A model generated the notes under the pieces. The model made no database searches and had not been told where the DNA came from. It saw only the letters and a list, made by a program, of their open reading frames with translations. This document shows, in pieces, positions 1 through 64,000 of a DNA stretch of 64,000 nucleotides; the first letter of the stretch is position 1; each line of letters opens with the position of its first letter. Source of the stretch: Actinomycetota bacterium (GTDB taxonomy: Bacteria > Actinomycetota > Actinomycetes > Propionibacteriales > Nocardioidaceae); NCBI GenBank assembly GCA_009701885.1, contig WLJH01000002.1, positions 62,001 to 126,000 on the forward strand, read 5' to 3'. Both the position numbers and the translations under genes were made by a program.

Positions 1-203
1 GCCGGCACGTCGCTGCGGACGTACTGCCCGGGGCGCCACACGAAGGCGAACGCTCGCCGCCGACGCAGCGCGACCTGGCTGCGCGAGGTGCGGACCTCGG
101 TGCCGGGCAACGCGGCCGCGAGCTGTGCGACCCGCTCCCAGACCGCGAGCCCGGCCGGGTGCCTGGCGAACAGGCCCTCGGGGGTGGCCGGGGCCTCGCT
201 CAT
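1..203 (-). CDS. DUF5655-like protein, cut by window edge
   Basis: The first 67 codons of a minus-strand gene are present and its 3' end lies outside the window. The ATG at 203-201 overlaps the stop of the upstream gene (ATGA overlap), so the two are probably translationally coupled. The visible part reads as a small soluble protein with the pattern HPAGLAVWERV, a TRTS-like stretch and a basic segment followed by FAFVWRPGQYV. That arrangement matches my recollection of the DUF5655 family, which has no known enzymatic role. No signal peptide or membrane segment is visible. The family assignment is from memory of the motif pattern; the existence of the gene is supported by the overlap and the codon pattern. 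Confidence 0.65.
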   Translation of the reverse strand, partial: MSEAPATPEGLFARHPAGLAVWERVAQLAAALPGTEVRTSRSQVALRRRRAFAFVWRPGQYVRSDVP

Positions 204-619
204 TGCTCCGAGGCGTCGTCGAGCCGCACGAGCACCACGGTGTCGGCGTAGGACATGCCCTTCCGGCCCTGGGGCCCCACCCTGGCCAGCAACCGGGTGA
301 CGGTGGTCATGACGCCGTACTTCTCCCGGACCTTGGCGTGCACCTCGTCGAAGAACCCGCCCGAGCGCACCATCTCGGCCGTCCCGTCCAGCGGGTGCGA
401 GCCGGCCACGACCCGGCCCCGCCCATCCGAGGGCTGCACGCGCACCCGCTCGGTGTGGGCGAGCCGCTTGGTCTTGCCACTGCCCGCCGAGGTCCAGAAG
501 CCCACCCTGCCGTCGCTGACGGGCACCACCCACACCGGGCTGGTGACCGCCTCGCCGGTGCGTCGGTACGTCGTGAAGGCCATGTACTTCCCGACCACCA
601 GGTCCTCGCGCGTCGTCAC
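200..619 (-). CDS. PPOX-class split-barrel flavin/F420-dependent protein
   Basis: A 139-residue protein starting at GTG 619. It has the look of the pyridoxamine-phosphate-oxidase-like split beta-barrel family: an N-terminal strand with KYMAFTTYRRTGEAVTSPVW, a central VGFWTSAGSGKTKRLAHT segment and a C-terminal VVLVRL strand. In actinobacteria many members bind coenzyme F420 rather than FMN and reduce small molecules. The cofC gene near 39 kb shows that this organism makes F420. The length fits the family. It overlaps the downstream DUF5655-like gene by 4 bp, so both are likely on one transcript. Substrate is unknown and cofactor choice is an inference. Confidence 0.75.
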   Translation of the reverse strand: MTTREDLVVGKYMAFTTYRRTGEAVTSPVWVVPVSDGRVGFWTSAGSGKTKRLAHTERVRVQPSDGRGRVVAGSHPLDGTAEMVRSGGFFDEVHAKVREKYGVMTTVTRLLARVGPQGRKGMSYADTVVLVRLDDASEQ

Positions 620-658
620 CGGGGCAGCCTCCCACCGACTGGCCTCGCGGCCCAGGGG

Positions 659-2104
659 TCAGGCCACGAGCACCCGCCCCGGTCGCGGCCGGACCGGGGT
701 GTCGGGCAGCGCCTGCCAGGCCTCCGCCAGCCGGGCGACGGCGGTGCGCAGCTCCTCGGCGGGGCGGGTCCACGGGATCCGCACGAACCTGTCCAACCCG
801 CCCTCGGCTGCGAACAGCGGCCCGGGGGTCAGCCCGACCCCGACCCGCTCGGCCGCGTCGGCCAGCGCCACGGCGCTGCCCCGCGGCAGCGTGCACCACA
901 CCGCGAGACCGCCCCCGGGCCGCACCCAGCGCCACTCGGGCAGCTGCTCGGTGAGCGCCTCGAGCAGGGCCGCGCGCTGCTCGCGCAGCCGCACCAGCTG
1001 GTCGGGCAGCACCGGCCCGCCCGCGAGCAGCCGTGCCAGCACCAGCTGCTCCAGCACGGGCGAGCCCAGGTCGAGGCTGAGCCGGGCACGGGTCAGCTCC
1101 TCGGCCAGTCCGCGGGGCGCCCGCACCCACCCCAGCCGCAGCCCGCCCCACAGCGCCTTGCTCGCGCTGCCGATGGTGATCGCGTCGGGGGAGTGCACCG
1201 CGAAGGGCCGCGGCATCTCCTGGCCGTCCAGCGCCAGGGCCTGCAGCGACTCGTCCACGACCGCGACCGTGCCCGCGGCGCGCAGGTGCCCGGCGTACTC
1301 CTCGCGCTGGGCGTCGGTCATGAGGTGCCCTGTGGGGTTCTGGAAGTCCGGCACGAGGTAGGCCAGCGCCGGGCGGACCTGGCGCAGCTGTGCGCCGATG
1401 GCGGCGAGGTCCCAGCCCTCGGGGTCGACGGGGGCACCGACCAGCCGACCGCCCGCGTTGCGCAGGGCGAGGGTCGCGTTGGGGTAGACCGGTGACTCCA
1501 CCAGCACCCGGTCCCCGCGCCGGGCGAGTGCCTGCGCGACGATCGCCGCTCCCGACAGCGCTCCGGGCGTGATGATCACCTGGTCGGGCTCGGTCGGCAG
1601 CCCGCGCGCCTCGAAGCCACGGGCCACCTCGGCCTGCAGGTGCGGGAGCCCGGTCGGGAAGTAGCCGTGGCCGCCGAGGTACGCCGGCAGCTCGGCGACC
1701 GCCTCGGCGTACGCTGCCGCCAACCCTGCCGGGGCCGCGGGCGCCGCGCAGCCGAGGTCGATCCCGTCGGGGTGGTCGCCCACCAGCTGGTCGGGGGTGA
1801 GAGCGCGGTCGCGGGTGCGCGCCCGCCCGCCCGGGACCCGGGTGAAGGTGCCGGCGCCCTGCCGCGCCACGGCGTACCCGGAGTCGCGCAGCTGTTGGTA
1901 GGCCCGCGTCACGGTCGTGCGCGAGACGCCCAACGCCTCGGTCAGCTCCCGCTCGCTCGGCAGCCGCACGTCGCTGGCGATCCGCCCGTCGCCGATGAGC
2001 AGCACGAGGGAGTCGGCCAGCCCGGCGTAGGCGGGGGAGCGGTCGAAGCCCTCGACGAGTGCGGCGACACGGGCGGCCGAGCGCGACTGGGTGGCCTGGG
2101 TCAT
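659..2104 (-). CDS. MocR/YczR-type GntR regulator with aminotransferase domain
   Basis: A 481-residue chimera of a winged-helix GntR DNA-binding domain (about residues 15-90, with LPSERELTEALGVSRTTV) and a fold-type I aminotransferase domain (about 110-475). PLP-binding marks are visible: NPT at 256-258, Asp284 and the Schiff-base Lys316 in SASKALWGG. This is the MocR architecture, in which PLP acts as an effector. The start at ATG 2104 is preferred over an upstream in-frame ATG at 2152 that would run into the divergent gene. It faces yczE, the pairing known for YczR regulators in Gram-positive bacteria, so control of yczE and of itself is likely. The membrane partner makes YczR more likely than PdxR. 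Confidence 0.85.
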   Translation of the reverse strand: MTQATQSRSAARVAALVEGFDRSPAYAGLADSLVLLIGDGRIASDVRLPSERELTEALGVSRTTVTRAYQQLRDSGYAVARQGAGTFTRVPGGRARTRDRALTPDQLVGDHPDGIDLGCAAPAAPAGLAAAYAEAVAELPAYLGGHGYFPTGLPHLQAEVARGFEARGLPTEPDQVIITPGALSGAAIVAQALARRGDRVLVESPVYPNATLALRNAGGRLVGAPVDPEGWDLAAIGAQLRQVRPALAYLVPDFQNPTGHLMTDAQREEYAGHLRAAGTVAVVDESLQALALDGQEMPRPFAVHSPDAITIGSASKALWGGLRLGWVRAPRGLAEELTRARLSLDLGSPVLEQLVLARLLAGGPVLPDQLVRLREQRAALLEALTEQLPEWRWVRPGGGLAVWCTLPRGSAVALADAAERVGVGLTPGPLFAAEGGLDRFVRIPWTRPAEELRTAVARLAEAWQALPDTPVRPRPGRVLVA

Positions 2105-2121
2105 GCAGACCACTGAACCAC

Positions 2122-2148
2122 GATTGGCTATGTCGCAACAGTCCAATC
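2122..2148. promoter_or_regulatory. Inverted repeat between MocR regulator and yczE
   Basis: The 53-bp gap between the divergent starts contains GATTGG (2122-2127) and its exact complement CCAATC (2143-2148), centred between the two genes. Each arm overlaps a TTGG-type -35-like sequence, reading away from the centre on each strand. It is the obvious candidate for the MocR/YczR operator. Function is inferred from position and symmetry only. Confidence 0.45.
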
Positions 2149-2157
2149 TCACGCACC

Positions 2158-2856
2158 ATGGAGCCCATGCAGCTCCTGTCCGACCTCGGCCCGATCGCGC
2201 AGCTGCGCGCGGGTCGGCTCCCGCGCCGTCTGGTCCAGCTCTACCTCGGCCTGGTCCTGTACGGCGCCTCGCTGGCGCTCCTGGTGCGCGCGGGCCTCGG
2301 CGCGGCGCCGTGGGACGTCCTCCACCAGGGCCTCGCCCGGCACCTGCCGATGAGCCTGGGCCAGGCGATCATCCTGGTCAGCCTGCTCGTGCTGCTGCTG
2401 TGGATCCCGCTGCGCGAGGTCCCGGGCCTCGGCACCGTCTCCAACGCGCTGGTCATCGGCCTGGCCGCCGACGCCACGCTCTCGCTGGTCGGGCCGCTGG
2501 ACGACCTCGCGGTGCGCGGGGTGGCCATGGTCGTCGCGGTGCTGCTCAACGGCGTGGCGACCGCGGCGTACATCGGCGCCCAGCTCGGCCGCGGACCGCG
2601 CGACGGGCTGATGACCGGCCTGCACCGGCGTACCGGCCTCTCGATCCGGCTCGTCCGCACCGCCCTCGAGGTCACCGTCGTGGTGATCGGGCTGCTGCTG
2701 GGCGGCACCGCCGGCCTGGGCACCGTGCTCTACGCGCTCGCGATCGGCCCGGTGACCCAGGCCCTGCTGCCCACCTTCGTGGTCGCCCTCACCGCCGAGC
2801 AGTCAGGAACTCGCCCTCGAGCAGTCACCTGCTCGCCTCCAGGTGCGCAGGAGTGA
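2158..2856 (+). CDS. yczE: YczE/YitT-type integral membrane protein
   Basis: A 232-residue membrane protein with about five hydrophobic segments and the family pattern RAGLGAAPWDVLHQG after the first helix, plus GRGPRDGLMTGLHRRTG in a loop. The family is widespread and usually lies beside a MocR regulator, as here; its transported substrate is not established. The ATG at 2158 was chosen because it follows the promoter region and gives a normal N-terminus; an ATG at 2167 is possible. The last 17 or so codons are unusual: they run through locally repeated DNA words (GAGCAGTCA at 2797 and 2819) and look like a read-through tail rather than conserved protein. Confidence 0.85.
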   Translation: MEPMQLLSDLGPIAQLRAGRLPRRLVQLYLGLVLYGASLALLVRAGLGAAPWDVLHQGLARHLPMSLGQAIILVSLLVLLLWIPLREVPGLGTVSNALVIGLAADATLSLVGPLDDLAVRGVAMVVAVLLNGVATAAYIGAQLGRGPRDGLMTGLHRRTGLSIRLVRTALEVTVVVIGLLLGGTAGLGTVLYALAIGPVTQALLPTFVVALTAEQSGTRPRAVTCSPPGAQE

Positions 2857-2911
2857 CCTGTCGGGCCCGAGGAACTGACCGCTCGGCCACGAGGAGCTGA
2901 CCGGTCGGCGG
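2797..2911. repeat. Locally repeated words at convergent gene ends
   Basis: GAGCAGTCA occurs at 2797-2805 and again at 2819-2827. Two near-identical 22-bp units lie in tandem at 2868-2889 and 2890-2911, each reading CGAGGARCTGACCG followed by a TCGGC word. A third, more degenerate copy precedes them near 2846. The array sits between the ends of yczE and the methyltransferase gene and extends into the end of yczE. Confidence 0.6.
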
Positions 2912-2920
2912 TGCCGAGAG

Positions 2921-3490
2921 TCAGCGCTTGGTGGCGATGATCGTGGAGGCGTCGGAGGCGACCATGACCTCGACCGCGGTGAAGCGGGGGTCGGTGAGCC
3001 ACTCCTCGCGCAGCGTGTCGACCCGCCCGTAGGTGATGGGCGGCCACACCTCGCACGGGGTGAAGTCGTCGAGCACGACGATGCCGCCGTCCTCGACCAG
3101 GTCGGCCACGGCGTCGACGGAGACCTGGCCGGGCTGGCCGGAGTCGAGGAAGAGCAGGGAGTAGGGGCCGCGGTCCAGCAGGGTCGACCAGTCGGCGGCC
3201 AGCACCTCGACCTGGTCGTCCTCGGCGAAGATCTCTCCTGCGGCCTTCGCGAGCTTGGGGTCCAGCTCGGCGGTGACGATCCGCGCCTTCTCCCCGCGCA
3301 CTCCCGAGCGCAGCCAGGCCGTGCCGACGCCACAGCCGGTGCCGAACTCCGCCATCGTCCCGTCCCGGGTCGCGGCGAGCATCGCCAGCAGCCGGCCGGT
3401 CTCGTTGCGGCAGAAGGACACGTAGCCGGCCCGGCGCGAGACCTGGAAGGCGCGCTCGACGACGTCGGGAAGGTCCGGGGAGGCGCTCAC
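2921..3490 (-). CDS. Class I SAM-dependent methyltransferase
   Basis: A 189-residue protein with a Rossmann-type SAM-binding motif near residues 46-60 (MAEFGTGCGVGTAWL), the acidic strand-2 end IVTAELDPK, and LLFLDSG and VLDD segments. The layout and size resemble the O-methyltransferase-like enzymes that act on small phenolics or related compounds, but the substrate cannot be told. There is no ATG in frame; GTG 3490 is chosen because it is the first plausible start after a stretch with poor coding character. It stands alone, head-to-head with the leuB leader region. Enzyme class is well supported; substrate is not. Confidence 0.75.
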   Translation of the reverse strand: MSASPDLPDVVERAFQVSRRAGYVSFCRNETGRLLAMLAATRDGTMAEFGTGCGVGTAWLRSGVRGEKARIVTAELDPKLAKAAGEIFAEDDQVEVLAADWSTLLDRGPYSLLFLDSGQPGQVSVDAVADLVEDGGIVVLDDFTPCEVWPPITYGRVDTLREEWLTDPRFTAVEVMVASDASTIIATKR

Positions 3491-3585
3491 CTGTCCAGTC
3501 CATCCCGGTGTCTCCCTCCGCGGGACGGGCGTCCCACATGGCGGACGATGTGGGGAAAGGGGTGGCCGAGGTGCAGGTGCGTGCC

Positions 3586-3591
3586 TACCCT
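3586..3591 (+). promoter_or_regulatory. -10 box of the leuB leader transcript
   Basis: TACCCT lies 9 nt before the leader-peptide ATG at 3601, so the transcript would start at or within a few bases of that codon. No clear -35 box is visible. It is inferred from similarity to the other TANNNT boxes in this window. Confidence 0.45.
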
Positions 3592-3600
3592 CGAGGCACC

Positions 3601-3654
3601 ATGCGGAGCATCCTCGTAATTCTCGAGCGCCGCGGCGGGGCCCAGCAGATCTGA
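3601..3654 (+). CDS. Branched-chain leader peptide ahead of leuB
   Basis: A 17-codon open frame, MRSILVILERRGGAQQI, ending in TGA. Codons 4-8 read Ile-Leu-Val-Ile-Leu, so all three branched-chain amino acids are requested in a row. The composition is like the short leader peptides that control ilv and leu operons by attenuation in actinobacteria. It lies 439 bp before leuB, with stem-loops in between. A ribosome stalling here when branched-chain aminoacyl-tRNA is scarce would be expected to change folding downstream. The frame and codons are read directly; the function is inferred. An ilvBNC operon is not present downstream, which is unusual for this type of leader. Confidence 0.6.
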   Translation: MRSILVILERRGGAQQI

Positions 3655-3956
3655 CTGCAGTGAGGCCACCTCGCCGCGGTGGTCGGCGTTGGTGCGCACC
3701 CGGTCTCACACCCCTCTCCCTCTCGGTACGCCGATCTCGGCACGGCCGGGGAGAGACGCTCGATCCGCAGCTGTGAGATGACTTCGCGGCGGGTACGCCG
3801 GCGCCAGCACGCGCGACCCGCTCCTGACACCGGTCAGACCCGTCCGTGCGACCCACGAGACGAGCAGTCCCCACCGTGCAGTCATCCCCGGCACCGGCCC
3901 GGGCGTCCCCACCGCTCCTGCGGCGGGGACACGACGCACGCGAGAGGACACGACCG
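3655..3956 (+). promoter_or_regulatory. Leader RNA of leuB with attenuator-like hairpins
   Basis: This 302-bp stretch has no convincing gene. Soon after the leader-peptide stop there is a short stem, CCACC (3666-3670) with GGTGG (3678-3682). A much stronger hairpin lies at 3905-3930: GTCCCC-A-CCGC, loop TCCT, GCGG-C-GGGGAC, eleven positions with one mismatch and no T-run after it. It ends 26 bp before the 41-residue gene. It could be a factor-dependent or U-less terminator acting as the attenuator. The alternative antiterminator pairing was not resolved by eye. Confidence 0.45.
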
Positions 3957-4082
3957 ATGTACGACATGTACCCCGAGTGGGGCCCCGCCGCCCACAACCC
4001 GGAGAACCCCCGCAGCCGCGAGGCCCTGCAGCACGCGCTCGACCTGCGGGACAACGGCGGCCAGCGCCCCGACGACAACTAG
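3957..4082 (+). CDS. Small 41-residue protein upstream of leuB
   Basis: A 41-codon gene with a GAGAGG ribosome site 7 nt before ATG 3957 and a TAG stop 10 bp before leuB. The protein begins [15 protein letters not shown] and continues with an Arg/Leu/Asp-rich helix ([17 protein letters not shown]) and an acidic end. It is hydrophilic, with no signal peptide or membrane segment. I recall similar short actinobacterial proteins with a tyrosine/tryptophan/proline N-terminus and an ALDxRDNGG end, but no function is known. Its position on the leuB transcript, after the attenuator, suggests co-expression with leucine synthesis. It is too short for many gene callers to report. Confidence 0.55.
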
Positions 4083-4092
4083 CGTCGACCCC

Positions 4093-5184
4093 ATGACTTC
4101 TCCCGACACCGCCGGTTCGATCCAGCTCGCCGTCATCCCCGGCGACGGCATCGGTCAGGAGGTGACCCCCGAGGCCCTCAAGGTCCTCGACGCCGCCGCA
4201 CCGTCGGGCTTGAAGTTCGAGCAGACCCGCTACGACCTGGGCGCCGAGCGCTACCTCGCCACCGGCGAGGTCCTGCCCGACACCGTGCTCCGCGAGATCC
4301 GCGGGCACGACGCGATCCTCCTCGGCGCGGTCGGCGGCAAGCCCAACGACCCCAACCTGCCCCCGGGCATCCTCGAGCGCGGCCTGCTGCTGCGCCTGCG
4401 CTTCGAGCTCGACCACTACGTCAACCTCCGCCCCTCGCGCATCTTCCCCGGCGTCACCTCGCCGCTCTCGGAGGCCGTGCTCAAGGGCGAGGAGGTCGAC
4501 TTCGTGGTCGTCCGCGAGGGCACCGAGGGCCCCTACACCGGCAACGGCGGCGCCCTGCGCGTCGGCACCCCGGCCGAGGTGGCCACCGAGGTCAGCGTCA
4601 ACACGGCGTACGGCGTGGAGCGGGTGCTCCGCGACGCCTTCGCCCGGGCCGAGAAGCGCCCCCGCAAGCACCTCACCCTGGTCCACAAGACCAACGTGCT
4701 CGTCCACGCCGGATCGGTGTGGTGGCGGCTGACCCAGGAGGTCGCCGCCGAGCACCCGGACGTCACCGTCGACTACATGCACATCGACGCCGCGATGATC
4801 CACATGACCACGAACCCCCAGCGGTTCGACGTGATCGTCACCGACAACCTCTTCGGCGACATCATCACCGACCTCGCCGCCGCCATCACCGGCGGCATCG
4901 GGCTGGCTGCCTCGGGCAACGTGAACCCCGACCGCACCGCCCCCTCCATGTTCGAGCCCGTGCACGGGTCGGCGCCCGACATCGCCGGCCAGCAGAAGGC
5001 CGACCCGACCGCCGCGATCCTCTCGACCGCGCTGCTGCTGGACCACCTCGGCCACCCCGAGGCCGCGGCCACCGTCGAGCGGGCCGTCCTCGACGACCTC
5101 TCCGAGCGCGCTGCGGCGGGCGACTCCGCCCCTCGGCGTACGTCCGAGGTCGGCGACGCGATCGCCGCGCGCGTAGCAGGCTGA
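4093..5184 (+). CDS. leuB: 3-isopropylmalate dehydrogenase
   Basis: A 363-residue enzyme that oxidatively decarboxylates 3-isopropylmalate to 2-oxoisocaproate with NAD+, the third step of leucine synthesis. The N-terminus carries the family pattern [11 protein letters not shown], and the Mg/substrate-binding region has the signature NLFGDIITD at about 252-260 and [12 protein letters not shown] before it. The C-terminal [10 protein letters not shown] and [12 protein letters not shown] segments are also typical. The length is normal. It is the main gene of the leader-controlled transcript that begins near 3600; leuC and leuD are 31 kb away under a separate IclR-type regulator. ilvE follows after a strong hairpin. 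Confidence 0.96.
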
Positions 5185-5218
5185 CCGCCCACGCTGCGGC
5201 TCGCCAACGAGCGAGCAC

Positions 5219-5260
5219 CGCGACCGCCGGGCACCCCCACCGAGGGTCCCGGCGGTCGCG
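5219..5260 (+). terminator. Hairpin terminator after leuB
   Basis: A perfect 13-bp stem: CGCGACCGCCGGG at 5219-5231 and its complement at 5248-5260, with a 16-nt loop, followed by CATTTCCCC. Position 35 bp after the leuB stop fits a terminator with a weak U-tract, separating leuB from ilvE. Confidence 0.7.
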
Positions 5261-5308
5261 CATTTCCCCCTGCACCGCACCAGAGACAGGTCGACTACCG
5301 TGACGCCC

Positions 5309-6397
5309 ATGCAGATCCGCACCACGCGCTCGAGCAGCCCCACCAGCCAGGAGAGGCTCGCCGAGATCCTGGCCAACCCCGGGTTCGGCAACCACTTCAC
5401 CGACCACATGCTCACCGTGGAGTGGACCCCCGACGCCGGCTGGCACGACGCGCGGATCGAGCCCTACGCCCCGCTCTCGATCGACCCTGCGGCCGCGGTG
5501 CTGCACTACGCCCAGGAGACCTTCGAGGGGATGAAGGCCTACCGCCACCCCGACGGCTCGGTGTGGTCGTTCCGTCCCGAGGAGAACGCCGCGCGGATGG
5601 TGCGCTCCTCCCGGCGGCTGGCCCTGCCCGAGCTCCCGGTCGAGGACTTCGTCGCCTGCGTCGACGCCCTGGTCCAGGCCGACGAGCGCTGGGTGCCGGT
5701 GCCCGACGGCGGCGAGAAGAGCCTCTACATCCGCCCCTTCATGTTCGCCTCCGAGGTCTTCCTCGGCGTGCGCCCGGCCCAGCACGTGACGTTCATGGTC
5801 ATCGCCAGCCCGGCCGGTGCCTACTTCAAGGGCGGGATGAAGCCCGTGACGCTGTGGCTGACCGAGGAGTACACCCGCGCCGGCCGCGGCGGCATGGGCG
5901 CGGCCAAGACCGGCGGCAACTACGCCTCCTCGCTCGTCGCGCAGCAGGAGGCCATCGCCCAGGGCTGCGACCAGGTCGTCTTCCTCGACGCCCAGGAGCT
6001 GACCTACGTCGAGGAGCTCGGCGGGATGAACCTCTACTTCGTGCACGCCGACGGCCACGTCGTCACCCCGGCCACCGGCACGATCCTCGAGGGCATCACC
6101 CGCGCCTCGATCATCGAGCTGCTCGGCAAGCTCGGCCACCGGGTCGAGGAGCGTCGCTTCTCCATCCAGGAGTGGAAGGACGGCGTCGCCTCGGGCGAGA
6201 TCACCGAGGTCTTCGCCTGCGGCACCGCCGCGGTCGTCACCCCCGTCGGAGAGCTCAAGTGGGCCGGTGGGTCCACCCCCGCCGCGACCGGCGTCGAGGC
6301 CGAGGACGCGCTGTGGACGCGGGTCCGCCGCGAGCTCGTGGACGTCCAGTTCGGCCGGACCGAGGACTCCTTCGGCTGGATGCACCGCATCTGCTGA
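5309..6397 (+). CDS. ilvE: Branched-chain amino acid aminotransferase
   Basis: A fold-type IV PLP aminotransferase of 362 residues that makes the last, reversible transamination for Leu, Ile and Val. The Schiff-base Lys is at about residue 200 in GAAKTGGNYASS, and ETFEGMKAY, EELGGMN and GTILEGITR segments are typical of the family. Start choice: TACCGT at 5296-5301 ends 7 nt before ATG 5309, the leaderless pattern seen across this window; a GTG at 5300 is also in frame but would overlap that box. It has its own promoter after the leuB terminator. A stem-loop at 6419-6465 follows it. Confidence 0.95.
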   Translation: MQIRTTRSSSPTSQERLAEILANPGFGNHFTDHMLTVEWTPDAGWHDARIEPYAPLSIDPAAAVLHYAQETFEGMKAYRHPDGSVWSFRPEENAARMVRSSRRLALPELPVEDFVACVDALVQADERWVPVPDGGEKSLYIRPFMFASEVFLGVRPAQHVTFMVIASPAGAYFKGGMKPVTLWLTEEYTRAGRGGMGAAKTGGNYASSLVAQQEAIAQGCDQVVFLDAQELTYVEELGGMNLYFVHADGHVVTPATGTILEGITRASIIELLGKLGHRVEERRFSIQEWKDGVASGEITEVFACGTAAVVTPVGELKWAGGSTPAATGVEAEDALWTRVRRELVDVQFGRTEDSFGWMHRIC

Positions 6398-6418
6398 CCC
6401 CGGGGGCGGGTCGCTGGG

Positions 6419-6465
6419 TCGCCGAGCCGGCCCGTTCTTCCGGAAATGATGCGCCGGCTCGGCGA
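6419..6465 (+). terminator. Hairpin after ilvE
   Basis: A perfect 13-bp inverted repeat, TCGCCGAGCCGGC at 6419-6431 with its complement at 6453-6465, separated by 21 nt. It begins 22 bp after the ilvE stop and has no T-run, so it is a U-less terminator candidate. Confidence 0.5.
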
Positions 6466-6590
6466 GGACCGAGGCAGGACAGAGGGTCTGGTGGCGCGTG
6501 GCGATGACCGATCGGCCCCCGGCTCGTTGTTGAATACGCAGGCGCGCCGGGCCGACGGCGTACCCCCTCGAGACCTCCCGGGAGACCCAC

Positions 6591-7943
6591 GTGTGGACAC
6601 GACGCGGCCTGCTGGCCTCGGGTGGCGTCGCCGCGGTGGTCGGTACGACGGGCACGGCCCTCTCCCTCGCGGGTGCGGTGGACCTCTCCGGGCCGCCCGA
6701 CTTCACGTTCGTCTCCATGCCCGACTTCTTCAACGCCGACGTGGCCGACCTGCGTGGCCTGCCCACGTGGGACGGCGGCATGAACTCCTGGAACCAGTGG
6801 TGGCAGCTGGCGACCGACACCTGCCTGACCGCGGTCGCCGCCCACCGTCCCGACGCCGTCCTCGTCGCCGGTGACCAGGTCGAGGGCCGCTGGAACATCG
6901 ACTCCGACGGCCGGCAGATCTTCGGCCAGGTCTCGCAGGGCACCGACGAGGTCAGCCTCGCGATGTGCCGCAGCGCGATCACCCGGGCCGGCCAGGTCTA
7001 CTACTCGCACTACAAGAAGGTCTTCGCCGACCGCGACCTCCCGCTCTACCCCGCGATCGGTGACCACGAGATCCTCGACGACCGCAGCGGCCCGCTCGAC
7101 CGGCGCTGGTCCTCCTCCGGCACCCACAAGGGCAGGCCGGACAACCGCTACTACCTCGTCGACCACGCCAAGTCCGTGTGGGCCGACCACTTCACCCGCA
7201 CCTCCTCCGGCTCGCCGGTGCACCGCCGTCGCCCCGTGGGCAGCCAGCAGGAGCTCACCGCCTACTCCGTCGACTTCGCCGGCGTGATGACCCTCATCAC
7301 CGTCGACGTCTTCCACCGCACCGGCAACGGGGTGCGGCTCGGGGTCTTCGGGCCCCAGCTGGAGTGGTTGGAGAAGGAGGTGAAGCGCGCCAAGCGCAAG
7401 GGCCGCGTCGCGGTCGTCCAGGGGCACATCCCGGCGCTGGGCCCCTACCGGGTCTTCGCCTCCGGCAACCTGCACATGCCCGAGGGGGAGCGCTCGGCGT
7501 TCTGGCAGGTGCTGGAGCGCGCCGGGGCGGACTTCTACCTCTGCGGCGAGGTGCACGACGCCACCGCCATCCAGCCCGGCGCCCGCAAGCCGGTGCAGAT
7601 CTCGCACGGCTGCACCTATCGCCACGGCTTCAGCTACCTCGTGGGCCGGGTCTGGAAGGGCGGACGGGTCGAGCTGGAGTACCACGAGATGCCGCAGGTC
7701 TCGCAGAGCGAGGAGCTCGGGATCTGGGCCACCGACGCCGCCAAGCTCGCGCCGAACCGGATCTCCTACAGCCTGCCCGTCGTGCGCGGACGGATGGAGT
7801 GGGAGGACGGCACGATCCTCAACCGCACCGAGAAGCTCGGCGTGTTCGACCCGGCCAACGACCCCTACGCCTACCAGAAGCCGCCCACCGGGCTGCTCGG
7901 CAGGGCACGCAAGGCACCGCGCCCCGGCACGCCGGGCTCCTGA
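6591..7943 (+). CDS. Secreted metallophosphoesterase-like protein with Tat signal
   Basis: A 450-residue protein. The N-terminus TRRGLLASGGVAAVVG has the twin-arginine pattern, so export by Tat is likely. The body has calcineurin-like phosphoesterase motifs: GDQ at 94-96, GDHE at 157-160 (the usual GNHE site), a later QGHIP and CGEVHD in place of GHxH. The first metal motif DxH is not recognisable; the equivalent region reads SMPDFFNAD. It may therefore bind metals differently or have an altered activity. GTG 6591 follows GGGAG at normal spacing. The kinase gene begins 51 bp downstream but has its own box. The substrate is unknown. Confidence 0.7.
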   Translation: MWTRRGLLASGGVAAVVGTTGTALSLAGAVDLSGPPDFTFVSMPDFFNADVADLRGLPTWDGGMNSWNQWWQLATDTCLTAVAAHRPDAVLVAGDQVEGRWNIDSDGRQIFGQVSQGTDEVSLAMCRSAITRAGQVYYSHYKKVFADRDLPLYPAIGDHEILDDRSGPLDRRWSSSGTHKGRPDNRYYLVDHAKSVWADHFTRTSSGSPVHRRRPVGSQQELTAYSVDFAGVMTLITVDVFHRTGNGVRLGVFGPQLEWLEKEVKRAKRKGRVAVVQGHIPALGPYRVFASGNLHMPEGERSAFWQVLERAGADFYLCGEVHDATAIQPGARKPVQISHGCTYRHGFSYLVGRVWKGGRVELEYHEMPQVSQSEELGIWATDAAKLAPNRISYSLPVVRGRMEWEDGTILNRTEKLGVFDPANDPYAYQKPPTGLLGRARKAPRPGTPGS

Positions 7944-7994
7944 GTCCGGGCTGAGGTCCCGGCACCGGGCCCGCTGCCCTCGTATCCTCGACGG

Positions 7995-9752
7995 GTGACG
8001 ACCCGCCGCGAGGAGCCCGCTGCCGCCCGCGGCACCGCAGCCCGGTCCGCCGGTCCGCTCGTCGGCGGCTACCAGCTGCTCACCAAGATCGGCGAGGGCG
8101 GCATGGGCGTGGTCCACCTCGCCCGCCGCGAGGACGGCGAGCGGGTCGCGCTGAAGGTCCTGCGCCCCCAGGTCGTCGGCGACGACGACGGCCGCGCCCG
8201 GCTGGACCGTGAGGTCGACTCGCTCTCGCGCGTGCACAGCCGCTGGGTCGCCGAGATCGTCGACGCCGACCCGTGGGCCGAGGTCCCGTGGATCGCCACC
8301 CGCTACGTCCCCGGACTCTCGTTGCACGACCACGTGCTGGAGGAGGGGCCGCTGCACGGAGCCGACCTGCTGTGGTTCGCCGGCTGCCTGGCCGAGGGGC
8401 TCGACGCCGTCCACGCGGCGGGGGTGCTGCACCGCGACGTGAAGCCCTCCAACGTGCTGATGGAGGGCCGCACGCCCATCCTCATCGACTTCGGCCTGGC
8501 CAAGCTCGCCGACGACCCGCGGATGACCCAGGCGGGGTGGCTGATCGGCACCCCGGGCTACCTCGCGCCCGAGATCCTCCACGGCGACGACGCCACCGAG
8601 GCCTCCGACGTGCACGCCTGGGCCGCCACGGTCGCGTACGCCGGCACCGGCCGCGCCCCCTTCGGCCGCGGCCCCTCGGCCGCGGTCATGGACCGGGTCC
8701 GCCGCGGCGAGCACGACCTCACCGGGCTGACCGGTGACCTGGCGCGGGTCGTCGCCGCGGCCCTCGACCCCGACCCGGGCCGGCGTCCCGAGCTGTGGGA
8801 GGTGCTGGACTGGCTGCGACCCCAGACCACCCGGGTCCGCCGCCTGGGGCGTGGCGCGGTCGTCCCACCGCCGCCCGTGCCTGACGACCTGGCAGACGGC
8901 CTGGCGGGCGACCAGGGGTCGGCGGAGCCGGACGAGACGTTCCCGTGGCAGCCGGCCGCGACGCCGTACGACCCGACGCGGGTGGGCGAGGAGCCTCTCG
9001 AGGCCCCCCCGGGCACCCGGGTGCTCTCCTTCGACGAGGACACCCGGCACCAGCACGTCCCGGTGTGGGACGACGACCCGTACGCACGGCCCGAGCGGTT
9101 CGACGACCAGCCCTACCCCTACCCGCGGCCGGACCACCCCGGCTGGGACGAGGACCCCGCCGCGCCGCGCGTGCCGGTGCTCGAGCGGGCGCGCCGCGCG
9201 GTGCTCGTCGCGCTGCTCGGGGGCGCGGCCACGGTGCTGGTCGTCGCGGCCCCGCTGCTGACCGTCTCGGGCCTGCTGCTGGTCACCTGGCTGCTGCGCA
9301 GCGGCTCCCTGGCCGCGAGCACCGTCGGTGCGCGGCGCGAGGTGCGCGGCCGGCGCTGGTACGACGGCCCCCGACTGCTCCTCGGCGCGCCCTGGGACCT
9401 GCTCCGCTCGATCCCCTCGACCCTCGTGCTGCAGCTGTGGTCGCTCGGCCTCGCGCTCGCGGCCGGGTTGCTCTGCTACGCCCTGGCCCTCGACGTGCGA
9501 CCCACGCTCGCCGTCACCGGCGCGGTCCTCGTCGGCTCGCTGTGGTGGGGGCCCGGAGGCAGCCGCGTCCGCTCGCCCCTGTGGCGCTGCGTCCGCCCGG
9601 TCTCGGCCACCCCCGGCGCGTGGGCGTTCGGGGTCGGCGTGCTCGCCCTGCTCATCGGCGCGGCGGCGTACGTCGCCCTGACCGGGACGGACTGGACCCC
9701 GCTCGACTCGCGTCCCTTCGCGGGGGCCGTGGTCTCCTCGCCGCTGCGCTGA
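7995..9752 (+). CDS. Membrane-anchored Ser/Thr protein kinase
   Basis: A 585-residue Hanks-type kinase. The kinase domain spans about residues 24-280: glycine loop IGEGGMG (32-38), ATP-anchoring Lys54 in VALKVL, catalytic HRDVKPSN (Asp148), DFG at 165-167 and APE at 191-193. A Pro/Asp-rich linker of about 120 residues follows. The C-terminal 190 residues contain four or so hydrophobic segments instead of the single helix plus PASTA repeats seen in PknB, so this is not the cell-division kinase. TATCCT at 7983-7988 ends 6 nt before GTG 7995, indicating a leaderless start. No partner phosphatase of the PP2C type is adjacent; the preceding gene is a phosphoesterase. The input signal is unknown. 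Confidence 0.9.
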   Translation: MTTRREEPAAARGTAARSAGPLVGGYQLLTKIGEGGMGVVHLARREDGERVALKVLRPQVVGDDDGRARLDREVDSLSRVHSRWVAEIVDADPWAEVPWIATRYVPGLSLHDHVLEEGPLHGADLLWFAGCLAEGLDAVHAAGVLHRDVKPSNVLMEGRTPILIDFGLAKLADDPRMTQAGWLIGTPGYLAPEILHGDDATEASDVHAWAATVAYAGTGRAPFGRGPSAAVMDRVRRGEHDLTGLTGDLARVVAAALDPDPGRRPELWEVLDWLRPQTTRVRRLGRGAVVPPPPVPDDLADGLAGDQGSAEPDETFPWQPAATPYDPTRVGEEPLEAPPGTRVLSFDEDTRHQHVPVWDDDPYARPERFDDQPYPYPRPDHPGWDEDPAAPRVPVLERARRAVLVALLGGAATVLVVAAPLLTVSGLLLVTWLLRSGSLAASTVGARREVRGRRWYDGPRLLLGAPWDLLRSIPSTLVLQLWSLGLALAAGLLCYALALDVRPTLAVTGAVLVGSLWWGPGGSRVRSPLWRCVRPVSATPGAWAFGVGVLALLIGAAAYVALTGTDWTPLDSRPFAGAVVSSPLR

Positions 9753-9763
9753 GGAGTCCGCGA

Positions 9764-9835
9764 GCGGGGATAGTCCGCACGCCCACGCAGGTTTCGCGAG
9801 CGTCAAACCTGCCTGCGCGTGCGGACTATCCCCGC
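9764..9835. repeat. Large imperfect palindrome, 31-bp arms
   Basis: The arms at 9764-9794 and 9805-9835 are inverted copies matching at 29 of 31 positions, with a 10-nt loop. The outer 19 bp are perfect, starting GCGGGGATAGTCC. It begins 11 bp after the kinase stop and lies upstream of the cimA leader peptide. It may end kinase transcription, or it may be a REP-like or mobile palindrome. Confidence 0.75.
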
Positions 9836-9906
9836 TGCTCGCCTTCACGAGACCTACCCGTGAGACGCCCGTCCCACCAGCCGGACATCCGTGGCACACT
9901 CGAAGC

Positions 9907-9936
9907 GTGCAGCACATCCGTACCATCATTCGCTAG
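9907..9936 (+). CDS. Isoleucine-rich leader peptide of cimA
   Basis: A 9-codon frame starting at GTG, (M)QHIRTIIR, ending in TAG. Three of nine codons are Ile (ATC, ATC, ATT) and one is Thr. CACACT at 9895-9900 ends 6 nt before the GTG, matching the leaderless pattern in this window. A stem-loop and then an intrinsic terminator follow before cimA. Because CimA commits carbon to isoleucine, an Ile-sensing leader is the expected control. The sequence elements are direct observations; stalling and attenuation are inferred. Confidence 0.65.
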   Translation: MQHIRTIIR

Positions 9937-9961
9937 CGCGACCGGCACCCGCCGGCCGCGC
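9936..9961 (+). promoter_or_regulatory. First stem-loop of the cimA attenuator
   Basis: GCGCG-A-CCGGC (9936-9946), loop ACCC, GCCGG-C-CGCGC (9951-9961): ten pairs with one mismatch. It starts at the leader-peptide stop codon, so a ribosome in that region would melt it. It is a candidate sensing element upstream of the terminator. Confidence 0.5.
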
Positions 9962-9963
9962 CA

Positions 9964-9988
9964 CCTCTCGTCCGCGAGAGGTTTTTTT
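9964..9988 (+). terminator. Intrinsic terminator inside the cimA leader
   Basis: A perfect 7-bp stem, CCTCTCG (9964-9970) with CGAGAGG (9975-9981), loop TCCG, followed directly by seven T residues (9982-9988). This is the clearest canonical rho-independent terminator I saw in the window. It lies between the Ile leader peptide and cimA, 38 bp before the cimA start, so it would block the gene unless read through. Confidence 0.85.
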
Positions 9989-10026
9989 GTGCCCGCACCC
10001 CGCAGCCCCGACCCGGAGACCGACCC

Positions 10027-11613
10027 ATGGACCTGCACGGCGCGTTCCACGTCTACGACACGACCCTGCGCGACGGCGCGCAGCAGGAGGGTCTGAACCT
10101 CTCCGTCGCCGACAAGCTCAACATCGCCCGGCAGCTCGACGGGCTCGGGGTCGGGTACATCGAGGGCGGCTGGCCGGGCGCCAACCCCAAGGACACCGAG
10201 TTCTTCCGGCGCGCAGCCAGCGAGCTGGACCTGCAGCACGCCAGGCTCGCGGCCTTCGGCGCCACGCGTCGGGCGGGCGTCGCCGCGGCCGACGACCCGC
10301 TGGTCGCCGCGCTGCGCGACAGCGGCGCCTCGGTCGTGACGCTGGTCGCGAAGTCGCACGACCGGCACGTGGAGCTCGCGCTGCGGACGACGCTGGAGGA
10401 GAACCTCGCGATGGTGCGCGACACGATCGAGCACCTGCGCGAGCACGGCCAGACGGTCTTCCTGGACGCCGAGCACTTCTTCGACGGCTACCGCGCCAAC
10501 CGGGACTACGCGATCGAGGTGCTGCGCACGGCGTACGAAGCGGGCGCCGAGGTCGCCGCCCTCTGCGACACCAACGGCGGCATGCTCCCGAGCTGGGTCG
10601 GCGACGTGGTCGACGACGTCATCTCCACCACGGGCGGCCGGGTCGGCATCCACTGCCACAACGACACCGGCTGCGCGGTCGCCAACTCCCTGGCCGCCGT
10701 CGACGCCGGCGCGACCCACGTCCAGGGCACGATCAACGGCTACGGCGAGCGCACCGGCAACGCCGACCTCATCTCCGTCGTCGCGAACCTCGAGCTCAAG
10801 CTCGACCGCGCCGTCCTGCCCCCGGGCCTGCTCTCCGAGGCCACCCGGATCGCGCACGCGGTCGCCGAGGTCACCAACGTCCCGCCCGCCTCGCGCCAGC
10901 CGTACGTCGGCACCTCGGCCTTCGCCCACAAGGCCGGTCTGCACGCGAGCGCGATCAAGGTCGACCCGGACCTCTACCAGCACATGGACCCCGCCGGTGT
11001 CGGCAACGACATGAGGCTGCTCGTCTCTGACATGGCCGGCCGCGCCTCGATCGAGCTCAAGGGTCGCGAGCTCGGCTTCGACCTCTCCGGGGACAGGGAC
11101 CTCGTCACCCGGATCACCGAGCGGGTCAAGGTGCTGGAGAGCCGCGGCTACACGTTCGAGGCCGCCGACGCCTCCTTCGAGCTGCTGCTGGTCGAGGAGG
11201 TCGAGGGGCACCGCCCGTCGTACGTCGACGTGGAGTCGTGGCGCGTCATCACCGAGACGCAGCCGGGGCCGGGCAAGGAGGCCCTGTCGGAGGCGACGGT
11301 GAAGCTCACCGCAGCCGGCGTGCGCTACGTCGTCACCGGCGAGGGCAACGGCCCGGTCAACGCGCTCGACCAGGCGCTGCGCCAGGCCATCGGCCAGGCG
11401 TACCCGGAGGTCGCCAAGCTCGAGCTCATCGACTACAAGGTGCGCATCCTCGACCAGGGCCACGGCACCGACGCGATCACCCGCGTGCTCATCGAGACCT
11501 CCGACGGGGTCTCGTCGTGGTGGACCGTGGGCGTGGGCCACAACGTCGTCGAGGCCTCCTGGGAGGCGCTGCTCGACGCCGTCACCTTCGGGCTGCGGCG
11601 TCACCACCGCTGA
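10027..11613 (+). CDS. cimA: Citramalate synthase
   Basis: A 528-residue enzyme condensing pyruvate with acetyl-CoA to (R)-citramalate, the first step of the threonine-independent isoleucine pathway. It has the HMGL-like TIM barrel with TTLRDGAQQE (Arg15, Asp16), metal-binding HCHND (His209, His211), and GTINGYGERTGN. It ends with the regulatory LeuA-dimerization domain, where isoleucine feedback is expected (RYVVTGEGNGPVNALDQALR and later). The length and the TYDTTLRDG-like start fit the CimA/NifV-like branch rather than LeuA. A GGAGA ribosome site precedes ATG 10027. The upstream leader peptide and terminator support isoleucine control. Downstream products would pass through LeuCD and LeuB, also encoded here. 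Confidence 0.93.
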   Translation: MDLHGAFHVYDTTLRDGAQQEGLNLSVADKLNIARQLDGLGVGYIEGGWPGANPKDTEFFRRAASELDLQHARLAAFGATRRAGVAAADDPLVAALRDSGASVVTLVAKSHDRHVELALRTTLEENLAMVRDTIEHLREHGQTVFLDAEHFFDGYRANRDYAIEVLRTAYEAGAEVAALCDTNGGMLPSWVGDVVDDVISTTGGRVGIHCHNDTGCAVANSLAAVDAGATHVQGTINGYGERTGNADLISVVANLELKLDRAVLPPGLLSEATRIAHAVAEVTNVPPASRQPYVGTSAFAHKAGLHASAIKVDPDLYQHMDPAGVGNDMRLLVSDMAGRASIELKGRELGFDLSGDRDLVTRITERVKVLESRGYTFEAADASFELLLVEEVEGHRPSYVDVESWRVITETQPGPGKEALSEATVKLTAAGVRYVVTGEGNGPVNALDQALRQAIGQAYPEVAKLELIDYKVRILDQGHGTDAITRVLIETSDGVSSWWTVGVGHNVVEASWEALLDAVTFGLRRHHR

Positions 11614-11635
11614 GCAGCCGTGGGCTGCTGCCGGT

Positions 11636-12235
11636 TCAGGCGTGCCCGGTGATCCGGCGCGCGAGGTCCTCCCAGCCGGCCAGCAGCCGCTCCACGTCGA
11701 AGCCGTCGCTGTGCAGCTGCTGATCGAGGATGGGGATCTCCAGGGGTGCCAGCAGCGCGGTGGCGAGGATCGGGAGGTCCCCGTCCACGCCCAGGGAGTC
11801 GAGCAGGTGGCGGACGTGCATCGCGGCGAAGGAGTACGCCCCGGCGGCCCGGCTGCCGCTGGCCCCAGCCGCGCGGATCAGGTCGGCGTGCACCAGGGTG
11901 GACTCCAGCCGCGAGCGTCCGAAGGCGAGCAGCCGCTCCCAGGGGTCCGGGCCCGGGCCCAGCGGGGGAGGTCCGGAGATGACCGAGGCCTGCCAGGCGG
12001 TCTCGGAGAAGTCCAGGACCGCTGCCATCAGTCCCTCGCGGGAGTCGAAGCGCCGGAAGACCGTGCCCTTGCCGACCCCGGCCGCCGCCGCGACGGCCTC
12101 CATCGTCACCGCGGCCACGCCCTGCTCCTCGACCAGCCGCCGGGCCGCGCACAGCAGCGCCTCGCGGTTGCGGGCGGCGTCCGCTCGCTCGGCCGTCGGC
12201 TGGTCGGCCATCGGCAGCAGGAGCGGGTCGGGCAT
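11636..12235 (-). CDS. TetR-family repressor
   Basis: A 199-residue regulator with an N-terminal helix-turn-helix (about residues 18-62; VTMEAVAAAAGVGKGTVFRRF) and an all-helical ligand domain. ATG 12235 is chosen: TAGGCT ends 7 nt before it, and an in-frame upstream ATG at 12343 would run into the divergent gene. It is divergent from the NADPH-dependent FMN-reductase gene, with a perfect 20-bp palindrome between them, so it most likely represses that gene and itself. The inducing ligand is unknown; oxidants or quinone-like compounds are a reasonable guess from the partner. The gene is convergent with cimA and ends 23 bp from it. Confidence 0.88.
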   Translation of the reverse strand: MPDPLLLPMADQPTAERADAARNREALLCAARRLVEEQGVAAVTMEAVAAAAGVGKGTVFRRFDSREGLMAAVLDFSETAWQASVISGPPPLGPGPDPWERLLAFGRSRLESTLVHADLIRAAGASGSRAAGAYSFAAMHVRHLLDSLGVDGDLPILATALLAPLEIPILDQQLHSDGFDVERLLAGWEDLARRITGHA

Positions 12236-12280
12236 GTCCTCCAGCCTAGTGAGAGGCGCTGCAACGTACGCCGGGAATGA

Positions 12281-12300
12281 AAACGGACCGCGGTCCGTTT
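12281..12300. promoter_or_regulatory. Perfect palindromic operator for the TetR repressor
   Basis: AAACGGACCGCGGTCCGTTT is an uninterrupted 20-bp palindrome lying between the TetR start (12235) and the reductase start (12333). Length, symmetry and place are those of a TetR-family operator. Binding is inferred. Confidence 0.8.
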
Positions 12301-12332
12301 GGCTCCTCGACCGCACCCACCCGAGGAGCCCC

Positions 12333-12905
12333 ATGAGCACCACCGCCCACCCCAGCGCCGCACCCGTCCGCGTCGCCGTCCTGCTCGGCAGCCTGCGCCA
12401 GGCCTCGGTGAACCGCCGCCTCGCCGAGCTGCTGCGTGACCAGGCGCCCGAAGGCGTCGAGGTCGAGATCGTCGAGGGTCTCGGCGAGCTGCCGTTCTAC
12501 AACGAGGAGGTCGACACCGCCGACGCGCCCGCCGCCGTGCGTCGCGTCCGGGAGGCCGTGGCCGCCGCAGACCGCGTCATCGCGGTCACCCCGGAGTACA
12601 ACGGCACGATGCCGGCCGTCCTCAACAACGCCCTCGACTGGCTGTCGCGGCCGTACGGCCAGGGCGCCATCGTCGGCAAGCCCTTCGGTGTCGTGGGCAC
12701 CACCCCGACGCCGTACGGCGGCAGGTGGGCGCACGCCGACGCCGCGCGCTCCGCGGGCATCGCCGGCGCGCAGGTCGTCGAGGCGGTCGTCGTCTCCCAG
12801 CCCGGTGTGGGCGTCGACGTCCTCGCCGACGACGAGGTGCGCACCCGGCTGCTCGACGCCCTGCGGCTGCTCGTGGACGCCCAGCCGGCCGCCGCGGCGG
12901 CCTGA
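12333..12905 (+). CDS. NADPH-dependent FMN reductase family protein
   Basis: A 190-residue flavodoxin-fold protein. The FMN phosphate loop LLGSLRQASVNRRL is at about residues 15-28, and the family signature PEYNGTMPAVLNNALDWLSRP follows, with GTTPTPYGGRWAH near the C-terminal third. Members reduce FMN, quinones, azo dyes or metals with NAD(P)H. GAGGAG stands just before ATG 12333. Expression is probably controlled by the divergent TetR repressor through the palindrome at 12281-12300. The physiological substrate cannot be told from sequence. Confidence 0.85.
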   Translation: MSTTAHPSAAPVRVAVLLGSLRQASVNRRLAELLRDQAPEGVEVEIVEGLGELPFYNEEVDTADAPAAVRRVREAVAAADRVIAVTPEYNGTMPAVLNNALDWLSRPYGQGAIVGKPFGVVGTTPTPYGGRWAHADAARSAGIAGAQVVEAVVVSQPGVGVDVLADDEVRTRLLDALRLLVDAQPAAAAA

Positions 12906-13031
12906 CCGCTGGTCGGAGGGGGTGGGCCGGCGCCACGCGGCACTGCTGACACTGGCCCGCCCCCGCGCAGTTCTCCACAGGACGACACCCGAGACGACCG
13001 AGAGGGGGTCGACTCGCCCTAGCCTGAGGGC

Positions 13032-13457
13032 GTGACCCACCCTCTCGGACCCCCGCCCCCGCCCCCGCACCTGCAGCCGCACCAGCCCCCGGCGTACGCC
13101 GGTGCCCCGCACCAGCCGCACGCACGGGGGCCGGTGCGGGCCGGCGACGTGGTCGCCACCGTCCTGGTCCTGCTGGTCCTGGCGGTGGTCGGCCTGCTCG
13201 CGTCCGTTGTGGGCGTGGCCGGCGTCGTCGACGTCGACCAGAACTGCGGGCCCGAGGACTGCACGCGCGCGGTCGCGTTCCTGGGCACCGCGGTCGTCGT
13301 CGCCTCGCCCTGGTTGGCGCTGCTCCCGCTCGGATCGTGGGCGGTGGTCCGGCTGGTGCGGCGGCGCAGCGCCTGGTGGGTCGCCCTCCTGGCGCTGCCC
13401 CTGGGGGTGCTCCTCTTCACGCTGGGTGTCCTGGTGGTGGTCGTCGCCGGCGGCTGA
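13032..13457 (+). CDS. Small membrane protein with proline-rich N-terminus
   Basis: A 141-residue protein not recognised as a named family. A Pro/His-rich N-terminal 35 residues is followed by a hydrophobic helix (about 40-65), a short loop with two Cys (CGPEDC), a second helix, an RRRSAWW turn and a third helix at the C-terminus. TAGCCT at 13020-13025 ends 6 nt before GTG 13032, so a leaderless start is likely. The next gene encodes a similar protein: both share the Cys-containing loop, a GxWAVVRxVR(R)xRSAWWV turn and the final helix, so they are tandem paralogues. A structural or stress role in the membrane is possible, but nothing shows it. Confidence 0.7.
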   Translation: MTHPLGPPPPPPHLQPHQPPAYAGAPHQPHARGPVRAGDVVATVLVLLVLAVVGLLASVVGVAGVVDVDQNCGPEDCTRAVAFLGTAVVVASPWLALLPLGSWAVVRLVRRRSAWWVALLALPLGVLLFTLGVLVVVVAGG

Positions 13458-13548
13458 GGTCCCCCGTGATGCCTGGTCGTGCGGGACGTCCGCCGACCAG
13501 CGCGCGGGATCGGCCACGACACGGGCCGTGCGCCGCTAGCGTCGTGCC

Positions 13549-13929
13549 GTGAGCACGAGCAGCCTCGCGGCCGGCGGTCCCGGCGCCCCGCCTCCCGCCA
13601 AGGACCGCACCGCCGACGTGGTCATCACGATCATCGAGCTGCTGTTGCTCCTCGCCGGCGGCCTGCTCCTCTCCTTCGCCGGGCTCTTCCTCGTCTTCGC
13701 GTCTGACTCGTGCGGCTCTGGCACCACCGAGTGCTCGACCGACCTCATCGCCCTCGGCGTCGCCGTGGCGGCCGGTGGCCCCTGGGTGCCGATCCTCGGG
13801 ATGGGTGGCTGGGCGGTCGTGCGCATGGTCCGCGGCCGCAGCGCCTGGTGGGTCCCCCTGGCCACCGTCCCGGTCGCCTGCCTCGTCTTCGCCCTGGGTG
13901 CGGCGCTGGCCTTCAACGGCGCCTCCTGA
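13549..13929 (+). CDS. Small membrane protein, paralogue of the preceding gene
   Basis: A 126-residue protein with three hydrophobic segments, a Cys-containing loop (CGSGTTEC) and the turn GGWAVVRMVRGRSAWWV that it shares with the gene just upstream. The proline-rich N-terminal extension of that neighbour is replaced by a shorter Ala/Gly/Pro stretch. TAGCGT at 13537-13542 ends 6 nt before GTG 13549, so this copy has its own leaderless promoter although it follows its paralogue by only 91 bp. The family is not one I can name. The amidase gene follows with another separate box. Confidence 0.7.
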   Translation: MSTSSLAAGGPGAPPPAKDRTADVVITIIELLLLLAGGLLLSFAGLFLVFASDSCGSGTTECSTDLIALGVAVAAGGPWVPILGMGGWAVVRMVRGRSAWWVPLATVPVACLVFALGAALAFNGAS

Positions 13930-13965
13930 CCCGGGTCGGGACGAGAGGAGGGCTAGGTTCGGGCC

Positions 13966-15357
13966 ATGGCCGAGCTGCACGACCTGACCGCCCTCGAGCA
14001 GGGCGCGGCGATCGCCGCCGGAGAGGTGAGCAGCGCCGAGCTGGTCGAGCACTACCTGGAGCGGATCGCCGCGCGTGACGACGTCGGCGCCTTCGTGACC
14101 GTCACCGCCGACCAGGCCCGTGAGCGGGCCAGGTCGGCCGGCCCCGGGGCCGGGCCGCTCAGCGGCGTGCCGACCGCCGTCAAGGACCTCAATGCCACGG
14201 CCGGTGTGCGCACGACCTTCGGCTCCGCGGCGTACGACGACTTCGTGCCCGAGGTCTCCGACGGCGTCGTGCTCGCGATGGAGGCCGCCGGGCTGGTGAG
14301 CCTGGGCAAGACGGCGACCCCGGAGTTCGGGTCGCCCTGCTACACCGAGCCGGACGGCCGCCCGCCGAGCGTCACGCCGTGGGACCGCACCCGCACCGCC
14401 GGAGGCTCCTCGGGCGGGGCGGCCGCCGCCGTGGCCGCCGGGCTGGTGCCGCTCGCGCAGGGCTCCGACGGCGGCGGGTCGATCCGCATCCCGGCCTCGT
14501 GCTGCGGGCTGGTCGGCCTCAAGCCGTCCCGTGGCCGCGTCAGCGGCTCGCCGATGTACGGCGACCCGGTCGGCCTCGCCACCGCCGGCCCGATCGCCCG
14601 GACCGTCCGCGACGCGGCCGCGATGCTCGACGTGCTGGCCGTCCGCCGCCCCGGCGACCCCTACTTCGCGCCGCCCGAGCCGGGCACCTTCCTCGCCGCC
14701 GCCGAGCGGGAACCCGGCCGGCTGCGCATCGCCCGGTTCGTCGAGCCGGTCATCACCGACGCGACCGTCGATCCCGAGGTGCGCCGCGCCTGGGAGGACG
14801 CCTCGCTGCTGCTCGAGTCGCTCGGCCACGAGGTGGAGGACGTCCCGGTCCCGCTCGGTCGCGACGCCGTGCCGTTCTTCGAGGTCTGCTGGTCGGTGCT
14901 GACCGCGCTCTCGCCGGCACCTCCGGGCCGTGAGCAGCTGCTGCGGCCGCTGACCCGCTGGCTCGGCGACCGCGGCCGCGCGCTCAGCGCCCCCGAGTTC
15001 GGCCTCGCGATCGGTGCGGTGCGGCGGCACGCGGCGGCCGCCCTGGAGCAGCTGGCGGCGTACGACGCGGTGCTGACGCCCACGCTCGCGGTGCCGCCGG
15101 TGCCGGTCGGGGCGTTGCGCGACGACGAGCACCCCGAGCGCGACTTCGAGGCGCAGAAGGCCTTCACGCCCTGGACCTCGGCGTGGAACGTCACCGGCAT
15201 GCCGGCGGTCTCGCTGCCGCTGCACCAGACCCCGGACGGGTTGCCGGTCGGGGTGATGCTCGCCGCCCGTCCTGCTGAGGACGCGCTGCTGCTCTCGCTC
15301 GCCGCCCAGGTCGAGGCGGCCGCGCCCTGGCACGACCGGAGGCCGCCCGGGTGGTGA
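13966..15357 (+). CDS. Amidase (amidase-signature family)
   Basis: A 463-residue hydrolase with the Ser-cisSer-Lys triad of the amidase-signature family: Lys73 in TAVKDLN, the cis-Ser near 149 in AGGSSGGAAA, and the nucleophile Ser172 in GSDGGGSIRIPAS. Such enzymes hydrolyse amides of carboxylic acids; the length suggests a stand-alone amidase rather than GatA, which would have gatB and gatC nearby and is normally longer. TAGGTT at 13954-13959 ends 6 nt before ATG 13966. The acetyltransferase gene overlaps the end of this gene by 4 bp and is probably co-translated. The substrate is unknown. Confidence 0.9.
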   Translation: MAELHDLTALEQGAAIAAGEVSSAELVEHYLERIAARDDVGAFVTVTADQARERARSAGPGAGPLSGVPTAVKDLNATAGVRTTFGSAAYDDFVPEVSDGVVLAMEAAGLVSLGKTATPEFGSPCYTEPDGRPPSVTPWDRTRTAGGSSGGAAAAVAAGLVPLAQGSDGGGSIRIPASCCGLVGLKPSRGRVSGSPMYGDPVGLATAGPIARTVRDAAAMLDVLAVRRPGDPYFAPPEPGTFLAAAEREPGRLRIARFVEPVITDATVDPEVRRAWEDASLLLESLGHEVEDVPVPLGRDAVPFFEVCWSVLTALSPAPPGREQLLRPLTRWLGDRGRALSAPEFGLAIGAVRRHAAAALEQLAAYDAVLTPTLAVPPVPVGALRDDEHPERDFEAQKAFTPWTSAWNVTGMPAVSLPLHQTPDGLPVGVMLAARPAEDALLLSLAAQVEAAAPWHDRRPPGW

Positions 15358-15893
15358 ACGTGCTGACCGGGCACACCGCCCGCCTGCCGGCCGACGTCCT
15401 GGCCTCGGCGCGGGCGCTGATGGACGCCGCCTTCGACGACTTCGAGGACGACGACTGGTCCCACGCCCTGGGGGGAGAGCACGCCTACGCTCTCACCGAC
15501 GGCCAGGTCGTGGCCCACGGCTCGCTGGTGCGCCGCCACTGCTACCTCGGCGCGGACCTGCGACCGCTGCGCCTCGGCTACGTCGAGGCGGTCGCGGTCC
15601 ACCCCGCCCACCAGCGCCGCGGCCTGGGCACCGCCGTCATGGCCGCGCTCGAGGAGCTGGCGCCGGCCCACGACCTGCTCGCGCTCGGCGCCTCCGACGA
15701 GGGCCGGGCGATGTACGACGCCCGCGGCTGGGTCCCGTGGCGCGGACCGTTGTCGGTGCTCGGTCCGCGCGGGGTCGAGCGCACCGCGGAGGAGGAGGGC
15801 CACGTGCTCGTCCGGCCCGGGTGCGTCCCTCTCGACGCGCTGGACCTCGACGCCCCGCTCGCCTGCGACTGGCGCGATGGCGACGTGTGGTGA
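15354..15893 (+). CDS. AAC(2')-I type aminoglycoside N-acetyltransferase
   Basis: A 179-residue GNAT protein. It resembles the mycobacterial AAC(2')-I enzymes over its whole length: W-x-H-x-LGGEHA near the start, GYVEAVAV followed by the acetyl-CoA loop HQRRGLGT, LGALS-like LLALGAS, YDARGWVPWRGPLSVL, and the closing CDWRDGDVW. Those enzymes acetylate the 2'-amino group of aminoglycosides; in mycobacteria the chromosomal copies are housekeeping genes whose natural substrate is debated. Start is uncertain among GTG 15351, 15354 and 15360; 15354 gives a GTGA overlap with the amidase stop. Resistance is a possibility, not shown. Residue similarity is from memory of the family. Confidence 0.8.
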   Translation: MNVLTGHTARLPADVLASARALMDAAFDDFEDDDWSHALGGEHAYALTDGQVVAHGSLVRRHCYLGADLRPLRLGYVEAVAVHPAHQRRGLGTAVMAALEELAPAHDLLALGASDEGRAMYDARGWVPWRGPLSVLGPRGVERTAEEEGHVLVRPGCVPLDALDLDAPLACDWRDGDVW

Positions 15894-15917
15894 GCGGGGC
15901 CTGGCCCAGGTCCGGGC

Positions 15918-16529
15918 TCAGTCGCCGAGGCCGCGTGCGGCCAGCGCGTCGCCCTGCTCGTGCGCCCGGGCGACCACCCGGACGACGAAGGGCGTGAGGT
16001 AGGCCCGGGGGTGCCGGCCCAGCCCGCGGGCGCGGGCGGCGTCGCGGGTCTCCAGGGCCAGCGCGACCGTGCCGGGCAGGGCGCCGATGGCGAGCGAGAA
16101 GGCCAGTGCGACCCGCTCGGGGTCGACGCCCACGCGGCGCAGCGGGCCGACGGCCCGCACGAGGGTGTCGAGCACGTCGTTGACCGGGGTGGTGGCCGAG
16201 ACGGTGATGGCCGCCAGCGCGAGGGCGACGAGGTCCACGAGGGTCTCGGCGGCCTTGGCCGGCCCGTCGACCCACCACTGCAGCGCCGAGGCGAGCAGTG
16301 CGAGGACCAGGACCGCGCGGGTCGCGCGCAGCAGGGTCCCGAGCCGCACGCCGGCGACCGCCGCCAGCGCCAGCGCGGCGGCCAGGAACACCGGGGAGGC
16401 CACCGCCGAGCGGGTCAGCACCACGGCGAGGCTGAAGAGCGCGAGCAGCGTCAGCTTGGGTCCGGTCGGGCAGCGGTGCACCCACGAGTCGCCGGGCTGG
16501 TGCACCCCGACGAGGAACGGCGAGCTCAT
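15918..16529 (-). CDS. bioN: EcfT transmembrane protein of biotin ECF transporter
   Basis: A 203-residue membrane protein with about five hydrophobic helices and the coupling-helix region near the end, ARARGLGRHP, close to the Ala-Arg-Gly motif by which EcfT docks onto the ATPase. Together with the ATPase and BioY encoded just upstream it would form the BioMNY-type energy-coupling-factor importer. The gene overlaps the end of the ATPase gene by 4 bp (16526-16529), so it is the last gene of the operon. It converges on the acetyltransferase gene with a 24-bp gap. The assignment as BioN rests on operon context. Confidence 0.88.
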   Translation of the reverse strand: MSSPFLVGVHQPGDSWVHRCPTGPKLTLLALFSLAVVLTRSAVASPVFLAAALALAAVAGVRLGTLLRATRAVLVLALLASALQWWVDGPAKAAETLVDLVALALAAITVSATTPVNDVLDTLVRAVGPLRRVGVDPERVALAFSLAIGALPGTVALALETRDAARARGLGRHPRAYLTPFVVRVVARAHEQGDALAARGLGD

Positions 16530-17233
16530 GTCAGGCGGGCCCGGTCCACGGCGTCGACGTACGCCGCGACCGACTCCGGCCCGGTCCCGTCGGCGACCAC
16601 CCGTCCGCCCTCGACGACCAGCACCCGGTCGCAGCGGGCGGCCAGGTCGAGGTCGTGGGTGAGCAGGACCAGCTGCTGGGGGAGGGAGAGCAGCAGGTCG
16701 CCGACCCGGCGCGAGTTCGCGAGGTCCAGCAGCGTGGTCGGCTCGTCGGCGACGACCACCTCCGGGTCGGTGGCCAGCACCCCGGCCAGCGCCAGCAGCT
16801 GGCGCTGGCCGCCGGAGAGGTCGTGCACGCTCTGGTGCGCGTGCTCGGCGAGGCCGTGCCGCTCCAGCACCTCCAGGGCCCGCCGCCGCCGAGCCACCGG
16901 GTCGCGCTCGGAGCGGCGCAGCGACAGCTCGACGTCCTCCACGCAGGTCGGCATCACCAGCTGTGCGGCGGGGTCGGTGAAGCAGAACCCCACGCGGCGG
17001 CGTACCTCCGCGCCGTGGCGCGCCACGTCCAGCCCGTCGACCAGCACCCGGCCGGTGGTGGGGGTGACCAGGCCGTTGAGCAGCCGCGCCATCGTCGACT
17101 TGCCCGACCCGTTGGCGCCGATGACCGCGACGCGCTGCTCGGTGAGGCTGAGCGTCGTCGGCTCCAGCAGCACCCGCTCACCGTCGGCGGTCGCGACGGT
17201 GACGCCGGCGGCGTCGAGGGTGAGGGCGGGCAC
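16526..17233 (-). CDS. bioM: ECF transporter ATPase for biotin uptake
   Basis: A 235-residue ABC ATPase with Walker A GANGSGKS (39-46), the signature LSGGQ (139-143), Walker B VVVADE (159-164) and a switch His in LLTHDLD. Only one ATPase is encoded, as in the three-gene BioMNY systems where the ATPase forms a homodimer. It follows bioY by 31 bp and overlaps ecfT by 4 bp. The Q-loop region carries FTDPAAQLVMPTC, similar to the FQNPDDQ pattern of ECF ATPases. It hydrolyses ATP on the cytoplasmic side to drive biotin import. Confidence 0.9.
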   Translation of the reverse strand: MPALTLDAAGVTVATADGERVLLEPTTLSLTEQRVAVIGANGSGKSTMARLLNGLVTPTTGRVLVDGLDVARHGAEVRRRVGFCFTDPAAQLVMPTCVEDVELSLRRSERDPVARRRRALEVLERHGLAEHAHQSVHDLSGGQRQLLALAGVLATDPEVVVADEPTTLLDLANSRRVGDLLLSLPQQLVLLTHDLDLAARCDRVLVVEGGRVVADGTGPESVAAYVDAVDRARLT

Positions 17234-17264
17234 GGGTGGACGGTACGGCGGCGCGGCGGCGGGG

Positions 17265-17891
17265 TCAGCCGCGGGTGCGCAGGAGCCGGGGGAAGGCGCG
17301 GTGCACCTCGGCGGCGATCAGCGCGACGACAGTGGTCTTGAGCAGGTCGCCGACCCAGTAGATGACGTCGATCTTGAAGGCCTCGGCCAGCGACAGGTCG
17401 AGGGTCACCATGAGGCCGACGATGCCGGCCGGGTGGATCACCAGCACGCTGCCGGCCAGCGAGCAGACGAAGACGACCAGGGCCCGGGTCTTGCCGCGCT
17501 CGCCCGCGACGTACTTCATCATCAGGCCACCGACGAGCGCGGCGACCGGGAAGGACAGCAGGTAGCCGGCGCTGGGCTGGGTGAAGGTGCCCAGGCCCGA
17601 GCTGTGCTCGGCGAAGACCGGCAGGCCGGCGGCGCCCATCGCGAGGTAGAGGGCGACGGCGAGGAAGCCGCGGACCGGGCCGAGCAGGCAGCCGGCGAGC
17701 ATCACGCCGAGGGTCTGCAGGGTGATCGGCACGCCCGCACCACCGACCGGGATGGCCCCGACGTAGGCCAGCGCGGAGATGAGCGCCGCGAAGGAGGCGA
17801 CGAGAGCCAGGTCGGTCGTGCCGAGCCGGCGGCTCGGGCGGCCGGGGGCCTCGGTGGCGGTGTCGGTCGGGTTGGTGGCAGCAGTGCTCAT
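17265..17891 (-). CDS. bioY: Biotin-specific S-component BioY
   Basis: A 208-residue membrane protein with six likely helices and the BioY landmarks VPITLQTLGVMLAG, LGPVRGFLAV and GYLLSFPVAALVGG. It captures biotin at the outer face for the ECF module encoded by the next two genes. ATG 17891 has a GAGAGG ribosome site, so its transcript has a leader, unlike most first genes in this window. That leader region carries a 17-bp BioQ-like palindrome at 17946-17962. No bio synthesis genes lie nearby, so the organism may depend at least partly on uptake. Confidence 0.95.
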   Translation of the reverse strand: MSTAATNPTDTATEAPGRPSRRLGTTDLALVASFAALISALAYVGAIPVGGAGVPITLQTLGVMLAGCLLGPVRGFLAVALYLAMGAAGLPVFAEHSSGLGTFTQPSAGYLLSFPVAALVGGLMMKYVAGERGKTRALVVFVCSLAGSVLVIHPAGIVGLMVTLDLSLAEAFKIDVIYWVGDLLKTTVVALIAAEVHRAFPRLLRTRG

Positions 17892-17945
17892 CGGGGGCCT
17901 CTCGCGGTGGTTCCAGGGGGTACGTCGGGGGAGTGGGTCGTCCGA

Positions 17946-17962
17946 CCTGAACAGTGTTCAGG
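17946..17962. promoter_or_regulatory. BioQ-like operator
   Basis: CCTGAACAGTGTTCAGG is a perfect palindrome around a 3-nt centre. It contains the TGAAC-N3-GTTCA core reported for BioQ operators in corynebacteria and mycobacteria. It lies 55 bp upstream of bioY and 133 bp from the divergent TetR-type gene. Confidence 0.85.
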
Positions 17963-18094
17963 AGGACGAGCGCACACTCTAGGGGTGCGCTCGTCCCGGG
18001 CACGCGCCGTGTCCGCGATCCGGCGCGTGCGCCCGGCGTCCGCGGGTCGGGGATCTCCGGGCCGTCGCCGTCGCACACCGGTAGGGTCGCCGCC

Positions 18095-18667
18095 GTGAGC
18101 CGCACGCGGGAGGACCTCGTCAGGGTCGCCCTGCGCCTGCTCGACGCCCACGGCCTCGCCGACGTGACGATGCGCCGGCTCGCCGCGGAGCTCGGGCTGC
18201 AGGCCAGCGCGCTCTACCACCACGTGCCGTCCAAGCAGGTGCTGCTCGGCCAGGTCGCCGACGAGGTGCTCCGGCTCGGGGCCCGGCCGCGGCGTGCCAC
18301 TGCCTGGGACGACCGGGTCGTCGAGGTCGCCCACGAGCTGCGCGACGCGATGCTGGCCTACCGCGACGGCGCCGAGCTCGTCTCCACCGTCATCGCCTTC
18401 GGGCTCGGCGCCTCCCAGCCGCTGGCGGACCTCACCGCCGCGCTGGCCGACGCCGGCCTGCCCGGCGACCTCGTCCCGACCGCCGCCCGCACGGTGCTGC
18501 ACTTCGTGCTCGGCCACACCCTGGAGGAGCAGACCCACCTCCAGGCCGGCTCGGCCGGGGCCATCGAGGACGACCCGCGTCCCTCGGACTTCGCCGCCGG
18601 GCTCGGCATCGTGCTCGACGGGCTGCGGGTGGCCGTGGCTCGGCCCGGTCTTCCGCTCACGCGCTGA
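18095..18667 (+). CDS. bioQ: TetR-family biotin regulator (BioQ-like)
   Basis: A 190-residue TetR-fold protein with an N-terminal helix-turn-helix (about residues 5-50; VTMRRLAAELGLQASALYHHVPSKQVLL) and a TetR C-terminal class domain. It faces the bioYMN operon across a gap containing a BioQ-type palindrome, which strongly suggests that it is the local BioQ. In related actinobacteria BioQ represses biotin genes. TAGGGT at 18082-18087 ends 7 nt before GTG 18095, giving a leaderless start. The palindrome is 133 bp away from its own start, so direct autoregulation is less certain than regulation of bioY. Confidence 0.8.
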   Translation: MSRTREDLVRVALRLLDAHGLADVTMRRLAAELGLQASALYHHVPSKQVLLGQVADEVLRLGARPRRATAWDDRVVEVAHELRDAMLAYRDGAELVSTVIAFGLGASQPLADLTAALADAGLPGDLVPTAARTVLHFVLGHTLEEQTHLQAGSAGAIEDDPRPSDFAAGLGIVLDGLRVAVARPGLPLTR

Positions 18668-18931
18668 CCCGGGTAGCTCGGCCTCTCGCTGCCTGCCATG
18701 GGCCTGAGGTTCCCTGGCACCGAGGGGAGGCGATGGGTGCAGTCGCCGACTGGAGTGCTGGTGACGCGTCTGGTGCGCCATGGGCACTCCAGTCGCGTCG
18801 TCCTGGGCGAAGTGCCGCTCGTCGTGACCGGCATATGAGGCAAGATCACGGTCCGGTAACGACCCTCGTTGAGCATGTGAAGAGGCCTATCTGAGCGCCA
18901 GGAATGTCGGTGGTCGCGGCTGTACTGAGGT
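18668..18931. other. Intergenic region with 12-bp inverted repeat
   Basis: No gene is visible in these 264 bp. CGACTGGAGTGC at 18747-18758 is matched by its exact complement at 18784-18795 (25-nt loop) and may end the bioQ transcript. The sequence next to the HNH gene is less GC-rich than its surroundings. No clear promoter box was identified for the HNH gene. Confidence 0.45.
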
Positions 18932-20146
18932 ATGGCAGTTCTCGGGCAGCAGCACCCTCTCGACCAGGTGGTCGAGGCTCTGTCTGCTGCTCTCGACGAG
19001 GGTCACGCTGCCTCGCTGGTCGGGCTGGAGCAGGCCGCGACGGCCGATGCCCTGCGGGCGCTGGCGCAGATCCATGCGCAGTTGGATGCGTTGACCGCGA
19101 CGGTGCTGCGGCACGCGGCCGAGGTGCGGGTCGAGGAGACCGGCGGCGCCACGACCACCGCGACCTGGTGGGCGCAGGCGACCCACCGCACCCGGGCCGC
19201 CGCACACCGCGACGTCACGCTCGCCGCAGCCCTGGGCAGGCACACCGCCCTCGCCGAGGCGCTCGCTGCGGGGCGGATCAACTGCGAGCAGACCCACGTG
19301 ATCGCGCGGGCACTGGCCGACCTGGAGGCCGACGGACCCGACGACCTGGACCCGTCGGTGCTCGAGCAGGCCGAGAAGCACCTCATCGTCTGCGCGGACA
19401 CCTTCGACGCCAAGCAGCTGAAGATCCTCGGACGCCACGTGCTCGACGTCGTCGCCCCGGAGGTCGGGGAGGCGCACGAGGCGAAGCTGCTGGAGGACGA
19501 GGAGCGCCGCGCCACCGAGCGCACCCGGCTCACGATGAGCGGTGATGGGCACGGGATGGTCCACGGCCGATTCTCCGTCCCCGAGCTCCACGGCGCCATG
19601 CTCGCCAAGGCCCTCCAAGCGCTGACCTGGGCCAAGCAGGAGCCGGCGCAGATCCGGCAGGTCCGCTCGACCCCGCAGAGCAACGGGCAGGCGTTCACCG
19701 AGTTGCTGGAGCGGATCAGCGAGAAGGACCTGCCCAGCGTGGGCGGGGTCGGGGCTACCGTCGTGGTGACGATGACCCTCGAGACACTGATGGGCGGACT
19801 GGGCAAGGCTTCACTCGACACCGGCGAGGTCATCTCCGCCGGCACAGCGCGACGGCTGGCCTGTGAGGCCGGGATCATCCCCATGGTCCTCGGCGGCCAG
19901 TCTCAGGTCCTCGACGTCGGCAGGCGCCGCCGCTTCCACACCAGGGCCCAGCGCCTCGCCATCGCCCAGCGCGACAAGCACTGCACCGCGCCCGGGTGTG
20001 ACACCCCGCCGAGCCGCTGTCACGTCCACCACGTCATCCCGTGGTCCCAGGGCGGAACGACCAGCGTGGAGGACGGGCGGCTCTACTGCTCCGCCCACCA
20101 CGCGATGGCCCACGACCCGAAGCGCTCGGGCCGGCTCCGGACGTAG
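18932..20146 (+). CDS. DUF222 / 13E12-type protein with HNH nuclease domain
   Basis: A 404-residue protein: an alpha-helical DUF222 region (about 10-290) and a C-terminal HNH domain. The nuclease part shows Cys351, Cys356, Cys363, His366/367 (CHVHHVIPWSQGG), Cys386 and His389/390, so the zinc and catalytic positions look intact. This family is multi-copy in many actinobacteria (the 13E12 repeat family of mycobacteria), and its biological role is not settled; HNH domains cut DNA. No transposase, integrase or intron surrounds it. It opens an accessory stretch with repeats and poorly known genes. Confidence 0.88.
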   Translation: MAVLGQQHPLDQVVEALSAALDEGHAASLVGLEQAATADALRALAQIHAQLDALTATVLRHAAEVRVEETGGATTTATWWAQATHRTRAAAHRDVTLAAALGRHTALAEALAAGRINCEQTHVIARALADLEADGPDDLDPSVLEQAEKHLIVCADTFDAKQLKILGRHVLDVVAPEVGEAHEAKLLEDEERRATERTRLTMSGDGHGMVHGRFSVPELHGAMLAKALQALTWAKQEPAQIRQVRSTPQSNGQAFTELLERISEKDLPSVGGVGATVVVTMTLETLMGGLGKASLDTGEVISAGTARRLACEAGIIPMVLGGQSQVLDVGRRRRFHTRAQRLAIAQRDKHCTAPGCDTPPSRCHVHHVIPWSQGGTTSVEDGRLYCSAHHAMAHDPKRSGRLRT

Positions 20147-20191
20147 ACCTGGGCGACCGAAGTGTCGGACACAGGCTGTTCAAGGGCGTAC

Positions 20192-20280
20192 GGGTCTCGA
20201 GGCGGCGCTGGCGCGCCTCCTCAACCGGCGAGGCCGCTGGCGCGCCTTGTCGTCCGGCGGTGTGTGTGGCGCTGGCGCGC
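20192..20280. repeat. Degenerate dispersed repeat with triplicated CGCTGGCGCGC
   Basis: The block begins GGTCTCGA (20192) and its first part closes with CTCAACC (20226), the two ends expected for the dispersed GGTCTCGA...CTCGACC repeat of this window. The word CGCTGGCGCGC occurs three times, at 20206-20216, 20235-20245 and 20270-20280. No gene covers it. Confidence 0.5.
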
Positions 20281-20310
20281 TTCTTCACGCAGCGGTGCTG
20301 CCCCAGCGAC

Positions 20311-20574
20311 TCAGGCCGCGGCGAGCACCGAGCCGCGCTGCACCAGCGACCGCGCCGTGCCGAAGTCGACGCCGTTGCCGACGAGCAGCCGGTAGACCGC
20401 CATCTCGCGAGTGTCCTCGTGCTGCTGGGGCACGCCCCCGCCGTCGCGCCACCAGGTCCAGATCTCGGTGATGGCCTCGGGGTCGCGGACGACGTGGCCA
20501 AGCAGGTGGTCGTCGAGGCGCACCGCGAACTCGTCACGGTGGGCCACCGGGTCGATTCGCAGTGTGTGGTCCAT
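20311..20574 (-). CDS. Hypothetical 87-residue protein
   Basis: A short soluble protein, starting MDHTLRIDPVAHRDEF, that I do not recognise. It has a Trp-rich middle (ITEIWTWWRDGGGVPQQHEDTREM) and a C-terminal VYRLLVGNGVDFGTARSLVQRG that looks like a helix-turn segment. There is no signal peptide or membrane helix. The reading frame has normal high-GC third positions, which supports coding. It lies within the accessory stretch, after the HNH gene and convergent with it. An in-frame ATG farther upstream (20643) exists but gives an unlikely N-terminus. A toxin-antitoxin role is conceivable, but nothing shows it. Confidence 0.5.
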   Translation of the reverse strand: MDHTLRIDPVAHRDEFAVRLDDHLLGHVVRDPEAITEIWTWWRDGGGVPQQHEDTREMAVYRLLVGNGVDFGTARSLVQRGSVLAAA

Positions 20575-20676
20575 GCCACAGGGATCGGCTCCGTGCAGCG
20601 GTATCTGAGGCGTCGGTGCCGTTGATCTTCTTCCGCTGTCCATCCGAGGGCGCCCGCTCGCCCTTGACGTGGGAGG

Positions 20677-21390
20677 TCAGGACAAGTGCTCTCGGGTCCA
20701 TGCCTCGACGCGCTGGTTGCGCCGGTCGATGAAGTTCTCCGTCGCCGAACGGAAGCGCACGTAATCGCTGCTGGTCTTGGGGACCGCGGAACGCCTGAAA
20801 TCTTGGAAGGGGAGCCAATAGTCGATTGTTCCCGATGAGGTGAGCAGGTCTTGGAGCAAGAAGAACTCCACGTAATTCTCAAAGTCCTCGAACAACGCGA
20901 AGAACAGGCTGTGCTCCTCAAGCGTCCGCGCCAGCGGGCTCGTCTCGCCTGCGTAGTGCCTTCGGATGCACTCGAGCGTGAGGTCGAATCGGTCAGCGAT
21001 CGTCAACAGGAAGCCGCGGGCTCCGTTGATGGTCATCCGTCCTTGCACGCGGTTCGCAGGAAAGACGAGAGCGCTGCCGATGGTGTAACCCCGATGCGGA
21101 CGGACAGCTCCCTCGGGCAGTTCCTCGACCAGCTTGCGCACCCGAGGACGGTTGAGCATTCGAGTCGTGATGGAGTCGCTGGAAAGTCGGATGGTCCCCC
21201 GAGCCGATTCGTGCACGAGATAGCGCGATACTGGAGAGCCCGACGCGTCCAGCTCGAAGATGGTCCCGTCAGGGAGCGGCTTGCTCCACAGAACTTTGTG
21301 GTACTGCCGAAGGCTGGGGCTGTAGACGTCCGGATCTTTGCCCTTCTCGGGGCATTCGGTCTTGAAGTCCAGAGTGATGTCGATCGACAC
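20677..21390 (-). CDS. Uncharacterised protein, DUF6994-like
   Basis: A 237-residue soluble protein. The start carries DFKTECPEKGKDPDVYSPSLRQYH followed by LWSKPLPDG, and the middle YTIGSALVFPANRVQGRMTINGARGF with DRFDLTLECIRRHY. From memory this matches the DUF6994 family, found scattered in bacteria and without a known role. Start: TAGCAT at 21397-21402 on the minus strand ends 6 nt before GTG 21390, so this GTG is preferred to the one at 21393. The gene has visibly more A and T than its neighbours, suggesting recent transfer. It stands next to the DNA-glycosylase-annotated family gene, separated by 9 bp. Confidence 0.65.
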   Translation of the reverse strand: MSIDITLDFKTECPEKGKDPDVYSPSLRQYHKVLWSKPLPDGTIFELDASGSPVSRYLVHESARGTIRLSSDSITTRMLNRPRVRKLVEELPEGAVRPHRGYTIGSALVFPANRVQGRMTINGARGFLLTIADRFDLTLECIRRHYAGETSPLARTLEEHSLFFALFEDFENYVEFFLLQDLLTSSGTIDYWLPFQDFRRSAVPKTSSDYVRFRSATENFIDRRNQRVEAWTREHLS

Positions 21391-21399
21391 CACCTGATG

Positions 21400-22305
21400 C
21401 TACCCGCGGTCGAGCGACAGCAATCTTTCGCACGACTCGACGAGCCGGGCCCGCAACGGCGCACCGCGCTCGGCGAAGGCAGCCTGCGCAGCGGCGTACT
21501 CCCGCTTGCCCTCGGCGGTCTCGATCCGCACGGGTTCCAGCCCCAGGTCGGCCAGGTCGTACGGCGCCGCGCGCATGTCGAGCACGCGGATGTCCCACGC
21601 CAGCTCGAAGCAGTCGGCCACCAACTCCGACGGCACCATCGGGCTGAGTCGGAAGGCGTGCTTGTAGAGGTCCATGCCCGCGTGCAGGCACCCCGGCTGC
21701 TCGAACGCCTCGCGGTCGCGGGACCCGGGGGAGAGGGTGTTCAGCGGACGCGCCGACGGCGTGAAGAAGCGGAACGCGTCGAAGTGGGTGCAGGTGATCC
21801 GGTGGCTCTCCACCACCGCGTCGGTGCCCTCCTGCCCCAGCCGCAGCGGCCACGGGTGCCGGGTCCCGCCGGCCTCGGGGGCGCGGTGCACCATCGCCCA
21901 CTCGTGCAACCCGAAGCAGCCCAGCTGGGCCGGTCGCGAGGCCGTGGCGGCCAGCAGCCGGCGGACCGAGTCGACGAGCGGGCGCTGCTCGGCGACGTAC
22001 GCCGGGTCCACCGCGACCTGGTCCGTCCCACCGCTGGTCGAGCAGCGAGCGCCAGCGAGCATCGTCGAGACCCGGTAGCCCTTCCACCCCGCGTGCTCGG
22101 GAGCATCCTCGAGCGCGACGCCCACTCCCGGGTGCCAGCGCCGCAACTGCGCCGGGCGCTGGGAGTAATAGGTGAAGAGGAAGTCGTGCACGGGGTGCGG
22201 CACCCGGGCTCCGCGTCGCTCGAGGTGCGGTCGGACCCACCGCTCGACCCGCTCGGCGTGGGCGAGCGCGCGCGGCTCCCACTCCGCCCGGGACAGCACC
22301 TGCAT
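21400..22305 (-). CDS. Conserved actinobacterial protein, often labelled 3-methyladenine glycosylase
   Basis: A 301-residue protein with HPVHDFLFTYYSQRPAQLRRWHPG near residue 37, FGLHEWAMVH in the middle, and HFDAFRFFTP plus EQPGCLHAGMDLYKHAFRLSP later. This pattern belongs to an actinobacterial family that databases often call 3-methyladenine DNA glycosylase; it does not show the helix-hairpin-helix of AlkA or the Mpg fold signature, so the name is doubtful. TACCGT (22312-22317, minus strand) ends 6 nt before ATG 22305. Codons for about residues 78-90 lie in a copy of the dispersed GGTCGAG...GTCGAGACC repeat (22036-22072), so this stretch is probably an inserted loop. Confidence 0.7.
   Translation of the reverse strand: MQVLSRAEWEPRALAHAERVERWVRPHLERRGARVPHPVHDFLFTYYSQRPAQLRRWHPGVGVALEDAPEHAGWKGYRVSTMLAGARCSTSGGTDQVAVDPAYVAEQRPLVDSVRRLLAATASRPAQLGCFGLHEWAMVHRAPEAGGTRHPWPLRLGQEGTDAVVESHRITCTHFDAFRFFTPSARPLNTLSPGSRDREAFEQPGCLHAGMDLYKHAFRLSPMVPSELVADCFELAWDIRVLDMRAAPYDLADLGLEPVRIETAEGKREYAAAQAAFAERGAPLRARLVESCERLLSLDRG
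22036..22072. repeat. Dispersed repeat copy read in frame inside a gene
   Basis: The segment opens GGTCGAGCAGCGAGCG and closes GTCGAGACC, the two ends of the intergenic repeat seen at 41641-41705 and 48503-48571. Here it lies inside the coding sequence at 21400-22305 without breaking the frame. Confidence 0.6.
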
Positions 22306-22336
22306 GGCGTCACGGTAGGCGCACTAGCGTGGCCAC

Positions 22337-23329
22337 ATGGAGTCGACGGACCTCTTCCGGGCCGCCCGACGCGCCCTCCGTGGTGCACCGTGGGGCGCCT
22401 CGATCGTCACCGTGGCGGACGAACCCAGCGGGACCGGTCCCGTCATGACCTCGACAGCCCACGAGCTCCCGGAGCAGGGTCACGTCGAGCTGGGCTCGGT
22501 GAGCAAGGCGGTCACCGGGCTGCTGCTCCACGACGCCGTCGACCGAGGCGTCCTCTCGACGGGGGACCGCCTCGCCGACCACCTCCCGCTCGACGGGTGC
22601 GCCGCGGGCGAGGTGACGCTCGCGTCGCTCGCGGTGCACGCCTCCGGGTTGCCACGCCTGCCCCGGGTGGAGGACGTGCTGGGCCGCACGTGGCGGATGC
22701 TGCGACGCGGCGAGAACCCCTACGGCGACTCCGTCGAGGAGCTGCTGGAGCAGACCCGCCGGACGGCGGTCGGGCGGCCGCGGCCGGCGTACTCCAACCT
22801 CGGGTTCGAGCTGCTCGGCCACGCGGTGGCCGCCGCCCAGGGCACGACCTACGCCGCCCTGGTCCGTGACCGGATGGCCGACCCGCTGGGGCTCGGCTCC
22901 TGGCACGTCCCGGCCGACCTGGCGGAGGTGCGCCCCGGCGCGATCGCCGGGCGCAGCCGACGCGGGCGGCCCCACGAGCCGTGGACGGGGGAGGGGCTCG
23001 GTCCGGCCGGCGGCCTGCGCTCGACGCTCGGCGACGCGGCCCGATGGGTCACGGCGCTGCTGGAGGGGCGGGTCCCCGGCGCCGGCGCCCTCGACCCGGT
23101 CGCCCGCCTCAGCGGCCCCGTGCGCATCGGCGCCGGCTGGATGGTGACCCCGGTGCCCGACGGCGAGATCACCTGGCACAACGGGATGACCGGTGGGCAC
23201 GCGGCCTTCGTGGGACTGGACCGCCGTCGCCGATCCGGCGTCGTGGTGGTCCGCGCCGTGGCCCGTCCGGTCGACGCGGTGGGCATGAGGCTGCTCCGCG
23301 ACCTCGGACGACGCGCCGCGGGCGACTGA
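22337..23329 (+). CDS. Serine hydrolase, class C beta-lactamase-like
   Basis: A 330-residue serine hydrolase of the beta-lactamase/penicillin-binding-protein-like group. Ser54-x-x-Lys57 (GSVSK) and Tyr152-Ser-Asn154 give two of the three active-site motifs; the third appears as WHNGMTGG in place of KTG. No signal peptide is visible, which argues against a periplasmic or secreted beta-lactamase and for a cytoplasmic esterase or peptidase. TAGCGT at 22325-22330 ends 6 nt before ATG 22337; this promoter and that of the divergent gene share a 31-bp gap. The natural substrate is unknown. A MITE-like element begins at its stop codon. Confidence 0.85.
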   Translation: MESTDLFRAARRALRGAPWGASIVTVADEPSGTGPVMTSTAHELPEQGHVELGSVSKAVTGLLLHDAVDRGVLSTGDRLADHLPLDGCAAGEVTLASLAVHASGLPRLPRVEDVLGRTWRMLRRGENPYGDSVEELLEQTRRTAVGRPRPAYSNLGFELLGHAVAAAQGTTYAALVRDRMADPLGLGSWHVPADLAEVRPGAIAGRSRRGRPHEPWTGEGLGPAGGLRSTLGDAARWVTALLEGRVPGAGALDPVARLSGPVRIGAGWMVTPVPDGEITWHNGMTGGHAAFVGLDRRRRSGVVVVRAVARPVDAVGMRLLRDLGRRAAGD

Positions 23330-23492
23330 GCCTCGATCCACCGATCCTCGCCTGCTACGCGACACCATCCGGGCGCCCTGGCGGCGTTGTCACGCCTCGA
23401 CGGGCCTGGGGGCCCGCCTTCGGCGCTCCGCCTTGTCAGCGCACCCGTCTGGTGCCGCTCGCGACGGCGACCATCGGTGGATCGAGGCTGAG
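23326..23492. mobile_element. MITE-like palindromic element
   Basis: A non-coding block between two genes bounded by inverted repeats: AGCCTCGATCCACCGAT at 23329-23345 and its exact complement at 23473-23489. The pentamer CTGAG occurs at both outer ends (23326-23330 and 23488-23492) in the same orientation, and could be a target-site duplication if the repeat is taken as 15 bp. The interior has further short inverted words and no open frame. The left end includes the stop codon of the preceding gene. Confidence 0.55.
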
Positions 23493-23512
23493 CGCTGCTG
23501 GATACTGACCCC

Positions 23513-24676
23513 GTGCCCGACCGCCGCGAGCAGCTCCTGGAGGCCACCGCCCACCTCGAGGCGCCGCTGGCCGTCCTCGACGACGTGGCGCTGGACGCCA
23601 ACGCCGCCGACCTCGTGGCCCGCGCCGACGGGGTGCCGGTCCGGGTCGCGTCGAAGTCGTTGCGGGTGCGCGCCGTGCTCGAGGACGTCCTGGCCCGGCC
23701 GGGCTTCCGCGGGGTGATGTCCTTCTCGCTGGCGGAGTCGGTCTGGTTGGCCGACCAGGGCCACGACGACGTGCTGCTGGCCTACCCCAGCACCTCCGCG
23801 CAGGGCTTCGCCGACCTCGTCGCCGCCGAGCACCGCCGCGCCGCGATCACCGTCATGGTCGACTCCGTCGAGCACCTCGACCTCGTCGACCGGGTGCTCG
23901 GCGCCGACCACCCGAGCATCCGGGTCTGCCTCGACGTCGACGCCTCGCTGCGAATGGGACCGCTCCACCTCGGTGCCCGTCGCTCCCCGGTCCACACCGC
24001 CGAGGAGGCCGAGGCGCTGGCCCGCGCGGTGGCAGCGCGACCGGGCTTCGACCTCGTCGGCGTGATGTTCTACGACGCCCAGATCGCCGGCGTCCCCGAC
24101 TCCTCGCCCGCGGTCCGGCTGATGAAGCGCGGCTCCGCCGCCGAGCTCGTACGCCGCAGGGCGGCCGTCGTGGAGGCCGTCTCGCGCCACGCCGAGCTGC
24201 AGGTGGTCAACGCGGGCGGGACCGGCAGCCTCCACGTCACCGGGCGGGACCCGGTCCTCACCGAGCTCGCGGCCGGGTCGGGCCTGTTCGCACCGACCCT
24301 CTTCGACGGCTACGCCGCCTTCGACCCGCGCCCCGCGGCGTACCTCGCCCTGCCGGTGTCCCGGCGCGCGGCCGACGACGTGGTGACCCTCTTCTCCGGC
24401 GGCTTCATCGCCTCCGGCCCGACCGGCGCCTCCCGGGCACCGACCCCGGTGTGGCCGGAGGGGCTCTCACTGACCCGCAACGAGGGCGCCGGCGAGGTGC
24501 AGACCCCCGTCCAGGGCGAGGCCGCGCGGCACCTGCGCATCGGCGACCGCGTGCTCCTGCGCCCGGCGAAGGCCGGGGAGCCGATGGAGCGCGTGGACCG
24601 GATGGCCAGGGTGGCCGCCGACGGCGCGGTCACGGTCGTGCCGACCTACCGCGGGGAGGGGTGCTGCTTCGGATGA
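23513..24676 (+). CDS. PLP-dependent amino acid deaminase/aldolase (alanine-racemase-like fold)
   Basis: A 387-residue fold-type III PLP enzyme. The N-terminal barrel carries the Schiff-base Lys48 in VRVASKSLRV, MSFSLAE and the cofactor-phosphate region VVNAGGTGSLHVT. The C-terminal beta domain ends with HLRIGDRVLLRPAKAGEPMERVDR and YRGEGCCFG, a tail typical of the D-threonine aldolase/D-serine dehydratase-like group. It could act on D-amino acids or hydroxy-amino acids; the substrate is not clear. GATACT at 23501-23506 ends 6 nt before GTG 23513. The lactone oxidase gene overlaps its stop by 4 bp (ATGA), so both are expressed together. Confidence 0.85.
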   Translation: MPDRREQLLEATAHLEAPLAVLDDVALDANAADLVARADGVPVRVASKSLRVRAVLEDVLARPGFRGVMSFSLAESVWLADQGHDDVLLAYPSTSAQGFADLVAAEHRRAAITVMVDSVEHLDLVDRVLGADHPSIRVCLDVDASLRMGPLHLGARRSPVHTAEEAEALARAVAARPGFDLVGVMFYDAQIAGVPDSSPAVRLMKRGSAAELVRRRAAVVEAVSRHAELQVVNAGGTGSLHVTGRDPVLTELAAGSGLFAPTLFDGYAAFDPRPAAYLALPVSRRAADDVVTLFSGGFIASGPTGASRAPTPVWPEGLSLTRNEGAGEVQTPVQGEAARHLRIGDRVLLRPAKAGEPMERVDRMARVAADGAVTVVPTYRGEGCCFG

Positions 24677-25992
24677 GCACGACGAGGACCGAGCAACGGG
24701 CCCGGTGGCAGAACTGGAGCGGTGGCGTCCGCTGCACCCCGACCCGGATCGAGAGCCCGGGCTCGACCGCCGAGGTCGTCGACGTGGTCACCGCCGCCGC
24801 CAGGGACGGGCTCCCGGTGCGACCGGTCGGAGCCGGGCACTCCTTCACGCCCCTGGCCGCCACCGACGGCGTGATGGTGCGGCTGGACCGGATGACCCGC
24901 GTCCTGCACCACGATCCGGCAACCAGCCGGGTGCGCGTGCAGGCCGGCATCTCCCTGCACGTGCTCAACCGCGAGCTCGCCGCGCTCGGCCTGGCGCTGC
25001 CCAACCTCGGTGACGTCGACCCGCAGGCCGTCGCGGGCGCGGTCGGCACCGGCACCCACGGCACCGGCGCGCGGCTGCCGGGCATCGCCGCGGCCGTGGT
25101 CGGCGTCCAGCTCGTCACCGCCGCGGGCGAGGTCCTGGAGATCGGCGAGGACCACCCGTGGCTGGGCGCGGCCCAGCTCTCCCTCGGCGCGCTGGGCATC
25201 CTCGCCGAGGTCACGCTGCAGTGCGTGCCGGCCTTCCTGCTCCACGCCCGCGAGGAGCCGATGGCGCTCCCGGAGGTGCTCCACCGGCTGCCCGAGCTGG
25301 TCGCGCGCAACGACCACGTCGAGTTCTACTGGTTCCCCCACACCGAGAAGGCGCTGCTCAAGCGCAACAACCGGGTCCCCGACGGCACTCCCGCCGCGCC
25401 GCTGGGCCGGCTGCGGCACCTCGTCGAGGACGAGGTGCTCAGCAACGGCGCCTTCGAGGCGCTCAACCGGGTCGCGCATGCCGCGCCGGCGCTGGTCCCG
25501 CGGATCAACGCGCTCTCCGGCTCGGTGCTCTCGGCCCGGGAGTACACCGCGCCCTCCCACGACGTCTTCGTCTCCCCGCGCCGCGTGCGCTTCCAGGAGT
25601 CGGAGTTCGCGATGCCGCGCGAGGCGCTGCCCGACGTCATCGCCGGCCTCCAGCGGCTCTTCGCCTCCGGCGAGCACCGGGTGTCGTTCCCCATCGAGGT
25701 GCGCTTCGCCGCGGCCGACGACGTGTGGCTCTCCACCGCCCACGGCCGCGACAGCTGCTACGTCGCCGTCCACGCCTACCACCGCCAGGACCCCACGGCG
25801 TACTTCGCCGCCGCGCAGGACCTCTTCACCGCCCACGAGGGGCGGCCGCACTGGGGCAAGCGGCACACGCTGACGGCGGCGTACTTCGCCGAGCAGTGCC
25901 CGCGCTTCACCGACTGGCTGGCCGTGCGCGACGAGCTCGACCCGGAGCGCCGCTTCGCCAACGACCACCTGCGCGAGGTCCTGGGCGACTAG
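24673..25992 (+). CDS. D-arabinono-1,4-lactone oxidase family FAD enzyme
   Basis: A 439-residue FAD-linked oxidoreductase. The N-terminal FAD domain shows RPVGAGHSF (51-58), in which the His is the usual flavin-linking site, then GTGTHGTG and LGALGILAEVTLQC. The C-terminal ALO domain ends with YFAEQCPRFTDWLAVRDELDPERRFANDHL, very close to the end of actinobacterial and mycobacterial L-gulono/D-arabinono-lactone oxidases. These oxidise sugar 1,4-lactones at the alcohol next to the carbonyl. Translation is coupled to the upstream PLP enzyme by an ATGA overlap. The link between an amino acid aldolase and a lactone oxidase is not explained. Confidence 0.9.
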   Translation: MSTTRTEQRARWQNWSGGVRCTPTRIESPGSTAEVVDVVTAAARDGLPVRPVGAGHSFTPLAATDGVMVRLDRMTRVLHHDPATSRVRVQAGISLHVLNRELAALGLALPNLGDVDPQAVAGAVGTGTHGTGARLPGIAAAVVGVQLVTAAGEVLEIGEDHPWLGAAQLSLGALGILAEVTLQCVPAFLLHAREEPMALPEVLHRLPELVARNDHVEFYWFPHTEKALLKRNNRVPDGTPAAPLGRLRHLVEDEVLSNGAFEALNRVAHAAPALVPRINALSGSVLSAREYTAPSHDVFVSPRRVRFQESEFAMPREALPDVIAGLQRLFASGEHRVSFPIEVRFAAADDVWLSTAHGRDSCYVAVHAYHRQDPTAYFAAAQDLFTAHEGRPHWGKRHTLTAAYFAEQCPRFTDWLAVRDELDPERRFANDHLREVLGD

Positions 25993-26033
25993 GGGCCGAC
26001 GGCAGGTCCCGGACCGGTGGTTAGGCTCGAGCG

Positions 26034-26843
26034 GTGCGCATCGCGAGATTCACCACGGGCGAGGACCCCCAGTACGGCGTCGTGACCGGCGACCTCGACG
26101 AGCACGGCCAGCTCAGCGAGGACGCCGTCGTCGTCGCGCTGGCCGGGGACCCGATGTACGTCGGGCTCAAGCTCCTCGAGCAGCAGCACCGGCTGGAGGA
26201 CGTCCGGCTGCTGGCGCCGGTGCTGCCGCGCAGCAAGGTGGTCGGGATCGGTCGCAACTACGCCGACCACGCCAAGGAGCTCGGCAACGACGTACCCGCC
26301 GAGCCGCTGTTCTTCCTCAAGCCCAACACCTCCGTCGTCGGCCCGGGCGACCCGGTCTTCTACCCGCCGCAGACCAGCGACCTGCACTACGAGGGCGAGC
26401 TGGCCGTGGTCATCGGCCGGATCTGCCGCGACGTCCCGGCCGAGAAGGCCACCGACGTCATCCACGGCTACACCATCGGCAACGACGTCACCGCCCGCGA
26501 CCTCCAGCGCAGCGACGACCAGTGGACCCGGGCGAAGGGCTTCGACTCCTTCTGCCCGCTCGGTCCCTGGATCGAGACCGACCTGGACCCGCAGACCTTC
26601 GCCGACGGCGTCCGGCTGCGGACCTTCCTCAACGGCGACGTCGTGCAGGACGGCTCGACCGCCGACATGGTCTTCGACATCCCCAGCCTCATCGCCCACG
26701 TCAGCAGCGTCATGACCCTGCTGCCCGGCGACGTGATCCTCACCGGCACCCCGGCAGGCGTGGGCCCCATGCAGGTCGGCGACGAGGTCGAGGTCGCGAT
26801 CGACGGCCTCGGCGCGCTGACCAACACGATCAAGGAGCGATGA
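26034..26843 (+). CDS. Fumarylacetoacetate hydrolase family protein
   Basis: A 269-residue protein of the FAH family, which cleaves or isomerises beta-dicarbonyl acids or decarboxylates oxaloacetate-like compounds. The metal ligands are visible: Glu120 and Glu122 in YEGELAVVIG and Asp151 in GNDVTARDLQ, with GVGPMQVGDEVEV near the end. The length and FxxxLxPNTSV segment fit the shorter YcgM/FAHD-like branch. TAGGCT at 26022-26027 ends 6 nt before GTG 26034, so the start is well supported. gltX begins only 8 bp after its stop and is probably on the same transcript, an arrangement common in actinobacteria. Confidence 0.9.
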   Translation: MRIARFTTGEDPQYGVVTGDLDEHGQLSEDAVVVALAGDPMYVGLKLLEQQHRLEDVRLLAPVLPRSKVVGIGRNYADHAKELGNDVPAEPLFFLKPNTSVVGPGDPVFYPPQTSDLHYEGELAVVIGRICRDVPAEKATDVIHGYTIGNDVTARDLQRSDDQWTRAKGFDSFCPLGPWIETDLDPQTFADGVRLRTFLNGDVVQDGSTADMVFDIPSLIAHVSSVMTLLPGDVILTGTPAGVGPMQVGDEVEVAIDGLGALTNTIKER

Positions 26844-26850
26844 AGCCCCC

Positions 26851-28347
26851 ATGACCGAGCACAGCACCCCCTCCGCGCCCGTCCGCGTGCGGATGGCCCC
26901 GAGCCCGACCGGCTCCCCGCACGTCGGCCTGGTCCGCACGGCGCTGTTCAACTACGCCTTCGCCAAGCACGCCCAGCTCACCGGCCAGGGCGGCACCTTC
27001 GTCCTGCGGGTGGAGGACACCGACAAGGAGCGCTCCACCGAGGAGTCCTACACCGCGATCCTCGAGCTCTTCCGCTGGCTGGGCCTGGACTGGGACGAGG
27101 GCGTCGAGGTCGGCGGCCCCTACGGTCCCTACCGCCAGTCCGAGCGCAGCGACCTCTACCGGGAGGTGCTCGAGAAGCTGCGCGCCTCGTCGTACACCTA
27201 CGACTGCTACTGCCGCAATGACGAGGTGGAGGCACGCCGCAAGGAGTCCGGCTCCAAGGTGATGGGGTACGACGGCTTCTGCCGCGACCTCAGCAGTGAC
27301 CAGGTCGAGGCCTTCCGTGCCGAGGGCCGCGAGCCGCTGGTCCGGTTCCGGATGCCGGAGGGCTCGATCTCCTGGGACGACCTGGTCCGCGGCGAGGTCA
27401 CCTTCGAGACCGAGTTCGTCCCCGACTTCGCGCTGTGCCGCGCCAACGGTGACCCGCTCTACACCCTCACCGCGCCGGTCGACGACGCCACCATGAAGAT
27501 CACCCACGTGCTGCGCGGGGAGGACCTGCTCTCCTCGACGCCGCGGCAGATCGCGCTCTTCGACGCGATGAAGGAGATCGGCGTCGCCGACGTCACCCCG
27601 CTCTACGGCCACCTGCCCTACGTCATGGGCGAGGGCAATAAGAAGCTCTCCAAGCGCGACCCGCAGGCGCACGCGCTCGCCTACCGCGACCAGGGCTTCC
27701 TCCCCGAGGGCCTGCTCAACTACGTCGCGCTGCTCGGCTGGTCGATCGCCGCCGACCGGGACGTCTTCGACCTCGAGGAGATGGTCGAGGCCTTCGACAT
27801 CAAGGACGTCAACGCCAACCCGGCGCGCTTCGACCTGAAGAAGGCCGAGGCGATCAACACCGCCCACATGCGCCGGCTCCCCGTCGAGGAGATCCAGCAC
27901 CGGGCGCTGCCGTTCCTCAAGGCCGCCGGCGTGGTCGGCGACCCGGTGCGCGACGCCGACGCCCAGCTGCTCGAGCTCGCGATGCCGCTGGTGGCCGAGC
28001 GGGTCAACAAGCTCGCCGAGGTCCCGCAGATGCTGGGCTTCCTCTTCGTGACCGAGGAGGAGTTCACCCGCGACGAGGCCGACGTCGAGAAGCTGCTCGA
28101 CGAGGAGGGTCGTCGTGTGGTGCAGGCCGCGCACGACGCCGTCGCGGCACTCGGCACCTGGTCGACCGCCGCCATCCAGGAGGCACTGCAGACCACGCTC
28201 GTCGAGGAGCTGGGCCTCAAGCCCCGCGTCGCGTTCGGCCCGGTGCGGGTCGCGATCACCGGGCGCCGGGTGAGCCCGCCGCTCTTCGAGTCGATGGAGC
28301 TGCTGGGCCGCGAGCGCTCGCTGGCGCGCCTGGCCTCCGCCCTCTGA
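26851..28347 (+). CDS. gltX: Glutamyl-tRNA synthetase
   Basis: A 498-residue class I aminoacyl-tRNA synthetase. The HIGH-type motif reads SPTGSPHVGLVRTALFNY (HVGL at 24-27) and the KMSKS-type motif is KLSKR at 265-269. In actinobacteria, which usually lack GlnRS, GluRS charges both tRNA-Glu and tRNA-Gln, the latter being corrected by GatCAB. Strikingly, tRNA-Gln and tRNA-Glu genes lie 1.2 and 1.4 kb downstream. The gene probably shares a transcript with the upstream FAH-family gene; AAGGAG occurs 13 nt before ATG 26851. The CPBP protease gene starts 9 bp after the stop. Confidence 0.97.
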   Translation: MTEHSTPSAPVRVRMAPSPTGSPHVGLVRTALFNYAFAKHAQLTGQGGTFVLRVEDTDKERSTEESYTAILELFRWLGLDWDEGVEVGGPYGPYRQSERSDLYREVLEKLRASSYTYDCYCRNDEVEARRKESGSKVMGYDGFCRDLSSDQVEAFRAEGREPLVRFRMPEGSISWDDLVRGEVTFETEFVPDFALCRANGDPLYTLTAPVDDATMKITHVLRGEDLLSSTPRQIALFDAMKEIGVADVTPLYGHLPYVMGEGNKKLSKRDPQAHALAYRDQGFLPEGLLNYVALLGWSIAADRDVFDLEEMVEAFDIKDVNANPARFDLKKAEAINTAHMRRLPVEEIQHRALPFLKAAGVVGDPVRDADAQLLELAMPLVAERVNKLAEVPQMLGFLFVTEEEFTRDEADVEKLLDEEGRRVVQAAHDAVAALGTWSTAAIQEALQTTLVEELGLKPRVAFGPVRVAITGRRVSPPLFESMELLGRERSLARLASAL

Positions 28348-28355
28348 GGTTCGTC

Positions 28356-29447
28356 GTGAGCGCTCCGCAGCAGACGCCGGTCGGTCCCGCCGAGCCCGCG
28401 GGCCCCGGCACGCCGGCCGGCCTGCCGTTCCACCTGCTGCTCACGGCCGGCCGCCCCTCGCGGTGGTGGGCGCTGCTGGGCATCGTCATGGTCGGCGTCA
28501 TCTTCCTGGTCGCCCAGACCGTCGCGGCCGTGGTCCTCGCCGCGGGGCTGGTCCTCGGCGGGCTCTCGATGGACGAGGCCCTCGACCGGCTCTCCGGCCA
28601 GTCAGAGATCACCCCCTCCTTCCTGGCGCTGGTCAACATCGGCTGGGCCTCGGCCATCCCCGCGGTGCTGCTGACGGTCTGGCTGGTCCACGGCCTGCAC
28701 CCCGGCTGGGCCTCCTCGGTGGTGCGCCGGCTGCGGTGGGGCTGGCTGCTCACCTGCCTGGGACTGTCGGTCGTCGCGCTCGTGGCGACGCTGGTCGTGT
28801 CCGCGCTCGTGCCCGCGGAGGCAGGCGCGGAGCTCGGCGGCGGCCTCAACGAGTGGACGAGCACCACCCGCGACTTCCTGCTGGTCGTGCTCGTGCTGAC
28901 GCCGCTGCAGGCGGCGGGGGAGGAGTACGCCTTCCGCGGCTACCTCACCCAGGCGGTCGGCACCGTCCTCGCCTCACGCATCGTGGTCGTGGTCGTGCCC
29001 GCGGTGCTCTTCGCCCTGGCGCACGGCGCCCAGGACCCGCCGGTCTTCGTCGACCGGCTGGCCTTCGGCCTGGTCGCGGGCTTCCTGGTCGTCGCGACCG
29101 GGGGTCTCGAGGCCGCCATCGCCATGCACGTCCTCAACAACCTGCTCGCGTTCGGCCTGACGCTGGCCTTCGGTGACATGGCGTCGGCGCTGGACCCGAC
29201 CGGCGGCAGCTGGTGGAGCCTGCCGGTCACGCTCACGCAGAGCCTGGTCTACCTCGGCGTGGTGCTGTGGGTCGCGCGGCGGCGCGGGATCGCCGTCCTC
29301 GGGCACCCGCTCCCGCTCGGCCGGCAGCAGCCTCCGCAGGGACCGCCTCCCGGGCCGGGCCGGGGCTGGCAGGGACCGCCGGGACCGCCGTACGGACACG
29401 GGCCCGGGCCCGGGCCCGAATTGGTCGGCCCGGACCCCCGCGTGTAA
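28356..29447 (+). CDS. CPBP-family intramembrane glutamic protease
   Basis: A 363-residue membrane protein with about eight hydrophobic helices. The catalytic motifs of the CPBP (Abi/Rce1-like) family are present: Glu189-Glu190 in EEYAFRGYL, a later FALAHG and HVLNNLLAFG. Such enzymes cleave CAAX-like or other membrane peptides, and in bacteria can act in self-immunity or sigma-factor signalling; the target here is unknown. The C-terminal tail is a Gly/Pro/Gln-rich cytoplasmic or exposed stretch of about 50 residues. The stop codon TAA forms the first part of the -10 box of the tRNA-Gln promoter. It follows gltX by 9 bp and may be co-transcribed. Confidence 0.88.
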   Translation: MSAPQQTPVGPAEPAGPGTPAGLPFHLLLTAGRPSRWWALLGIVMVGVIFLVAQTVAAVVLAAGLVLGGLSMDEALDRLSGQSEITPSFLALVNIGWASAIPAVLLTVWLVHGLHPGWASSVVRRLRWGWLLTCLGLSVVALVATLVVSALVPAEAGAELGGGLNEWTSTTRDFLLVVLVLTPLQAAGEEYAFRGYLTQAVGTVLASRIVVVVVPAVLFALAHGAQDPPVFVDRLAFGLVAGFLVVATGGLEAAIAMHVLNNLLAFGLTLAFGDMASALDPTGGSWWSLPVTLTQSLVYLGVVLWVARRRGIAVLGHPLPLGRQQPPQGPPPGPGRGWQGPPGPPYGHGPGPGPELVGPDPRV

Positions 29448-29450
29448 GGT
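29421..29450 (+). promoter_or_regulatory. Promoter of tRNA-Gln
   Basis: TTGGTC (29421-29426), an 18-bp spacer and TAAGGT (29445-29450). The start of transcription would be near 29457, some 40 bp before the tRNA. The -10 box includes the TAA stop codon of the CPBP protease gene. Confidence 0.65.
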
Positions 29451-29497
29451 CTCGCTCGGTCCTCGGGGCCGCGGAAGCGGCTGCGGAGGTACCCCCT

Positions 29498-29569
29498 TGG
29501 GGTATGGTGTAATTGGCAACACGGCTGATTCTGGTTCAGTTGTTCTAGGTTCGAGTCCTAGTACCCCAG
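29498..29569 (+). tRNA. tRNA-Gln (anticodon CTG)
   Basis: A 72-nt cloverleaf without an encoded CCA. The acceptor stem is TGGGGTA (29498-29504) with TACCCCA (29562-29568) and G as the discriminator base. The D arm is GTGT...ACAC, the anticodon arm GCTGA-TTCTGGT-TCAGT with CTG at 29531-29533, and the T arm contains TTCGAGTCC. It reads CAG codons. A terminator hairpin follows at 29589-29610. It lies downstream of gltX, whose product probably charges it first with Glu. Confidence 0.95.
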
Positions 29570-29588
29570 CAAGTGACCGACCAGGTCG

Positions 29589-29617
29589 GACTCCCCTTTC
29601 GAGGGGAGTCGATTTGG
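29589..29617 (+). terminator. Terminator of tRNA-Gln
   Basis: GACTCCCC (29589-29596) pairs with GGGGAGTC (29603-29610) around the loop TTTCGA, followed by GATTTGG. It is a perfect 8-bp stem located 20 bp after the tRNA. Confidence 0.75.
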
Positions 29618-29643
29618 CCGGGACGAAGCCCTGAGGCTAGAGT
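29614..29643 (+). promoter_or_regulatory. Promoter of tRNA-Glu
   Basis: TTGGCC (29614-29619), an 18-bp spacer and TAGAGT (29638-29643), the same layout as the tRNA-Gln promoter. Transcription would start near 29650. The -35 box overlaps the tail of the tRNA-Gln terminator. Confidence 0.6.
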
Positions 29644-29700
29644 TCCGGAGGTCGCTCGGGGCGGTGGAGACACCGCTCCGGACCACAAGTGAAGACACAT

Positions 29701-29773
29701 GCCCCGTTCGTCTAGCGGCCCAGGACGCTGGCCTCTCACGCCGGAAGCACGGGTTCGAATCCCGTACGGGGTA
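29701..29773 (+). tRNA. tRNA-Glu (anticodon CTC)
   Basis: A 73-nt cloverleaf without encoded CCA. The acceptor stem is GCCCCGT (29701-29707) with ACGGGGT (29766-29772), the first pair being G-T, and A as discriminator. The anticodon arm is CTGGC-CTCTCAC-GCCGG with CTC at 29735-29737; the T arm is ACGGG-TTCGAAT-CCCGT. It reads GAG codons. It has its own promoter and a strong terminator. Confidence 0.95.
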
Positions 29774-29783
29774 CTCACTGAAC

Positions 29784-29817
29784 AGCAGAGCCCGGTCCAC
29801 CAGGACCGGGCTCTGCT
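29784..29817 (+). terminator. Terminator of tRNA-Glu
   Basis: A perfect 15-bp stem: AGCAGAGCCCGGTCC (29784-29798), loop ACCA, and its complement (29803-29817). No T-run follows. It begins 11 bp after the tRNA. Confidence 0.75.
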
Positions 29818-29916
29818 GCGTCTCCGGGGGCCGAGCCGCGTCGGACTCAGCACGGCAGCACGCCGTCCGCCAGCCCTCCCACCCGACCGGATGGGGAGCG
29901 GCTACGAACCACGCGC

Positions 29917-31278
29917 ATGACCTCCCTGCGACGTACCTCCCTGGCCGCCCTGGCCGCCGTGCTGGCCGGCCCCGGCCTGCTCTCGCTGGCGGCCGTGTCC
30001 CCGGCCACCGCAGCCACCACGACCGTGGACACCGAGGCCGAGCTGCGCTCGGCCGTGGCCCGCGCCAACCGCGCCGACGGCCAGGACGTGATCCGCCTGG
30101 GCGACAGCATCGACCTGCGCCGCCAGCTGGTAGTCAGCGACGACCTCGTGCTCGACGGCAACGGCCACACCCTGCGCGCCACCTCGCGCGACCGCATCCT
30201 CGACGTCCGCCCCGGCACCACGCTGCGGGTCGAGGACGTCACGCTCCGCGGCGGCCGCGCACCCGAGGGGGAGTCCGGTGGCGCCATCCGCGGCACCGAG
30301 GCGACCGTGCGGGTCGTGGACGCGCGCCTGGTCGGCAACAGCGCCCAGGGCGAGGGCGCCAGCGGCGGCGCGATCATGAACGACCGCGGCACGCTGGTCG
30401 TGGTCGACTCGAGGATCCGGGGGAACCGTGCTGAGCGCGCCGGTGGCGGCATCGAGGCCAACGAGGGCACCACCCGCGTGGACGACACCCTCCTCAAGGG
30501 CAACCGCACCGGCGCTGCGCCCGGCAACGGCGGTGGGCTGCACCTCACCGGCGCCGGCACCGTCCGCGTCGAGGACAGCCGGGTCATCGGCAACCGGGCC
30601 TCGGCCGAGGGTGGCGGCCTCTGGAACTCCGCCACGGGCGAGATGACCGTGACCGGCACCGTGCTGAACCGCAACGTCGGCTCGGGCGCGGAGGCCACCA
30701 ACGGCGGCGGCGCGCTGTTCAACGACGGCGGCCGGATGACCGTGCGTGGCGTCAGCGCCACCGGCAACAAGGCCCCCGGCGCCGCCGGCTCCGGCGGAGG
30801 CCTGCTCAACGACCAGGGCACCGTCACCGTCCGCGACTCGGTGTTCACCGAGAACACCGCCACCCGTGCCGGCGGTGCGATCGAGACCAACCTCGGCACC
30901 CTGACCCTGGTCGACGTCGACTTGCTGCGCAACCGCACCGGCGACGCCCCCGGCAACGGCGGTGGCCTGCACCTCACGGCCGAGGCCCAGGTGACGTACG
31001 ACGGCGGCACGGTGCGCGGCAACGACGCCGCCGCCCAGGGCGGCGGTCTGTGGAACTCGGCCACCGGCACCCTCACCGTCACCGACGTCACGATCCGGGG
31101 CAACACCGCCCCCGAGGGCGCCAGCGTCTACAACGACGGCGGCACCTTCACGCGCGACGGCGAGGCGGTGCCCTCGGACAACCCCGACGGTGGCGACGAC
31201 GGTGGGCTGATCCCCGGTCTCCCCGGCATCCCGGGCCTCCCCGAGGTCCCGGGCCTGCCGGACCTCCCGCTCCCCTGA
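29917..31278 (+). CDS. Secreted right-handed beta-helix protein
   Basis: A 453-residue exported protein. Residues 1-33 form a Sec signal peptide ending in SPATA. The body is built of repeated short strands with GGAI, GGGL, GNxA and LxGN turns, the hallmark of parallel beta-helix proteins (pectate-lyase-like or polymorphic-membrane-protein-like). Two blocks are close duplicates, each starting NRTGxAPGNGGGLHLT and containing GGGLWNSATG, about 145 residues apart. The C-terminus is a Gly/Pro/Leu repeat (GLPGIPGLPEVPGLP) with no LPXTG anchor. No catalytic residues of pectate lyase are apparent, so a structural or surface role is as likely as an enzyme. A strong hairpin follows. Confidence 0.82.
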   Translation: MTSLRRTSLAALAAVLAGPGLLSLAAVSPATAATTTVDTEAELRSAVARANRADGQDVIRLGDSIDLRRQLVVSDDLVLDGNGHTLRATSRDRILDVRPGTTLRVEDVTLRGGRAPEGESGGAIRGTEATVRVVDARLVGNSAQGEGASGGAIMNDRGTLVVVDSRIRGNRAERAGGGIEANEGTTRVDDTLLKGNRTGAAPGNGGGLHLTGAGTVRVEDSRVIGNRASAEGGGLWNSATGEMTVTGTVLNRNVGSGAEATNGGGALFNDGGRMTVRGVSATGNKAPGAAGSGGGLLNDQGTVTVRDSVFTENTATRAGGAIETNLGTLTLVDVDLLRNRTGDAPGNGGGLHLTAEAQVTYDGGTVRGNDAAAQGGGLWNSATGTLTVTDVTIRGNTAPEGASVYNDGGTFTRDGEAVPSDNPDGGDDGGLIPGLPGIPGLPEVPGLPDLPLP

Positions 31279-31365
31279 GCGCGCCCCGCAGCTGAGCGGG
31301 CCCCCCCGACTCCCCGGGGTGGCCGGTGCGTCCGGCCCGGCCACTCCGGGGCCCCACTCCTCATC

Positions 31366-31406
31366 GCCGAACGGGCAGGACTCGTGCGAAGTCCTGCCCG
31401 TTCGGC
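31366..31406. terminator. Bidirectional hairpin between convergent genes
   Basis: A perfect 17-bp stem, GCCGAACGGGCAGGACT at 31366-31382 and its complement at 31390-31406, with a 7-nt loop. A third, imperfect copy of the same word lies at about 31422 (GCCGAGCGGGCAGGTCTTCG). It separates the ends of the beta-helix and LytR-family genes. Confidence 0.75.
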
Positions 31407-31472
31407 GTGCCTGGTGTCGGGGCCGAGCGGGCAGGTCTTCGCGGAGGAACGCGCCGGCTCGGCGGGGAGGGG

Positions 31473-32684
31473 TCAGGCGCAGAGGCCGTTGGCCAGCGCC
31501 TCGGCGGCCTCCTCCTGCTCCTCGGCGGCCTGCTCGGGGTCGGTCGTGGGGGAGGCGGTGTCGGTGGGGGTCGGGTCGGCCGACGACGTACCGACCGGGT
31601 CCTTGGCGCTGATCGAGCCGCGGTCGAGCTTGCGGGGCAGCCCCTTGTCCTTGGCCACGCGCTTCCACAGCTTGGCGGCCTTGTCGGACCAGACCAGGCG
31701 GTTGGGGTCGGGCTCGTAGGCCTCGTTGGGCACGGTGACGAACTCGATGTCACCCAGGCCGGTGCTGCGGAACTGCAGGGCCAGGTCCACGAGGTCGGGG
31801 ATCGAGCCGAGCTCCTCGTCGACGGTGATCGAGCGGGTGGCAGCCGAGAGGAACCGGTACACACGGTCGGGACGCGTGAGCGTCCCGGCGGAGACGACCT
31901 TGTTGACCATCGAGGCGATGAAGGCCTGCTGGCGCTTCATCCGCCCGATGTCGGAGTTGGCCGAGAGCACGTAGCGCTCGCGCACGTAATTGAGCGCCTG
32001 GCGGCCCTCGAGGGTCTGGGTGCCGGCCTCGAAGAAGATGTTGCGGACGGGGTCGTTGACATCCTTGGGGATGCAGACCTCCACGCCGCCGACGGCGTCG
32101 ACCATGTCGACGAAGCCGTTGAAGTCGACGGTGACGTAGTGGTCGATGAGCACCCCGGTCAGCTGCTCCATCGTCTGGATCGTGCAGGCCGGACCGCCGA
32201 GCGCGAAGGCGGTGTTGAACATCTCCAGCTCGCCGCCGGGGATCGTCTCCCCGTCCTCGCCGATGCAGTCGGGCCGCGTCACGAGCGCGTCACGGGGCAG
32301 GGAGATGCCGTAGGCCTCCTGGCGGTCGGCCGAGACGTGCAGGAGCAGGGTGGTGTCCGACCCTCCGCCGCCTGCCTCGCCGTCGATGGCGCAGCCCTCG
32401 CAGGAGCGGTCGTCGGTGCCCATGACGAGGATGTTGAGCGGCTCCATCGGCCCCTCGACCTCCTCCTTCTCCGGGCGGTCGGTCAGCATCCGCGTGACGT
32501 CCTCGGACCTGATGCCCCCGTCGAGCTGTCGGTAGGCCAGCGTCACGCCACCGGCCGTGAGCACGGCGAGGACGAGCTGGGTCACCAGGACCACGCGCAC
32601 GACGGTGCGGCGGTGGGTCCGGTCGGCGCGGAGGTGGTCGGGCACAGCCGCATCCTCCACCCCGGAAGGGCCCGCCGTCCGCAT
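31473..32684 (-). CDS. LytR-CpsA-Psr family cell-wall glycopolymer ligase
   Basis: A 403-residue membrane-anchored protein. After a short cytoplasmic N-terminus and one helix (about 27-50) comes the extracellular LCP domain, with NILVMGTDDR, GGGGSDTTLLLH, ISLPRDALV, the DFNGFVDMVDAVGGVEVCIPKDV segment and LNYVRERYV...IGRMKRQQ. LCP enzymes transfer glycopolymers such as teichoic acids or arabinogalactan from lipid carriers to peptidoglycan; the conserved Arg and Asp residues of the active site are visible. The C-terminus is a Thr/Pro/Glu-rich tail. ATG 32684 is preferred to an upstream ATG at 32876 that would overlap the divergent Ada gene. Confidence 0.93.
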   Translation of the reverse strand: MRTAGPSGVEDAAVPDHLRADRTHRRTVVRVVLVTQLVLAVLTAGGVTLAYRQLDGGIRSEDVTRMLTDRPEKEEVEGPMEPLNILVMGTDDRSCEGCAIDGEAGGGGSDTTLLLHVSADRQEAYGISLPRDALVTRPDCIGEDGETIPGGELEMFNTAFALGGPACTIQTMEQLTGVLIDHYVTVDFNGFVDMVDAVGGVEVCIPKDVNDPVRNIFFEAGTQTLEGRQALNYVRERYVLSANSDIGRMKRQQAFIASMVNKVVSAGTLTRPDRVYRFLSAATRSITVDEELGSIPDLVDLALQFRSTGLGDIEFVTVPNEAYEPDPNRLVWSDKAAKLWKRVAKDKGLPRKLDRGSISAKDPVGTSSADPTPTDTASPTTDPEQAAEEQEEAAEALANGLCA

Positions 32685-32826
32685 CCCCGCGGAAGCCGGT
32701 GGGTCAAGATCCGCGCGTCGACGGCGTACGACGTCGGGCGGGTGGCCCGGGGGAACGGCGGGACCCGCGGACCGCCGTGTCCGATTCCCGCGCGACCCGG
32801 CTGGCCGCGGCCGCCATGATGGACCC

Positions 32827-34437
32827 GTGACCTCCTCCCCAGCCGGCCGTGCGCGGGCCTCGGTGCCGATCGCCACGACGCGGTTGGACCCGGGGCCCTG
32901 CTACGCCGCGGTCCGCTCCCGGGACCGCCGGTTCGACGGGGTGTTCTGGACCGCCGTCCGCACGACCGGCATCTACTGCCGGCCCTCGTGCCCCGCCCGC
33001 ACGCCCGCCGCCGGCAACGTCACCTTCCACCCGACCGCCGCGTCCGCCCAGGCCGCCGGCTACCGCGCCTGCAAGCGCTGCCTGCCCGACGCCACGCCCG
33101 GGAGCCCCGAGTGGGACCTGCGTGCCGGCGTGGCCGGCCGCGCCGTGCGGCTGATCGCCGACGGGGTCGTGGACCGCGAGGGCGTCGAGGGGCTGGCCCG
33201 CCGGGTCGGGTACACCCCCCGCCACCTCGGCCGCGTCCTGGTCGCCGAGCTCGGCGCCGGACCGCTCGCCCTGGCCCGCGCACGCCGGGCCCAGACAGCC
33301 CGGGTGCTCATCGAGACCACCGACCTGGGCTTCGCCGACATCGCGTTCGCGGCCGGGTTCGCCAGCGTGCGGCAGTTCAACGACACCGTCCGCGAGGTGT
33401 ACGACGCCAGCCCCACGGAGCTGCGGCACCGCACGTCCCGGGGCGCACCCGAGTCCGGGCCCGAGGGCACCCTGACCCTCCGGCTGCCGGTCCGCACCCC
33501 CTTCGCCGCTTCGGCGCTGCTGGACTTCCTGGCCTACCACCTGGTCCCGGGCGTGGAGACCGCCGGCCCCGGGTGGTACGCCCGCACCCTCGACCTGCCG
33601 CACGGACCGGGTGTGCTGCACCTGACGCTGGCCGACCCGCCCGACCCGCGGGAGCACGACTCGCACCCGGTCGGCGGGACCACCCAGGTCCTGGCCACCT
33701 TCACCCTCACCGACCTGCGCGACACCACCGCCGCGGTGGAGCGGACCCGTCGGTTGCTCGACGCCGACTGCGACCCGCTGGCCGTCGCCGAGCACCTCGG
33801 CCCCGACCCGGTGCTCGGCCCGCTCGTGGCCCGCCACCCGGGCCTGCGGGTGCCGGGACAGGTCGACGGCGAGGAGACCGCGATCCGCACCGTGATCGGT
33901 CAGCAGGTCTCGGTGTCCGGCGCCCGCACCGTCACCGGTCGCATCGTCGCGGCCCACGGTGTGCGGATCGACACCGGCGTACCCGGTCTCACGCACCTCT
34001 TCCCCCGCACCGACGTGCTGGCCGCGGTCGATCCCGAGACCCTCCCGATGCCCCGGGCGCGGGGCCGCGCACTGGTGGGGCTCGCGGCGGCCCTGGCCGG
34101 GGGAGAGGTGTCGCTGGACCGCGGCCCCGAGCGCGACGCGGTCCGCGAGCGGATGCTGGCCCTGCGCGGCATCGGGCCCTGGACCGCCGACTACGTCGCG
34201 ATGCGTGCGCTCGCCCACCCCGACGTCTTCCTGCCCACCGACGTCGGCGTGCGGATCGCCCTGACCCGTCTGGGCCGCGACCCGGCCGCCGAGGTCGCTC
34301 GCGCCGATGCCTGGCGCCCGTGGCGCTCCTACGCCCTGCTCCACCTGTGGCAGACGCTCATGCCGCCCACCCCTGCGGGCGCACCGGCCCCCGCGCGCGC
34401 CGAGCCCGACCCGACCCCAGCCGTCCCGGAGGACTGA
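32827..34437 (+). CDS. Ada-AlkA fusion: alkylation-response regulator and DNA glycosylase
   Basis: A 536-residue fusion. Residues 20-90 form the Ada zinc domain that takes methyl groups from phosphotriesters, with Cys51, Cys55, Cys82 and Cys85. An AraC-type helix-turn-helix covers about 95-180. From about 200 to 515 is an AlkA-type 3-methyladenine DNA glycosylase with the helix-hairpin-helix RGIGPWTADYVAMR and catalytic Asp472 in FLPTDVGVR. This layout couples sensing, gene activation and base removal; the O6-methylguanine transferase part of E. coli Ada is absent here but supplied by the next gene. CATGAT at 32815-32820 ends 6 nt before GTG 32827. The ogt-type gene begins 2 bp after the stop. 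Confidence 0.93.
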   Translation: MTSSPAGRARASVPIATTRLDPGPCYAAVRSRDRRFDGVFWTAVRTTGIYCRPSCPARTPAAGNVTFHPTAASAQAAGYRACKRCLPDATPGSPEWDLRAGVAGRAVRLIADGVVDREGVEGLARRVGYTPRHLGRVLVAELGAGPLALARARRAQTARVLIETTDLGFADIAFAAGFASVRQFNDTVREVYDASPTELRHRTSRGAPESGPEGTLTLRLPVRTPFAASALLDFLAYHLVPGVETAGPGWYARTLDLPHGPGVLHLTLADPPDPREHDSHPVGGTTQVLATFTLTDLRDTTAAVERTRRLLDADCDPLAVAEHLGPDPVLGPLVARHPGLRVPGQVDGEETAIRTVIGQQVSVSGARTVTGRIVAAHGVRIDTGVPGLTHLFPRTDVLAAVDPETLPMPRARGRALVGLAAALAGGEVSLDRGPERDAVRERMLALRGIGPWTADYVAMRALAHPDVFLPTDVGVRIALTRLGRDPAAEVARADAWRPWRSYALLHLWQTLMPPTPAGAPAPARAEPDPTPAVPED

Positions 34438-34439
34438 CC

Positions 34440-34922
34440 ATGTGGACCGAGACCGACAGCCCCGTGGGCAGCCTGCGACTCGTCGAGCGGGGCGGGTCGC
34501 TGACCGCGATCGAGTTCGAGCCGCACCGCGACGGTGACGGCCGCCCCCGCGGCGTCCGCCAGGACGACCACCCGGTCCTGGTTGAGGTCGCCCGCCAGCT
34601 GGCGGCGTACTTCGCCGGCGACCTCACCGACTTCGACCTGCCCCTCGCCCCCGAGGGCAGCGACTTCCAGCAGCGGGTGTGGGCCCAGCTGCGCACGATC
34701 GGCTACGGCGAGACCGCGACGTACGGCGCGATCGCGCACCGTCTCGGCATGACCAACGCCGCGTCCCGGGCCGTCGGGCTGGCCAACGGCCGCAACCCGA
34801 TCCCGATCGTCATCCCGTGCCACCGCGTGATCGGCGCCGACGGCACGCTCACGGGGTACGCCGGGGGGCTGGAGCGCAAGCAGGTGCTGCTGGACCTGGA
34901 GCGCACCGACGCGCTGTGGTGA
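34440..34922 (+). CDS. ogt: Methylated-DNA--[protein]-cysteine S-methyltransferase
   Basis: A 160-residue suicide protein that transfers the methyl group of O6-methylguanine to its own Cys127, seen in the motif IPCHRVIG. The DNA-binding wing residues NGRNPIPI and the TYGAIAHRLG helix-turn-helix are in their usual positions. The length is normal. The ATG lies 2 bp after the stop of the Ada-AlkA fusion gene, so the two repair activities form one operon induced together by methylation damage. The gene is followed by a partial copy of the dispersed repeat. Confidence 0.95.
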   Translation: MWTETDSPVGSLRLVERGGSLTAIEFEPHRDGDGRPRGVRQDDHPVLVEVARQLAAYFAGDLTDFDLPLAPEGSDFQQRVWAQLRTIGYGETATYGAIAHRLGMTNAASRAVGLANGRNPIPIVIPCHRVIGADGTLTGYAGGLERKQVLLDLERTDALW

Positions 34923-35000
34923 TCACGCACGCCCCAGCGGGCGTGATCGTCGGTGGTCTCTCCCGCGACCACGCCCGAGCCTGCGAGGCCGTGACGGAGC

Positions 35001-35019
35001 GTGTCGAGACCGGGTGACC
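35001..35019. repeat. Partial copy of dispersed GTCGAGACC repeat
   Basis: GTGTCGAGACCGGGTGACC lies between the ogt and IclR genes and matches the right end of the repeat at 41641-41705. The left half is degenerate here. Confidence 0.5.
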
Positions 35020-35036
35020 TGCTCACCGAGGCCGAG

Positions 35037-35768
35037 CTACGCCGGCTGACCCTCGGCAGCAGCCCGCCGCAGCGACTCCGAGAGCCGCTCGGCGGCGGCC
35101 ATGACGGCGGGGGCGTGCATGCGTCCGGGCTGGCGGGAGAGCCGCTCGAGCGGGCCGGAGACGGAGACCGCGGCGATGATCTTGCCGCTGGGGGAGCGGA
35201 CGGGGGCGGACACCGAGGCCACGCCCTGCTCGCGCTCACCGACGGACTGGGCCCAGCCGCGGCGACGGATGCCGGAGAGGGCGGCCGCGGAGAAGGCGGC
35301 GTTCTGCAGGCCGCGGTGCATGCGCTCGGGATCCTCCCACGCCAGCAGCACCTGGGCGGCCGAGCCCGCGCGCATGGTCAGCTGGGTGCCGACGGGGATG
35401 GTGTCGCGCAGGCCGGAGGGGCGCTCGGCCGCGGCCACGCAGACGCGGTGGTCGCCCTGGCGGCGCCACAGCTGAGCGGACTCGCCGGTGATGTCGCGCA
35501 GGCGTGCCAGCACGGGGCCGGCGGTGGCGAGGAGGCGGTCCTCGCCGGCGGCGGCGGAGAGCTCGGCCAGCCGGGGGCCGAGGACGAAGCGGCCCTGCAT
35601 GTCGCGGGCCACGAGGCGGTGGTGCTCCAGTGCGACCGCGAGCCGGTGGGCCGTGGGGCGGGCCAGGCCGGTCGCGCTGACGAGCCCGGCGAGGGTCGCG
35701 GGGCCCGACTCCAGCGCGGTGAGCACGATGGCGGCCTTGTCGAGCACTCCGACTCCACTGGTGTCCAT
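35037..35768 (-). CDS. IclR-family regulator of leuCD (LtbR/NdgR-like)
   Basis: A 243-residue regulator with an N-terminal winged helix (about residues 8-65; [24 protein letters not shown]) and a C-terminal IclR effector domain. Its place, divergent from leuC, is the conserved position of the actinobacterial LtbR/NdgR/AreB regulators that control leuCD and other amino acid genes. CAGTAT on the minus strand (35775-35780) ends 6 nt before ATG 35768. Repeated GTCTC...CATGGGAT words between the genes are candidate binding sites. The effector is probably a leucine-pathway metabolite, by analogy. Confidence 0.9.
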
Positions 35769-35782
35769 ATGGCAATACTGCA

Positions 35783-35925
35783 GTCTCGGATCATGGGATG
35801 ACAAGGAAAGTGTGACGCGGTGTGACGTGTGCCTCACCGAGAGGTGTCCGAGGTTGCGCGGTCCACCCGACCCGAGCTCTCCCGTCTCGCATGTCGGGAT
35901 CCGCGTCTCACGACATGGGATCGGC
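35783..35925. promoter_or_regulatory. Candidate IclR operator words between regulator and leuC
   Basis: GTCTC followed 4 nt later by CATGGGAT occurs at 35783-35799 and 35905-35921. A further related unit starts at GTCTC 35884 and abuts the last one, giving two 21-bp direct units (35884-35904, 35905-35925). One copy flanks the regulator promoter and the other two lie 49-90 bp before leuC. Confidence 0.5.
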
Positions 35926-35973
35926 GGCGTACGCTCCTCCATGAAGTCAGAGGTCGTCACGAAGGAGTGCGTC

Positions 35974-37374
<1,401 letters not shown>

Positions 37375-37388
37375 GAGGAACACGCGTC

Positions 37389-37976
37389 ATGGAGAAGTTC
37401 ACCTCCCACACCGGCACGGCCCTGCCGCTGCGCCGCAGCAACGTCGACACCGACCAGATCATCCCGGCGGTCTACCTCAAGCGCGTGACCCGCACGGGCT
37501 TCGAGGACGGGCTCTTCGCCGCGTGGCGCAACGACCCGGAGTTCGTGGCCAACAAGCCGGAGTACGCCGGGGTCTCGATCCTCGTGGCCGGCCCCGACTT
37601 CGGCACCGGCTCCTCGCGCGAGCACGCTGTCTGGGCGCTGATGGACTACGGCTTCAAGGTCGTGCTCTCGAGCCGGTTCGCCGACATCTTCCGTGGCAAC
37701 TCCGGCAAGGCCGGGCTGCTGTCGGTGCCGGTGGAGCAGGACGTCATCGAGCAGCTGTGGGACGCCGTCGAGGCCGACCCCACCACGCAGATCACCGTCG
37801 ACCTCGAGGCGCGCACCGTCACCTGCGGCGACCTGGTCGCGCCCTTCCAGATCGACGACTACACGCGCTACCGCCTGCTCAACGGCCTCGACGACATCGG
37901 CATCACGCTGGGTCACGAGGACGACATCGCGGCCTTCGAGGCGACCCGTCCGAGCTTCAAGCCCGTCACCCTCTGA
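37389..37976 (+). CDS. leuD: 3-isopropylmalate dehydratase small subunit
   Basis: A 195-residue swivel-domain subunit that completes the LeuCD dehydratase. The substrate-recognition loop region [15 protein letters not shown] and the phosphate-loop-like [22 protein letters not shown] segment are intact, and [16 protein letters not shown] follows. It starts 14 bp after leuC and shares its transcript. A small hairpin (TCCTCAC/GTGAGGA, 37988-38004) lies just after the stop, followed by the promoter of the HU gene. Confidence 0.97.
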
Positions 37977-37987
37977 CGAGGTCGCAC

Positions 37988-38004
37988 TCCTCACGCTGTG
38001 AGGA
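37988..38004 (+). terminator. Short hairpin after leuD
   Basis: A perfect 7-bp stem with a 3-nt loop, TCCTCAC and GTGAGGA, starting 11 bp after the leuD stop and followed by AATG. Weak candidate for the leuCD terminator. Confidence 0.4.
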
Positions 38005-38031
38005 AATGCCGAAGTGATGCGGCGTTGGTGA

Positions 38032-38060
38032 TTGTGAGCGGGGCCACGAATCCCTAGCGT
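38032..38060 (+). promoter_or_regulatory. Promoter of the HU gene
   Basis: TTGTGA (38032-38037), a 17-bp spacer and TAGCGT (38055-38060). The expected transcript start near 38067 leaves a leader of about 50 nt containing the ribosome site GAAGGGA before GTG 38117. Confidence 0.6.
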
Positions 38061-38116
38061 GCAAGGAAGTCGGGCGCGTGCTCGGCGCTCTCCAGGTTTG
38101 CACGAAGGGAAATCCT

Positions 38117-38803
38117 GTGAACAAGACCCAGCTCATCGACGCGCTGTCCACGCGCTTCGAGGGGAACAAGAAGGCAGCCGCACACGCGCTCGAGTCCGTC
38201 CTCGACACGATCACCCGCGAGGTGGCCAAGGGCGAGAAGGTGGCCATCACCGGCTTCGGCTCGTTCGAGAAGCGCGTGCGTGACGCGCGCTGGGTGCGCA
38301 ACCCGCGCACCGGTGAGCGGATGAAGGCCAAGAAGACGGCCGTCCCGAAGTTCACCCCCGGCCAGGACCTCAAGAACATCATCTCGGGTGCGAAGAAGCT
38401 CCCGAAGGTCGCTGCTGCCAACGCCTCCAAGGCCGCCAGCGCTGCGGCAGCCCCGGCCGCCAAGGCCGCGGGCGCGGTGAAGAAGGCCGCCCCGGCCAAG
38501 AAGGCGCCCGCCAAGAAGGCCGCCCCCGCGAAGAAGGCTGCTCCGGCGAAGAAGGCCACCCCCGCGAAGAAGGCTGCTCCGGCCAAGACCGCTGCCAAGA
38601 AGGCTCCCGCCAAGAAGGCGCCGGCCAAGAAGGCACCTGCCAAGAAGGCCAGCACCGCGGCGAGCTCGAGCGCCTCGAAGTCGACGGCCTCGAAGTCGAC
38701 CACGGCCAAGAAGGCTCCTGCGAAGAAGGCACCGGCCAAGGCCGCCGCCAAGAAGGCGCCGGCCAAGAAGGCTCCGGCCAAGAAGGCAGCCTCCAGCTCC
38801 TGA
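38117..38803 (+). CDS. hup: HU-family nucleoid protein with Lys/Ala/Pro-rich tail
   Basis: A 228-residue DNA-binding protein. Residues 1-95 are a standard HU fold ([47 protein letters not shown]). Residues 105-228 form a basic tail built of repeated PAKKA and APAKK words, interrupted by a Ser/Thr-rich insert. Such histone-H1-like tails are typical of actinobacterial HupB and help compact DNA; they are often acetylated or methylated on Lys. GTG 38117 has GAAGGGA upstream, so it is a leadered mRNA with a visible promoter at 38032. Because the tail is encoded by repeated DNA words, its length probably varies between strains. Confidence 0.95.
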
Positions 38804-38828
38804 CACCCGCTGCGCTCCGCTCCACCAA

Positions 38829-38873
38829 CGCGACCGGGCCCGTCCGCACCTCGTGCGGGCGGGCCCGGTCGCG
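38829..38873. terminator. Bidirectional terminator between hup and cofC
   Basis: A 21-bp stem at 38829-38849 and 38853-38873 with one T-G pair and a 3-nt loop; its lower part is CGCGACCGGGCCCG. It lies between the convergent ends of hup and cofC, with no T-run. Confidence 0.75.
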
Positions 38874-38908
38874 TCCGGGGCCGCGGGTGCGACGGTGCCG
38901 GTGCGAGG

Positions 38909-39598
38909 TCAGAAGAGCGCGAGCGCGTCCAGCACCTGCCGTGTGTGCGGCCCGACACCGATCTCCGCCGCGGCCCGCAGGTCCACGAGGTCGTCGACGT
39001 CGCGGCGCAGCGTCGTCAGGACGCCGGAGAGCTCGACCGCCCCGGCGTCGAGGTGTGCCTGTCGCGAGGCGCCCCCGAAGCGGGGGTCGAAGCGCTCGTG
39101 CGGGGCGAGGTAGCAGCTCGTGCCGAAGCCTGCGGCGTCGGCCACGAAGGCCGGTCCGCCGCCGTGCTCCTCGACCTCGAGCAGCGCCGCCTCGAGGTCG
39201 TCCGGCCGGAGGCAGGGGAGGTCCGCGCAGACGGTCACCGGCCGCAGGTGCGGCCAGCGGCGCCGGGCCTCGGCCGCGGTCTCGCGCAGGGTGCCGTTGA
39301 GGTCGCCCCCGGTGCCGTCGGGGATGGCGGGCGCACCGATCGCCCTGAGGGCGGAGGAGAAGCGCGCGTCGTCGGTGGCCACCAGCACCGCCTCGACGCG
39401 CGGGGTGGCCAGGCAGGCCGTCACGGTGTCGAGCGCGAAGGCCGCGGCCAGGTCGACCCGGGCCTCGTCGGGCACCCCGACCAGCCGGGACTTGCCGCGC
39501 TGCGGCGGCTTCACCGGCAGCACGACGACGTACGACGGCGGCGCGGTGCTCGGGTCGGGCACGGTCCCGGAGGCTGCCGCGGACAGGGGCTCGGACAT
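38909..39598 (-). CDS. cofC: 2-phospho-L-lactate / phosphoenolpyruvate guanylyltransferase
   Basis: A 229-residue nucleotidyltransferase that activates phospholactate or phosphoenolpyruvate with GTP, the first dedicated step of coenzyme F420 synthesis. The N-terminal [12 protein letters not shown] loop binds GTP, and [18 protein letters not shown] and the GTSCYLAP segment are typical of CofC/FbiD. The start is placed at ATG 39598, with GAGGAT upstream, rather than the in-frame ATG at 39607. The F420-type split-barrel gene near the start of the window agrees with F420 use. It is divergent from plsC and convergent with hup. Confidence 0.92.
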
Positions 39599-39728
39599 CG
39601 CCGCCATCCTCGCAGGCCGTCCGGGCCCGACCCGCTGGTGCCCGTCGCTCGACTGCTGCACGACGGGCGGCGCGCGACCCGACCCACGCCTGACGTGACG
39701 TCGGTCGCGGGACGAGTAACCTGCGCGG

Positions 39729-40583
39729 GTGAGCGTGCGGAAGCTGCAGGAGCGACGGGGGTGGGCCTTCTCCGTCGCGGTGGGCATCATCAAGCCCACG
39801 CTGCTCGCCACCACCACCCGCGACTGGCGCCACGGGGAGCGGATCCCCGCCTCCGGCGGCTTCGTCCTGGCGCTCAACCACATCTCCCACGCGGACCCGC
39901 TCACGGCCGCTCACATCGTCTACGACCACGGCCGGTTGCCGCGCTACCTCGCGAAGTCGGGCCTGTTCCGCAACCCGGTGCTGGGCCGCTTCATGCACGC
40001 CCTGGGCCAGATCCCGGTCGAGCGCGAGGGCAAGGGCGCGGTGGCGTACGCCGCTGCCGTCGAGGCGGTGCGCCGGGGCGAGTGCGTCGTGGTCTACCCC
40101 GAGGGCTCGATCACCCGCGATCCCGACGGCTGGCCCATGACCGGCAAGAGCGGCGCCGCGCGGATCGCGCTGGAGACCGGCTGCCCGGTCCTGCCCGTGG
40201 GCCAGTGGGGTGCGCAGCGACTGCTGCCGCCGTACTCCAAGAAGCTCCACCTGCTGCCGCGCACGCGCATCACGATGTCGGTGGGGGAGCCGGTGGACCT
40301 GCAGGACCTGCGCACCCGTGAGCTGACCCCGGACGTCGTGCACGAGGCCGCCGACCGCATCCTCGCCGCGATCACGGCGCAGCTGGAGGAGGTCCGCGGC
40401 GAACGGGCCCCCGCGGAGCGCTACGACATGCGGGTGCTCGGGGACCCCTACGGCAAGTACGGCCGGGGCACGCGGGCGCTCGAGCAGGAGGCGCTTGCCG
40501 CGCAGGAGAAGGACGCCCAGGGGCGGGACGCCCAGGAGCAGGACGCACAGCAGGGCACGAGGAACCGGAGGGAGAACGCGTGA
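39729..40583 (+). CDS. plsC: 1-acyl-sn-glycerol-3-phosphate acyltransferase family protein
   Basis: A 284-residue acyltransferase of phospholipid synthesis. The catalytic H-x4-D motif is NHISHADP (His51, Asp56), and the phosphate-binding motif appears as YPEGSIT. The N-terminal hydrophobic segment would bind the membrane. The last 40 residues are hydrophilic and carry a short degenerate repeat ([14 protein letters not shown]). TAACCT at 39717-39722 ends 6 nt before GTG 39729. The gene overlaps gpsA by 4 bp (GTGA), placing two steps of glycerophospholipid synthesis together, as is usual in actinobacteria. Confidence 0.93.
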
Positions 40584-41593
40584 GCGAGCAGTGGGGGAAG
40601 GTCGCGGTCTTCGGCGCGGGGTCGTGGGGGACGGCGTTCTCGATCGTCCTGGCCGACGCCGGCAACGACGTGACCATCTGGGCCCGTCGTGACGAGGTGG
40701 CCGAGGCGATCAACACGACCCGGGAGAACGCCGAGTACCTCCCCGGCATCGAGCTGCCGCCCAACCTCTCGGCCACCCACGACGTGAAGGCCGCCCTCGA
40801 CGGCGCCGACGTCGTCGTGTGGGCCACGCCCTCGCAGTCCTTCCGCGAGAACCTCCGCGAGTGGGCGCCGCACGTCGCCCCCGATGCGGTCATGGTCTCG
40901 CTCATGAAGGGCGTCGAGCTCTCGACCCTGTGCCGCATGAGCGAGGTCATCGCGCAGGAGACCGGGGCCGGCCCCGAGCGGATCGCCGTGGTCAGCGGAC
41001 CCAACCTGGCCAAGGAGATCGCGCGCCGGGAGCCGGCCGCCGCCGTGGTCGCCTGCGCCGACGGAGACGTCGCCACCCGGCTGCAGCAGCGGGTCCACAG
41101 CCCGGCGTTCCGTCCCTACACCTCCGTCGACGTGCTCGGCTGCGAGCTGGGCGGCGCCTACAAGAACGTCGTGGGCCTGGCCGTCGGCATGGCCGTCGGG
41201 CTCGGCTTCGGCGACAACACCACCGCCTCCATCATCACCCGCGGCCTGGCCGAGACCGCGCGGCTGGCCATGAAGCTCGGCGCGGACCCGCTCACCCTCA
41301 TGGGTCTCGCGGGTCTCGGCGACCTCGTGGCGACCTGCTCCTCGCCGCTCTCGCGCAACCGCACCTTCGGCGAGAAGCTCGGACAGGGCATGACCACTGA
41401 GGAGATCTACGCCAGCACCCGGCAGGTCGCGGAGGGCGCGAAGTCCTGCTCCTCGCTCCGGGCGCTGGCCGAGAAGTCCGGCGTGGACGCCCCGATCGCG
41501 ACGTACGTCGACGACGTCGTCGCCGGCCGGCTGACCGCGCAGGGGATGATGGACGCCGTCCTGGCCCGCGACACCAAGTCCGAGCGCGACTGA
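40580..41593 (+). CDS. gpsA: NAD(P)-dependent glycerol-3-phosphate dehydrogenase
   Basis: A 337-residue cytoplasmic enzyme reducing dihydroxyacetone phosphate to sn-glycerol-3-phosphate for phospholipid synthesis. The nucleotide-binding motif GAGSWGTAF is at 12-20, followed by [16 protein letters not shown], the catalytic Lys region [13 protein letters not shown] and a C-terminal [21 protein letters not shown]. The start GTG overlaps the plsC stop by 4 bp. A hairpin (GCCGACTCC/GGAGTCGGC, 41599-41625) follows, then a copy of the dispersed repeat. Confidence 0.97.
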
Positions 41594-41598
41594 GCGAG

Positions 41599-41625
41599 CA
41601 GCCGACTCCGAGGAACGAGGAGTCG
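41599..41625 (+). terminator. Hairpin after gpsA
   Basis: A perfect 9-bp stem, GCCGACTCC at 41599-41607 and its complement at 41617-41625, with a 9-nt loop, starting 6 bp after the gpsA stop. No T-run. Confidence 0.6.
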
Positions 41626-41640
41626 GCGTGGGCGAGCGAA

Positions 41641-41705
41641 GGTCGAGCAAGCCCGCGGCTGAGGGACGAAGCCGCGTCGGGCGTGTCGAGACCGCGTGAG
41701 CTACC
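41641..41705. repeat. Dispersed GGTCGAG...GTCGAGACC repeat
   Basis: The unit begins GGTCGAGCAAGCC and ends with a 25-bp block (41681-41705) containing GTGTCGAGACCGCGTGAG. That 25-bp block is found again, perfectly but inverted, at 48503-48527. The last bases fall within the end of the trans-sulfuration gene. Confidence 0.7.
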
Positions 41706-42819
41706 CGCGATCGGTGACCACCTCGACGAGCCCGTCCAGCGCGGCGCCCAGGTCCGCCCAGAGGTCCTCGACGTCCTCGACCCCGACCGAGAGCCGCACC
41801 AGGGCCTCCGAGACGTGCTGGGACTCGCCCTTCCACCGACGCCGGCGCTCGAGGGTGGACTCGACGCCACCGAGGCTGGTGGCGAAGACCCACAGCCGGG
41901 TCTTGCGGGTGAGCAGGTCGGCGGCGAGCGGGCCGGCGGCCAGCTCGATGCTGACGATGCAGCCGAAGCCGGGGTAGCGGACCCGGGCCACGGCCGGGTG
42001 CTCCTCCAGGCGGCGTGCGAGCTCCATCGCGTTGGACTGGGCGCGCTCGACCCGCAGATGCAGGGTGCGCAGGCCACGCGTGGCCAACCAGGCCTCGAGG
42101 GTGCCGGGGGTCGAGCCCTGCAGCTCCCGGCGCTGCCGCAGCACGGGGTAGAGCTGCTCGTCGTCGGTCACGAGCGCTCCGAGGAGCACGTCGGAGTGCC
42201 CGGAGAGGTACTTCGTGGCCGAGTGCACGACGATGTCGGCGCCCGCGGCGATCGGCTGCTGGAGCAGCGGCGTGGCGAAGGTGTTGTCGACCACGACGTA
42301 GGCACCGACCTCGTGGGCGCGCGCGCAGATGCGCTCGAGGTCGGCGACGTCGAGGTTGGGGTTGGTGGGGGACTCCACCCAGACCAGGGCGACGTCCTCG
42401 TCGAGCGCGGCGAGCACCGCGTCGGTGTCGGCGATGTCGACCAGGCGCGAGACCAGGCGGCCACGCAGCTCGAGGTCGGCGATCTGCGCCAGGCTGCCCT
42501 GGTACGCCGCGTCGGGGGCCACCACGAGGGCGCCCTGCCCCACCAGGTCGAGGACGGTGGAGACCGCGGCGAGCCCGGAGGAGAAGGCGAGGGCGCGGCC
42601 GCCCTCGAGCTGACCCAGGACGTCCTCGAAGGCCTCCCACGTCGGGTTGCCGCTGCGGCCGTACTCCCGCTCGCCGCCGCCCACGAACGTCGAGGCCATC
42701 GTGATCGGGTGGTTGAGCGGCTGGTCCGCCTCGTGCGGCGGGCGCCCGGCCGTCACGGCCACGGTCGAGGGGCTCACCTCTCGGGCTTCGGGTCGGGCGT
42801 CGGGGCGGTCGTCGGCCAT
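41701..42819 (-). CDS. Trans-sulfuration enzyme, cystathionine gamma-synthase/lyase family
   Basis: A 372-residue fold-type I PLP enzyme. The Schiff-base Lys203 is in VVHSATKYLSGHSD, and the neighbouring-subunit phosphate site YGR is at 53-55; SSGLAAVSTVLDL and ESPTNPNLDVADL are also typical. The family includes MetB, MetC, cystathionine gamma-lyase and methionine gamma-lyase, which cannot be told apart safely from sequence alone; the family-wide CGS-type label is used. TACTGT on the minus strand (42826-42831) ends 6 nt before ATG 42819. It is divergent from murF and convergent with gpsA. Confidence 0.88.
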   Translation of the reverse strand: MADDRPDARPEAREVSPSTVAVTAGRPPHEADQPLNHPITMASTFVGGGEREYGRSGNPTWEAFEDVLGQLEGGRALAFSSGLAAVSTVLDLVGQGALVVAPDAAYQGSLAQIADLELRGRLVSRLVDIADTDAVLAALDEDVALVWVESPTNPNLDVADLERICARAHEVGAYVVVDNTFATPLLQQPIAAGADIVVHSATKYLSGHSDVLLGALVTDDEQLYPVLRQRRELQGSTPGTLEAWLATRGLRTLHLRVERAQSNAMELARRLEEHPAVARVRYPGFGCIVSIELAAGPLAADLLTRKTRLWVFATSLGGVESTLERRRRWKGESQHVSEALVRLSVGVEDVEDLWADLGAALDGLVEVVTDRG

Positions 42820-42871
42820 GGCGACACAGTAGGTGCGGGCCCCTCCCGGTCCCTGCCCTAGGGTCGGACGC

Positions 42872-44248
42872 GTGATCGCGATGAGCCTGGCCCAGGTCGC
42901 CGAGGTGGTCGGTGGCACCGTCCACGGGGAGCCCGGGGCGGGGGAGGTCGTCGTCGACGGCCCGGTCGTCATCGACGGCCGGGAGGCGGTGGCCGGCAGC
43001 CTCTTCGCCGCGTTCGTGGGGGAGCGGGTCGACGGCCACGACCACGTCGACCAGGCCGCGGCCGCCGGTGCGGTGGCCGTGCTCGGCAGCCGCCCCACGC
43101 CCCTGCCGACGGTCGTCGTCGAGGACGTGCGCTCCGCGCTGCAGCTGCTGGCGTCGTACGTCGTGGGGCGGGTGCGCGCGGAGGGCGACCTCACCGTGGT
43201 GGCCCTGACCGGCTCCCAGGGCAAGACCTCCACCAAGGACCTGCTCGCCGCCGTGCTCGGCGGGGCCGCGGCGACCGTCGCCACCCGGGGGTCCTTCAAC
43301 AACGAGCTGGGCATGCCGCTCACGGCCCTGCGGGTGGAGCCGGGGACCCGGTTCCTGGTGCTGGAGATGGGTGCGCGCGGCCGCGGGCACATCGCCGAGC
43401 TGTGCGCGCTGGTGCGCCCCGACGTCTCGGTGGTGCTCAACGTGGGACAGGCGCACCTGGGGGAGTTTGGGTCCCGCGAGGCGATCGCCGAGGCCAAGGG
43501 CGAGCTGGTCGAGGCGCTCGCCGCCGACGGCACCGCCGTGCTCAACGCCGGTGACGAGCGGGTCGCGGCGATGGCGGCCCGCACCAGCGCACGGGTCGTC
43601 TCCTTCGGCGACGTGCCCGGCGCCGACGTCCGGGTCGAGGACCTCGTGCTCGACCGGCTGGGCCGCCCGACCTTCCGGCTCGTCACCGCCGACGCCGCCG
43701 CCGAGGTCACCCTGCGGCTGGTCGGCGCCCACCAGGCGCTCAACGCCGCCGCTGCGGCCGCCACCGCCCTGGCCGCCGGTCTCGACCTGGCCGACGTCGC
43801 GACCTCGCTGGCCCAGGTCGAGACGCTGTCGCAGTGGCGGATGGAGCTGCGCGAGCTCGACCGCGGCGTCGTCGTGCTCAACGACTCCTACAACGCCAAC
43901 CCCGACTCGGTGGTCGCCGCCCTGGAGGCGCTCGTGTCGATCGCCGCCGACGACTCCTCGACCCGCACCATCGCGGTGCTGGGGGAGATGCGCGAGCTCG
44001 GCGACGCCCACGAGGCCGAGCACCGCGGCGTCGGGGCTCGGGCCGCCGAGCTGGGCGTGGACCGGGTGGTGGTCGTCGGCGAGGCCGCCCGCGGCATCCA
44101 CGAGGGGGCCGGCGAGCGGTCGGTGCTGCTCGCCGACAACGCCGCCGCCGTGGCCTGGCTCGCCGAGCACGTCGCCGAGGGTGACGTGGTCCTCATCAAG
44201 GCCTCCCGCGGCGCGCGCCTCGACGAGGTCGCAGCGACCCTCCAGTAG
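42872..44248 (+). CDS. murF: UDP-N-acetylmuramoyl-tripeptide--D-alanyl-D-alanine ligase
   Basis: A 458-residue Mur ligase that adds D-Ala-D-Ala to the UDP-MurNAc tripeptide. The ATP-binding loop TGSQGKTST is at 113-121, the central region has [14 protein letters not shown] and [11 protein letters not shown], and the C-terminal domain has [16 protein letters not shown] at 42859-42864 ends 7 nt before GTG 42872; an ATG nine bases later is possible. Unusually it lies outside the dcw cluster, directly upstream of ddl, which makes its dipeptide substrate. The TAG stop of this gene forms the start of the ddl -10 box. Confidence 0.95.
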
Positions 44249-44259
44249 CCTCGCGCCCC

Positions 44260-45357
44260 ATGACCGACCCCAGCACGCCCCCCACGTCCGGCTCCGGTCG
44301 CAAGGTCCGCGTGGCCCTGGTCTTCGGCGGCCGTTCCGGCGAGCACTCCATCTCCGCGGCCACCGCCGCCGGGGTGATGAAGGCGATCGACCGCGAGAAG
44401 TACGACGTGCTCCCGGTCGGCATCACGCGTGACGGCGAGTGGGTGCTGCCGTCGGCCGACGCCCGCTTCGAGCTCACCTCGGGTGCACTGCCCGAGGTGA
44501 CCACCGAGGGCGGCACGGAGATCGCCGGCCTCGCCGAGGCCGGCCCGGTCGACGTGGTCTTCCCCCTCCTCCACGGCCCGTACGGCGAGGACGGCACGAT
44601 CCAGGGCCTGCTGGAGCTCGCAGGGGTGCGGTACGTCGGTGCCGGCGTGCTCGCCTCCGCCGTCGGCATGGACAAGGCCTACATGAAGCTGGTCTTCGCC
44701 GGGCACGGCCTGCCCGTCGGGCCGTACGTCGTGGTCAAGCCTCGCGACTGGGAGCAGCGCGCCTCCGAGGTGGTCGACCGGGTCTCGCGCGAGCTGGCGT
44801 TCCCGGTGTTCGTGAAGCCCGCCCGCGCGGGTTCCTCGCTCGGTGTCACCCGTGTCGACGACGTCTCGGGCCTGGCCGACGCGATCGAGGAGGCCCGTTT
44901 CCACGACCCCAAGGTCCTGGTCGAGCAGGGGATCGAGGGCCGCGAGATCGAGTGCGCGGTGCTCGGCGGCCGCGGCGGCGGTGCCCCGCGGGCCTCGGTG
45001 CCCGGCGAGATCGTGGTCGACCACGACGAGGCGGCCTTCTACGACTTCGAGTCGAAGTACCTCTCGGCCACCCACGCCCGCACCGACGCCCCCGCCGACC
45101 TGCCGGCTGACGTGGCCGAGCGGGTCCACGAGCTCGCGGTCGCGGCGTTCGAGGCGATCGGCGCGGAGGGTCTCTCGCGGGTCGACTGCTTCGTCACCCC
45201 CGACGGCGAGGTGCTGCTCAACGAGATCAACACCATGCCCGGGTTCACGCCCATCTCGATGTACTCCCAGATGTGGGAGGCCAGCGGCCTGTCCTACACC
45301 GACCTCGTCGACGAGCTGATCCAGCTCGCGCTCGAGCGGCCGGTCGGGCTGCGCTGA
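44260..45357 (+). CDS. ddl: D-alanine--D-alanine ligase
   Basis: A 365-residue ATP-grasp enzyme joining two D-Ala for peptidoglycan. The N-terminal FGGRSGEHSISAATA, the LHGPYGEDGTIQGLLE segment, the KPARAGSSLGVTRV ATP site and the Mg-binding ENEINTMPGFT region (Glu322, Asn324) are complete. TAGCCT at 44246-44251, which includes the murF stop, ends 8 nt before ATG 44260, so ddl may be transcribed both with murF and from its own leaderless promoter. A second, divergent-in-sequence ligase homologue lies convergently just downstream. Confidence 0.96.
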   Translation: MTDPSTPPTSGSGRKVRVALVFGGRSGEHSISAATAAGVMKAIDREKYDVLPVGITRDGEWVLPSADARFELTSGALPEVTTEGGTEIAGLAEAGPVDVVFPLLHGPYGEDGTIQGLLELAGVRYVGAGVLASAVGMDKAYMKLVFAGHGLPVGPYVVVKPRDWEQRASEVVDRVSRELAFPVFVKPARAGSSLGVTRVDDVSGLADAIEEARFHDPKVLVEQGIEGREIECAVLGGRGGGAPRASVPGEIVVDHDEAAFYDFESKYLSATHARTDAPADLPADVAERVHELAVAAFEAIGAEGLSRVDCFVTPDGEVLLNEINTMPGFTPISMYSQMWEASGLSYTDLVDELIQLALERPVGLR

Positions 45358-45367
45358 GTGCGCGCGT

Positions 45368-45461
45368 GTGAGGTTCAGCGGGGCGCCGATGAACCTCACG
45401 GGCAGCCGATGCAGCTTCAGCGGCCCGGCGTCAGGTGCAGCGGGGGGCCGCTGAACCTCAC
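45368..45461. repeat. Three-armed palindromic word between two ddl-type genes
   Basis: GTGAGGTTCAGCGG (45368-45381) has an exact complement at 45448-45461 and a shorter 9-bp complement at 45391-45399, so two alternative hairpins are possible. It lies between the convergent ends of the ligase genes and may terminate both. Confidence 0.7.
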
Positions 45462-45481
45462 GACCGCGGGCCCCGACGGCC

Positions 45482-46477
45482 TCAGCCCAGCGTGCGCCGC
45501 AGCAGGTCGAGCGTGACCTGGCCGAGCGAGGTGCCGGACAGCGTGCAGGCGAAGGGCATGACCGAGGTCTCGGTCGTGCCCGGGGTGATGGCGGTCTCGA
45601 GCACGACGTAGGTGCCGTCGGCGGAGACGATGAAGTCCGAGCGGGACACGTCGGAGAGGCCGAGCACCTCGTGGGCTCGCACGGCGGTGCGGCCGAGGTC
45701 CTCGATCAGCTCCTCGGGCAGGTCCGGGCGCGCGAGGCCGACGAACTCGGCGGTGTAGCGGGCGGAGAAGTCGAACTCGTGGCCCTTCTCGTACTGCACC
45801 GACACCGGGGTCAGCGCGCGCACGCCCTGCTCGTCCTCGACGCACACGACGCTGACATCGATGCCGTCGTGGAAGCGCTCGATCAGGGCGTCCTCGCAGT
45901 AGGCGTAGGAGCGCACGAGCGCCGAGGGCAGGGCGTCCATCCCGTCGACGCCGGTGACGCCCAGGGCGCTGCCGCAGCGCGTCGGCTTCACGACCACACG
46001 CTCGCCGAGGCGGTGCATCACGTGCTCCATCAGCGCGCTGGCACCGATGTCGCGGAAGGTCTGGGCCGAGAGCCCGACGCTCTCGGGGACAGGGATGCCC
46101 TGGCGCCGCAGCAGCTCGCGGGCAGTGCCCTTGTCGAAGGCGACCCGGCAGGCGTGGCTGTCGGAGCCGACGAACGGCATCCCGATCAGGTCGAGGAGGG
46201 TCTGGATCTCGCCGTCCTCGCCGAACTGACCGTGCAGCGCCGGCACGGCCGCGACCACCTTGTCCTGCTCGAGCTGGTGCAGCAGCTGCCGGTCGAAGTC
46301 GTACGCCGCGGCCTCGACCCCCACCGCGCGCAGCTCGCGCACGAGGTTGCGGCCGCTGGCCAGGGAGACGTCGCGCTCGTGGCTCAGGCCGCCCGCGATG
46401 ACCGCGACCGGGCCCGGCAGCGCGGCGTCGTCGCCCGCGCTGTCACCGGCGCCGACAGGGCTCCCCAAGGTGCTCAT
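45482..46477 (-). CDS. Second D-alanine--D-alanine ligase-like ATP-grasp protein
   Basis: A 331-residue homologue of Ddl. It keeps GGLSHERDVSLASG, LHGQFGEDGEIQTLLDL and the ATP-grasp core KPTRCGSALGVTGV. At the Mg site the conserved E-x-N-T-x-PG is replaced by Glu294-Thr-Ala296-Ile-Thr-Pro-Gly: the Asn that binds the second Mg ion (Asn324 in the neighbouring ddl) is Ala. The protein may use another acceptor or donor, have weaker activity, or be regulatory. ATG 46477 is chosen over an upstream ATG at 46495. It is convergent with the standard ddl and lies in the same cell-wall gene context. Confidence 0.85.
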   Translation of the reverse strand: MSTLGSPVGAGDSAGDDAALPGPVAVIAGGLSHERDVSLASGRNLVRELRAVGVEAAAYDFDRQLLHQLEQDKVVAAVPALHGQFGEDGEIQTLLDLIGMPFVGSDSHACRVAFDKGTARELLRRQGIPVPESVGLSAQTFRDIGASALMEHVMHRLGERVVVKPTRCGSALGVTGVDGMDALPSALVRSYAYCEDALIERFHDGIDVSVVCVEDEQGVRALTPVSVQYEKGHEFDFSARYTAEFVGLARPDLPEELIEDLGRTAVRAHEVLGLSDVSRSDFIVSADGTYVVLETAITPGTTETSVMPFACTLSGTSLGQVTLDLLRRTLG

Positions 46478-46531
46478 GGGCTCAGCGTCCCACACGCGGC
46501 CGACGGTCCTGCCCGCGCCTGCAGTCAGTGC

Positions 46532-47014
46532 CTACTGGCAGCGGCTGACGCGCTCCAGGTGCTCGGTGACCGGCTCGGCCAGGGCGGAGAGGACCTCCAG
46601 GGAGAACTGCCCGCGCTGCTCGGCGGAGAAGACGACAGCGATGCGCGGGCGCACGCCGATGGCGGTCGCGGTCACGGACGAAGCGGGGTCCGAGAGCTCG
46701 TCGGGGTCGATGAACCAGCCGACGCCCAGGACCTCGTCGCACTCGGAGGTGTCCAGCAGGGTGGCCGGTTCCGGTGCGCCGCAGGTCAGCGTCGCGTCGG
46801 CGGCAGCCTCCGGGAGGTCGGCGAGGAACGCCTCGCACGCCGTCTGCTCCTCGGCGGAGAGGGAGACCCGTGCGACGGGGTCCGGCTCCGCGGCGTCCTC
46901 GGAGCACCCGGCCGCGAGGGCGGCCACGAGCAGAAGGGGCGGCAGGGACAGGGACACGGCGACGCCCCGGGTCCCTCGGGACCCGGGGCGTGCGCGGCGT
47001 ACGTCGGTGGGCAC
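46532..47014 (-). CDS. DUF3515-family lipoprotein
   Basis: A 160-residue exported lipoprotein. After a basic N-terminus and hydrophobic stretch comes the lipobox LAAGC (Cys37), so the mature protein would be lipid-anchored on the outer face of the membrane. Two further Cys pairs (ACEAFL, TCGAPEP, ECDEV, SRCQ) suggest disulfides. It matches my recollection of the actinobacterial DUF3515 family, found between ddl and thiL in many genomes and of unknown role. The start is GTG 47014; a shorter start at a GTG within the signal sequence is possible. Confidence 0.82.
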   Translation of the reverse strand: MPTDVRRARPGSRGTRGVAVSLSLPPLLLVAALAAGCSEDAAEPDPVARVSLSAEEQTACEAFLADLPEAAADATLTCGAPEPATLLDTSECDEVLGVGWFIDPDELSDPASSVTATAIGVRPRIAVVFSAEQRGQFSLEVLSALAEPVTEHLERVSRCQ

Positions 47015-47040
47015 CGTCGTCGAGCGATGAGGCGGGTGCC

Positions 47041-47277
47041 TCAGATGTGGACGACCGGGCAGGTCAGGGTGCGGGTGATGCCGTCGAGGTTCTGGACCTT
47101 CGAGACGACCAGCTTGCCGAGCTCGTCGACGTTGCGGGCCTCGGCGCGCACGATGACGTCGTAGGGGCCGGTGACGTCCTCGGCGAGGGTCACGCCCTTG
47201 ATCTGTGCGATGGCGGTGGCGACCTCCGCGGCCTTGCCGACGTCGGTCTGGATCAGGATGTAGGCCTGGACGACCAT
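47041..47277 (-). CDS. Single-domain Lrp/AsnC-type ligand-binding protein
   Basis: A 78-residue protein consisting only of the RAM (regulation of amino acid metabolism) fold of Lrp/AsnC regulators: VQAYILIQTDVGK, VAEDVTGPYDVIVRAE and a C-terminal TRTLTCPVVHI. There is no DNA-binding helix-turn-helix. Such stand-alone RAM proteins form oligomers that bind amino acids and are conserved in this chromosomal neighbourhood in actinobacteria. AGGGAGA precedes ATG 47277. It lies 27 bp after nothing but the lipoprotein gene start on the same strand and is divergent from thiL. Confidence 0.88.
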   Translation of the reverse strand: MVVQAYILIQTDVGKAAEVATAIAQIKGVTLAEDVTGPYDVIVRAEARNVDELGKLVVSKVQNLDGITRTLTCPVVHI

Positions 47278-47483
47278 CGTGCTCTCCCTAGGTTCGGTTG
47301 CGCGGCGGCGCTGCCGCGGACACCTCACTGCGGCGCCGAGTGCAACCTACCGCCCGGGGGCCACGACGACGACAGCCGCCCGGTCGCCCGACCCCGGTCG
47401 CGGGGTCGCCCTGAGCCGCCCGGGGCCGCCCAGGGCCTGCGGCCGGTGCCCGGCCGCCGCACCCCGGGTGGTGGGATGGAGCC

Positions 47484-48476
47484 ATGGTGGACGCACGGCA
47501 CGATGGAGCGGCGGCGGCAGCGGCGGGCGGGCTGGACCCGGCGGCGACGGTGGCCGACGTGGGGGAGTTCGCACTGATCGACGCCCTCACGGCTCTCTTC
47601 GACCAGGGCGAGCAGGTGCTCGTCGGCCCCGGTGACGACGCCGCGGTCCTGCGCATCCGCCACGGCCACGTGGTCGTCTCCACCGACCTGCTCGTCGAGG
47701 GGCGGCACTTCCGCCGTGACTGGGTGCCGGCCGCTGACGTGGGCCACCGGGCTGCCGCGCAGAACCTCTCCGACGTCAACGCCATGGGCGGGCGCGCGCA
47801 CAGCCTGACCGTCGGCATGGCCGTCCCGGCCGACCTGCCGGTCTCCTGGGCGCTGGAGTTCGCCGCGGGGTTCGCCGAGGAGTGCCGCGCGGTCGGCGCC
47901 AGCGTCGTCGGCGGCGACCTCACGCGCGGGGACCAGCTGGTCGTCGCCGTGACGGTCCTCGGCTCGTGCACGGTCTCGCCGGTGCTGCGCAGCGGTGCCG
48001 CGCCCGGCGACGTGGTCGCGCTGGCCGGTCGCCAGGGCTGGGCCGCCGGCGGACTGGCCGTGCTCGGCCGCGGCTTCCGCTCGCCCCGGGTGCTGGTCGA
48101 GGCCTACCGACGGCCGGAGCCGCCGTACGACGCCGGGCCGGAGGCCGCCGCGGCCGGTGCGACCGCGATGGTCGACGTCTCCGACGGGCTGCTGTCCGAG
48201 GCGGGCCACCTCGCCCGCGGCTCGGCGGTCGCCATCGACCTGCGCACCCAGGCGCTGGAGGTGCCCGAGCCGCTGCTCGCGGTCGCGGCCGCCACGGGCG
48301 CCGACCCGCTGTCCTTCGTGCTCGGCGGGGGCGACGACCACGCGCTGCTCGCGACGTTCCCGCCCGGTGCGACCCTGCCCGCGGGCTTCCGGGTCATCGG
48401 GTCGGTCGCAGAAGGGGAGGGCGTCACCGTGGACGGTGCGGCGTACGACGGCCCGACGGGCTGGACGCACTTCTAG
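47484..48476 (+). CDS. thiL: Thiamine-monophosphate kinase
   Basis: A 330-residue enzyme that phosphorylates thiamine monophosphate to the active diphosphate. The PurM-like N-terminal domain has VGPGDDAAVLRI and STDLLVEGRHF, followed by NLSDVNAMGG and VGGDLTRG; the C-terminal domain has DVSDGLLSEAGHLARGS and GGGDDHALL. Asp residues in GDDAA and in DVNAMGG bind the Mg ions. The long Ala-rich N-terminus leaves the start slightly open, but ATG 47484 is reasonable. No TPP riboswitch was seen upstream. A hairpin ending the gene lies at 48484-48504. Confidence 0.95.
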   Translation: MVDARHDGAAAAAAGGLDPAATVADVGEFALIDALTALFDQGEQVLVGPGDDAAVLRIRHGHVVVSTDLLVEGRHFRRDWVPAADVGHRAAAQNLSDVNAMGGRAHSLTVGMAVPADLPVSWALEFAAGFAEECRAVGASVVGGDLTRGDQLVVAVTVLGSCTVSPVLRSGAAPGDVVALAGRQGWAAGGLAVLGRGFRSPRVLVEAYRRPEPPYDAGPEAAAAGATAMVDVSDGLLSEAGHLARGSAVAIDLRTQALEVPEPLLAVAAATGADPLSFVLGGGDDHALLATFPPGATLPAGFRVIGSVAEGEGVTVDGAAYDGPTGWTHF

Positions 48477-48483
48477 GGTGCTG

Positions 48484-48504
48484 CCTGTGGTCGCCGACCA
48501 CAGG
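48484..48504 (+). terminator. Hairpin after thiL
   Basis: A perfect 9-bp stem with a 3-nt loop: CCTGTGGTC (48484-48492), GCC, GACCACAGG (48496-48504), starting 8 bp after the thiL stop. No T-run; the dispersed repeat begins at once. Confidence 0.55.
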
Positions 48505-48571
48505 TAGCTCACGCGGTCTCGACACGCGGGTCGCGACGTCGTTCCTCAGTCGCGCCGCTCGCTCGACCACC
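48503..48571. repeat. Inverted copy of the dispersed repeat
   Basis: The first 25 bp (48503-48527, containing CTCACGCGGTCTCGACACG) are the perfect reverse complement of 41681-41705. The unit closes with GCTCGCTCGACCACC. Between the two ends the copies differ. Confidence 0.7.
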
Positions 48572-48607
48572 GTTGTGTCGTTTGCCCGCTCGCCTCGCTG
48601 CGCTCAG

Positions 48608-48648
48608 CGAACAAACGAAACGGCCGCCACCTGTGCAGGTGACGGCCG
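48608..48648 (-). terminator. Terminator of rpmB
   Basis: On the minus strand the stem CGGCCGTCACC/GGTGGCGGCCG (loop TGCACA, one mismatch) occupies 48648-48621 and is followed by TTTCGTTTGTTCG. With its T-rich tail it is a good intrinsic terminator, 27 bp after the rpmB stop. Confidence 0.8.
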
Positions 48649-48675
48649 GTCCGGCATGCTCCGTTGGTCAGTGCC

Positions 48676-48861
48676 TCAGCGCGAGACCTTGCCCGCCTTC
48701 AGGCAGCCGGTGCAGACGTTCATCCGCTTCGGGGTGCCGTTGACGACGGCGCGGACGCGCTGGATGTTGGGGTCGAAGCGACGCTTCGTGATCTTGCGCG
48801 ACCACGGCCGGTTGTTGCCGAAGCCAGGCTTCTTGGCGCAGATGTCGCAGACGGCAGCCAC
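48676..48861 (-). CDS. rpmB: 50S ribosomal protein L28
   Basis: A 61-residue ribosomal protein. It carries two Cys pairs, CDIC near the start and CTGC near the end, so it is the zinc-binding form rather than the zinc-free alternative that actinobacteria make under zinc starvation. KPGFGNNRPWSRKITKRRFDPN is typical. GTG 48861 has AGGAG 7 nt upstream, so the mRNA has a leader. It is divergent from the DAK2-domain gene and ends in an intrinsic terminator with a T-rich tail. Confidence 0.95.
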   Translation of the reverse strand: MAAVCDICAKKPGFGNNRPWSRKITKRRFDPNIQRVRAVVNGTPKRMNVCTGCLKAGKVSR

Positions 48862-49046
48862 CGTGAACTCCTGAGGATCGATGTTGAACGAGTCGTGAGG
48901 GCCCATCCGACCGCTGCACGGTGGTCTCACCGCGGCCGCGCCGGTCTGGGCAACCGCACCAGAGTATCGCCACACCCCCCGAACTCCGAATCGAGGCCGG
49001 AGCGTCCCCGCCCCCGCCGTCGGTGGCGACCACTAACCTCGGGGCC

Positions 49047-50759
49047 GTGCCCGACCCGCAGCGCGAAGAGCCGACGTCCATGGTCCCCGAGGGGGTCGAG
49101 GTGCTGCCGCGCGGGGTCAGCCTGGAGGGCGTCGTGCGCTTCACCGATGTCGCGGTCGCGGCCCTGGAGTCCGCCCGCGAGGAGGTGGACGCGCTCAACG
49201 TCTACCCCGTGCCCGACGGTGACACCGGCACCAACATGTACCTCACGCTCGCCGCGGCCCGCGACGCGGTCGAGCGGGCGGTCGTCGAGGCTGGCGGACC
49301 CGAGCGCTGCGGCGTGGGCCGCGGGCTGGAGGCCCTGGGCCGGGGCGCGCTGCTCGGTGCCCGCGGCAACTCCGGCGTCATCCTCAGCGAGATGCTGCGC
49401 GCCCTGGCCCGCCGCCTGGGCAGTGCGACACCGGAGGACCGCGCTGCCCTGCTCATGGCCGAGGGCATGCGCCTGGCGGCCGATGCGGCGTACGCCGCCG
49501 TCGGCACCCCCGTGGAGGGCACCATGCTCACCGTGGCGCGGGCGGCGGCCGACGCGGCCGCCGAGCGGGTCACGGACCCGGATGCCAGGACCCGCGACGT
49601 CGTGGCCGCGGCCGCGGCGGCGGCGCGGGAGGCGCTCGCCCGCACGCCCGACCAGCTGCAGACCCTCAAGGACGCCGGGGTCGTCGACGCCGGCGGCCGC
49701 GGCTTCAGCGTCGTGCTCGACGCGGCCGAGACGGCCCTCACCGGCCGGGTGCCGCCCACGGTGCGCACCCGGATCGGCACCCACCACATCCCCGTCCCGC
49801 AGCTGCGCCACGACCACGCCGCGCCGGGGGCCGACCTCAGCGAGGACGGGCCCGCCTACGAGGTGATGTACCTCCTCGACGCGCCCGCCGAGCGGGTCAC
49901 GACGCTGCGCGAGCGGCTGGCCGGGCTCGGCGACAGCCTCGTGGTGGTCGGTGACGAGGAGCTGTGGAACGTCCACGTCCACGTCGACGACGTGGGTGCT
50001 GCGATCGAGGCCGGCATCGAGGCCGGCCGCCCGCACCGGATCCGGGTCACGCACTTCGCCGAGCAGGTGGCCGAGCGGGCGGTCAGGCGCGAGGGCCGCG
50101 CCGTCGTGGTCGTCTCCGCCGGGCCCGGCCTCACCTCGCTCTTCACCGAGGCCGGAGCCGTGGTGGTCGAGGGCGGCCCCGGTCGGCGCCCCTCCACCGG
50201 ACAGCTGCTGGAGGCCATCACCGGCTGTCAGGCCAGCGAGGTCGTCGTGCTGCCCAACGACCCCGACTCCGTGCGGGTCGCCCAGGTGGCGGCCTCCACC
50301 GCCGAGCAGGACGAGGGCATCCGCGTCGTGGTCGTCCCGACCACCGCCCAGGTCCAGGGCCTGGCCGCGATCGCGGTGCACGAGCCAGGTCGCGCCTTCG
50401 ACGCCGACGTGCTCGAGATGACCGCGACGGCCCGGCACGCCCGCCACGGCGCGGTGACCGTCGCCGCCCGCCAGGCCATGACCATGGCCGGGCCCTGCGA
50501 GCCCGGCGACGTGCTGGGCGTGGTGGCCGGTGACTTCGCGGTCGTCGGCCAGCAGCTCGACGAGGTGGCGGCCGAGGTCGCCGACCGGCTGCTGCGCGGT
50601 GGTGGCGAGCTGGTCACGATCGTGGCCGGGGCCGAGGACCCCGACGGTGCGGCCGCCGCGCGGCTCGCCGGCTGGATCGAGGAGCACCACCCGCTCGCCG
50701 ACGTCGTCGTCTACGAGGGGGGCCAGGAGCGCTACCCGCTGCTGGTGGCGGTCGAGTGA
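49047..50759 (+). CDS. DAK2-domain kinase, FakA/YloV-like
   Basis: A 570-residue protein. The N-terminal DAK2/DhaL domain (about 20-215) has NVYPVPDGDTGTNMYLT with the Asp residues that bind Mg-ATP, and GARGNSGVILSE. A middle domain and a C-terminal DegV-like region (about 310-570) complete the FakA/YloV layout. In Gram-positive bacteria FakA phosphorylates fatty acids held by a FakB partner, not encoded here. TAACCT at 49034-49039 ends 7 nt before GTG 49047, favouring this start over an upstream frame at 48921. It overlaps recG by 4 bp, a conserved actinobacterial pair. Confidence 0.88.
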   Translation: MPDPQREEPTSMVPEGVEVLPRGVSLEGVVRFTDVAVAALESAREEVDALNVYPVPDGDTGTNMYLTLAAARDAVERAVVEAGGPERCGVGRGLEALGRGALLGARGNSGVILSEMLRALARRLGSATPEDRAALLMAEGMRLAADAAYAAVGTPVEGTMLTVARAAADAAAERVTDPDARTRDVVAAAAAAAREALARTPDQLQTLKDAGVVDAGGRGFSVVLDAAETALTGRVPPTVRTRIGTHHIPVPQLRHDHAAPGADLSEDGPAYEVMYLLDAPAERVTTLRERLAGLGDSLVVVGDEELWNVHVHVDDVGAAIEAGIEAGRPHRIRVTHFAEQVAERAVRREGRAVVVVSAGPGLTSLFTEAGAVVVEGGPGRRPSTGQLLEAITGCQASEVVVLPNDPDSVRVAQVAASTAEQDEGIRVVVVPTTAQVQGLAAIAVHEPGRAFDADVLEMTATARHARHGAVTVAARQAMTMAGPCEPGDVLGVVAGDFAVVGQQLDEVAAEVADRLLRGGGELVTIVAGAEDPDGAAAARLAGWIEEHHPLADVVVYEGGQERYPLLVAVE

Positions 50760-52975
50760 TCACACCGGACTCGCCGGTCGAGGTGGTGCTCGGCGACGCC
50801 AAGCACAAGTTGGTCAAGGCCGTCGTCGAGGGCCTGGGCCTGCGGACCGTGGGCGACCTGCTGCTCCACTTCCCGCGCCGCTACGTCAAGACCGGCGAGC
50901 TCACCGAGGTCGAGGGCCTGCACGACGGCGAGATGCTCGTCGTGGTCGGGCGGATCGCGCGGTGTGACCGCCGGCAGTACACCGACCGGCGCACCGGCCG
51001 CACGGCGTACCGCGTCGAGGCCGAGCTCGAGACCGACGGCCCGCGGCTGTCGATGACGTTCTTCGCCAAGGAGCAGCGGATCGCCGCCTGGCACGAGCGT
51101 CGGCTGGTCGTCGGCCGCCGCGGCATCTTCCAGGGCAAGGTCGGGCGCTTCCGCGACACCTGGCAGCTCACCAACCCGCAGATGGTGCTGATGGGCACGC
51201 CGGGGGAGGACGCCGCCCAGCTCTCGCTCGAGACCCTGGGCGACCTCTACCCGATCTACCCGCTCTCGGCCGGGGTCGAGTCCTGGGACCTCCAGCGCGC
51301 GGTGGCCTTCGCCCTCACCGTGGTCGAGGAGCTGCCCGAGCGGCTGCCCGAGGCGCTGCGCGAGGCCGAGGGACTGCTCGACGTGCGCACGGCGCTGGAG
51401 TGGGTCCACCGGCCCAGCGACTACGGCCAGGTCACGCGCGCCCAGCAGCGCTTCCGCTTCGAGGAGGCGCTGACCACCCAGCTCGTCCTGGCCCGGCGGC
51501 GCCGCGCGCTGCAGGCCCAGGGCGCCCGTCCCCGCACCGGCGGCGGCGGGCTGCTGGCCGCCTTCGACGCGCGGCTGCCCTTCGAGCTCACCGCCGGGCA
51601 GCGCGAGGTCGGCGCCGAGATCGAGGCCGACCTGGCACGCCCGCACCCGATGAACCGGCTGCTCCAGGGCGAGGTCGGCTCCGGCAAGACCCTCGTGGCG
51701 CTGCGCGCGATGCTGCGGGTCGTCGACTCCGGCGGCCAGGCCGCGCTGCTCGCGCCGACCGAGGTCCTGGCCCAACAGCACCACCGCTCGCTCACCGCGA
51801 TGCTCGGCGACCTGGCCGGCGGCGGGATGCTCGGCGGGCATCCCGAGGCGACCTCGTTGGAGCTGCTCACGGGGTCGATGACCAAGGCCCAGCGCACCGC
51901 GCCCCTGCTGCGGCTCGCCTCGGGGGAGGCCGGCCTCGTCGTCGGCACCCACGCCCTGCTCGAGGACGTCGTGCAGTTCGCCGACCTCGGCCTGGTGGTG
52001 GTCGACGAGCAGCACCGGTTCGGGGTCGAGCAGCGCGCGGCGCTGACCGACAAGGCCGGCACCCCGCCGCACGTCCTGGTCATGACCGCCACGCCGATCC
52101 CGCGCACCGTGGCCATGACCGTCTTCGGCGACCTCGAGACCTCGACCCTCTCCGAGCTGCCGGCCGGCCGGGCGCCGATCCAGACCACGGTCGTGCCCCT
52201 CGCCGACGCCCCGCGCTGGATCGACCGGGTCTGGCAGCGCGCCCGCGAGGAGGTGGAGAAGGGCCACCAGGTCTACGTCGTGTGCCCCCGCATCTCCGGC
52301 GACACCTCCGAGCAGGGCGAGTCCGACGCCCCCGCGGTGGAGGGCGAGACCCGCACCGACCGTCCCCTCGCCGCCGTGGAGGAGGTCGTCGAGGAGCTGG
52401 CCGCCGGGCCGCTCGCCGGGCTCCGGGTCGGCCTCCTGCACGGCCGCCTGCACCCCGAGGAGAAGGACCGCACCATGCGCGCGTTCGCCTCCGGGGACGT
52501 CGACGTGCTCGTCTCCACCACCGTCATCGAGGTCGGCGTCGACGTCGCCAACGCCACCACGATGGTGCTGCTCGACGCCGACCGCTTCGGCGTCTCCCAG
52601 CTGCACCAGCTGCGCGGCCGGGTCGGCCGCGGTGGGCTGCCCGGGCTCTGCCTGCTCGTGAGCCACGCCGAGGTCGGCACCCCCGCGCGCGAGCGGCTCG
52701 ACGCGGTCGCGGCCACCACCGACGGGTTCGAACTGAGCCGGGTCGACCTGGAGCAGCGGCGCGAGGGCGACGTCCTGGGTGCCTCCCAGTCCGGGTTCCG
52801 CTCCAGCCTCAAGGACCTGCGGGTCCTGCGCGACGAGAAGACGATCGTGCGCGCCCGTGAGGTCGCCGGCGCGCTGCTCGACGAGGACCCGGAGCTCGAC
52901 GGCGCCCCGCTGCTCGCGACCCTGGTGGCCGAGCTCGAGGAGTCCGTGCGCGCGGAGTTCGCCACCCGCTCCTGA
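50756..52975 (+). CDS. recG: ATP-dependent DNA helicase RecG
   Basis: A 739-residue helicase that regresses stalled replication forks and processes Holliday junctions. The N-terminal wedge (OB-fold) domain holds FPRRYVKTGELTEVEGL. The motor has Walker A GEVGSGKTL (Lys311), DEQH motif II (Asp417), TATPIPRTVAM and the motif VI region HQLRGRVGRGG. A short acidic insert (about 520-545) lies in the second motor domain. The GTG start overlaps the DAK2 gene stop. Two 22-bp tandem repeats lie just after the stop, followed by rsmD. Confidence 0.97.
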   Translation: MITPDSPVEVVLGDAKHKLVKAVVEGLGLRTVGDLLLHFPRRYVKTGELTEVEGLHDGEMLVVVGRIARCDRRQYTDRRTGRTAYRVEAELETDGPRLSMTFFAKEQRIAAWHERRLVVGRRGIFQGKVGRFRDTWQLTNPQMVLMGTPGEDAAQLSLETLGDLYPIYPLSAGVESWDLQRAVAFALTVVEELPERLPEALREAEGLLDVRTALEWVHRPSDYGQVTRAQQRFRFEEALTTQLVLARRRRALQAQGARPRTGGGGLLAAFDARLPFELTAGQREVGAEIEADLARPHPMNRLLQGEVGSGKTLVALRAMLRVVDSGGQAALLAPTEVLAQQHHRSLTAMLGDLAGGGMLGGHPEATSLELLTGSMTKAQRTAPLLRLASGEAGLVVGTHALLEDVVQFADLGLVVVDEQHRFGVEQRAALTDKAGTPPHVLVMTATPIPRTVAMTVFGDLETSTLSELPAGRAPIQTTVVPLADAPRWIDRVWQRAREEVEKGHQVYVVCPRISGDTSEQGESDAPAVEGETRTDRPLAAVEEVVEELAAGPLAGLRVGLLHGRLHPEEKDRTMRAFASGDVDVLVSTTVIEVGVDVANATTMVLLDADRFGVSQLHQLRGRVGRGGLPGLCLLVSHAEVGTPARERLDAVAATTDGFELSRVDLEQRREGDVLGASQSGFRSSLKDLRVLRDEKTIVRAREVAGALLDEDPELDGAPLLATLVAELEESVRAEFATRS

Positions 52976-52976
52976 C

Positions 52977-53020
52977 GACTCGGCACTGGTTCGAGGGTGA
53001 GTCGGCACTGGTTCGAGGGT
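52977..53020. repeat. Two 22-bp tandem repeats after recG
   Basis: Units at 52977-52998 and 52999-53020 differ at one position and read GASTCGGCACTGGTTCGAGG in common. A third unit begins (GACTCGG, 53021) and diverges into the rsmD promoter region. Confidence 0.75.
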
Positions 53021-53051
53021 GACTCGGGGCCCGAGCCCTAGGGTGGCGCCC

Positions 53052-53690
53052 GTGACCCGGATCATCGGCGGCTCCGCGGGCGGACGGCACCTGGCCACGC
53101 CGCGGGGCGAGGCCACCCGGCCCACCAGCGACCGGGTGCGCGAGGCCCTCTTCTCCGCGCTGGAGTCGTGGTTCGGCACGTGGGAGGGCGTGCGCGTCCT
53201 CGACCTGTACGCCGGGTCGGGGGCGCTCGGGCTGGAGGCCTGCAGCCGCGGCGCGGAGCACGCGCTGCTCGTGGAGAAGGACCGCCGCACGGCCCAGCTG
53301 GTCGCCGCCAACGCCCGCGAGCTCGGGCTGGCCCGCGCCCGGGTGGTGGGCGGCACCGTGCGCAGCACCCTCGCGGGGCGGCCGGAGGCGGCGTACGACC
53401 TGGTGCTGAGCGACCCGCCGTACCCGCTGGAGGACCAGGAGGTCGACGCGGACCTGGCCGCGCTGGTGGCGCACGGCTGGCTCGCGGACGAGGCGATGGT
53501 CGTCGTGGAGCGGTCACGCCGCAGCCCCGAGCCGCGGTGGCCCGCCGGGTTCGGCTCCACCCGGCGACGCAAGTACGGTGAGACGACGCTCTGGTCGGCC
53601 GTGTGGCAGCCGGGCGGCACCGACCAGCAGGACCGACCCGAGATCCCCGACCCTGGCAGCACCGAGCAGGCGCGGGACGAGCAGGAGTGA
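53052..53690 (+). CDS. rsmD: 16S rRNA (guanine966-N2)-methyltransferase
   Basis: A 212-residue methyltransferase of ribosome assembly. The start TRIIGGSAGGRHL is typical, VLDLYAGSGALGLEACSRGA binds SAM, and the catalytic N6/N2-type motif DPPY is at 121-124. The C-terminal 25 residues are a Gln/Asp/Glu-rich tail. TAGGGT at 53039-53044 ends 7 nt before GTG 53052, so this start is preferred to an upstream in-frame codon at 53019 that would lie in the tandem repeat. coaD follows directly, the classical pair. Confidence 0.95.
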   Translation: MTRIIGGSAGGRHLATPRGEATRPTSDRVREALFSALESWFGTWEGVRVLDLYAGSGALGLEACSRGAEHALLVEKDRRTAQLVAANARELGLARARVVGGTVRSTLAGRPEAAYDLVLSDPPYPLEDQEVDADLAALVAHGWLADEAMVVVERSRRSPEPRWPAGFGSTRRRKYGETTLWSAVWQPGGTDQQDRPEIPDPGSTEQARDEQE

Positions 53691-53692
53691 GT

Positions 53693-54190
53693 GTGCGCCG
53701 AGCAGTCTGTCCCGGCTCCTTCGACCCGGTGACCAACGGCCATCTCGACATCGTCGGGCGGGCCGCGGCCCTCTTCGACGAGGTCGTCGTGGCGGTCGGG
53801 GTGAACAAGTCCAAGTCGAGCAGCCGCATGTTCACCCCCGAGGAGCGGATGGACATGCTCCGCCGCGCCTGCGAGCCGTGGCCCAACGTCTCGGTCCGGG
53901 GCTTCACCGGCCTGCTCACCGACTTCTGCGCCGAGCACGGGATCCAGGCGATCGTGAAGGGCCTGCGCGCGGTCAGCGACTTCGACTACGAGCTGCAGAT
54001 GGCGCAGATGAACGCCTCGCTCACCGAGGTCGAGACCGTCTTCGTCCCCACCAGCCCGGCATGGTCCTTCCTGGCCAGCAGCCTGGTCAAGGAGGTGGCG
54101 ACCTACGGGGGCGACGTGTCCACGCTGGTCCCCGACTTCGTGCACGAGCAGCTGGTCGCCCGTGTGGCCGAGAGGGGCGCCGGTGCCTAG
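53693..54190 (+). CDS. coaD: Phosphopantetheine adenylyltransferase
   Basis: A 165-residue enzyme converting 4'-phosphopantetheine and ATP to dephospho-CoA. The nucleotidyltransferase motif TNGH is at 14-17 in CPGSFDPVTNGHLDIV, and the C-terminal ISSS-like FLASSLVKEVA segment is present. GTG 53693 has AGGAG at good distance; a GTG at 53687 would overlap the rsmD stop as GTGA and is the alternative start. The length is normal. It is co-transcribed with rsmD. Confidence 0.96.
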   Translation: MRRAVCPGSFDPVTNGHLDIVGRAAALFDEVVVAVGVNKSKSSSRMFTPEERMDMLRRACEPWPNVSVRGFTGLLTDFCAEHGIQAIVKGLRAVSDFDYELQMAQMNASLTEVETVFVPTSPAWSFLASSLVKEVATYGGDVSTLVPDFVHEQLVARVAERGAGA

Positions 54191-54268
54191 GGCATCGACC
54201 GACCTGACCAGGCAGGACGCCGTTTTGTCGCCCACCAGCCCGACGAGTACGCTGATCGCCGATCTGTT

Positions 54269-54844
54269 GTGCCCGGACCCGGAAGTGATCCCCTGACCAG
54301 CCTGGACCCGAGAGCGCCGCTCGTGCTCGACACCCGCGAGCTCGGCCGCCGCCCGGGGTCCCAACGTCAGGTGACGCGGACGGTGCCGGCGCCGGCAGAT
54401 CTGGGCATCGACGTCCTCCGTGTCCCGGAAGGCTCGCCGGTCGAACTCGACCTGCGGCTCGAAGCGGTCATGGAGGGAGTCCTGGTCACGGGCACGGCGC
54501 GAGCCGCGCTCGAGGGCGAGTGCGCACGGTGCCTGGAGCCGATCCACGACGAGATCGAGGCCTGGTTCCAGGAGCTGTACGTCTACGCCGAGCGCCAGAC
54601 CTCCCACGACGAGGACGACGAGGTCAGCAGGCTGCAGGACGACCTGGTCGACCTGGAGCCGCAGCTGCGGGACGCGGTGGTGCTGGAGCTGCCGTTCCAG
54701 CCCATGTGCACCGAGGACTGCCCCGGGCTCTGCACCGAGTGCGGAGCGCGACTGGCCGAGGACCCCGACCACGCCCACGAGGCGCCGGTCGACCCGCGGT
54801 GGGCAGGCCTGCAGGGCCTCCAGCAGGACCTGGACGAGAAGTAA
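54269..54844 (+). CDS. YceD/DUF177 family protein
   Basis: A 191-residue protein located directly upstream of rpmF, the conserved position of the YceD (DUF177) family, linked to 23S rRNA accumulation. It has CARCLEPI and the paired-Cys element CTEDCPGLCTECG near the C-terminus, which may bind zinc. The N-terminus is uncertain: GTG 54269 is the first candidate in frame, and TACGCT at 54248-54253 could be the promoter box. It would be on the same transcript as rpmF and rnc. Confidence 0.88.
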   Translation: MPGPGSDPLTSLDPRAPLVLDTRELGRRPGSQRQVTRTVPAPADLGIDVLRVPEGSPVELDLRLEAVMEGVLVTGTARAALEGECARCLEPIHDEIEAWFQELYVYAERQTSHDEDDEVSRLQDDLVDLEPQLRDAVVLELPFQPMCTEDCPGLCTECGARLAEDPDHAHEAPVDPRWAGLQGLQQDLDEK

Positions 54845-54889
54845 GCGAGAGGGTCGGAACCATCCGGCCCCCACACAAGGAGAAGAACA

Positions 54890-55075
54890 GTGGCTGTCCC
54901 GAAGCGGAAGATGTCGCGCAGCAACACCCGCCACCGTCGTTCGGCGTGGAAGACCAGCGCGCCGACCCTGGTGACCTGCGCGAACCCCGCGTGCGGTGCC
55001 AAGCACCTCCCGCACCGTGCGTGCGGCGAGTGCGGTCAGTACGGCGCTCGTGCCGAGCGTCGCCAGGTCCTCTGA
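54890..55075 (+). CDS. rpmF: 50S ribosomal protein L32
   Basis: A 61-residue ribosomal protein starting [21 protein letters not shown] zinc ribbon is formed by Cys pairs in CANPACG and CGECG. GTG 54890 has AAGGAG 8 nt upstream. It follows the yceD-type gene by 45 bp and is followed by, or overlaps, the rnc gene. Normal length for actinobacteria. Confidence 0.97.
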
Positions 55076-55871
55076 CCGACCTGTCCTGACCGGCACCATC
55101 GACACCTACGCGGGGCTGCGGTCCGCGCTCGGGGATCCTCTCCTGGACCCCGAGCTGCTGGACCGCGCCCTCACGCACCGTTCCTTCGCCTACGAGAACG
55201 GCGGTCTGCCGACCAACGAGCGCCTGGAGTTCCTCGGTGACTCCGTGCTCGGCGTCGTCGTGACCGAGACCCTCTACCGCACCCACCCCGACCTCTCCGA
55301 GGGCCGGCTGGCCAAGCTGCGGGCCGCCGTGGTCAACGCCCGCGCGCTGGCCGAGGTCGGCCGTGCCATCGGGCTGGGCGAGCACGTGAAGCTCGGCCGC
55401 GGCGAGGAGGCGACCGGCGGTCGCCAGAAGGCCTCGATCCTCTCCGACACCGTCGAGGCCGTCATCGGTGCCGTGCACCTGTCCGGCGGCGGCTTCGAGA
55501 CCTCCGCCGCCGTCGTGCACCGGCTCTTCGACCCGCTCATCGAGGCCGCCTCGGCCATGGGCGCCGGCCTGGACTGGAAGACCTCCCTCCAGGAGCTCTC
55601 CGCGGAGCACTCGCTCGGTGTGCCGGAGTACGTCATCGAGGACAGCGGCCCCGACCACATGAAGACCTTCACCGCCCAGGTCCGTGTCGGCGACCGGCTC
55701 TACGGCAACGGCACCGGCCGGTCGAAGAAGGAGGCCGAGCAGGGCGCGGCCGAGACGGCGTACGGCGAGATCGTGGCCGCCCTCGGCGTCGAGGACCCGG
55801 CCGTCGACGCCGCGACCTCCGCCGCCGCGGACGTCGCCGGCTCCGGCACCCCCGACGCCGCCGTCGACTGA
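55050..55871 (+). CDS. rnc: Ribonuclease III
   Basis: A 273-residue double-strand-specific RNase for rRNA and mRNA processing. The catalytic signature [13 protein letters not shown] is near residue 50, with the second acidic site in [10 protein letters not shown]. The double-stranded RNA-binding domain (about 170-240) includes KTSLQEL and [17 protein letters not shown]. An Ala-rich acidic tail ends the protein. The start is uncertain: there is no ATG, and GTG 55050, 55017 or 54996 would all overlap the end of rpmF in another frame. 55050 gives the shortest overlap (26 bp). mutM starts 1 bp after the stop. Confidence 0.92.
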
Positions 55872-55872
55872 G

Positions 55873-56739
55873 GTGCCCGAGCTCCCCGAGGTCGAGGTCG
55901 TCCGGGCCGGCCTGGAGCGCCACGTCCTCGGCGCCCGCGTCCTCGGCGTCGACGTCCTGCACCCCCGCCCGGTGCGCCGCGACCCGCGCGGCCCCGAGGG
56001 CTTCGCCGCGGCGCTCGTCGGGAGGACCCTGACCGAGGCCCGACGCCGCGGGAAGTACCTCTGGCTGGCCCTCGACGACGGCGACGCCCTGCTCGCCCAC
56101 CTGGGCATGAGCGGACAGCTGCTCGTCCAGCCCGACGGCGCCGAGCCCGAGCGGCACCTGCGCGTCCGGATGCGCCTCGAGGGCGCCGCCGAGGGACGGC
56201 ACCTGCACTTCGTCGACCAGCGGATGTTCGGTGGGCTCATGGTCTCGGCCGGGGGAGCGAAGCTGCCCCCGGAGATCGCCCACATCGGGCGCGACCCCCT
56301 CGACCCGCTCTTCGACCTCGACGACGTCGCGCGCCGGGTGCGCAGCCGCACGGTGGCGATCAAGCGCCAGCTGCTGGACCAGAACCTGGTCTCGGGCATC
56401 GGCAACATCTACGCCGACGAGGCGCTGTGGCGGACCCGCGTGCACGGCGAGCGGCCCGGTGACCGGCTCACCCGCGCCCAGGTGGTCGAGCTGTTCGGAC
56501 ACGCCCGGGACGTCATGACCGACGCCCTGGCCCAGGGCGGCACCTCGTTCGACGCGCTCTACGTCAACGTCAACGGCGAGTCGGGCTACTTCGACCGCTC
56601 CCTGCACGCCTACGGCCGGGAGGGCGAGCCGTGCGACCGCTGCGCCCGTCCCATCCGGCGGGTCGCCTTCATGAACCGGTCCTCGTTCTTCTGCCCCGGC
56701 TGCCAGCCCGTCCCACGCCGGCGCAGCGCCCCTCGCTGA
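55873..56739 (+). CDS. mutM: Formamidopyrimidine-DNA glycosylase
   Basis: A 288-residue base-excision enzyme that removes 8-oxoguanine and opens the strand. After removal of the first residue the N-terminus is [13 protein letters not shown], with Pro as the Schiff-base nucleophile and Glu next to it. The DNA-intercalating region and helix-two-turn-helix [16 protein letters not shown] are present, and the C-terminal zinc finger is [10 protein letters not shown]...CPGC. GTG 55873 is one base after the rnc stop. The rpmF, rnc, mutM order is standard for actinobacteria. Confidence 0.97.
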
Positions 56740-56940
56740 GCGCCCCAGGGAGCCACCCGACCGGGCCGCTCCCGCCGCTCGCGGGAGGGGCGCGCCGAGC
56801 GGTCCAGCCGGGCCTCCCGGCCGGTTTGACCGGACCGGTGTCCGGTGCGATCCTGAGAGACGGTCCGGATGCTGGACCGACACCCCGGGCCTCCTGGCCC
56901 GACCTCCCCACCCCACCACCGTTGTCTGGAAGGTTCCCTC

Positions 56941-57144
56941 ATGGCCAAGGCGCTGCTCGGCTACATGCACAGCGACCTGCGGGACGCCCGACTCGTCACC
57001 GAGAACGCGCGCCTGCGCAACCGGGTCAGCGAGCTCGAGGCGCTCGTGACCACGCTCGCCGCGGAGAACGACCGCCTCGTGGCGGCCCAGGCGGCCGAGC
57101 TGATCGCCCCGCTGCAGCCGCGCAAGGAGATGCAGCCCGTCTGA
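56941..57144 (+). CDS. Small coiled-coil protein between mutM and smc
   Basis: A 67-residue protein, MAKALLGYMHSDLRDARLV followed by a heptad stretch (ARLRNRVSELEALVTTLAAENDRLVAAQA) that should form a coiled coil. It is soluble, without a signal peptide. GAAGG stands 7 nt before ATG 56941. Similar small proteins sit between mutM and smc in related actinobacteria as I recall; no function is known. It is in the right size range for an adaptor or a division-related scaffold, but this is speculation. Confidence 0.72.
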   Translation: MAKALLGYMHSDLRDARLVTENARLRNRVSELEALVTTLAAENDRLVAAQAAELIAPLQPRKEMQPV

Positions 57145-57195
57145 GGCTGCTCCCACGGCGCGTGACCGGGGCCGGGCCCCGTCGTTGATCGCGTC

Positions 57196-58764
57196 GTGAC
57201 CCTCCTGCGACCCTCCAGCACCTCCCGTCGTACGCCGTCGGCCGGCCGCCGCGCGCTCGGGGCCCTGGCCTGCGCGGCCCTCGCGACGCCCGTGGCGACC
57301 CTCGCGCTCGTCTCGCCCGCCGCGGCCGACGGTGGCGGTGAGGCCGCCCGCGACCGGCTCGCCGGTCGTGCCGGTGCCGGCTCCGCCAGCGCCGGGCTGA
57401 TCATGTCCGACAACATCGAGCACGTCGGGGCGAACCCGTCGCAGCTGGCGATCTCCGGGTGCTTCATGCGCTCGGCGCCGGTCTTCGTCACCAGCGGCGT
57501 CGACTCGATCAGGGTCTACGACGTCAGCGACCCGTTGAGCCCCACGTTGACCGGTGTCCTGCCGCAGGCCCTCTTCGAGAACGAGGCGATGACCTGCGGT
57601 GAGCGCCGCACCCCCGCGGGGGTCCGCCGCTTCGTGCTGGTCGGCGTCGACCTCGTGGCCGCCGCCCCCACCCAGCCCGAGCACGTGAACGCGGGCGGCG
57701 GCCAGCTGAGCATCGTCGACGTCACCGACCCCACCGCCCCGACCATCACGGCCAGCGCGCCCGGCCTCACCAGCACCCACACCGTGGCGTGCGTCGACGG
57801 CGCCCAGTGCCGCTACGCCTACTCCGCGGGCGACTCCGGGAGCGGCACCTTCTCGGTCTTCGACCTGCGTGACCTCGACGCGCCGCGGGAGGTCGACGGC
57901 GACAAGGAGGCCGACGGCCTCCAGGCCTTCGCCTCGCCGACCGCGGGACACAAGTGGAACTTCGACGCCGCCGGGGTCGGCACCCACACGGGCTTCGACG
58001 GCTCGTCGATGTGGTCGACCCGCAAGCCCGCCCGGCCGCGGCTGCTCGCCACCACGGGCCTCGCCGGCCAGGGCGAGGACCCGGACTTCGAGGGCTACAA
58101 CGACTTCATCCACCACAACTCGTTCCGTCCGAACGCGAAGCGCTTCGAGCCGGGCGCCAAGCCCTCGCTCAAGAACGGCAACGTGCTGCTGGTGACCGAG
58201 GAGGACTACGAGCAGACCGACTGTGCGCTCGCCGGCTCCTTCCAGACCTGGTGGGTCAAGCGGCTGGACGGCAAGCCCGGCAGCATCGTGCCGCTGGACA
58301 AGGTCGAGCTCGCCGACCTGGGGAACTTCCCGCTGCCCCAGGGCGCCTTCTGCTCCTCGCACTGGTTCGACTACCGGCCCGGTGGCCTGGTCGCGGTGGG
58401 CTTCTACGGTGGGGGCACGCAGATCCTCGACGTGACGAACCCGCGTGAGATCACGTCGCACGCCCACGCGATCTGGGGCGCCTCGGAAGTTTGGGACGCC
58501 ATGTGGGTGCCGGTCTACAAGGACGGCGAGCAGACGGCGAAGCGCACCAACATCGTCTACGCCATCGACCTGGTCCGCGGCCTGGACGTCTACTCCGTCG
58601 ACGTCACCGGCGCCGGGGGCGGTGCCCTGCGGCTCACGTCGGCGGCCAGCACCTCGGAGCGGCTCGAGGCGGGCAGCACCCCGCTGGTGCTGGTCGGCGG
58701 TGCCGCGCTGCTGGCGCTCGGGCTGGGCCGCGTGCGGCGCCGGGTCGCCGTCGCGCGCGACTGA
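57196..58764 (+). CDS. Secreted LVIVD-like beta-propeller protein with C-terminal membrane helix
   Basis: A 522-residue exported protein. A long signal sequence ends near SPAAA (about residue 44). The body contains repeated strands of the VYDVSDPLSPTLTG, LSIVDVTDPTAPTITA and TQILDVTNPREITS type, the LVIVD repeat that builds beta-propellers, plus an insert with HNSFRPNAKRFEPG and several Cys. The C-terminus is a hydrophobic helix followed by RVRRRVAVARD, like an anchored surface protein, but without a recognisable LPXTG sortase site. Function is unknown; binding or sensing at the cell surface is plausible. GTG 57196 is the start. Confidence 0.78.
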   Translation: MTLLRPSSTSRRTPSAGRRALGALACAALATPVATLALVSPAAADGGGEAARDRLAGRAGAGSASAGLIMSDNIEHVGANPSQLAISGCFMRSAPVFVTSGVDSIRVYDVSDPLSPTLTGVLPQALFENEAMTCGERRTPAGVRRFVLVGVDLVAAAPTQPEHVNAGGGQLSIVDVTDPTAPTITASAPGLTSTHTVACVDGAQCRYAYSAGDSGSGTFSVFDLRDLDAPREVDGDKEADGLQAFASPTAGHKWNFDAAGVGTHTGFDGSSMWSTRKPARPRLLATTGLAGQGEDPDFEGYNDFIHHNSFRPNAKRFEPGAKPSLKNGNVLLVTEEDYEQTDCALAGSFQTWWVKRLDGKPGSIVPLDKVELADLGNFPLPQGAFCSSHWFDYRPGGLVAVGFYGGGTQILDVTNPREITSHAHAIWGASEVWDAMWVPVYKDGEQTAKRTNIVYAIDLVRGLDVYSVDVTGAGGGALRLTSAASTSERLEAGSTPLVLVGGAALLALGLGRVRRRVAVARD

Positions 58765-58807
58765 GTCGACGCCGGGCCTCGTGGCCCGTCGCTGACGCTC
58801 CTCGCTC

Positions 58808-58859
58808 CTCGACCAGCGGACGCTGGTCGCGGCGCGAGCGGAGCGAGCCGCGAGACCGG
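58808..58859. repeat. Degenerate copy of the dispersed repeat
   Basis: Begins CTCGACCAGCGG and ends GCCGCGAGACCGG, with GCGAGCGGAGCGAGC in the centre. It lies between the propeller-protein gene and the transporter gene. Confidence 0.5.
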
Positions 58860-58917
58860 GTCGGCGTCGGAAACTCCCGCGCGCCGACGTACCTCCTCGG
58901 GCTAGCGTCCCGTCCTC

Positions 58918-60276
58918 GTGAGCACGGGGTGGGGGACCAGGGTCGGCGAGGTCGTCGCACCCTCGCGGCTCGGCCGCGACTTCCGCTGGCTGCTCTCCTC
59001 GGTGTGGGTGGGCAACCTCGGTGACGGTTTGGCGATCGCTGCCGGTCCGCTGCTGGTCGCCCAGCAGACCGACTCGCCGTTCCTCATCGCCATGGCCGCC
59101 ACGTTGCAGTGGCTGCCCAAGCTGCTCTTCGCGCTACCCGCCGGCGTGGTCACGGACCGGGTCGACCGTCGGGTGCTGGTCGTCTCGGTGGACCTCGTGC
59201 GCGTCGGGGTGCTCGGGCTGCTGGCCGCGAGCATCGTCACCGGCACCGTCTCGATCGCCGTGGTGCTCGTCGCTCTCTTCCTGCTCGGCACGGCGGAGAC
59301 CTTCGCCGACAACGCCTCGCAGACGCTGCTGCCGATGCTGGTGCACCGCGACGACCTCGCGGTCGGCAACGCCCGCATCCAGACGGGGCTCATCACCTTC
59401 AACCAGCTCGCCGGTCCGCCCGTCGGTGCGCTGCTCTTCGCAGCCGGCACCGCGGTGCCGTTCCTCGCGCAGGGCCTGCTGGTGCTCGCCGCCATCGCGA
59501 CCATCGCGCGCGTGCGGCTGCCCGAGCACGGCCGCGACCCGGAGACCTCCACCCACGTGCTGCACGACGTCGTGGAGGGCTTCCGGTGGGTGTGGCACCA
59601 CGCGGCCGTGCGGACGCGCGTCCTCACGCTCACCGTCTTCAATCTCACCTTCGGCGCCGCGTGGTCGGTCCTGGTGCTCTACGCCACGGAGCGGCTGGGG
59701 ATGGGCGAGGTCGGCTTCGGCCTCATCACCACGGTCGGCGCGGTCGGGGGACTGGCCGGCACCGCGGCGTACGGCTGGATCACGCGGCGGGTGAGCCTCG
59801 GCGACCTCATGCGCATCGGCTTGGTCCTGGAAACGCTCACCCACCTCGGGCTTGCCCTCACGAGCTCGCCCGTGGTGGCGCTGGCGATCTTCTTCGTCTT
59901 CGGCGCCCACGCGTTCATCTGGGGCACCACCTCGATCACCATCCAGCAGCGGGCCGTGCCGACGGCGCTCCAGGGTCGGGTGGGCGGGGTCTACCTGCTC
60001 GGCTGCTTCGCCGGGCTGGTCACAGGCGGCCTGCTCGGCGGGGCGCTGGCCCAGGCGTACGGCGTCACCGCACCGTTCTGGTTTGCCTTCGTCGGCTCCG
60101 CGCTGCTGGTCGTGCTGATCTGGGGCCAGCTCTCCCACATCGCCCACGCCGACGCCCAGGACCCGGAGGCCCCCGACGGTCCCGACGGCCCCGTCGCGGG
60201 CGTCGTGGCCGACCCGGTGGCGCCCCGGCCGCACCCGGACACCGAACAGCCGGGCGCCGGGACCGCCACGCAGTAG
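58918..60276 (+). CDS. MFS transporter, DHA3-type
   Basis: A 452-residue membrane protein with about twelve hydrophobic helices. The pattern of the DHA3 branch is visible: DFRWLLSSVWVGNLGDGL at the start, FALPAGVVTDRVDRRVLVVS after helix 2 and FLLGTAETFADNASQTLLPMLV in the fourth region. DHA3 proteins export macrolides, siderophores such as enterobactin or other hydrophobic compounds by proton antiport; the substrate cannot be read from the sequence. TAGCGT at 58903-58908 ends 9 nt before GTG 58918. The hydrophilic C-terminal tail is Asp/Pro/Gly-rich. The gene stands before smc. Confidence 0.9.
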   Translation: MSTGWGTRVGEVVAPSRLGRDFRWLLSSVWVGNLGDGLAIAAGPLLVAQQTDSPFLIAMAATLQWLPKLLFALPAGVVTDRVDRRVLVVSVDLVRVGVLGLLAASIVTGTVSIAVVLVALFLLGTAETFADNASQTLLPMLVHRDDLAVGNARIQTGLITFNQLAGPPVGALLFAAGTAVPFLAQGLLVLAAIATIARVRLPEHGRDPETSTHVLHDVVEGFRWVWHHAAVRTRVLTLTVFNLTFGAAWSVLVLYATERLGMGEVGFGLITTVGAVGGLAGTAAYGWITRRVSLGDLMRIGLVLETLTHLGLALTSSPVVALAIFFVFGAHAFIWGTTSITIQQRAVPTALQGRVGGVYLLGCFAGLVTGGLLGGALAQAYGVTAPFWFAFVGSALLVVLIWGQLSHIAHADAQDPEAPDGPDGPVAGVVADPVAPRPHPDTEQPGAGTATQ

Positions 60277-60335
60277 GGTGAGCGCCGCGCGCGCCCCGAC
60301 GGCCCGCGCCATCGAGCCGGCCCCGGGAGCGTGCG

Positions 60336-63300
60336 TTGTACCTGAAGAGCCTGACCCTCAAGGGGTTCAAGTCCTTCGCGTCCTCCACGACGCTGCAGCT
60401 CGAGCCCGGCATCACCTGCATCGTCGGACCCAACGGGTCGGGCAAGTCCAACGTCGTCGACGCCCTCGCCTGGGTGATGGGCGAGGCCAGCGCCAAGAGC
60501 CTGCGCGGCGGCAAGATGGACGACGTCATCTTCGCCGGCACCTCCGGTCGCCCGCCCCTGGGCCGGGCCGAGGTGCTGCTGACCATCGACAACTCCGACG
60601 GCGCGCTCCCGATCGAGTACGCCGAGGTGACCATCAGCCGCACGATGTTCCGCTCGGGCGGGTCGGAGTACGCCATCAACGGCACCCCCTGCCGGCTGCT
60701 CGACGTGCAGGAGCTGCTGAGCGACTCCGGCATCGGTCGCGAGATGCACGTGATCGTCGGCCAGGGCCAGCTCGACTCGATTTTGCACGCCACCCCGGAG
60801 GACCGCCGCGGCTTCATCGAGGAGGCCGCGGGCGTCCTGAAGCACCGCAAGCGCAAGGAGAAGGCGCTGCGGAAGCTGGACGCGTGCGAGGGCAACCTCA
60901 CTCGTCTGAACGACCTGCTCTCGGAGATACGTCGCCAGCTCAAGCCGCTGGGCCGCCAGGCCGAGGTGGCTCGCCGCGCCGCCACCGTCCAGGCCGATGT
61001 CCGCGATGCCCGTGCCCGGCTGCTGGCCGACGACCTGGTGCGCGCCCGCACGGCGCTGGAGCAGGAGATGGCCGACGAGTCGCTGCTCGTGGCCCGCCGC
61101 GAGGAGGTCGAGCGGGCGATCGCAGCGGCTCGCGAGGCCGAGGCAGCGCTCGAGGCCGCCTTGCGCGAGGACCTGCCGGCTCTGTCAGCCGCCCAGGACA
61201 CCTGGTACTCCCTCTCCGGCCTGCGCGAGCGCCTGCGGGGCACCCAGTCGCTGGCCGCGGAGCGCATCCGCAACGCCTCCGGCAGTGCGGTGGTGCAGAC
61301 CGCCTCCGGGCGCGACCCCGACCAGCTCGAGGCCGAGGCCGACCGGGTCGCGGAGCAGGAACGCCTGATCGGCGTCGAGGTCGACACCAGCCGCGCCGCC
61401 CTCGACGCGGCCGTCACGGCCCGCAAGGCCGCCGAGGACGCCGCGGCCGAGGAGGAGCGCCGCATCTCCGGCCTCCAGCGTGCCGCCGCAGACCGGCGCG
61501 AGGGACTGGCCCGCCTCCACGGCCAGGTCAACGCACTCAAGTCGCGCGCCGCCGGCGCCGACGAGGAGGTCGCGCGCCTGCGGCACGCCCGCGAGGAGGC
61601 GCTGGCCCGCGCCGAGCGCGCCCAGATGGCCTTCACCGCCCTGGAGACCAAGGTCGCCGGCCTCGACGCCGGCGAGGAGGGCCTGGACGCCGAGCACGAG
61701 GAGGCGGCGGCCCTGCTCGACGAGGTCGAGGAGCGCCTGGCCGTCGTGCGCGACCAGGCCCAGCAGGCCGACAGGGACCGCCACACCCTCACCGCCCGCA
61801 AGGACGCCCTCGAGCTCGGCCTGGCCCGCAAGGACGGCGCGGGCGCGCTGCTGGCCGCCACCGACGAGCTGCCCGGCGTCCTGGGCTCCATCGCCGCGCT
61901 GCTCTCGGTGCGGCACGGCCACGAGGCGGCGGTCGCCGCCGCCCTGGGGTCGGCCGCGGACGCCGTGGCCGTGCGCGACCCCGAGGCTGCGCTGGCCGCC
62001 CTGGGCCACCTCAAGGGGAACGACCTGGGGCGGGCCGCGCTGCTGCTGGCTGCCGGTCCCGAGCTGCCCGACGCCGGTGACTGGCCGGCCCTGCCCGACG
62101 GCGCCACGTGGGCCGTCGACGTGGTGGAGTGCAGCGCCGAGCTGCGGCCCGCGGTGTCGGCCCTGCTCGACCGGATCGCCGTCGTCGAGGACCTCGCGGC
62201 CGCCCGCGCACTCGTGGCGGCGCAGCCCTCGGTCACCGCCGTCACGACCGAGGGCGACGTGCTGGGCGCGCGCTTCGTCTCCGGCGGCTCGAGCGACCAG
62301 CCGAGCCTGCTCGAGATCCAGGCCGCCGTCGAGGAGGCCGAGGCCGCGCTCGCGGAGGCGGTGGCCGCGGGGGAGCGGGCCGCCTTCGAGACCAGCCGGC
62401 TCGAGGCCGAGCGGCACGAGGCGACCAAGCGGGTCGACGTGGCCCTGGCCCGGCTCCACGAGTCCGACGCCACGCTGGCCGCTGTCGCCGAGGAGCTGGG
62501 CCAGCACGGCTCGCAGGCCCGTGCGGCGCGGGGCGAGGCCGAGCGGCTCGAGCAGGCCATCTCCCGGGCCGAGGAGGCGCGCGAGCAGGCCGTGGCCGGG
62601 CTCGCGGAGCTCGAGGAGCGGCTCGCGGCCGCGGAGCAGACGCCCGAGGAGGAGCCGGACACCGGCGTGCGCGAGGAGCTCGCGGAGGCCGCGCGCGCCG
62701 CCCGCCAGGCCGAGATGGACGCCCGGCTCGCGCTGCGCACCTCCGAGGAGCGGGCCCGGGCCCTGCACGGTCGCGCCGACGGGCTGCGCCGCAGCGCCGC
62801 CAAGGAGCGCGACGCCCGGGCCCAGGCCGCGGCCCGGCGCGCCCAGGTGATCCGTGAGGGGCGCGCCGCCGAGGCGGTCGCCGCCGCCACCACCTACGTC
62901 CTGCACCGGCTCGAGACCTCCGTCCAAGCCGCCGCCGACGCCCGTGCCGCCGTGGAGGAGGCCCGCCGCGGTCGCGAGGAGGAGCTGCGCGAGGTCCGGG
63001 CACGCCTGCGCGAGCTCGCCAAGGAGCACGAGGAGCTGGTCTCCTCGGTCCACCGCGACGAGGTCGCGCGCACCCAGCAGCGGATGCGGATCGAGCAGCT
63101 GGAGAACCGCACCCTCGAGGAGCTCGGGCTCGAGCCCGACGCCCTGGTCGCCGACTACGGCCCCGACCAGCTCGTGCCGCTGCTCGACACGGAGGGCGCC
63201 GAGCCGGGCGCCGCCGGCGAGTCCGGCGAGGAGGGTGACGCGCCTCCGCGCACGGTGCCGTACGTCCGCGAGGAGCAGGTCAAGCGGCTCAAGGCCGCCG

Positions 63301-63926
63301 AGCGCGCCCTGTCGATGCTCGGCAAGGTGAACCCGCTGGCGCTGGAGGAGTTCTCGGCGCTGGAGGAGCGCCACCAGTTCCTCTCCGAGCAGCTGGAGGA
63401 CCTCCGCCGCACCCGCAAGGACCTCCTCGACATCGTCAAGGACGTCGACGACCGGGTCGAGCAGGTGTTCCGCGAGGCCTACGCCGACGTCGAGAAGGCC
63501 TTCGACGCCACCTTCGCGCGGCTCTTCCCGGGCGGCGAGGGCCGACTGGTGCTGACCGACCCCGACAACATGCTCTCCACCGGCGTCGAGGTCGAGGCCC
63601 GTCCGCCGGGCAAGAAGGTCAAGCGGCTCTCGCTGCTCTCCGGCGGCGAGCGCTCGCTGGTGGCCGTGGCGTTCCTCGTGGCCCTCTTCAAGGCCCGTCC
63701 CAGCCCCTTCTACATCCTCGACGAGGTCGAGGCGGCGCTCGACGACACCAACCTCGGCCGCCTCCTCCAGATCTACGAGGAGCTGCGGGAGAACTCCCAG
63801 CTGCTCGTCATCACCCACCAGAAGCGCACGATGGAGGTCGGCGACGCGCTCTACGGCGTCACCATGCGCGGCGACGGCGTCTCGGCCGTGATCAGCCAGC
63901 GCCTCCGCGAGCAGGAGCCGGCATGA
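60336..63926 (+). CDS. smc: Chromosome segregation ATPase SMC
   Basis: An 1196-residue SMC protein that compacts and segregates the chromosome with ScpA and ScpB. The N-terminal ATPase half has Walker A GPNGSGKSN (31-39) and SFASSTTLQLEPG. Long coiled coils flank a hinge at about 500-640 (LPGVLGSIAALLSV...VEDLAAARALVAA). The C-terminal half has the ABC signature LLSGGERSLVAVAFL and Walker B PFYILDEVEAALDD. The start is a TTG (60336) with GGGAG upstream, giving the canonical MYLKSLTLKGFKSFA. The length is normal. The dominant Ala/Glu/Arg content of the coils gives very long open frames on the other strand, which are not genes. Confidence 0.97.
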   Translation: MYLKSLTLKGFKSFASSTTLQLEPGITCIVGPNGSGKSNVVDALAWVMGEASAKSLRGGKMDDVIFAGTSGRPPLGRAEVLLTIDNSDGALPIEYAEVTISRTMFRSGGSEYAINGTPCRLLDVQELLSDSGIGREMHVIVGQGQLDSILHATPEDRRGFIEEAAGVLKHRKRKEKALRKLDACEGNLTRLNDLLSEIRRQLKPLGRQAEVARRAATVQADVRDARARLLADDLVRARTALEQEMADESLLVARREEVERAIAAAREAEAALEAALREDLPALSAAQDTWYSLSGLRERLRGTQSLAAERIRNASGSAVVQTASGRDPDQLEAEADRVAEQERLIGVEVDTSRAALDAAVTARKAAEDAAAEEERRISGLQRAAADRREGLARLHGQVNALKSRAAGADEEVARLRHAREEALARAERAQMAFTALETKVAGLDAGEEGLDAEHEEAAALLDEVEERLAVVRDQAQQADRDRHTLTARKDALELGLARKDGAGALLAATDELPGVLGSIAALLSVRHGHEAAVAAALGSAADAVAVRDPEAALAALGHLKGNDLGRAALLLAAGPELPDAGDWPALPDGATWAVDVVECSAELRPAVSALLDRIAVVEDLAAARALVAAQPSVTAVTTEGDVLGARFVSGGSSDQPSLLEIQAAVEEAEAALAEAVAAGERAAFETSRLEAERHEATKRVDVALARLHESDATLAAVAEELGQHGSQARAARGEAERLEQAISRAEEAREQAVAGLAELEERLAAAEQTPEEEPDTGVREELAEAARAARQAEMDARLALRTSEERARALHGRADGLRRSAAKERDARAQAAARRAQVIREGRAAEAVAAATTYVLHRLETSVQAAADARAAVEEARRGREEELREVRARLRELAKEHEELVSSVHRDEVARTQQRMRIEQLENRTLEELGLEPDALVADYGPDQLVPLLDTEGAEPGAAGESGEEGDAPPRTVPYVREEQVKRLKAAERALSMLGKVNPLALEEFSALEERHQFLSEQLEDLRRTRKDLLDIVKDVDDRVEQVFREAYADVEKAFDATFARLFPGGEGRLVLTDPDNMLSTGVEVEARPPGKKVKRLSLLSGGERSLVAVAFLVALFKARPSPFYILDEVEAALDDTNLGRLLQIYEELRENSQLLVITHQKRTMEVGDALYGVTMRGDGVSAVISQRLREQEPA

Positions 63927-63957
63927 GCGGCACGAGCGTCACGAGGAGGCAACGCTG

Positions 63958-64000
63958 ATGCCCCGCACCCGTCCCACCCGCGACCAGTACGTCGCCTGGC
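63958..64000 (+). CDS. Start of a gene cut by the window end
   Basis: An ATG at 63958 is preceded by GAGGAGG (63942-63948) and opens a frame that runs off the window after 14 codons, MPRTRPTRDQYVAW. The PTRDxYxAW start is like that of actinobacterial hotdog-fold acyl-CoA thioesterases, which is only a hint. ATG 63923, overlapping the smc stop, opens a 12-codon frame and is not the preferred start. Confidence 0.5.
   Translation, partial: MPRTRPTRDQYVAW

Follow-up and report, generated by a model that had tools for sequence, protein, structure and literature searches.

Short leader frames that sense branched-chain amino acids are known from several actinobacterial operons. In the accessible parts of its description, the attenuator of Mycobacterium tuberculosis ilvB1 combines a short branched-chain upstream open reading frame (uORF, with LVVI), a stop-codon-masked structure and an intrinsic terminator, and mutants of its codons lost induction (PMC13236596). 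The cimA leader analysed here is of similar build, but the M. tuberculosis element controls ilvB1NC and senses several branched-chain codons, whereas that of cimA is Ile-specific. The ilvB-II motif of Corynebacterium and the ilvBNC leader of C. glutamicum likewise resemble the cimA leader in possessing a uORF with Ile, Leu or Val codons, a first hairpin (P1) and a terminator; in the three-hairpin model for C. glutamicum ilvBNC, as far as the available sections present it, the bases of antiterminator and terminator lie side by side on a nearly leaderless transcript (PMC10272879, PMC11857589). The present element precedes cimA and not ilvB, so that it falls outside the ilvB-II motif and adds a new gene to the wider kind. 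The leuS and ilvB leaders of Streptomyces also share short frames (leaderless in S. lividans), a hairpin and a terminator with it, but use Leu or mixed codons in place of Ile in the accessible accounts (PMC1262725, PMC8079986), the latter of which lists eight S. lividans leaders. Actinobacterial leaders for trp, cys, ilvB, leuS and leuA as well as T-boxes for ileS have been described, with no cimA leader among them in the sections of that paper available to us (PMC1262725). The same source cites a report from S. coelicolor in which altering codons of the ilvB leader had no effect, a result which counts against the attenuator reading proposed below. The words "cimA" and "citramalate" are absent from the main texts of PMC8079986, PMC11109978 and PMC11550727. 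A literature search, with most subscription journals outside its reach, returned no recognisable cimA or citramalate leader. The S. coelicolor homologue of cimA is presumably SCO5529. The cimA leader is thus presented as a new, Ile-specific addition to the known actinobacterial branched-chain attenuators.

The element lies in a window of 64,000 nt (G000:C12:62001-126000; positions below are those of the window, on its + strand, unless a contig is named), which is part of the 3.96-Mb genome of a member of the Nocardioidaceae. The presumed regulated gene cimA (10027..11613) codes for a citramalate synthase with HMGL-like and LeuA_dimer domains; its score of 632 bits with TIGR00977 exceeds the curated cut-off of 450 and bears out the gene name given in a first-pass annotation. 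That annotation had further described, in front of cimA, a nine-codon GTG frame with three Ile codons, a stem-loop at its stop codon and, further on, a terminator of 7 bp followed by seven T, all of which were recovered on direct reading with the coordinates and counts it had reported. The leader frame (9907..9936) reads GTG CAG CAC ATC CGT ACC ATC ATT CGC TAG, corresponding to the peptide MQHIRTIIR, and was parsed in 117 relatives. Its first Ile codon is the ATC at 9916..9918; the terminal Ile codons ATC (9925-9927) and ATT (9928-9930), which adjoin P1, are presumed to be the sensing position (9925..9930), and the stop codon TAG occupies 9934-9936. A -10-like hexamer CACACT (9895..9900) ends 6 nt 5' of the GTG and has a counterpart in 111 of the 117 relatives, which in 102 of them stands 6 or 7 nt from the start codon; this position suggests a leaderless leader transcript.

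The P1 hairpin (9936..9961; 10 bp, GCGCG-A-CCGGC/GCCGG-C-CGCGC), defined by folding and covariation, begins on the G of the leader stop codon and has the base GCGC/GCGC. A single unpaired base separates it from the terminator hairpin (9963..9982), again supported by fold and covariation, which consists of the 7-bp stem CCTCTCG/CGAGAGG (arms 9964-9970 and 9975-9981) plus an A-U closing pair and runs into seven T (9982..9988, read directly). From the T run to the cimA ATG at 10027 there are 38 nt. The 133-nt stretch folds at -46.5 kcal/mol compared to a shuffled mean of -35.4 (z -3.56; none of 200 shuffles as good), and a covariance model (R1), among whose 67 sequences is that of the window, scores 69.4 bits at the cimA leader and 14.3 bits at the runner-up in the 64 kb. 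An intrinsic terminator between leader and structural gene is thus indicated by sequence and covariation, and the predicted leader frame contains codons for the amino acid of the pathway. A near-leaderless uORF with P1 at its stop codon and an adjoining terminator, the arrangement of the branched-chain uORF attenuators, is likewise present, its start sites being predicted. The anatomy and the conservation of the element are observed; from them we infer that the segment 9907-9988 probably works as a ribosome-mediated transcription attenuator, which would allow read-through into cimA when charged tRNA-Ile is scarce.

The conservation among relatives is the decisive evidence that the element is real. 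CimA matches were obtained in 147 of 147 genomes of the genus at E <= 0.001, weak LeuA-like matches included, and 90 upstream regions were retrieved with that of the window among them; L104 is truncated at the end of its contig, leaving 89 evaluable. The element is present in 85 of these 89 regions, 84 being detected by pattern and L133 by the model (73.5 bits), with typical leader peptides such as VQHHRIIIR, VTSSTIIIA and MQHRVIIIR. Conservation of the short frame had been put forward in the first-pass annotation as one of two tests of its proposal, and Ile codons, stop/P1 junction and terminator indeed recur together before cimA. In the remaining four regions (L156, L158, L160 and L172) the pattern search found no element, and no model match was obtained.

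The search was extended to 80 loci of named genera, of which 78 are usable, L043 and L058 having been dropped because no cimA start was present; two false pattern matches (L023, L068) were also dropped, and L081, a true case, was scored by the model only. Thirty-three of the 78 entered the parsed set, with genera including Nocardioides, Kribbella, Nonomuraea, Planotetraspora, Pedococcus, Cellulomonas, Isoptericola, Motilibacter, Streptomonospora, Demequina, Pseudonocardia, Kutzneria, Amycolatopsis and Lentzea. Besides these, the model places the element immediately 5' of cimA in L081 and L076 and, in six distant loci (L061, L062, L065, L067, L075 and L080; four of them titled Acidimicrobiaceae), ahead of the first gene of a leuB-ilvE-cimA or leuB-cimA row. 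The row-head match in L065 is a weak one, at E 0.028, with a frame in which Val predominates next to a single Ile. The recurrence of the element in other genera and at the heads of leuB-(ilvE)-cimA rows in a few distant loci supports the Ile-codon attenuator reading. For the other 37 loci neither pattern nor model revealed an element in the cimA upstream DNA searched. In two of them, the Nitriliruptoria loci L055 and L057, a short frame containing ATC ATT can be made out by eye upstream of cimA, where the model has no match; this frame is possibly a diverged leader. In uncultured actinobacterial loci such as L018, L025 and L036, the three in which the gap was checked, cimA follows almost directly after ilvE, and no element was seen in the DNA searched. 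The element-free genus regions and ilvE-cimA loci such as L018 and L025 count against the attenuator reading.

Both helices are supported by covariation in alignment A1, which comprises 67 of 70 non-redundant sequences (L016, L089 and L094 were omitted for their long P1). Paired cells amount to 94.2% as compared to 85.4% in shuffled alignments, double-change cells of both helices together to 121 versus 20.0, and the covariation score to 0.326 versus 0.165; with the partners slid as a control, double-change cells did not exceed 15. At the base of P1, the four pairs GCGC/GCGC are invariant in 67 of 67 sequences and therefore uninformative for covariation. The spacing of the two hairpins is almost constant: of the 117 parsed sequences, 37 have no gap, 70 a gap of 1 nt, 9 one of 2 nt and a single sequence one of 3 nt, and among 79 matches from the class-wide search described below the gap is 0 nt in 54, 1 nt in 18 and 2 nt in 3 (4 unparsed). 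In a separate 60-nt fold a hairpin of at least 8 bp occurs within 2 nt of the terminator in 117 of 117 sequences and in 385 of 1170 shuffled regions, so that chance is not negligible in such GC-rich DNA, yet does not explain the constancy. Distant leaders with gaps of about 4-6 nt, judged by eye, argue against a strict spacing rule. A ligand-binding riboswitch or a T-box responding to isoleucine or tRNA-Ile was also considered, and T-boxes do precede ileS in some actinobacteria in the accessible text of PMC1262725. However, no conserved unpaired pocket was seen in the alignment beyond the codon stretch, and no Rfam family attains its gathering score at the element, only two tRNAs doing so in the whole window. 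The Rfam matches obtained at E up to 10 fall far below the gathering scores of their own families; on this ground the riboswitch or T-box was rejected, and we regard it as most improbable.

The codons of the leaders provide further evidence. Because the 117 sequences were picked by AT[TC] near an NAGCGC-like junction, with the frame richest in Ile being chosen, the finding that all 117 carry Ile as the second codon ahead of the P1 junction is partly a product of selection; the 85 of 89 genus regions and the Ile-Ile count in 61 of 70 class leaders (see below) are the fairer numbers. The third and fourth codons before the junction are Ile in 105 and 77 sequences, respectively, and two or more Ile codons are found in 114 of 117 leaders, three having one. 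The synonym ATT accounts for 121 of 319 leader Ile codons; the corresponding figures are 16 of 975 for the 61 cimA genes downstream and 0 of 53 for four genes of the window. The terminal pair is ATC-ATT in 67, ATT-ATC in 21, ATT-ATT in 10 and ATC-ATC in 7 of the 117 leaders. As ATT may occupy the last Ile codon or the one before it, a fixed base pair is disfavoured, and the retention of this rare synonym at either place points to decoding, and neither to such a pair nor to the sequence of the peptide. The leuS and leuA leaders described below have CTG CTC CTT before the last codon, the third codon again ending in T.

These observations bear on two further readings of the short frame. According to the first, it would sense nascent-peptide arrest or ribosome-targeting drugs instead of tRNA-Ile charging, for which one may quote the very short and conserved C-terminal Ile-Ile-x and the actinobacterial uORFs of the whiB7 type, which respond to translation stress in the part of the literature accessible to us (PMC11550727). 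Such an arrest would have no need of the selection visible at the synonymous level, and the amino acid follows the pathway downstream (Ile for cimA, Leu for leuS and leuA, Leu-Val for ilvB); we thus give this reading little credence. According to the second, terminator and hairpin act constitutively, without amino-acid control, and the short frame is incidental. The equilibrium fold, in which the terminator is present in all ribosome states, is in line with that, but in-frame Ile codons with a rare synonym are kept in the 117 parsed sequences and in other genera, and the codons vary with the downstream gene, which makes a constitutive element very unlikely.

A class-wide search covered 296 genomes of 114 genera. 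R1 matched at E <= 0.01 in 195 of these genomes, belonging to 88 genera, while CimA itself was found at E <= 1e-100 in 236 genomes and 95 genera. R1 was partly built from genus sequences that are met again in this search, and its stricter filters lose weak matches. The two tallies do not correspond one-to-one: G156, G180 and G197, among others, have a model match without CimA at that level; the typed matches there lie before ilvB in G197 and before leuA in G180. Seventy-nine class matches (29 at loci new to the analysis and 50 picked from among the matches listed) were typed by their downstream gene, 70 preceding cimA, 7 ilvB, 1 leuA (L254, coding for 2-isopropylmalate synthase) and 1 a small protein. 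The last of these (L250) shows the same chassis and an Ile leader, MFTPRIII, in front of a protein without NCBIfam or Pfam match. Among the 70 class cimA leaders the peptide found by script contains Ile-Ile in 61, and ATT occurs among the last nine codons in 64; the script found no peptide in L215 and seems to have misread L256. The peptides typically end in I-I-x-stop or I-I-x-R-R-A-G-stop, and genus f20/g23, plausibly Streptomyces and with genomes of about 6-11 Mb, has the form ...M-I-I-G-S-R-R-A-G-P-Q-stop (e.g. L240, L244).

The same chassis is encountered elsewhere in the source genome. A leader MRQDLLLT followed by P1 and terminator stands before leuS (TIGR00396) at 1500-1580 of locus L178 (G000:C77:61225-61309). 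Across the whole genome R1 scores 69.4 bits at cimA, 43.7 at leuS, 16.6 at the ilvB leader and 14.3 at the fourth place, the ilvB value (E 1.59) being not significant by itself. On folding, the gaps between P1 and terminator are 0 nt in the leuS and 2 nt in the ilvB leader. The sensing codons differ by gene: Ile codons stand before cimA, Leu codons precede leuS and leuA, and the ilvB leaders have Leu-Val plus Val, Ile or Leu.

The operation of the proposed attenuator was approached by folding the leaders with a ribosome placed at defined codons, assuming a footprint that extends 12 nt past the first A-site base. With the ribosome at the first Ile of the terminal run, 71 of the 117 sequences have no nucleotide of P1 covered, 34 have one and 12 have four; at the stop codon at least 9 nt of P1 are covered in 117 of 117. 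Correspondingly, the mean P1 probability is 0.98 without a ribosome (n = 117) and 0.98 with one at the third-last Ile (n = 78), and falls to 0.89 at the second-last (n = 114), 0.56 at the last Ile (n = 117) and 0.03 at the stop codon (n = 117). In these predictions a stall at the last Ile would thus already open P1 in part (0.56), which counts against the attenuator reading. The terminator, in turn, has a probability of 0.94-0.98 in all ribosome states, and drops below 0.5 in 3 of 117 sequences at the stop codon and in none elsewhere. Before its 3' arm is made, the terminator 5' arm is weakly paired, with means of 0.12-0.32, and exceeds 0.5 in 3 of 117 sequences without a ribosome, 0 at the second-last Ile, 14 at the last Ile and 17 at the stop codon. 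As the terminator is predicted in every ribosome state and its 5' arm is weakly paired, thermodynamics does not explain a read-through upon stalling.

In a classical three-segment attenuator, as proposed for the Corynebacterium ilvB-II motif, a true antiterminator would arise upon ribosome stalling from the loop and 3' arm of P1, paired to the 3' arm of the terminator, and the models for ilvB-II and C. glutamicum do use pairings that compete with the terminator in the published parts at hand (PMC10272879, PMC11857589). Six pairings were tested in the cimA leaders. Between the P1 loop/3' arm and the 3' arm of the terminator the mean duplex energy (-8.02) is slightly lower than in swapped (-7.75, sd 0.15) and shuffled (-7.39, sd 0.21) controls. 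The whole P1 with the terminator 3' arm reaches -8.89, which surpasses the shuffled value (-8.50, sd 0.17) but equals the swapped one (-8.89), 38 of 117 sequences being under -10. The excess is small, and pairings of the leader or of the terminator 5' arm show no complementarity excess over the controls in the 117 sequences. Moreover, blocking the footprint displaces the terminator in the 3 sequences mentioned, at the stop codon and at none of the Ile positions, and the P1 loop would be freed only with P1 open, by geometry mainly at the stop codon, which gives the regulation the wrong sign. No convincing conserved pairing that excludes the terminator emerged from footprint folding or duplex energies in the 117 sequences, and on the strength of both tests the classical 2:3 antiterminator was rejected as the main model; it is retained as a rival that we consider unlikely. 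An extension of P1 into the terminator base was rejected by inspection, the stalled footprint covering the nucleotides that are needed.

Footprint folding and pairing tests together imply that the ribosome sets the state of P1, and that P1 must act on the terminator without a clear competition for bases. For the ribosome-mediated attenuator at cimA we thus propose the following scenario. The leaderless transcript would begin at the GTG, with the ribosome trailing RNA polymerase. When charged tRNA-Ile is low, the ribosome would halt at the first Ile of the terminal run, where its leading edge barely touches the base of P1, so that P1 folds. The folded P1, abutting the terminator, would keep the latter inactive and permit read-through into cimA, presumably because it crowds the RNA exit and prevents formation of the basal pairs of the terminator. 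With sufficient isoleucine the ribosome would advance to the stop codon, taking the P1 5' arm into its footprint; P1 would open, and the terminator would halt transcription before cimA. The blocking of the terminator by P1 is the least certain step of this scenario, since no shared bases were found. Its sign, with the stalled ribosome leading to folded P1 and read-through, agrees with the model for M. tuberculosis ilvB1 in the accessible account; the structures there are called mutually exclusive (PMC13236596), an exclusivity not found for cimA. In Corynebacterium ilvB, too, a trinucleotide overlap of antiterminator and terminator or a pairing of the P1 loop with the terminator is available, as far as the excerpts show (PMC10272879, PMC11857589), in contrast to the cimA leader with its lack of detectable shared bases. 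We tentatively speculate that the actinobacterial leaders form an interchangeable chassis that differs mainly in its sensing codons (Ile for cimA, Leu for leuS/leuA, Leu-Val-Val/Ile for ilvB) and dispenses with an alternative pairing, the butted P1 itself being the antiterminator by crowding the RNA exit until it is melted by the ribosome at the stop codon; we would rate this generalization as doubtful for the time being.

A second regulatory layer may exist upstream of the leader. The palindrome GTGAGACGCCCGTCCCAC (9860..9877) begins 47 nt before the leader GTG and is a candidate operator of a branched-chain regulator. Palindromes near GTGRGACGCCCGTCYCAC are common to the upstream regions of cimA (9860-9877), ilvB (G000:C12:51232-51249) and leuB (3520-3537). 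At up to 3 mismatches the genome contains 4 distinct sites, three of them before cimA, ilvB and leuB, compared to 3 sites for the reversed control; the count alone is therefore not significant, and the link to the genes is the argument. Of 84 genus regions, 25 contain the strict form, with starts mainly at -46 or -45, versus 0.4 expected by shuffling, and a looser pattern is no commoner in the window than in shuffles (6 versus 14 expected). Just 3' of the leuB copy, at 3601-3654 and about 440 nt before leuB (4093), lies a short frame rich in branched-chain residues, MRSILVILERRGGAQQI, with a predicted strong hairpin and no T run seen; it looks like another leader, in this case for the leuB-ilvE row. 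A small frame of 41 codons (3957-4082) directly precedes leuB. Between the upstream kinase-like gene and the cimA promoter, a long inverted repeat (9757-9848) with arms of about 35 nt (GGGGATAGTCCGCACG...) was noticed, which has no T run and no second copy in the genome.

If the attenuator reading is true, the leader would place the threonine-independent route to isoleucine under a widespread control that is specific to this amino acid. It would also offer independent, regulatory evidence that the actinobacterial TIGR00977 proteins serve isoleucine synthesis. The occurrence of the chassis with other codons before leuS, leuA and ilvB makes a question of long standing testable, namely how attenuation in this group may proceed without a findable antiterminator pairing, and why the very rare Ile codon ATT is retained in the leaders.
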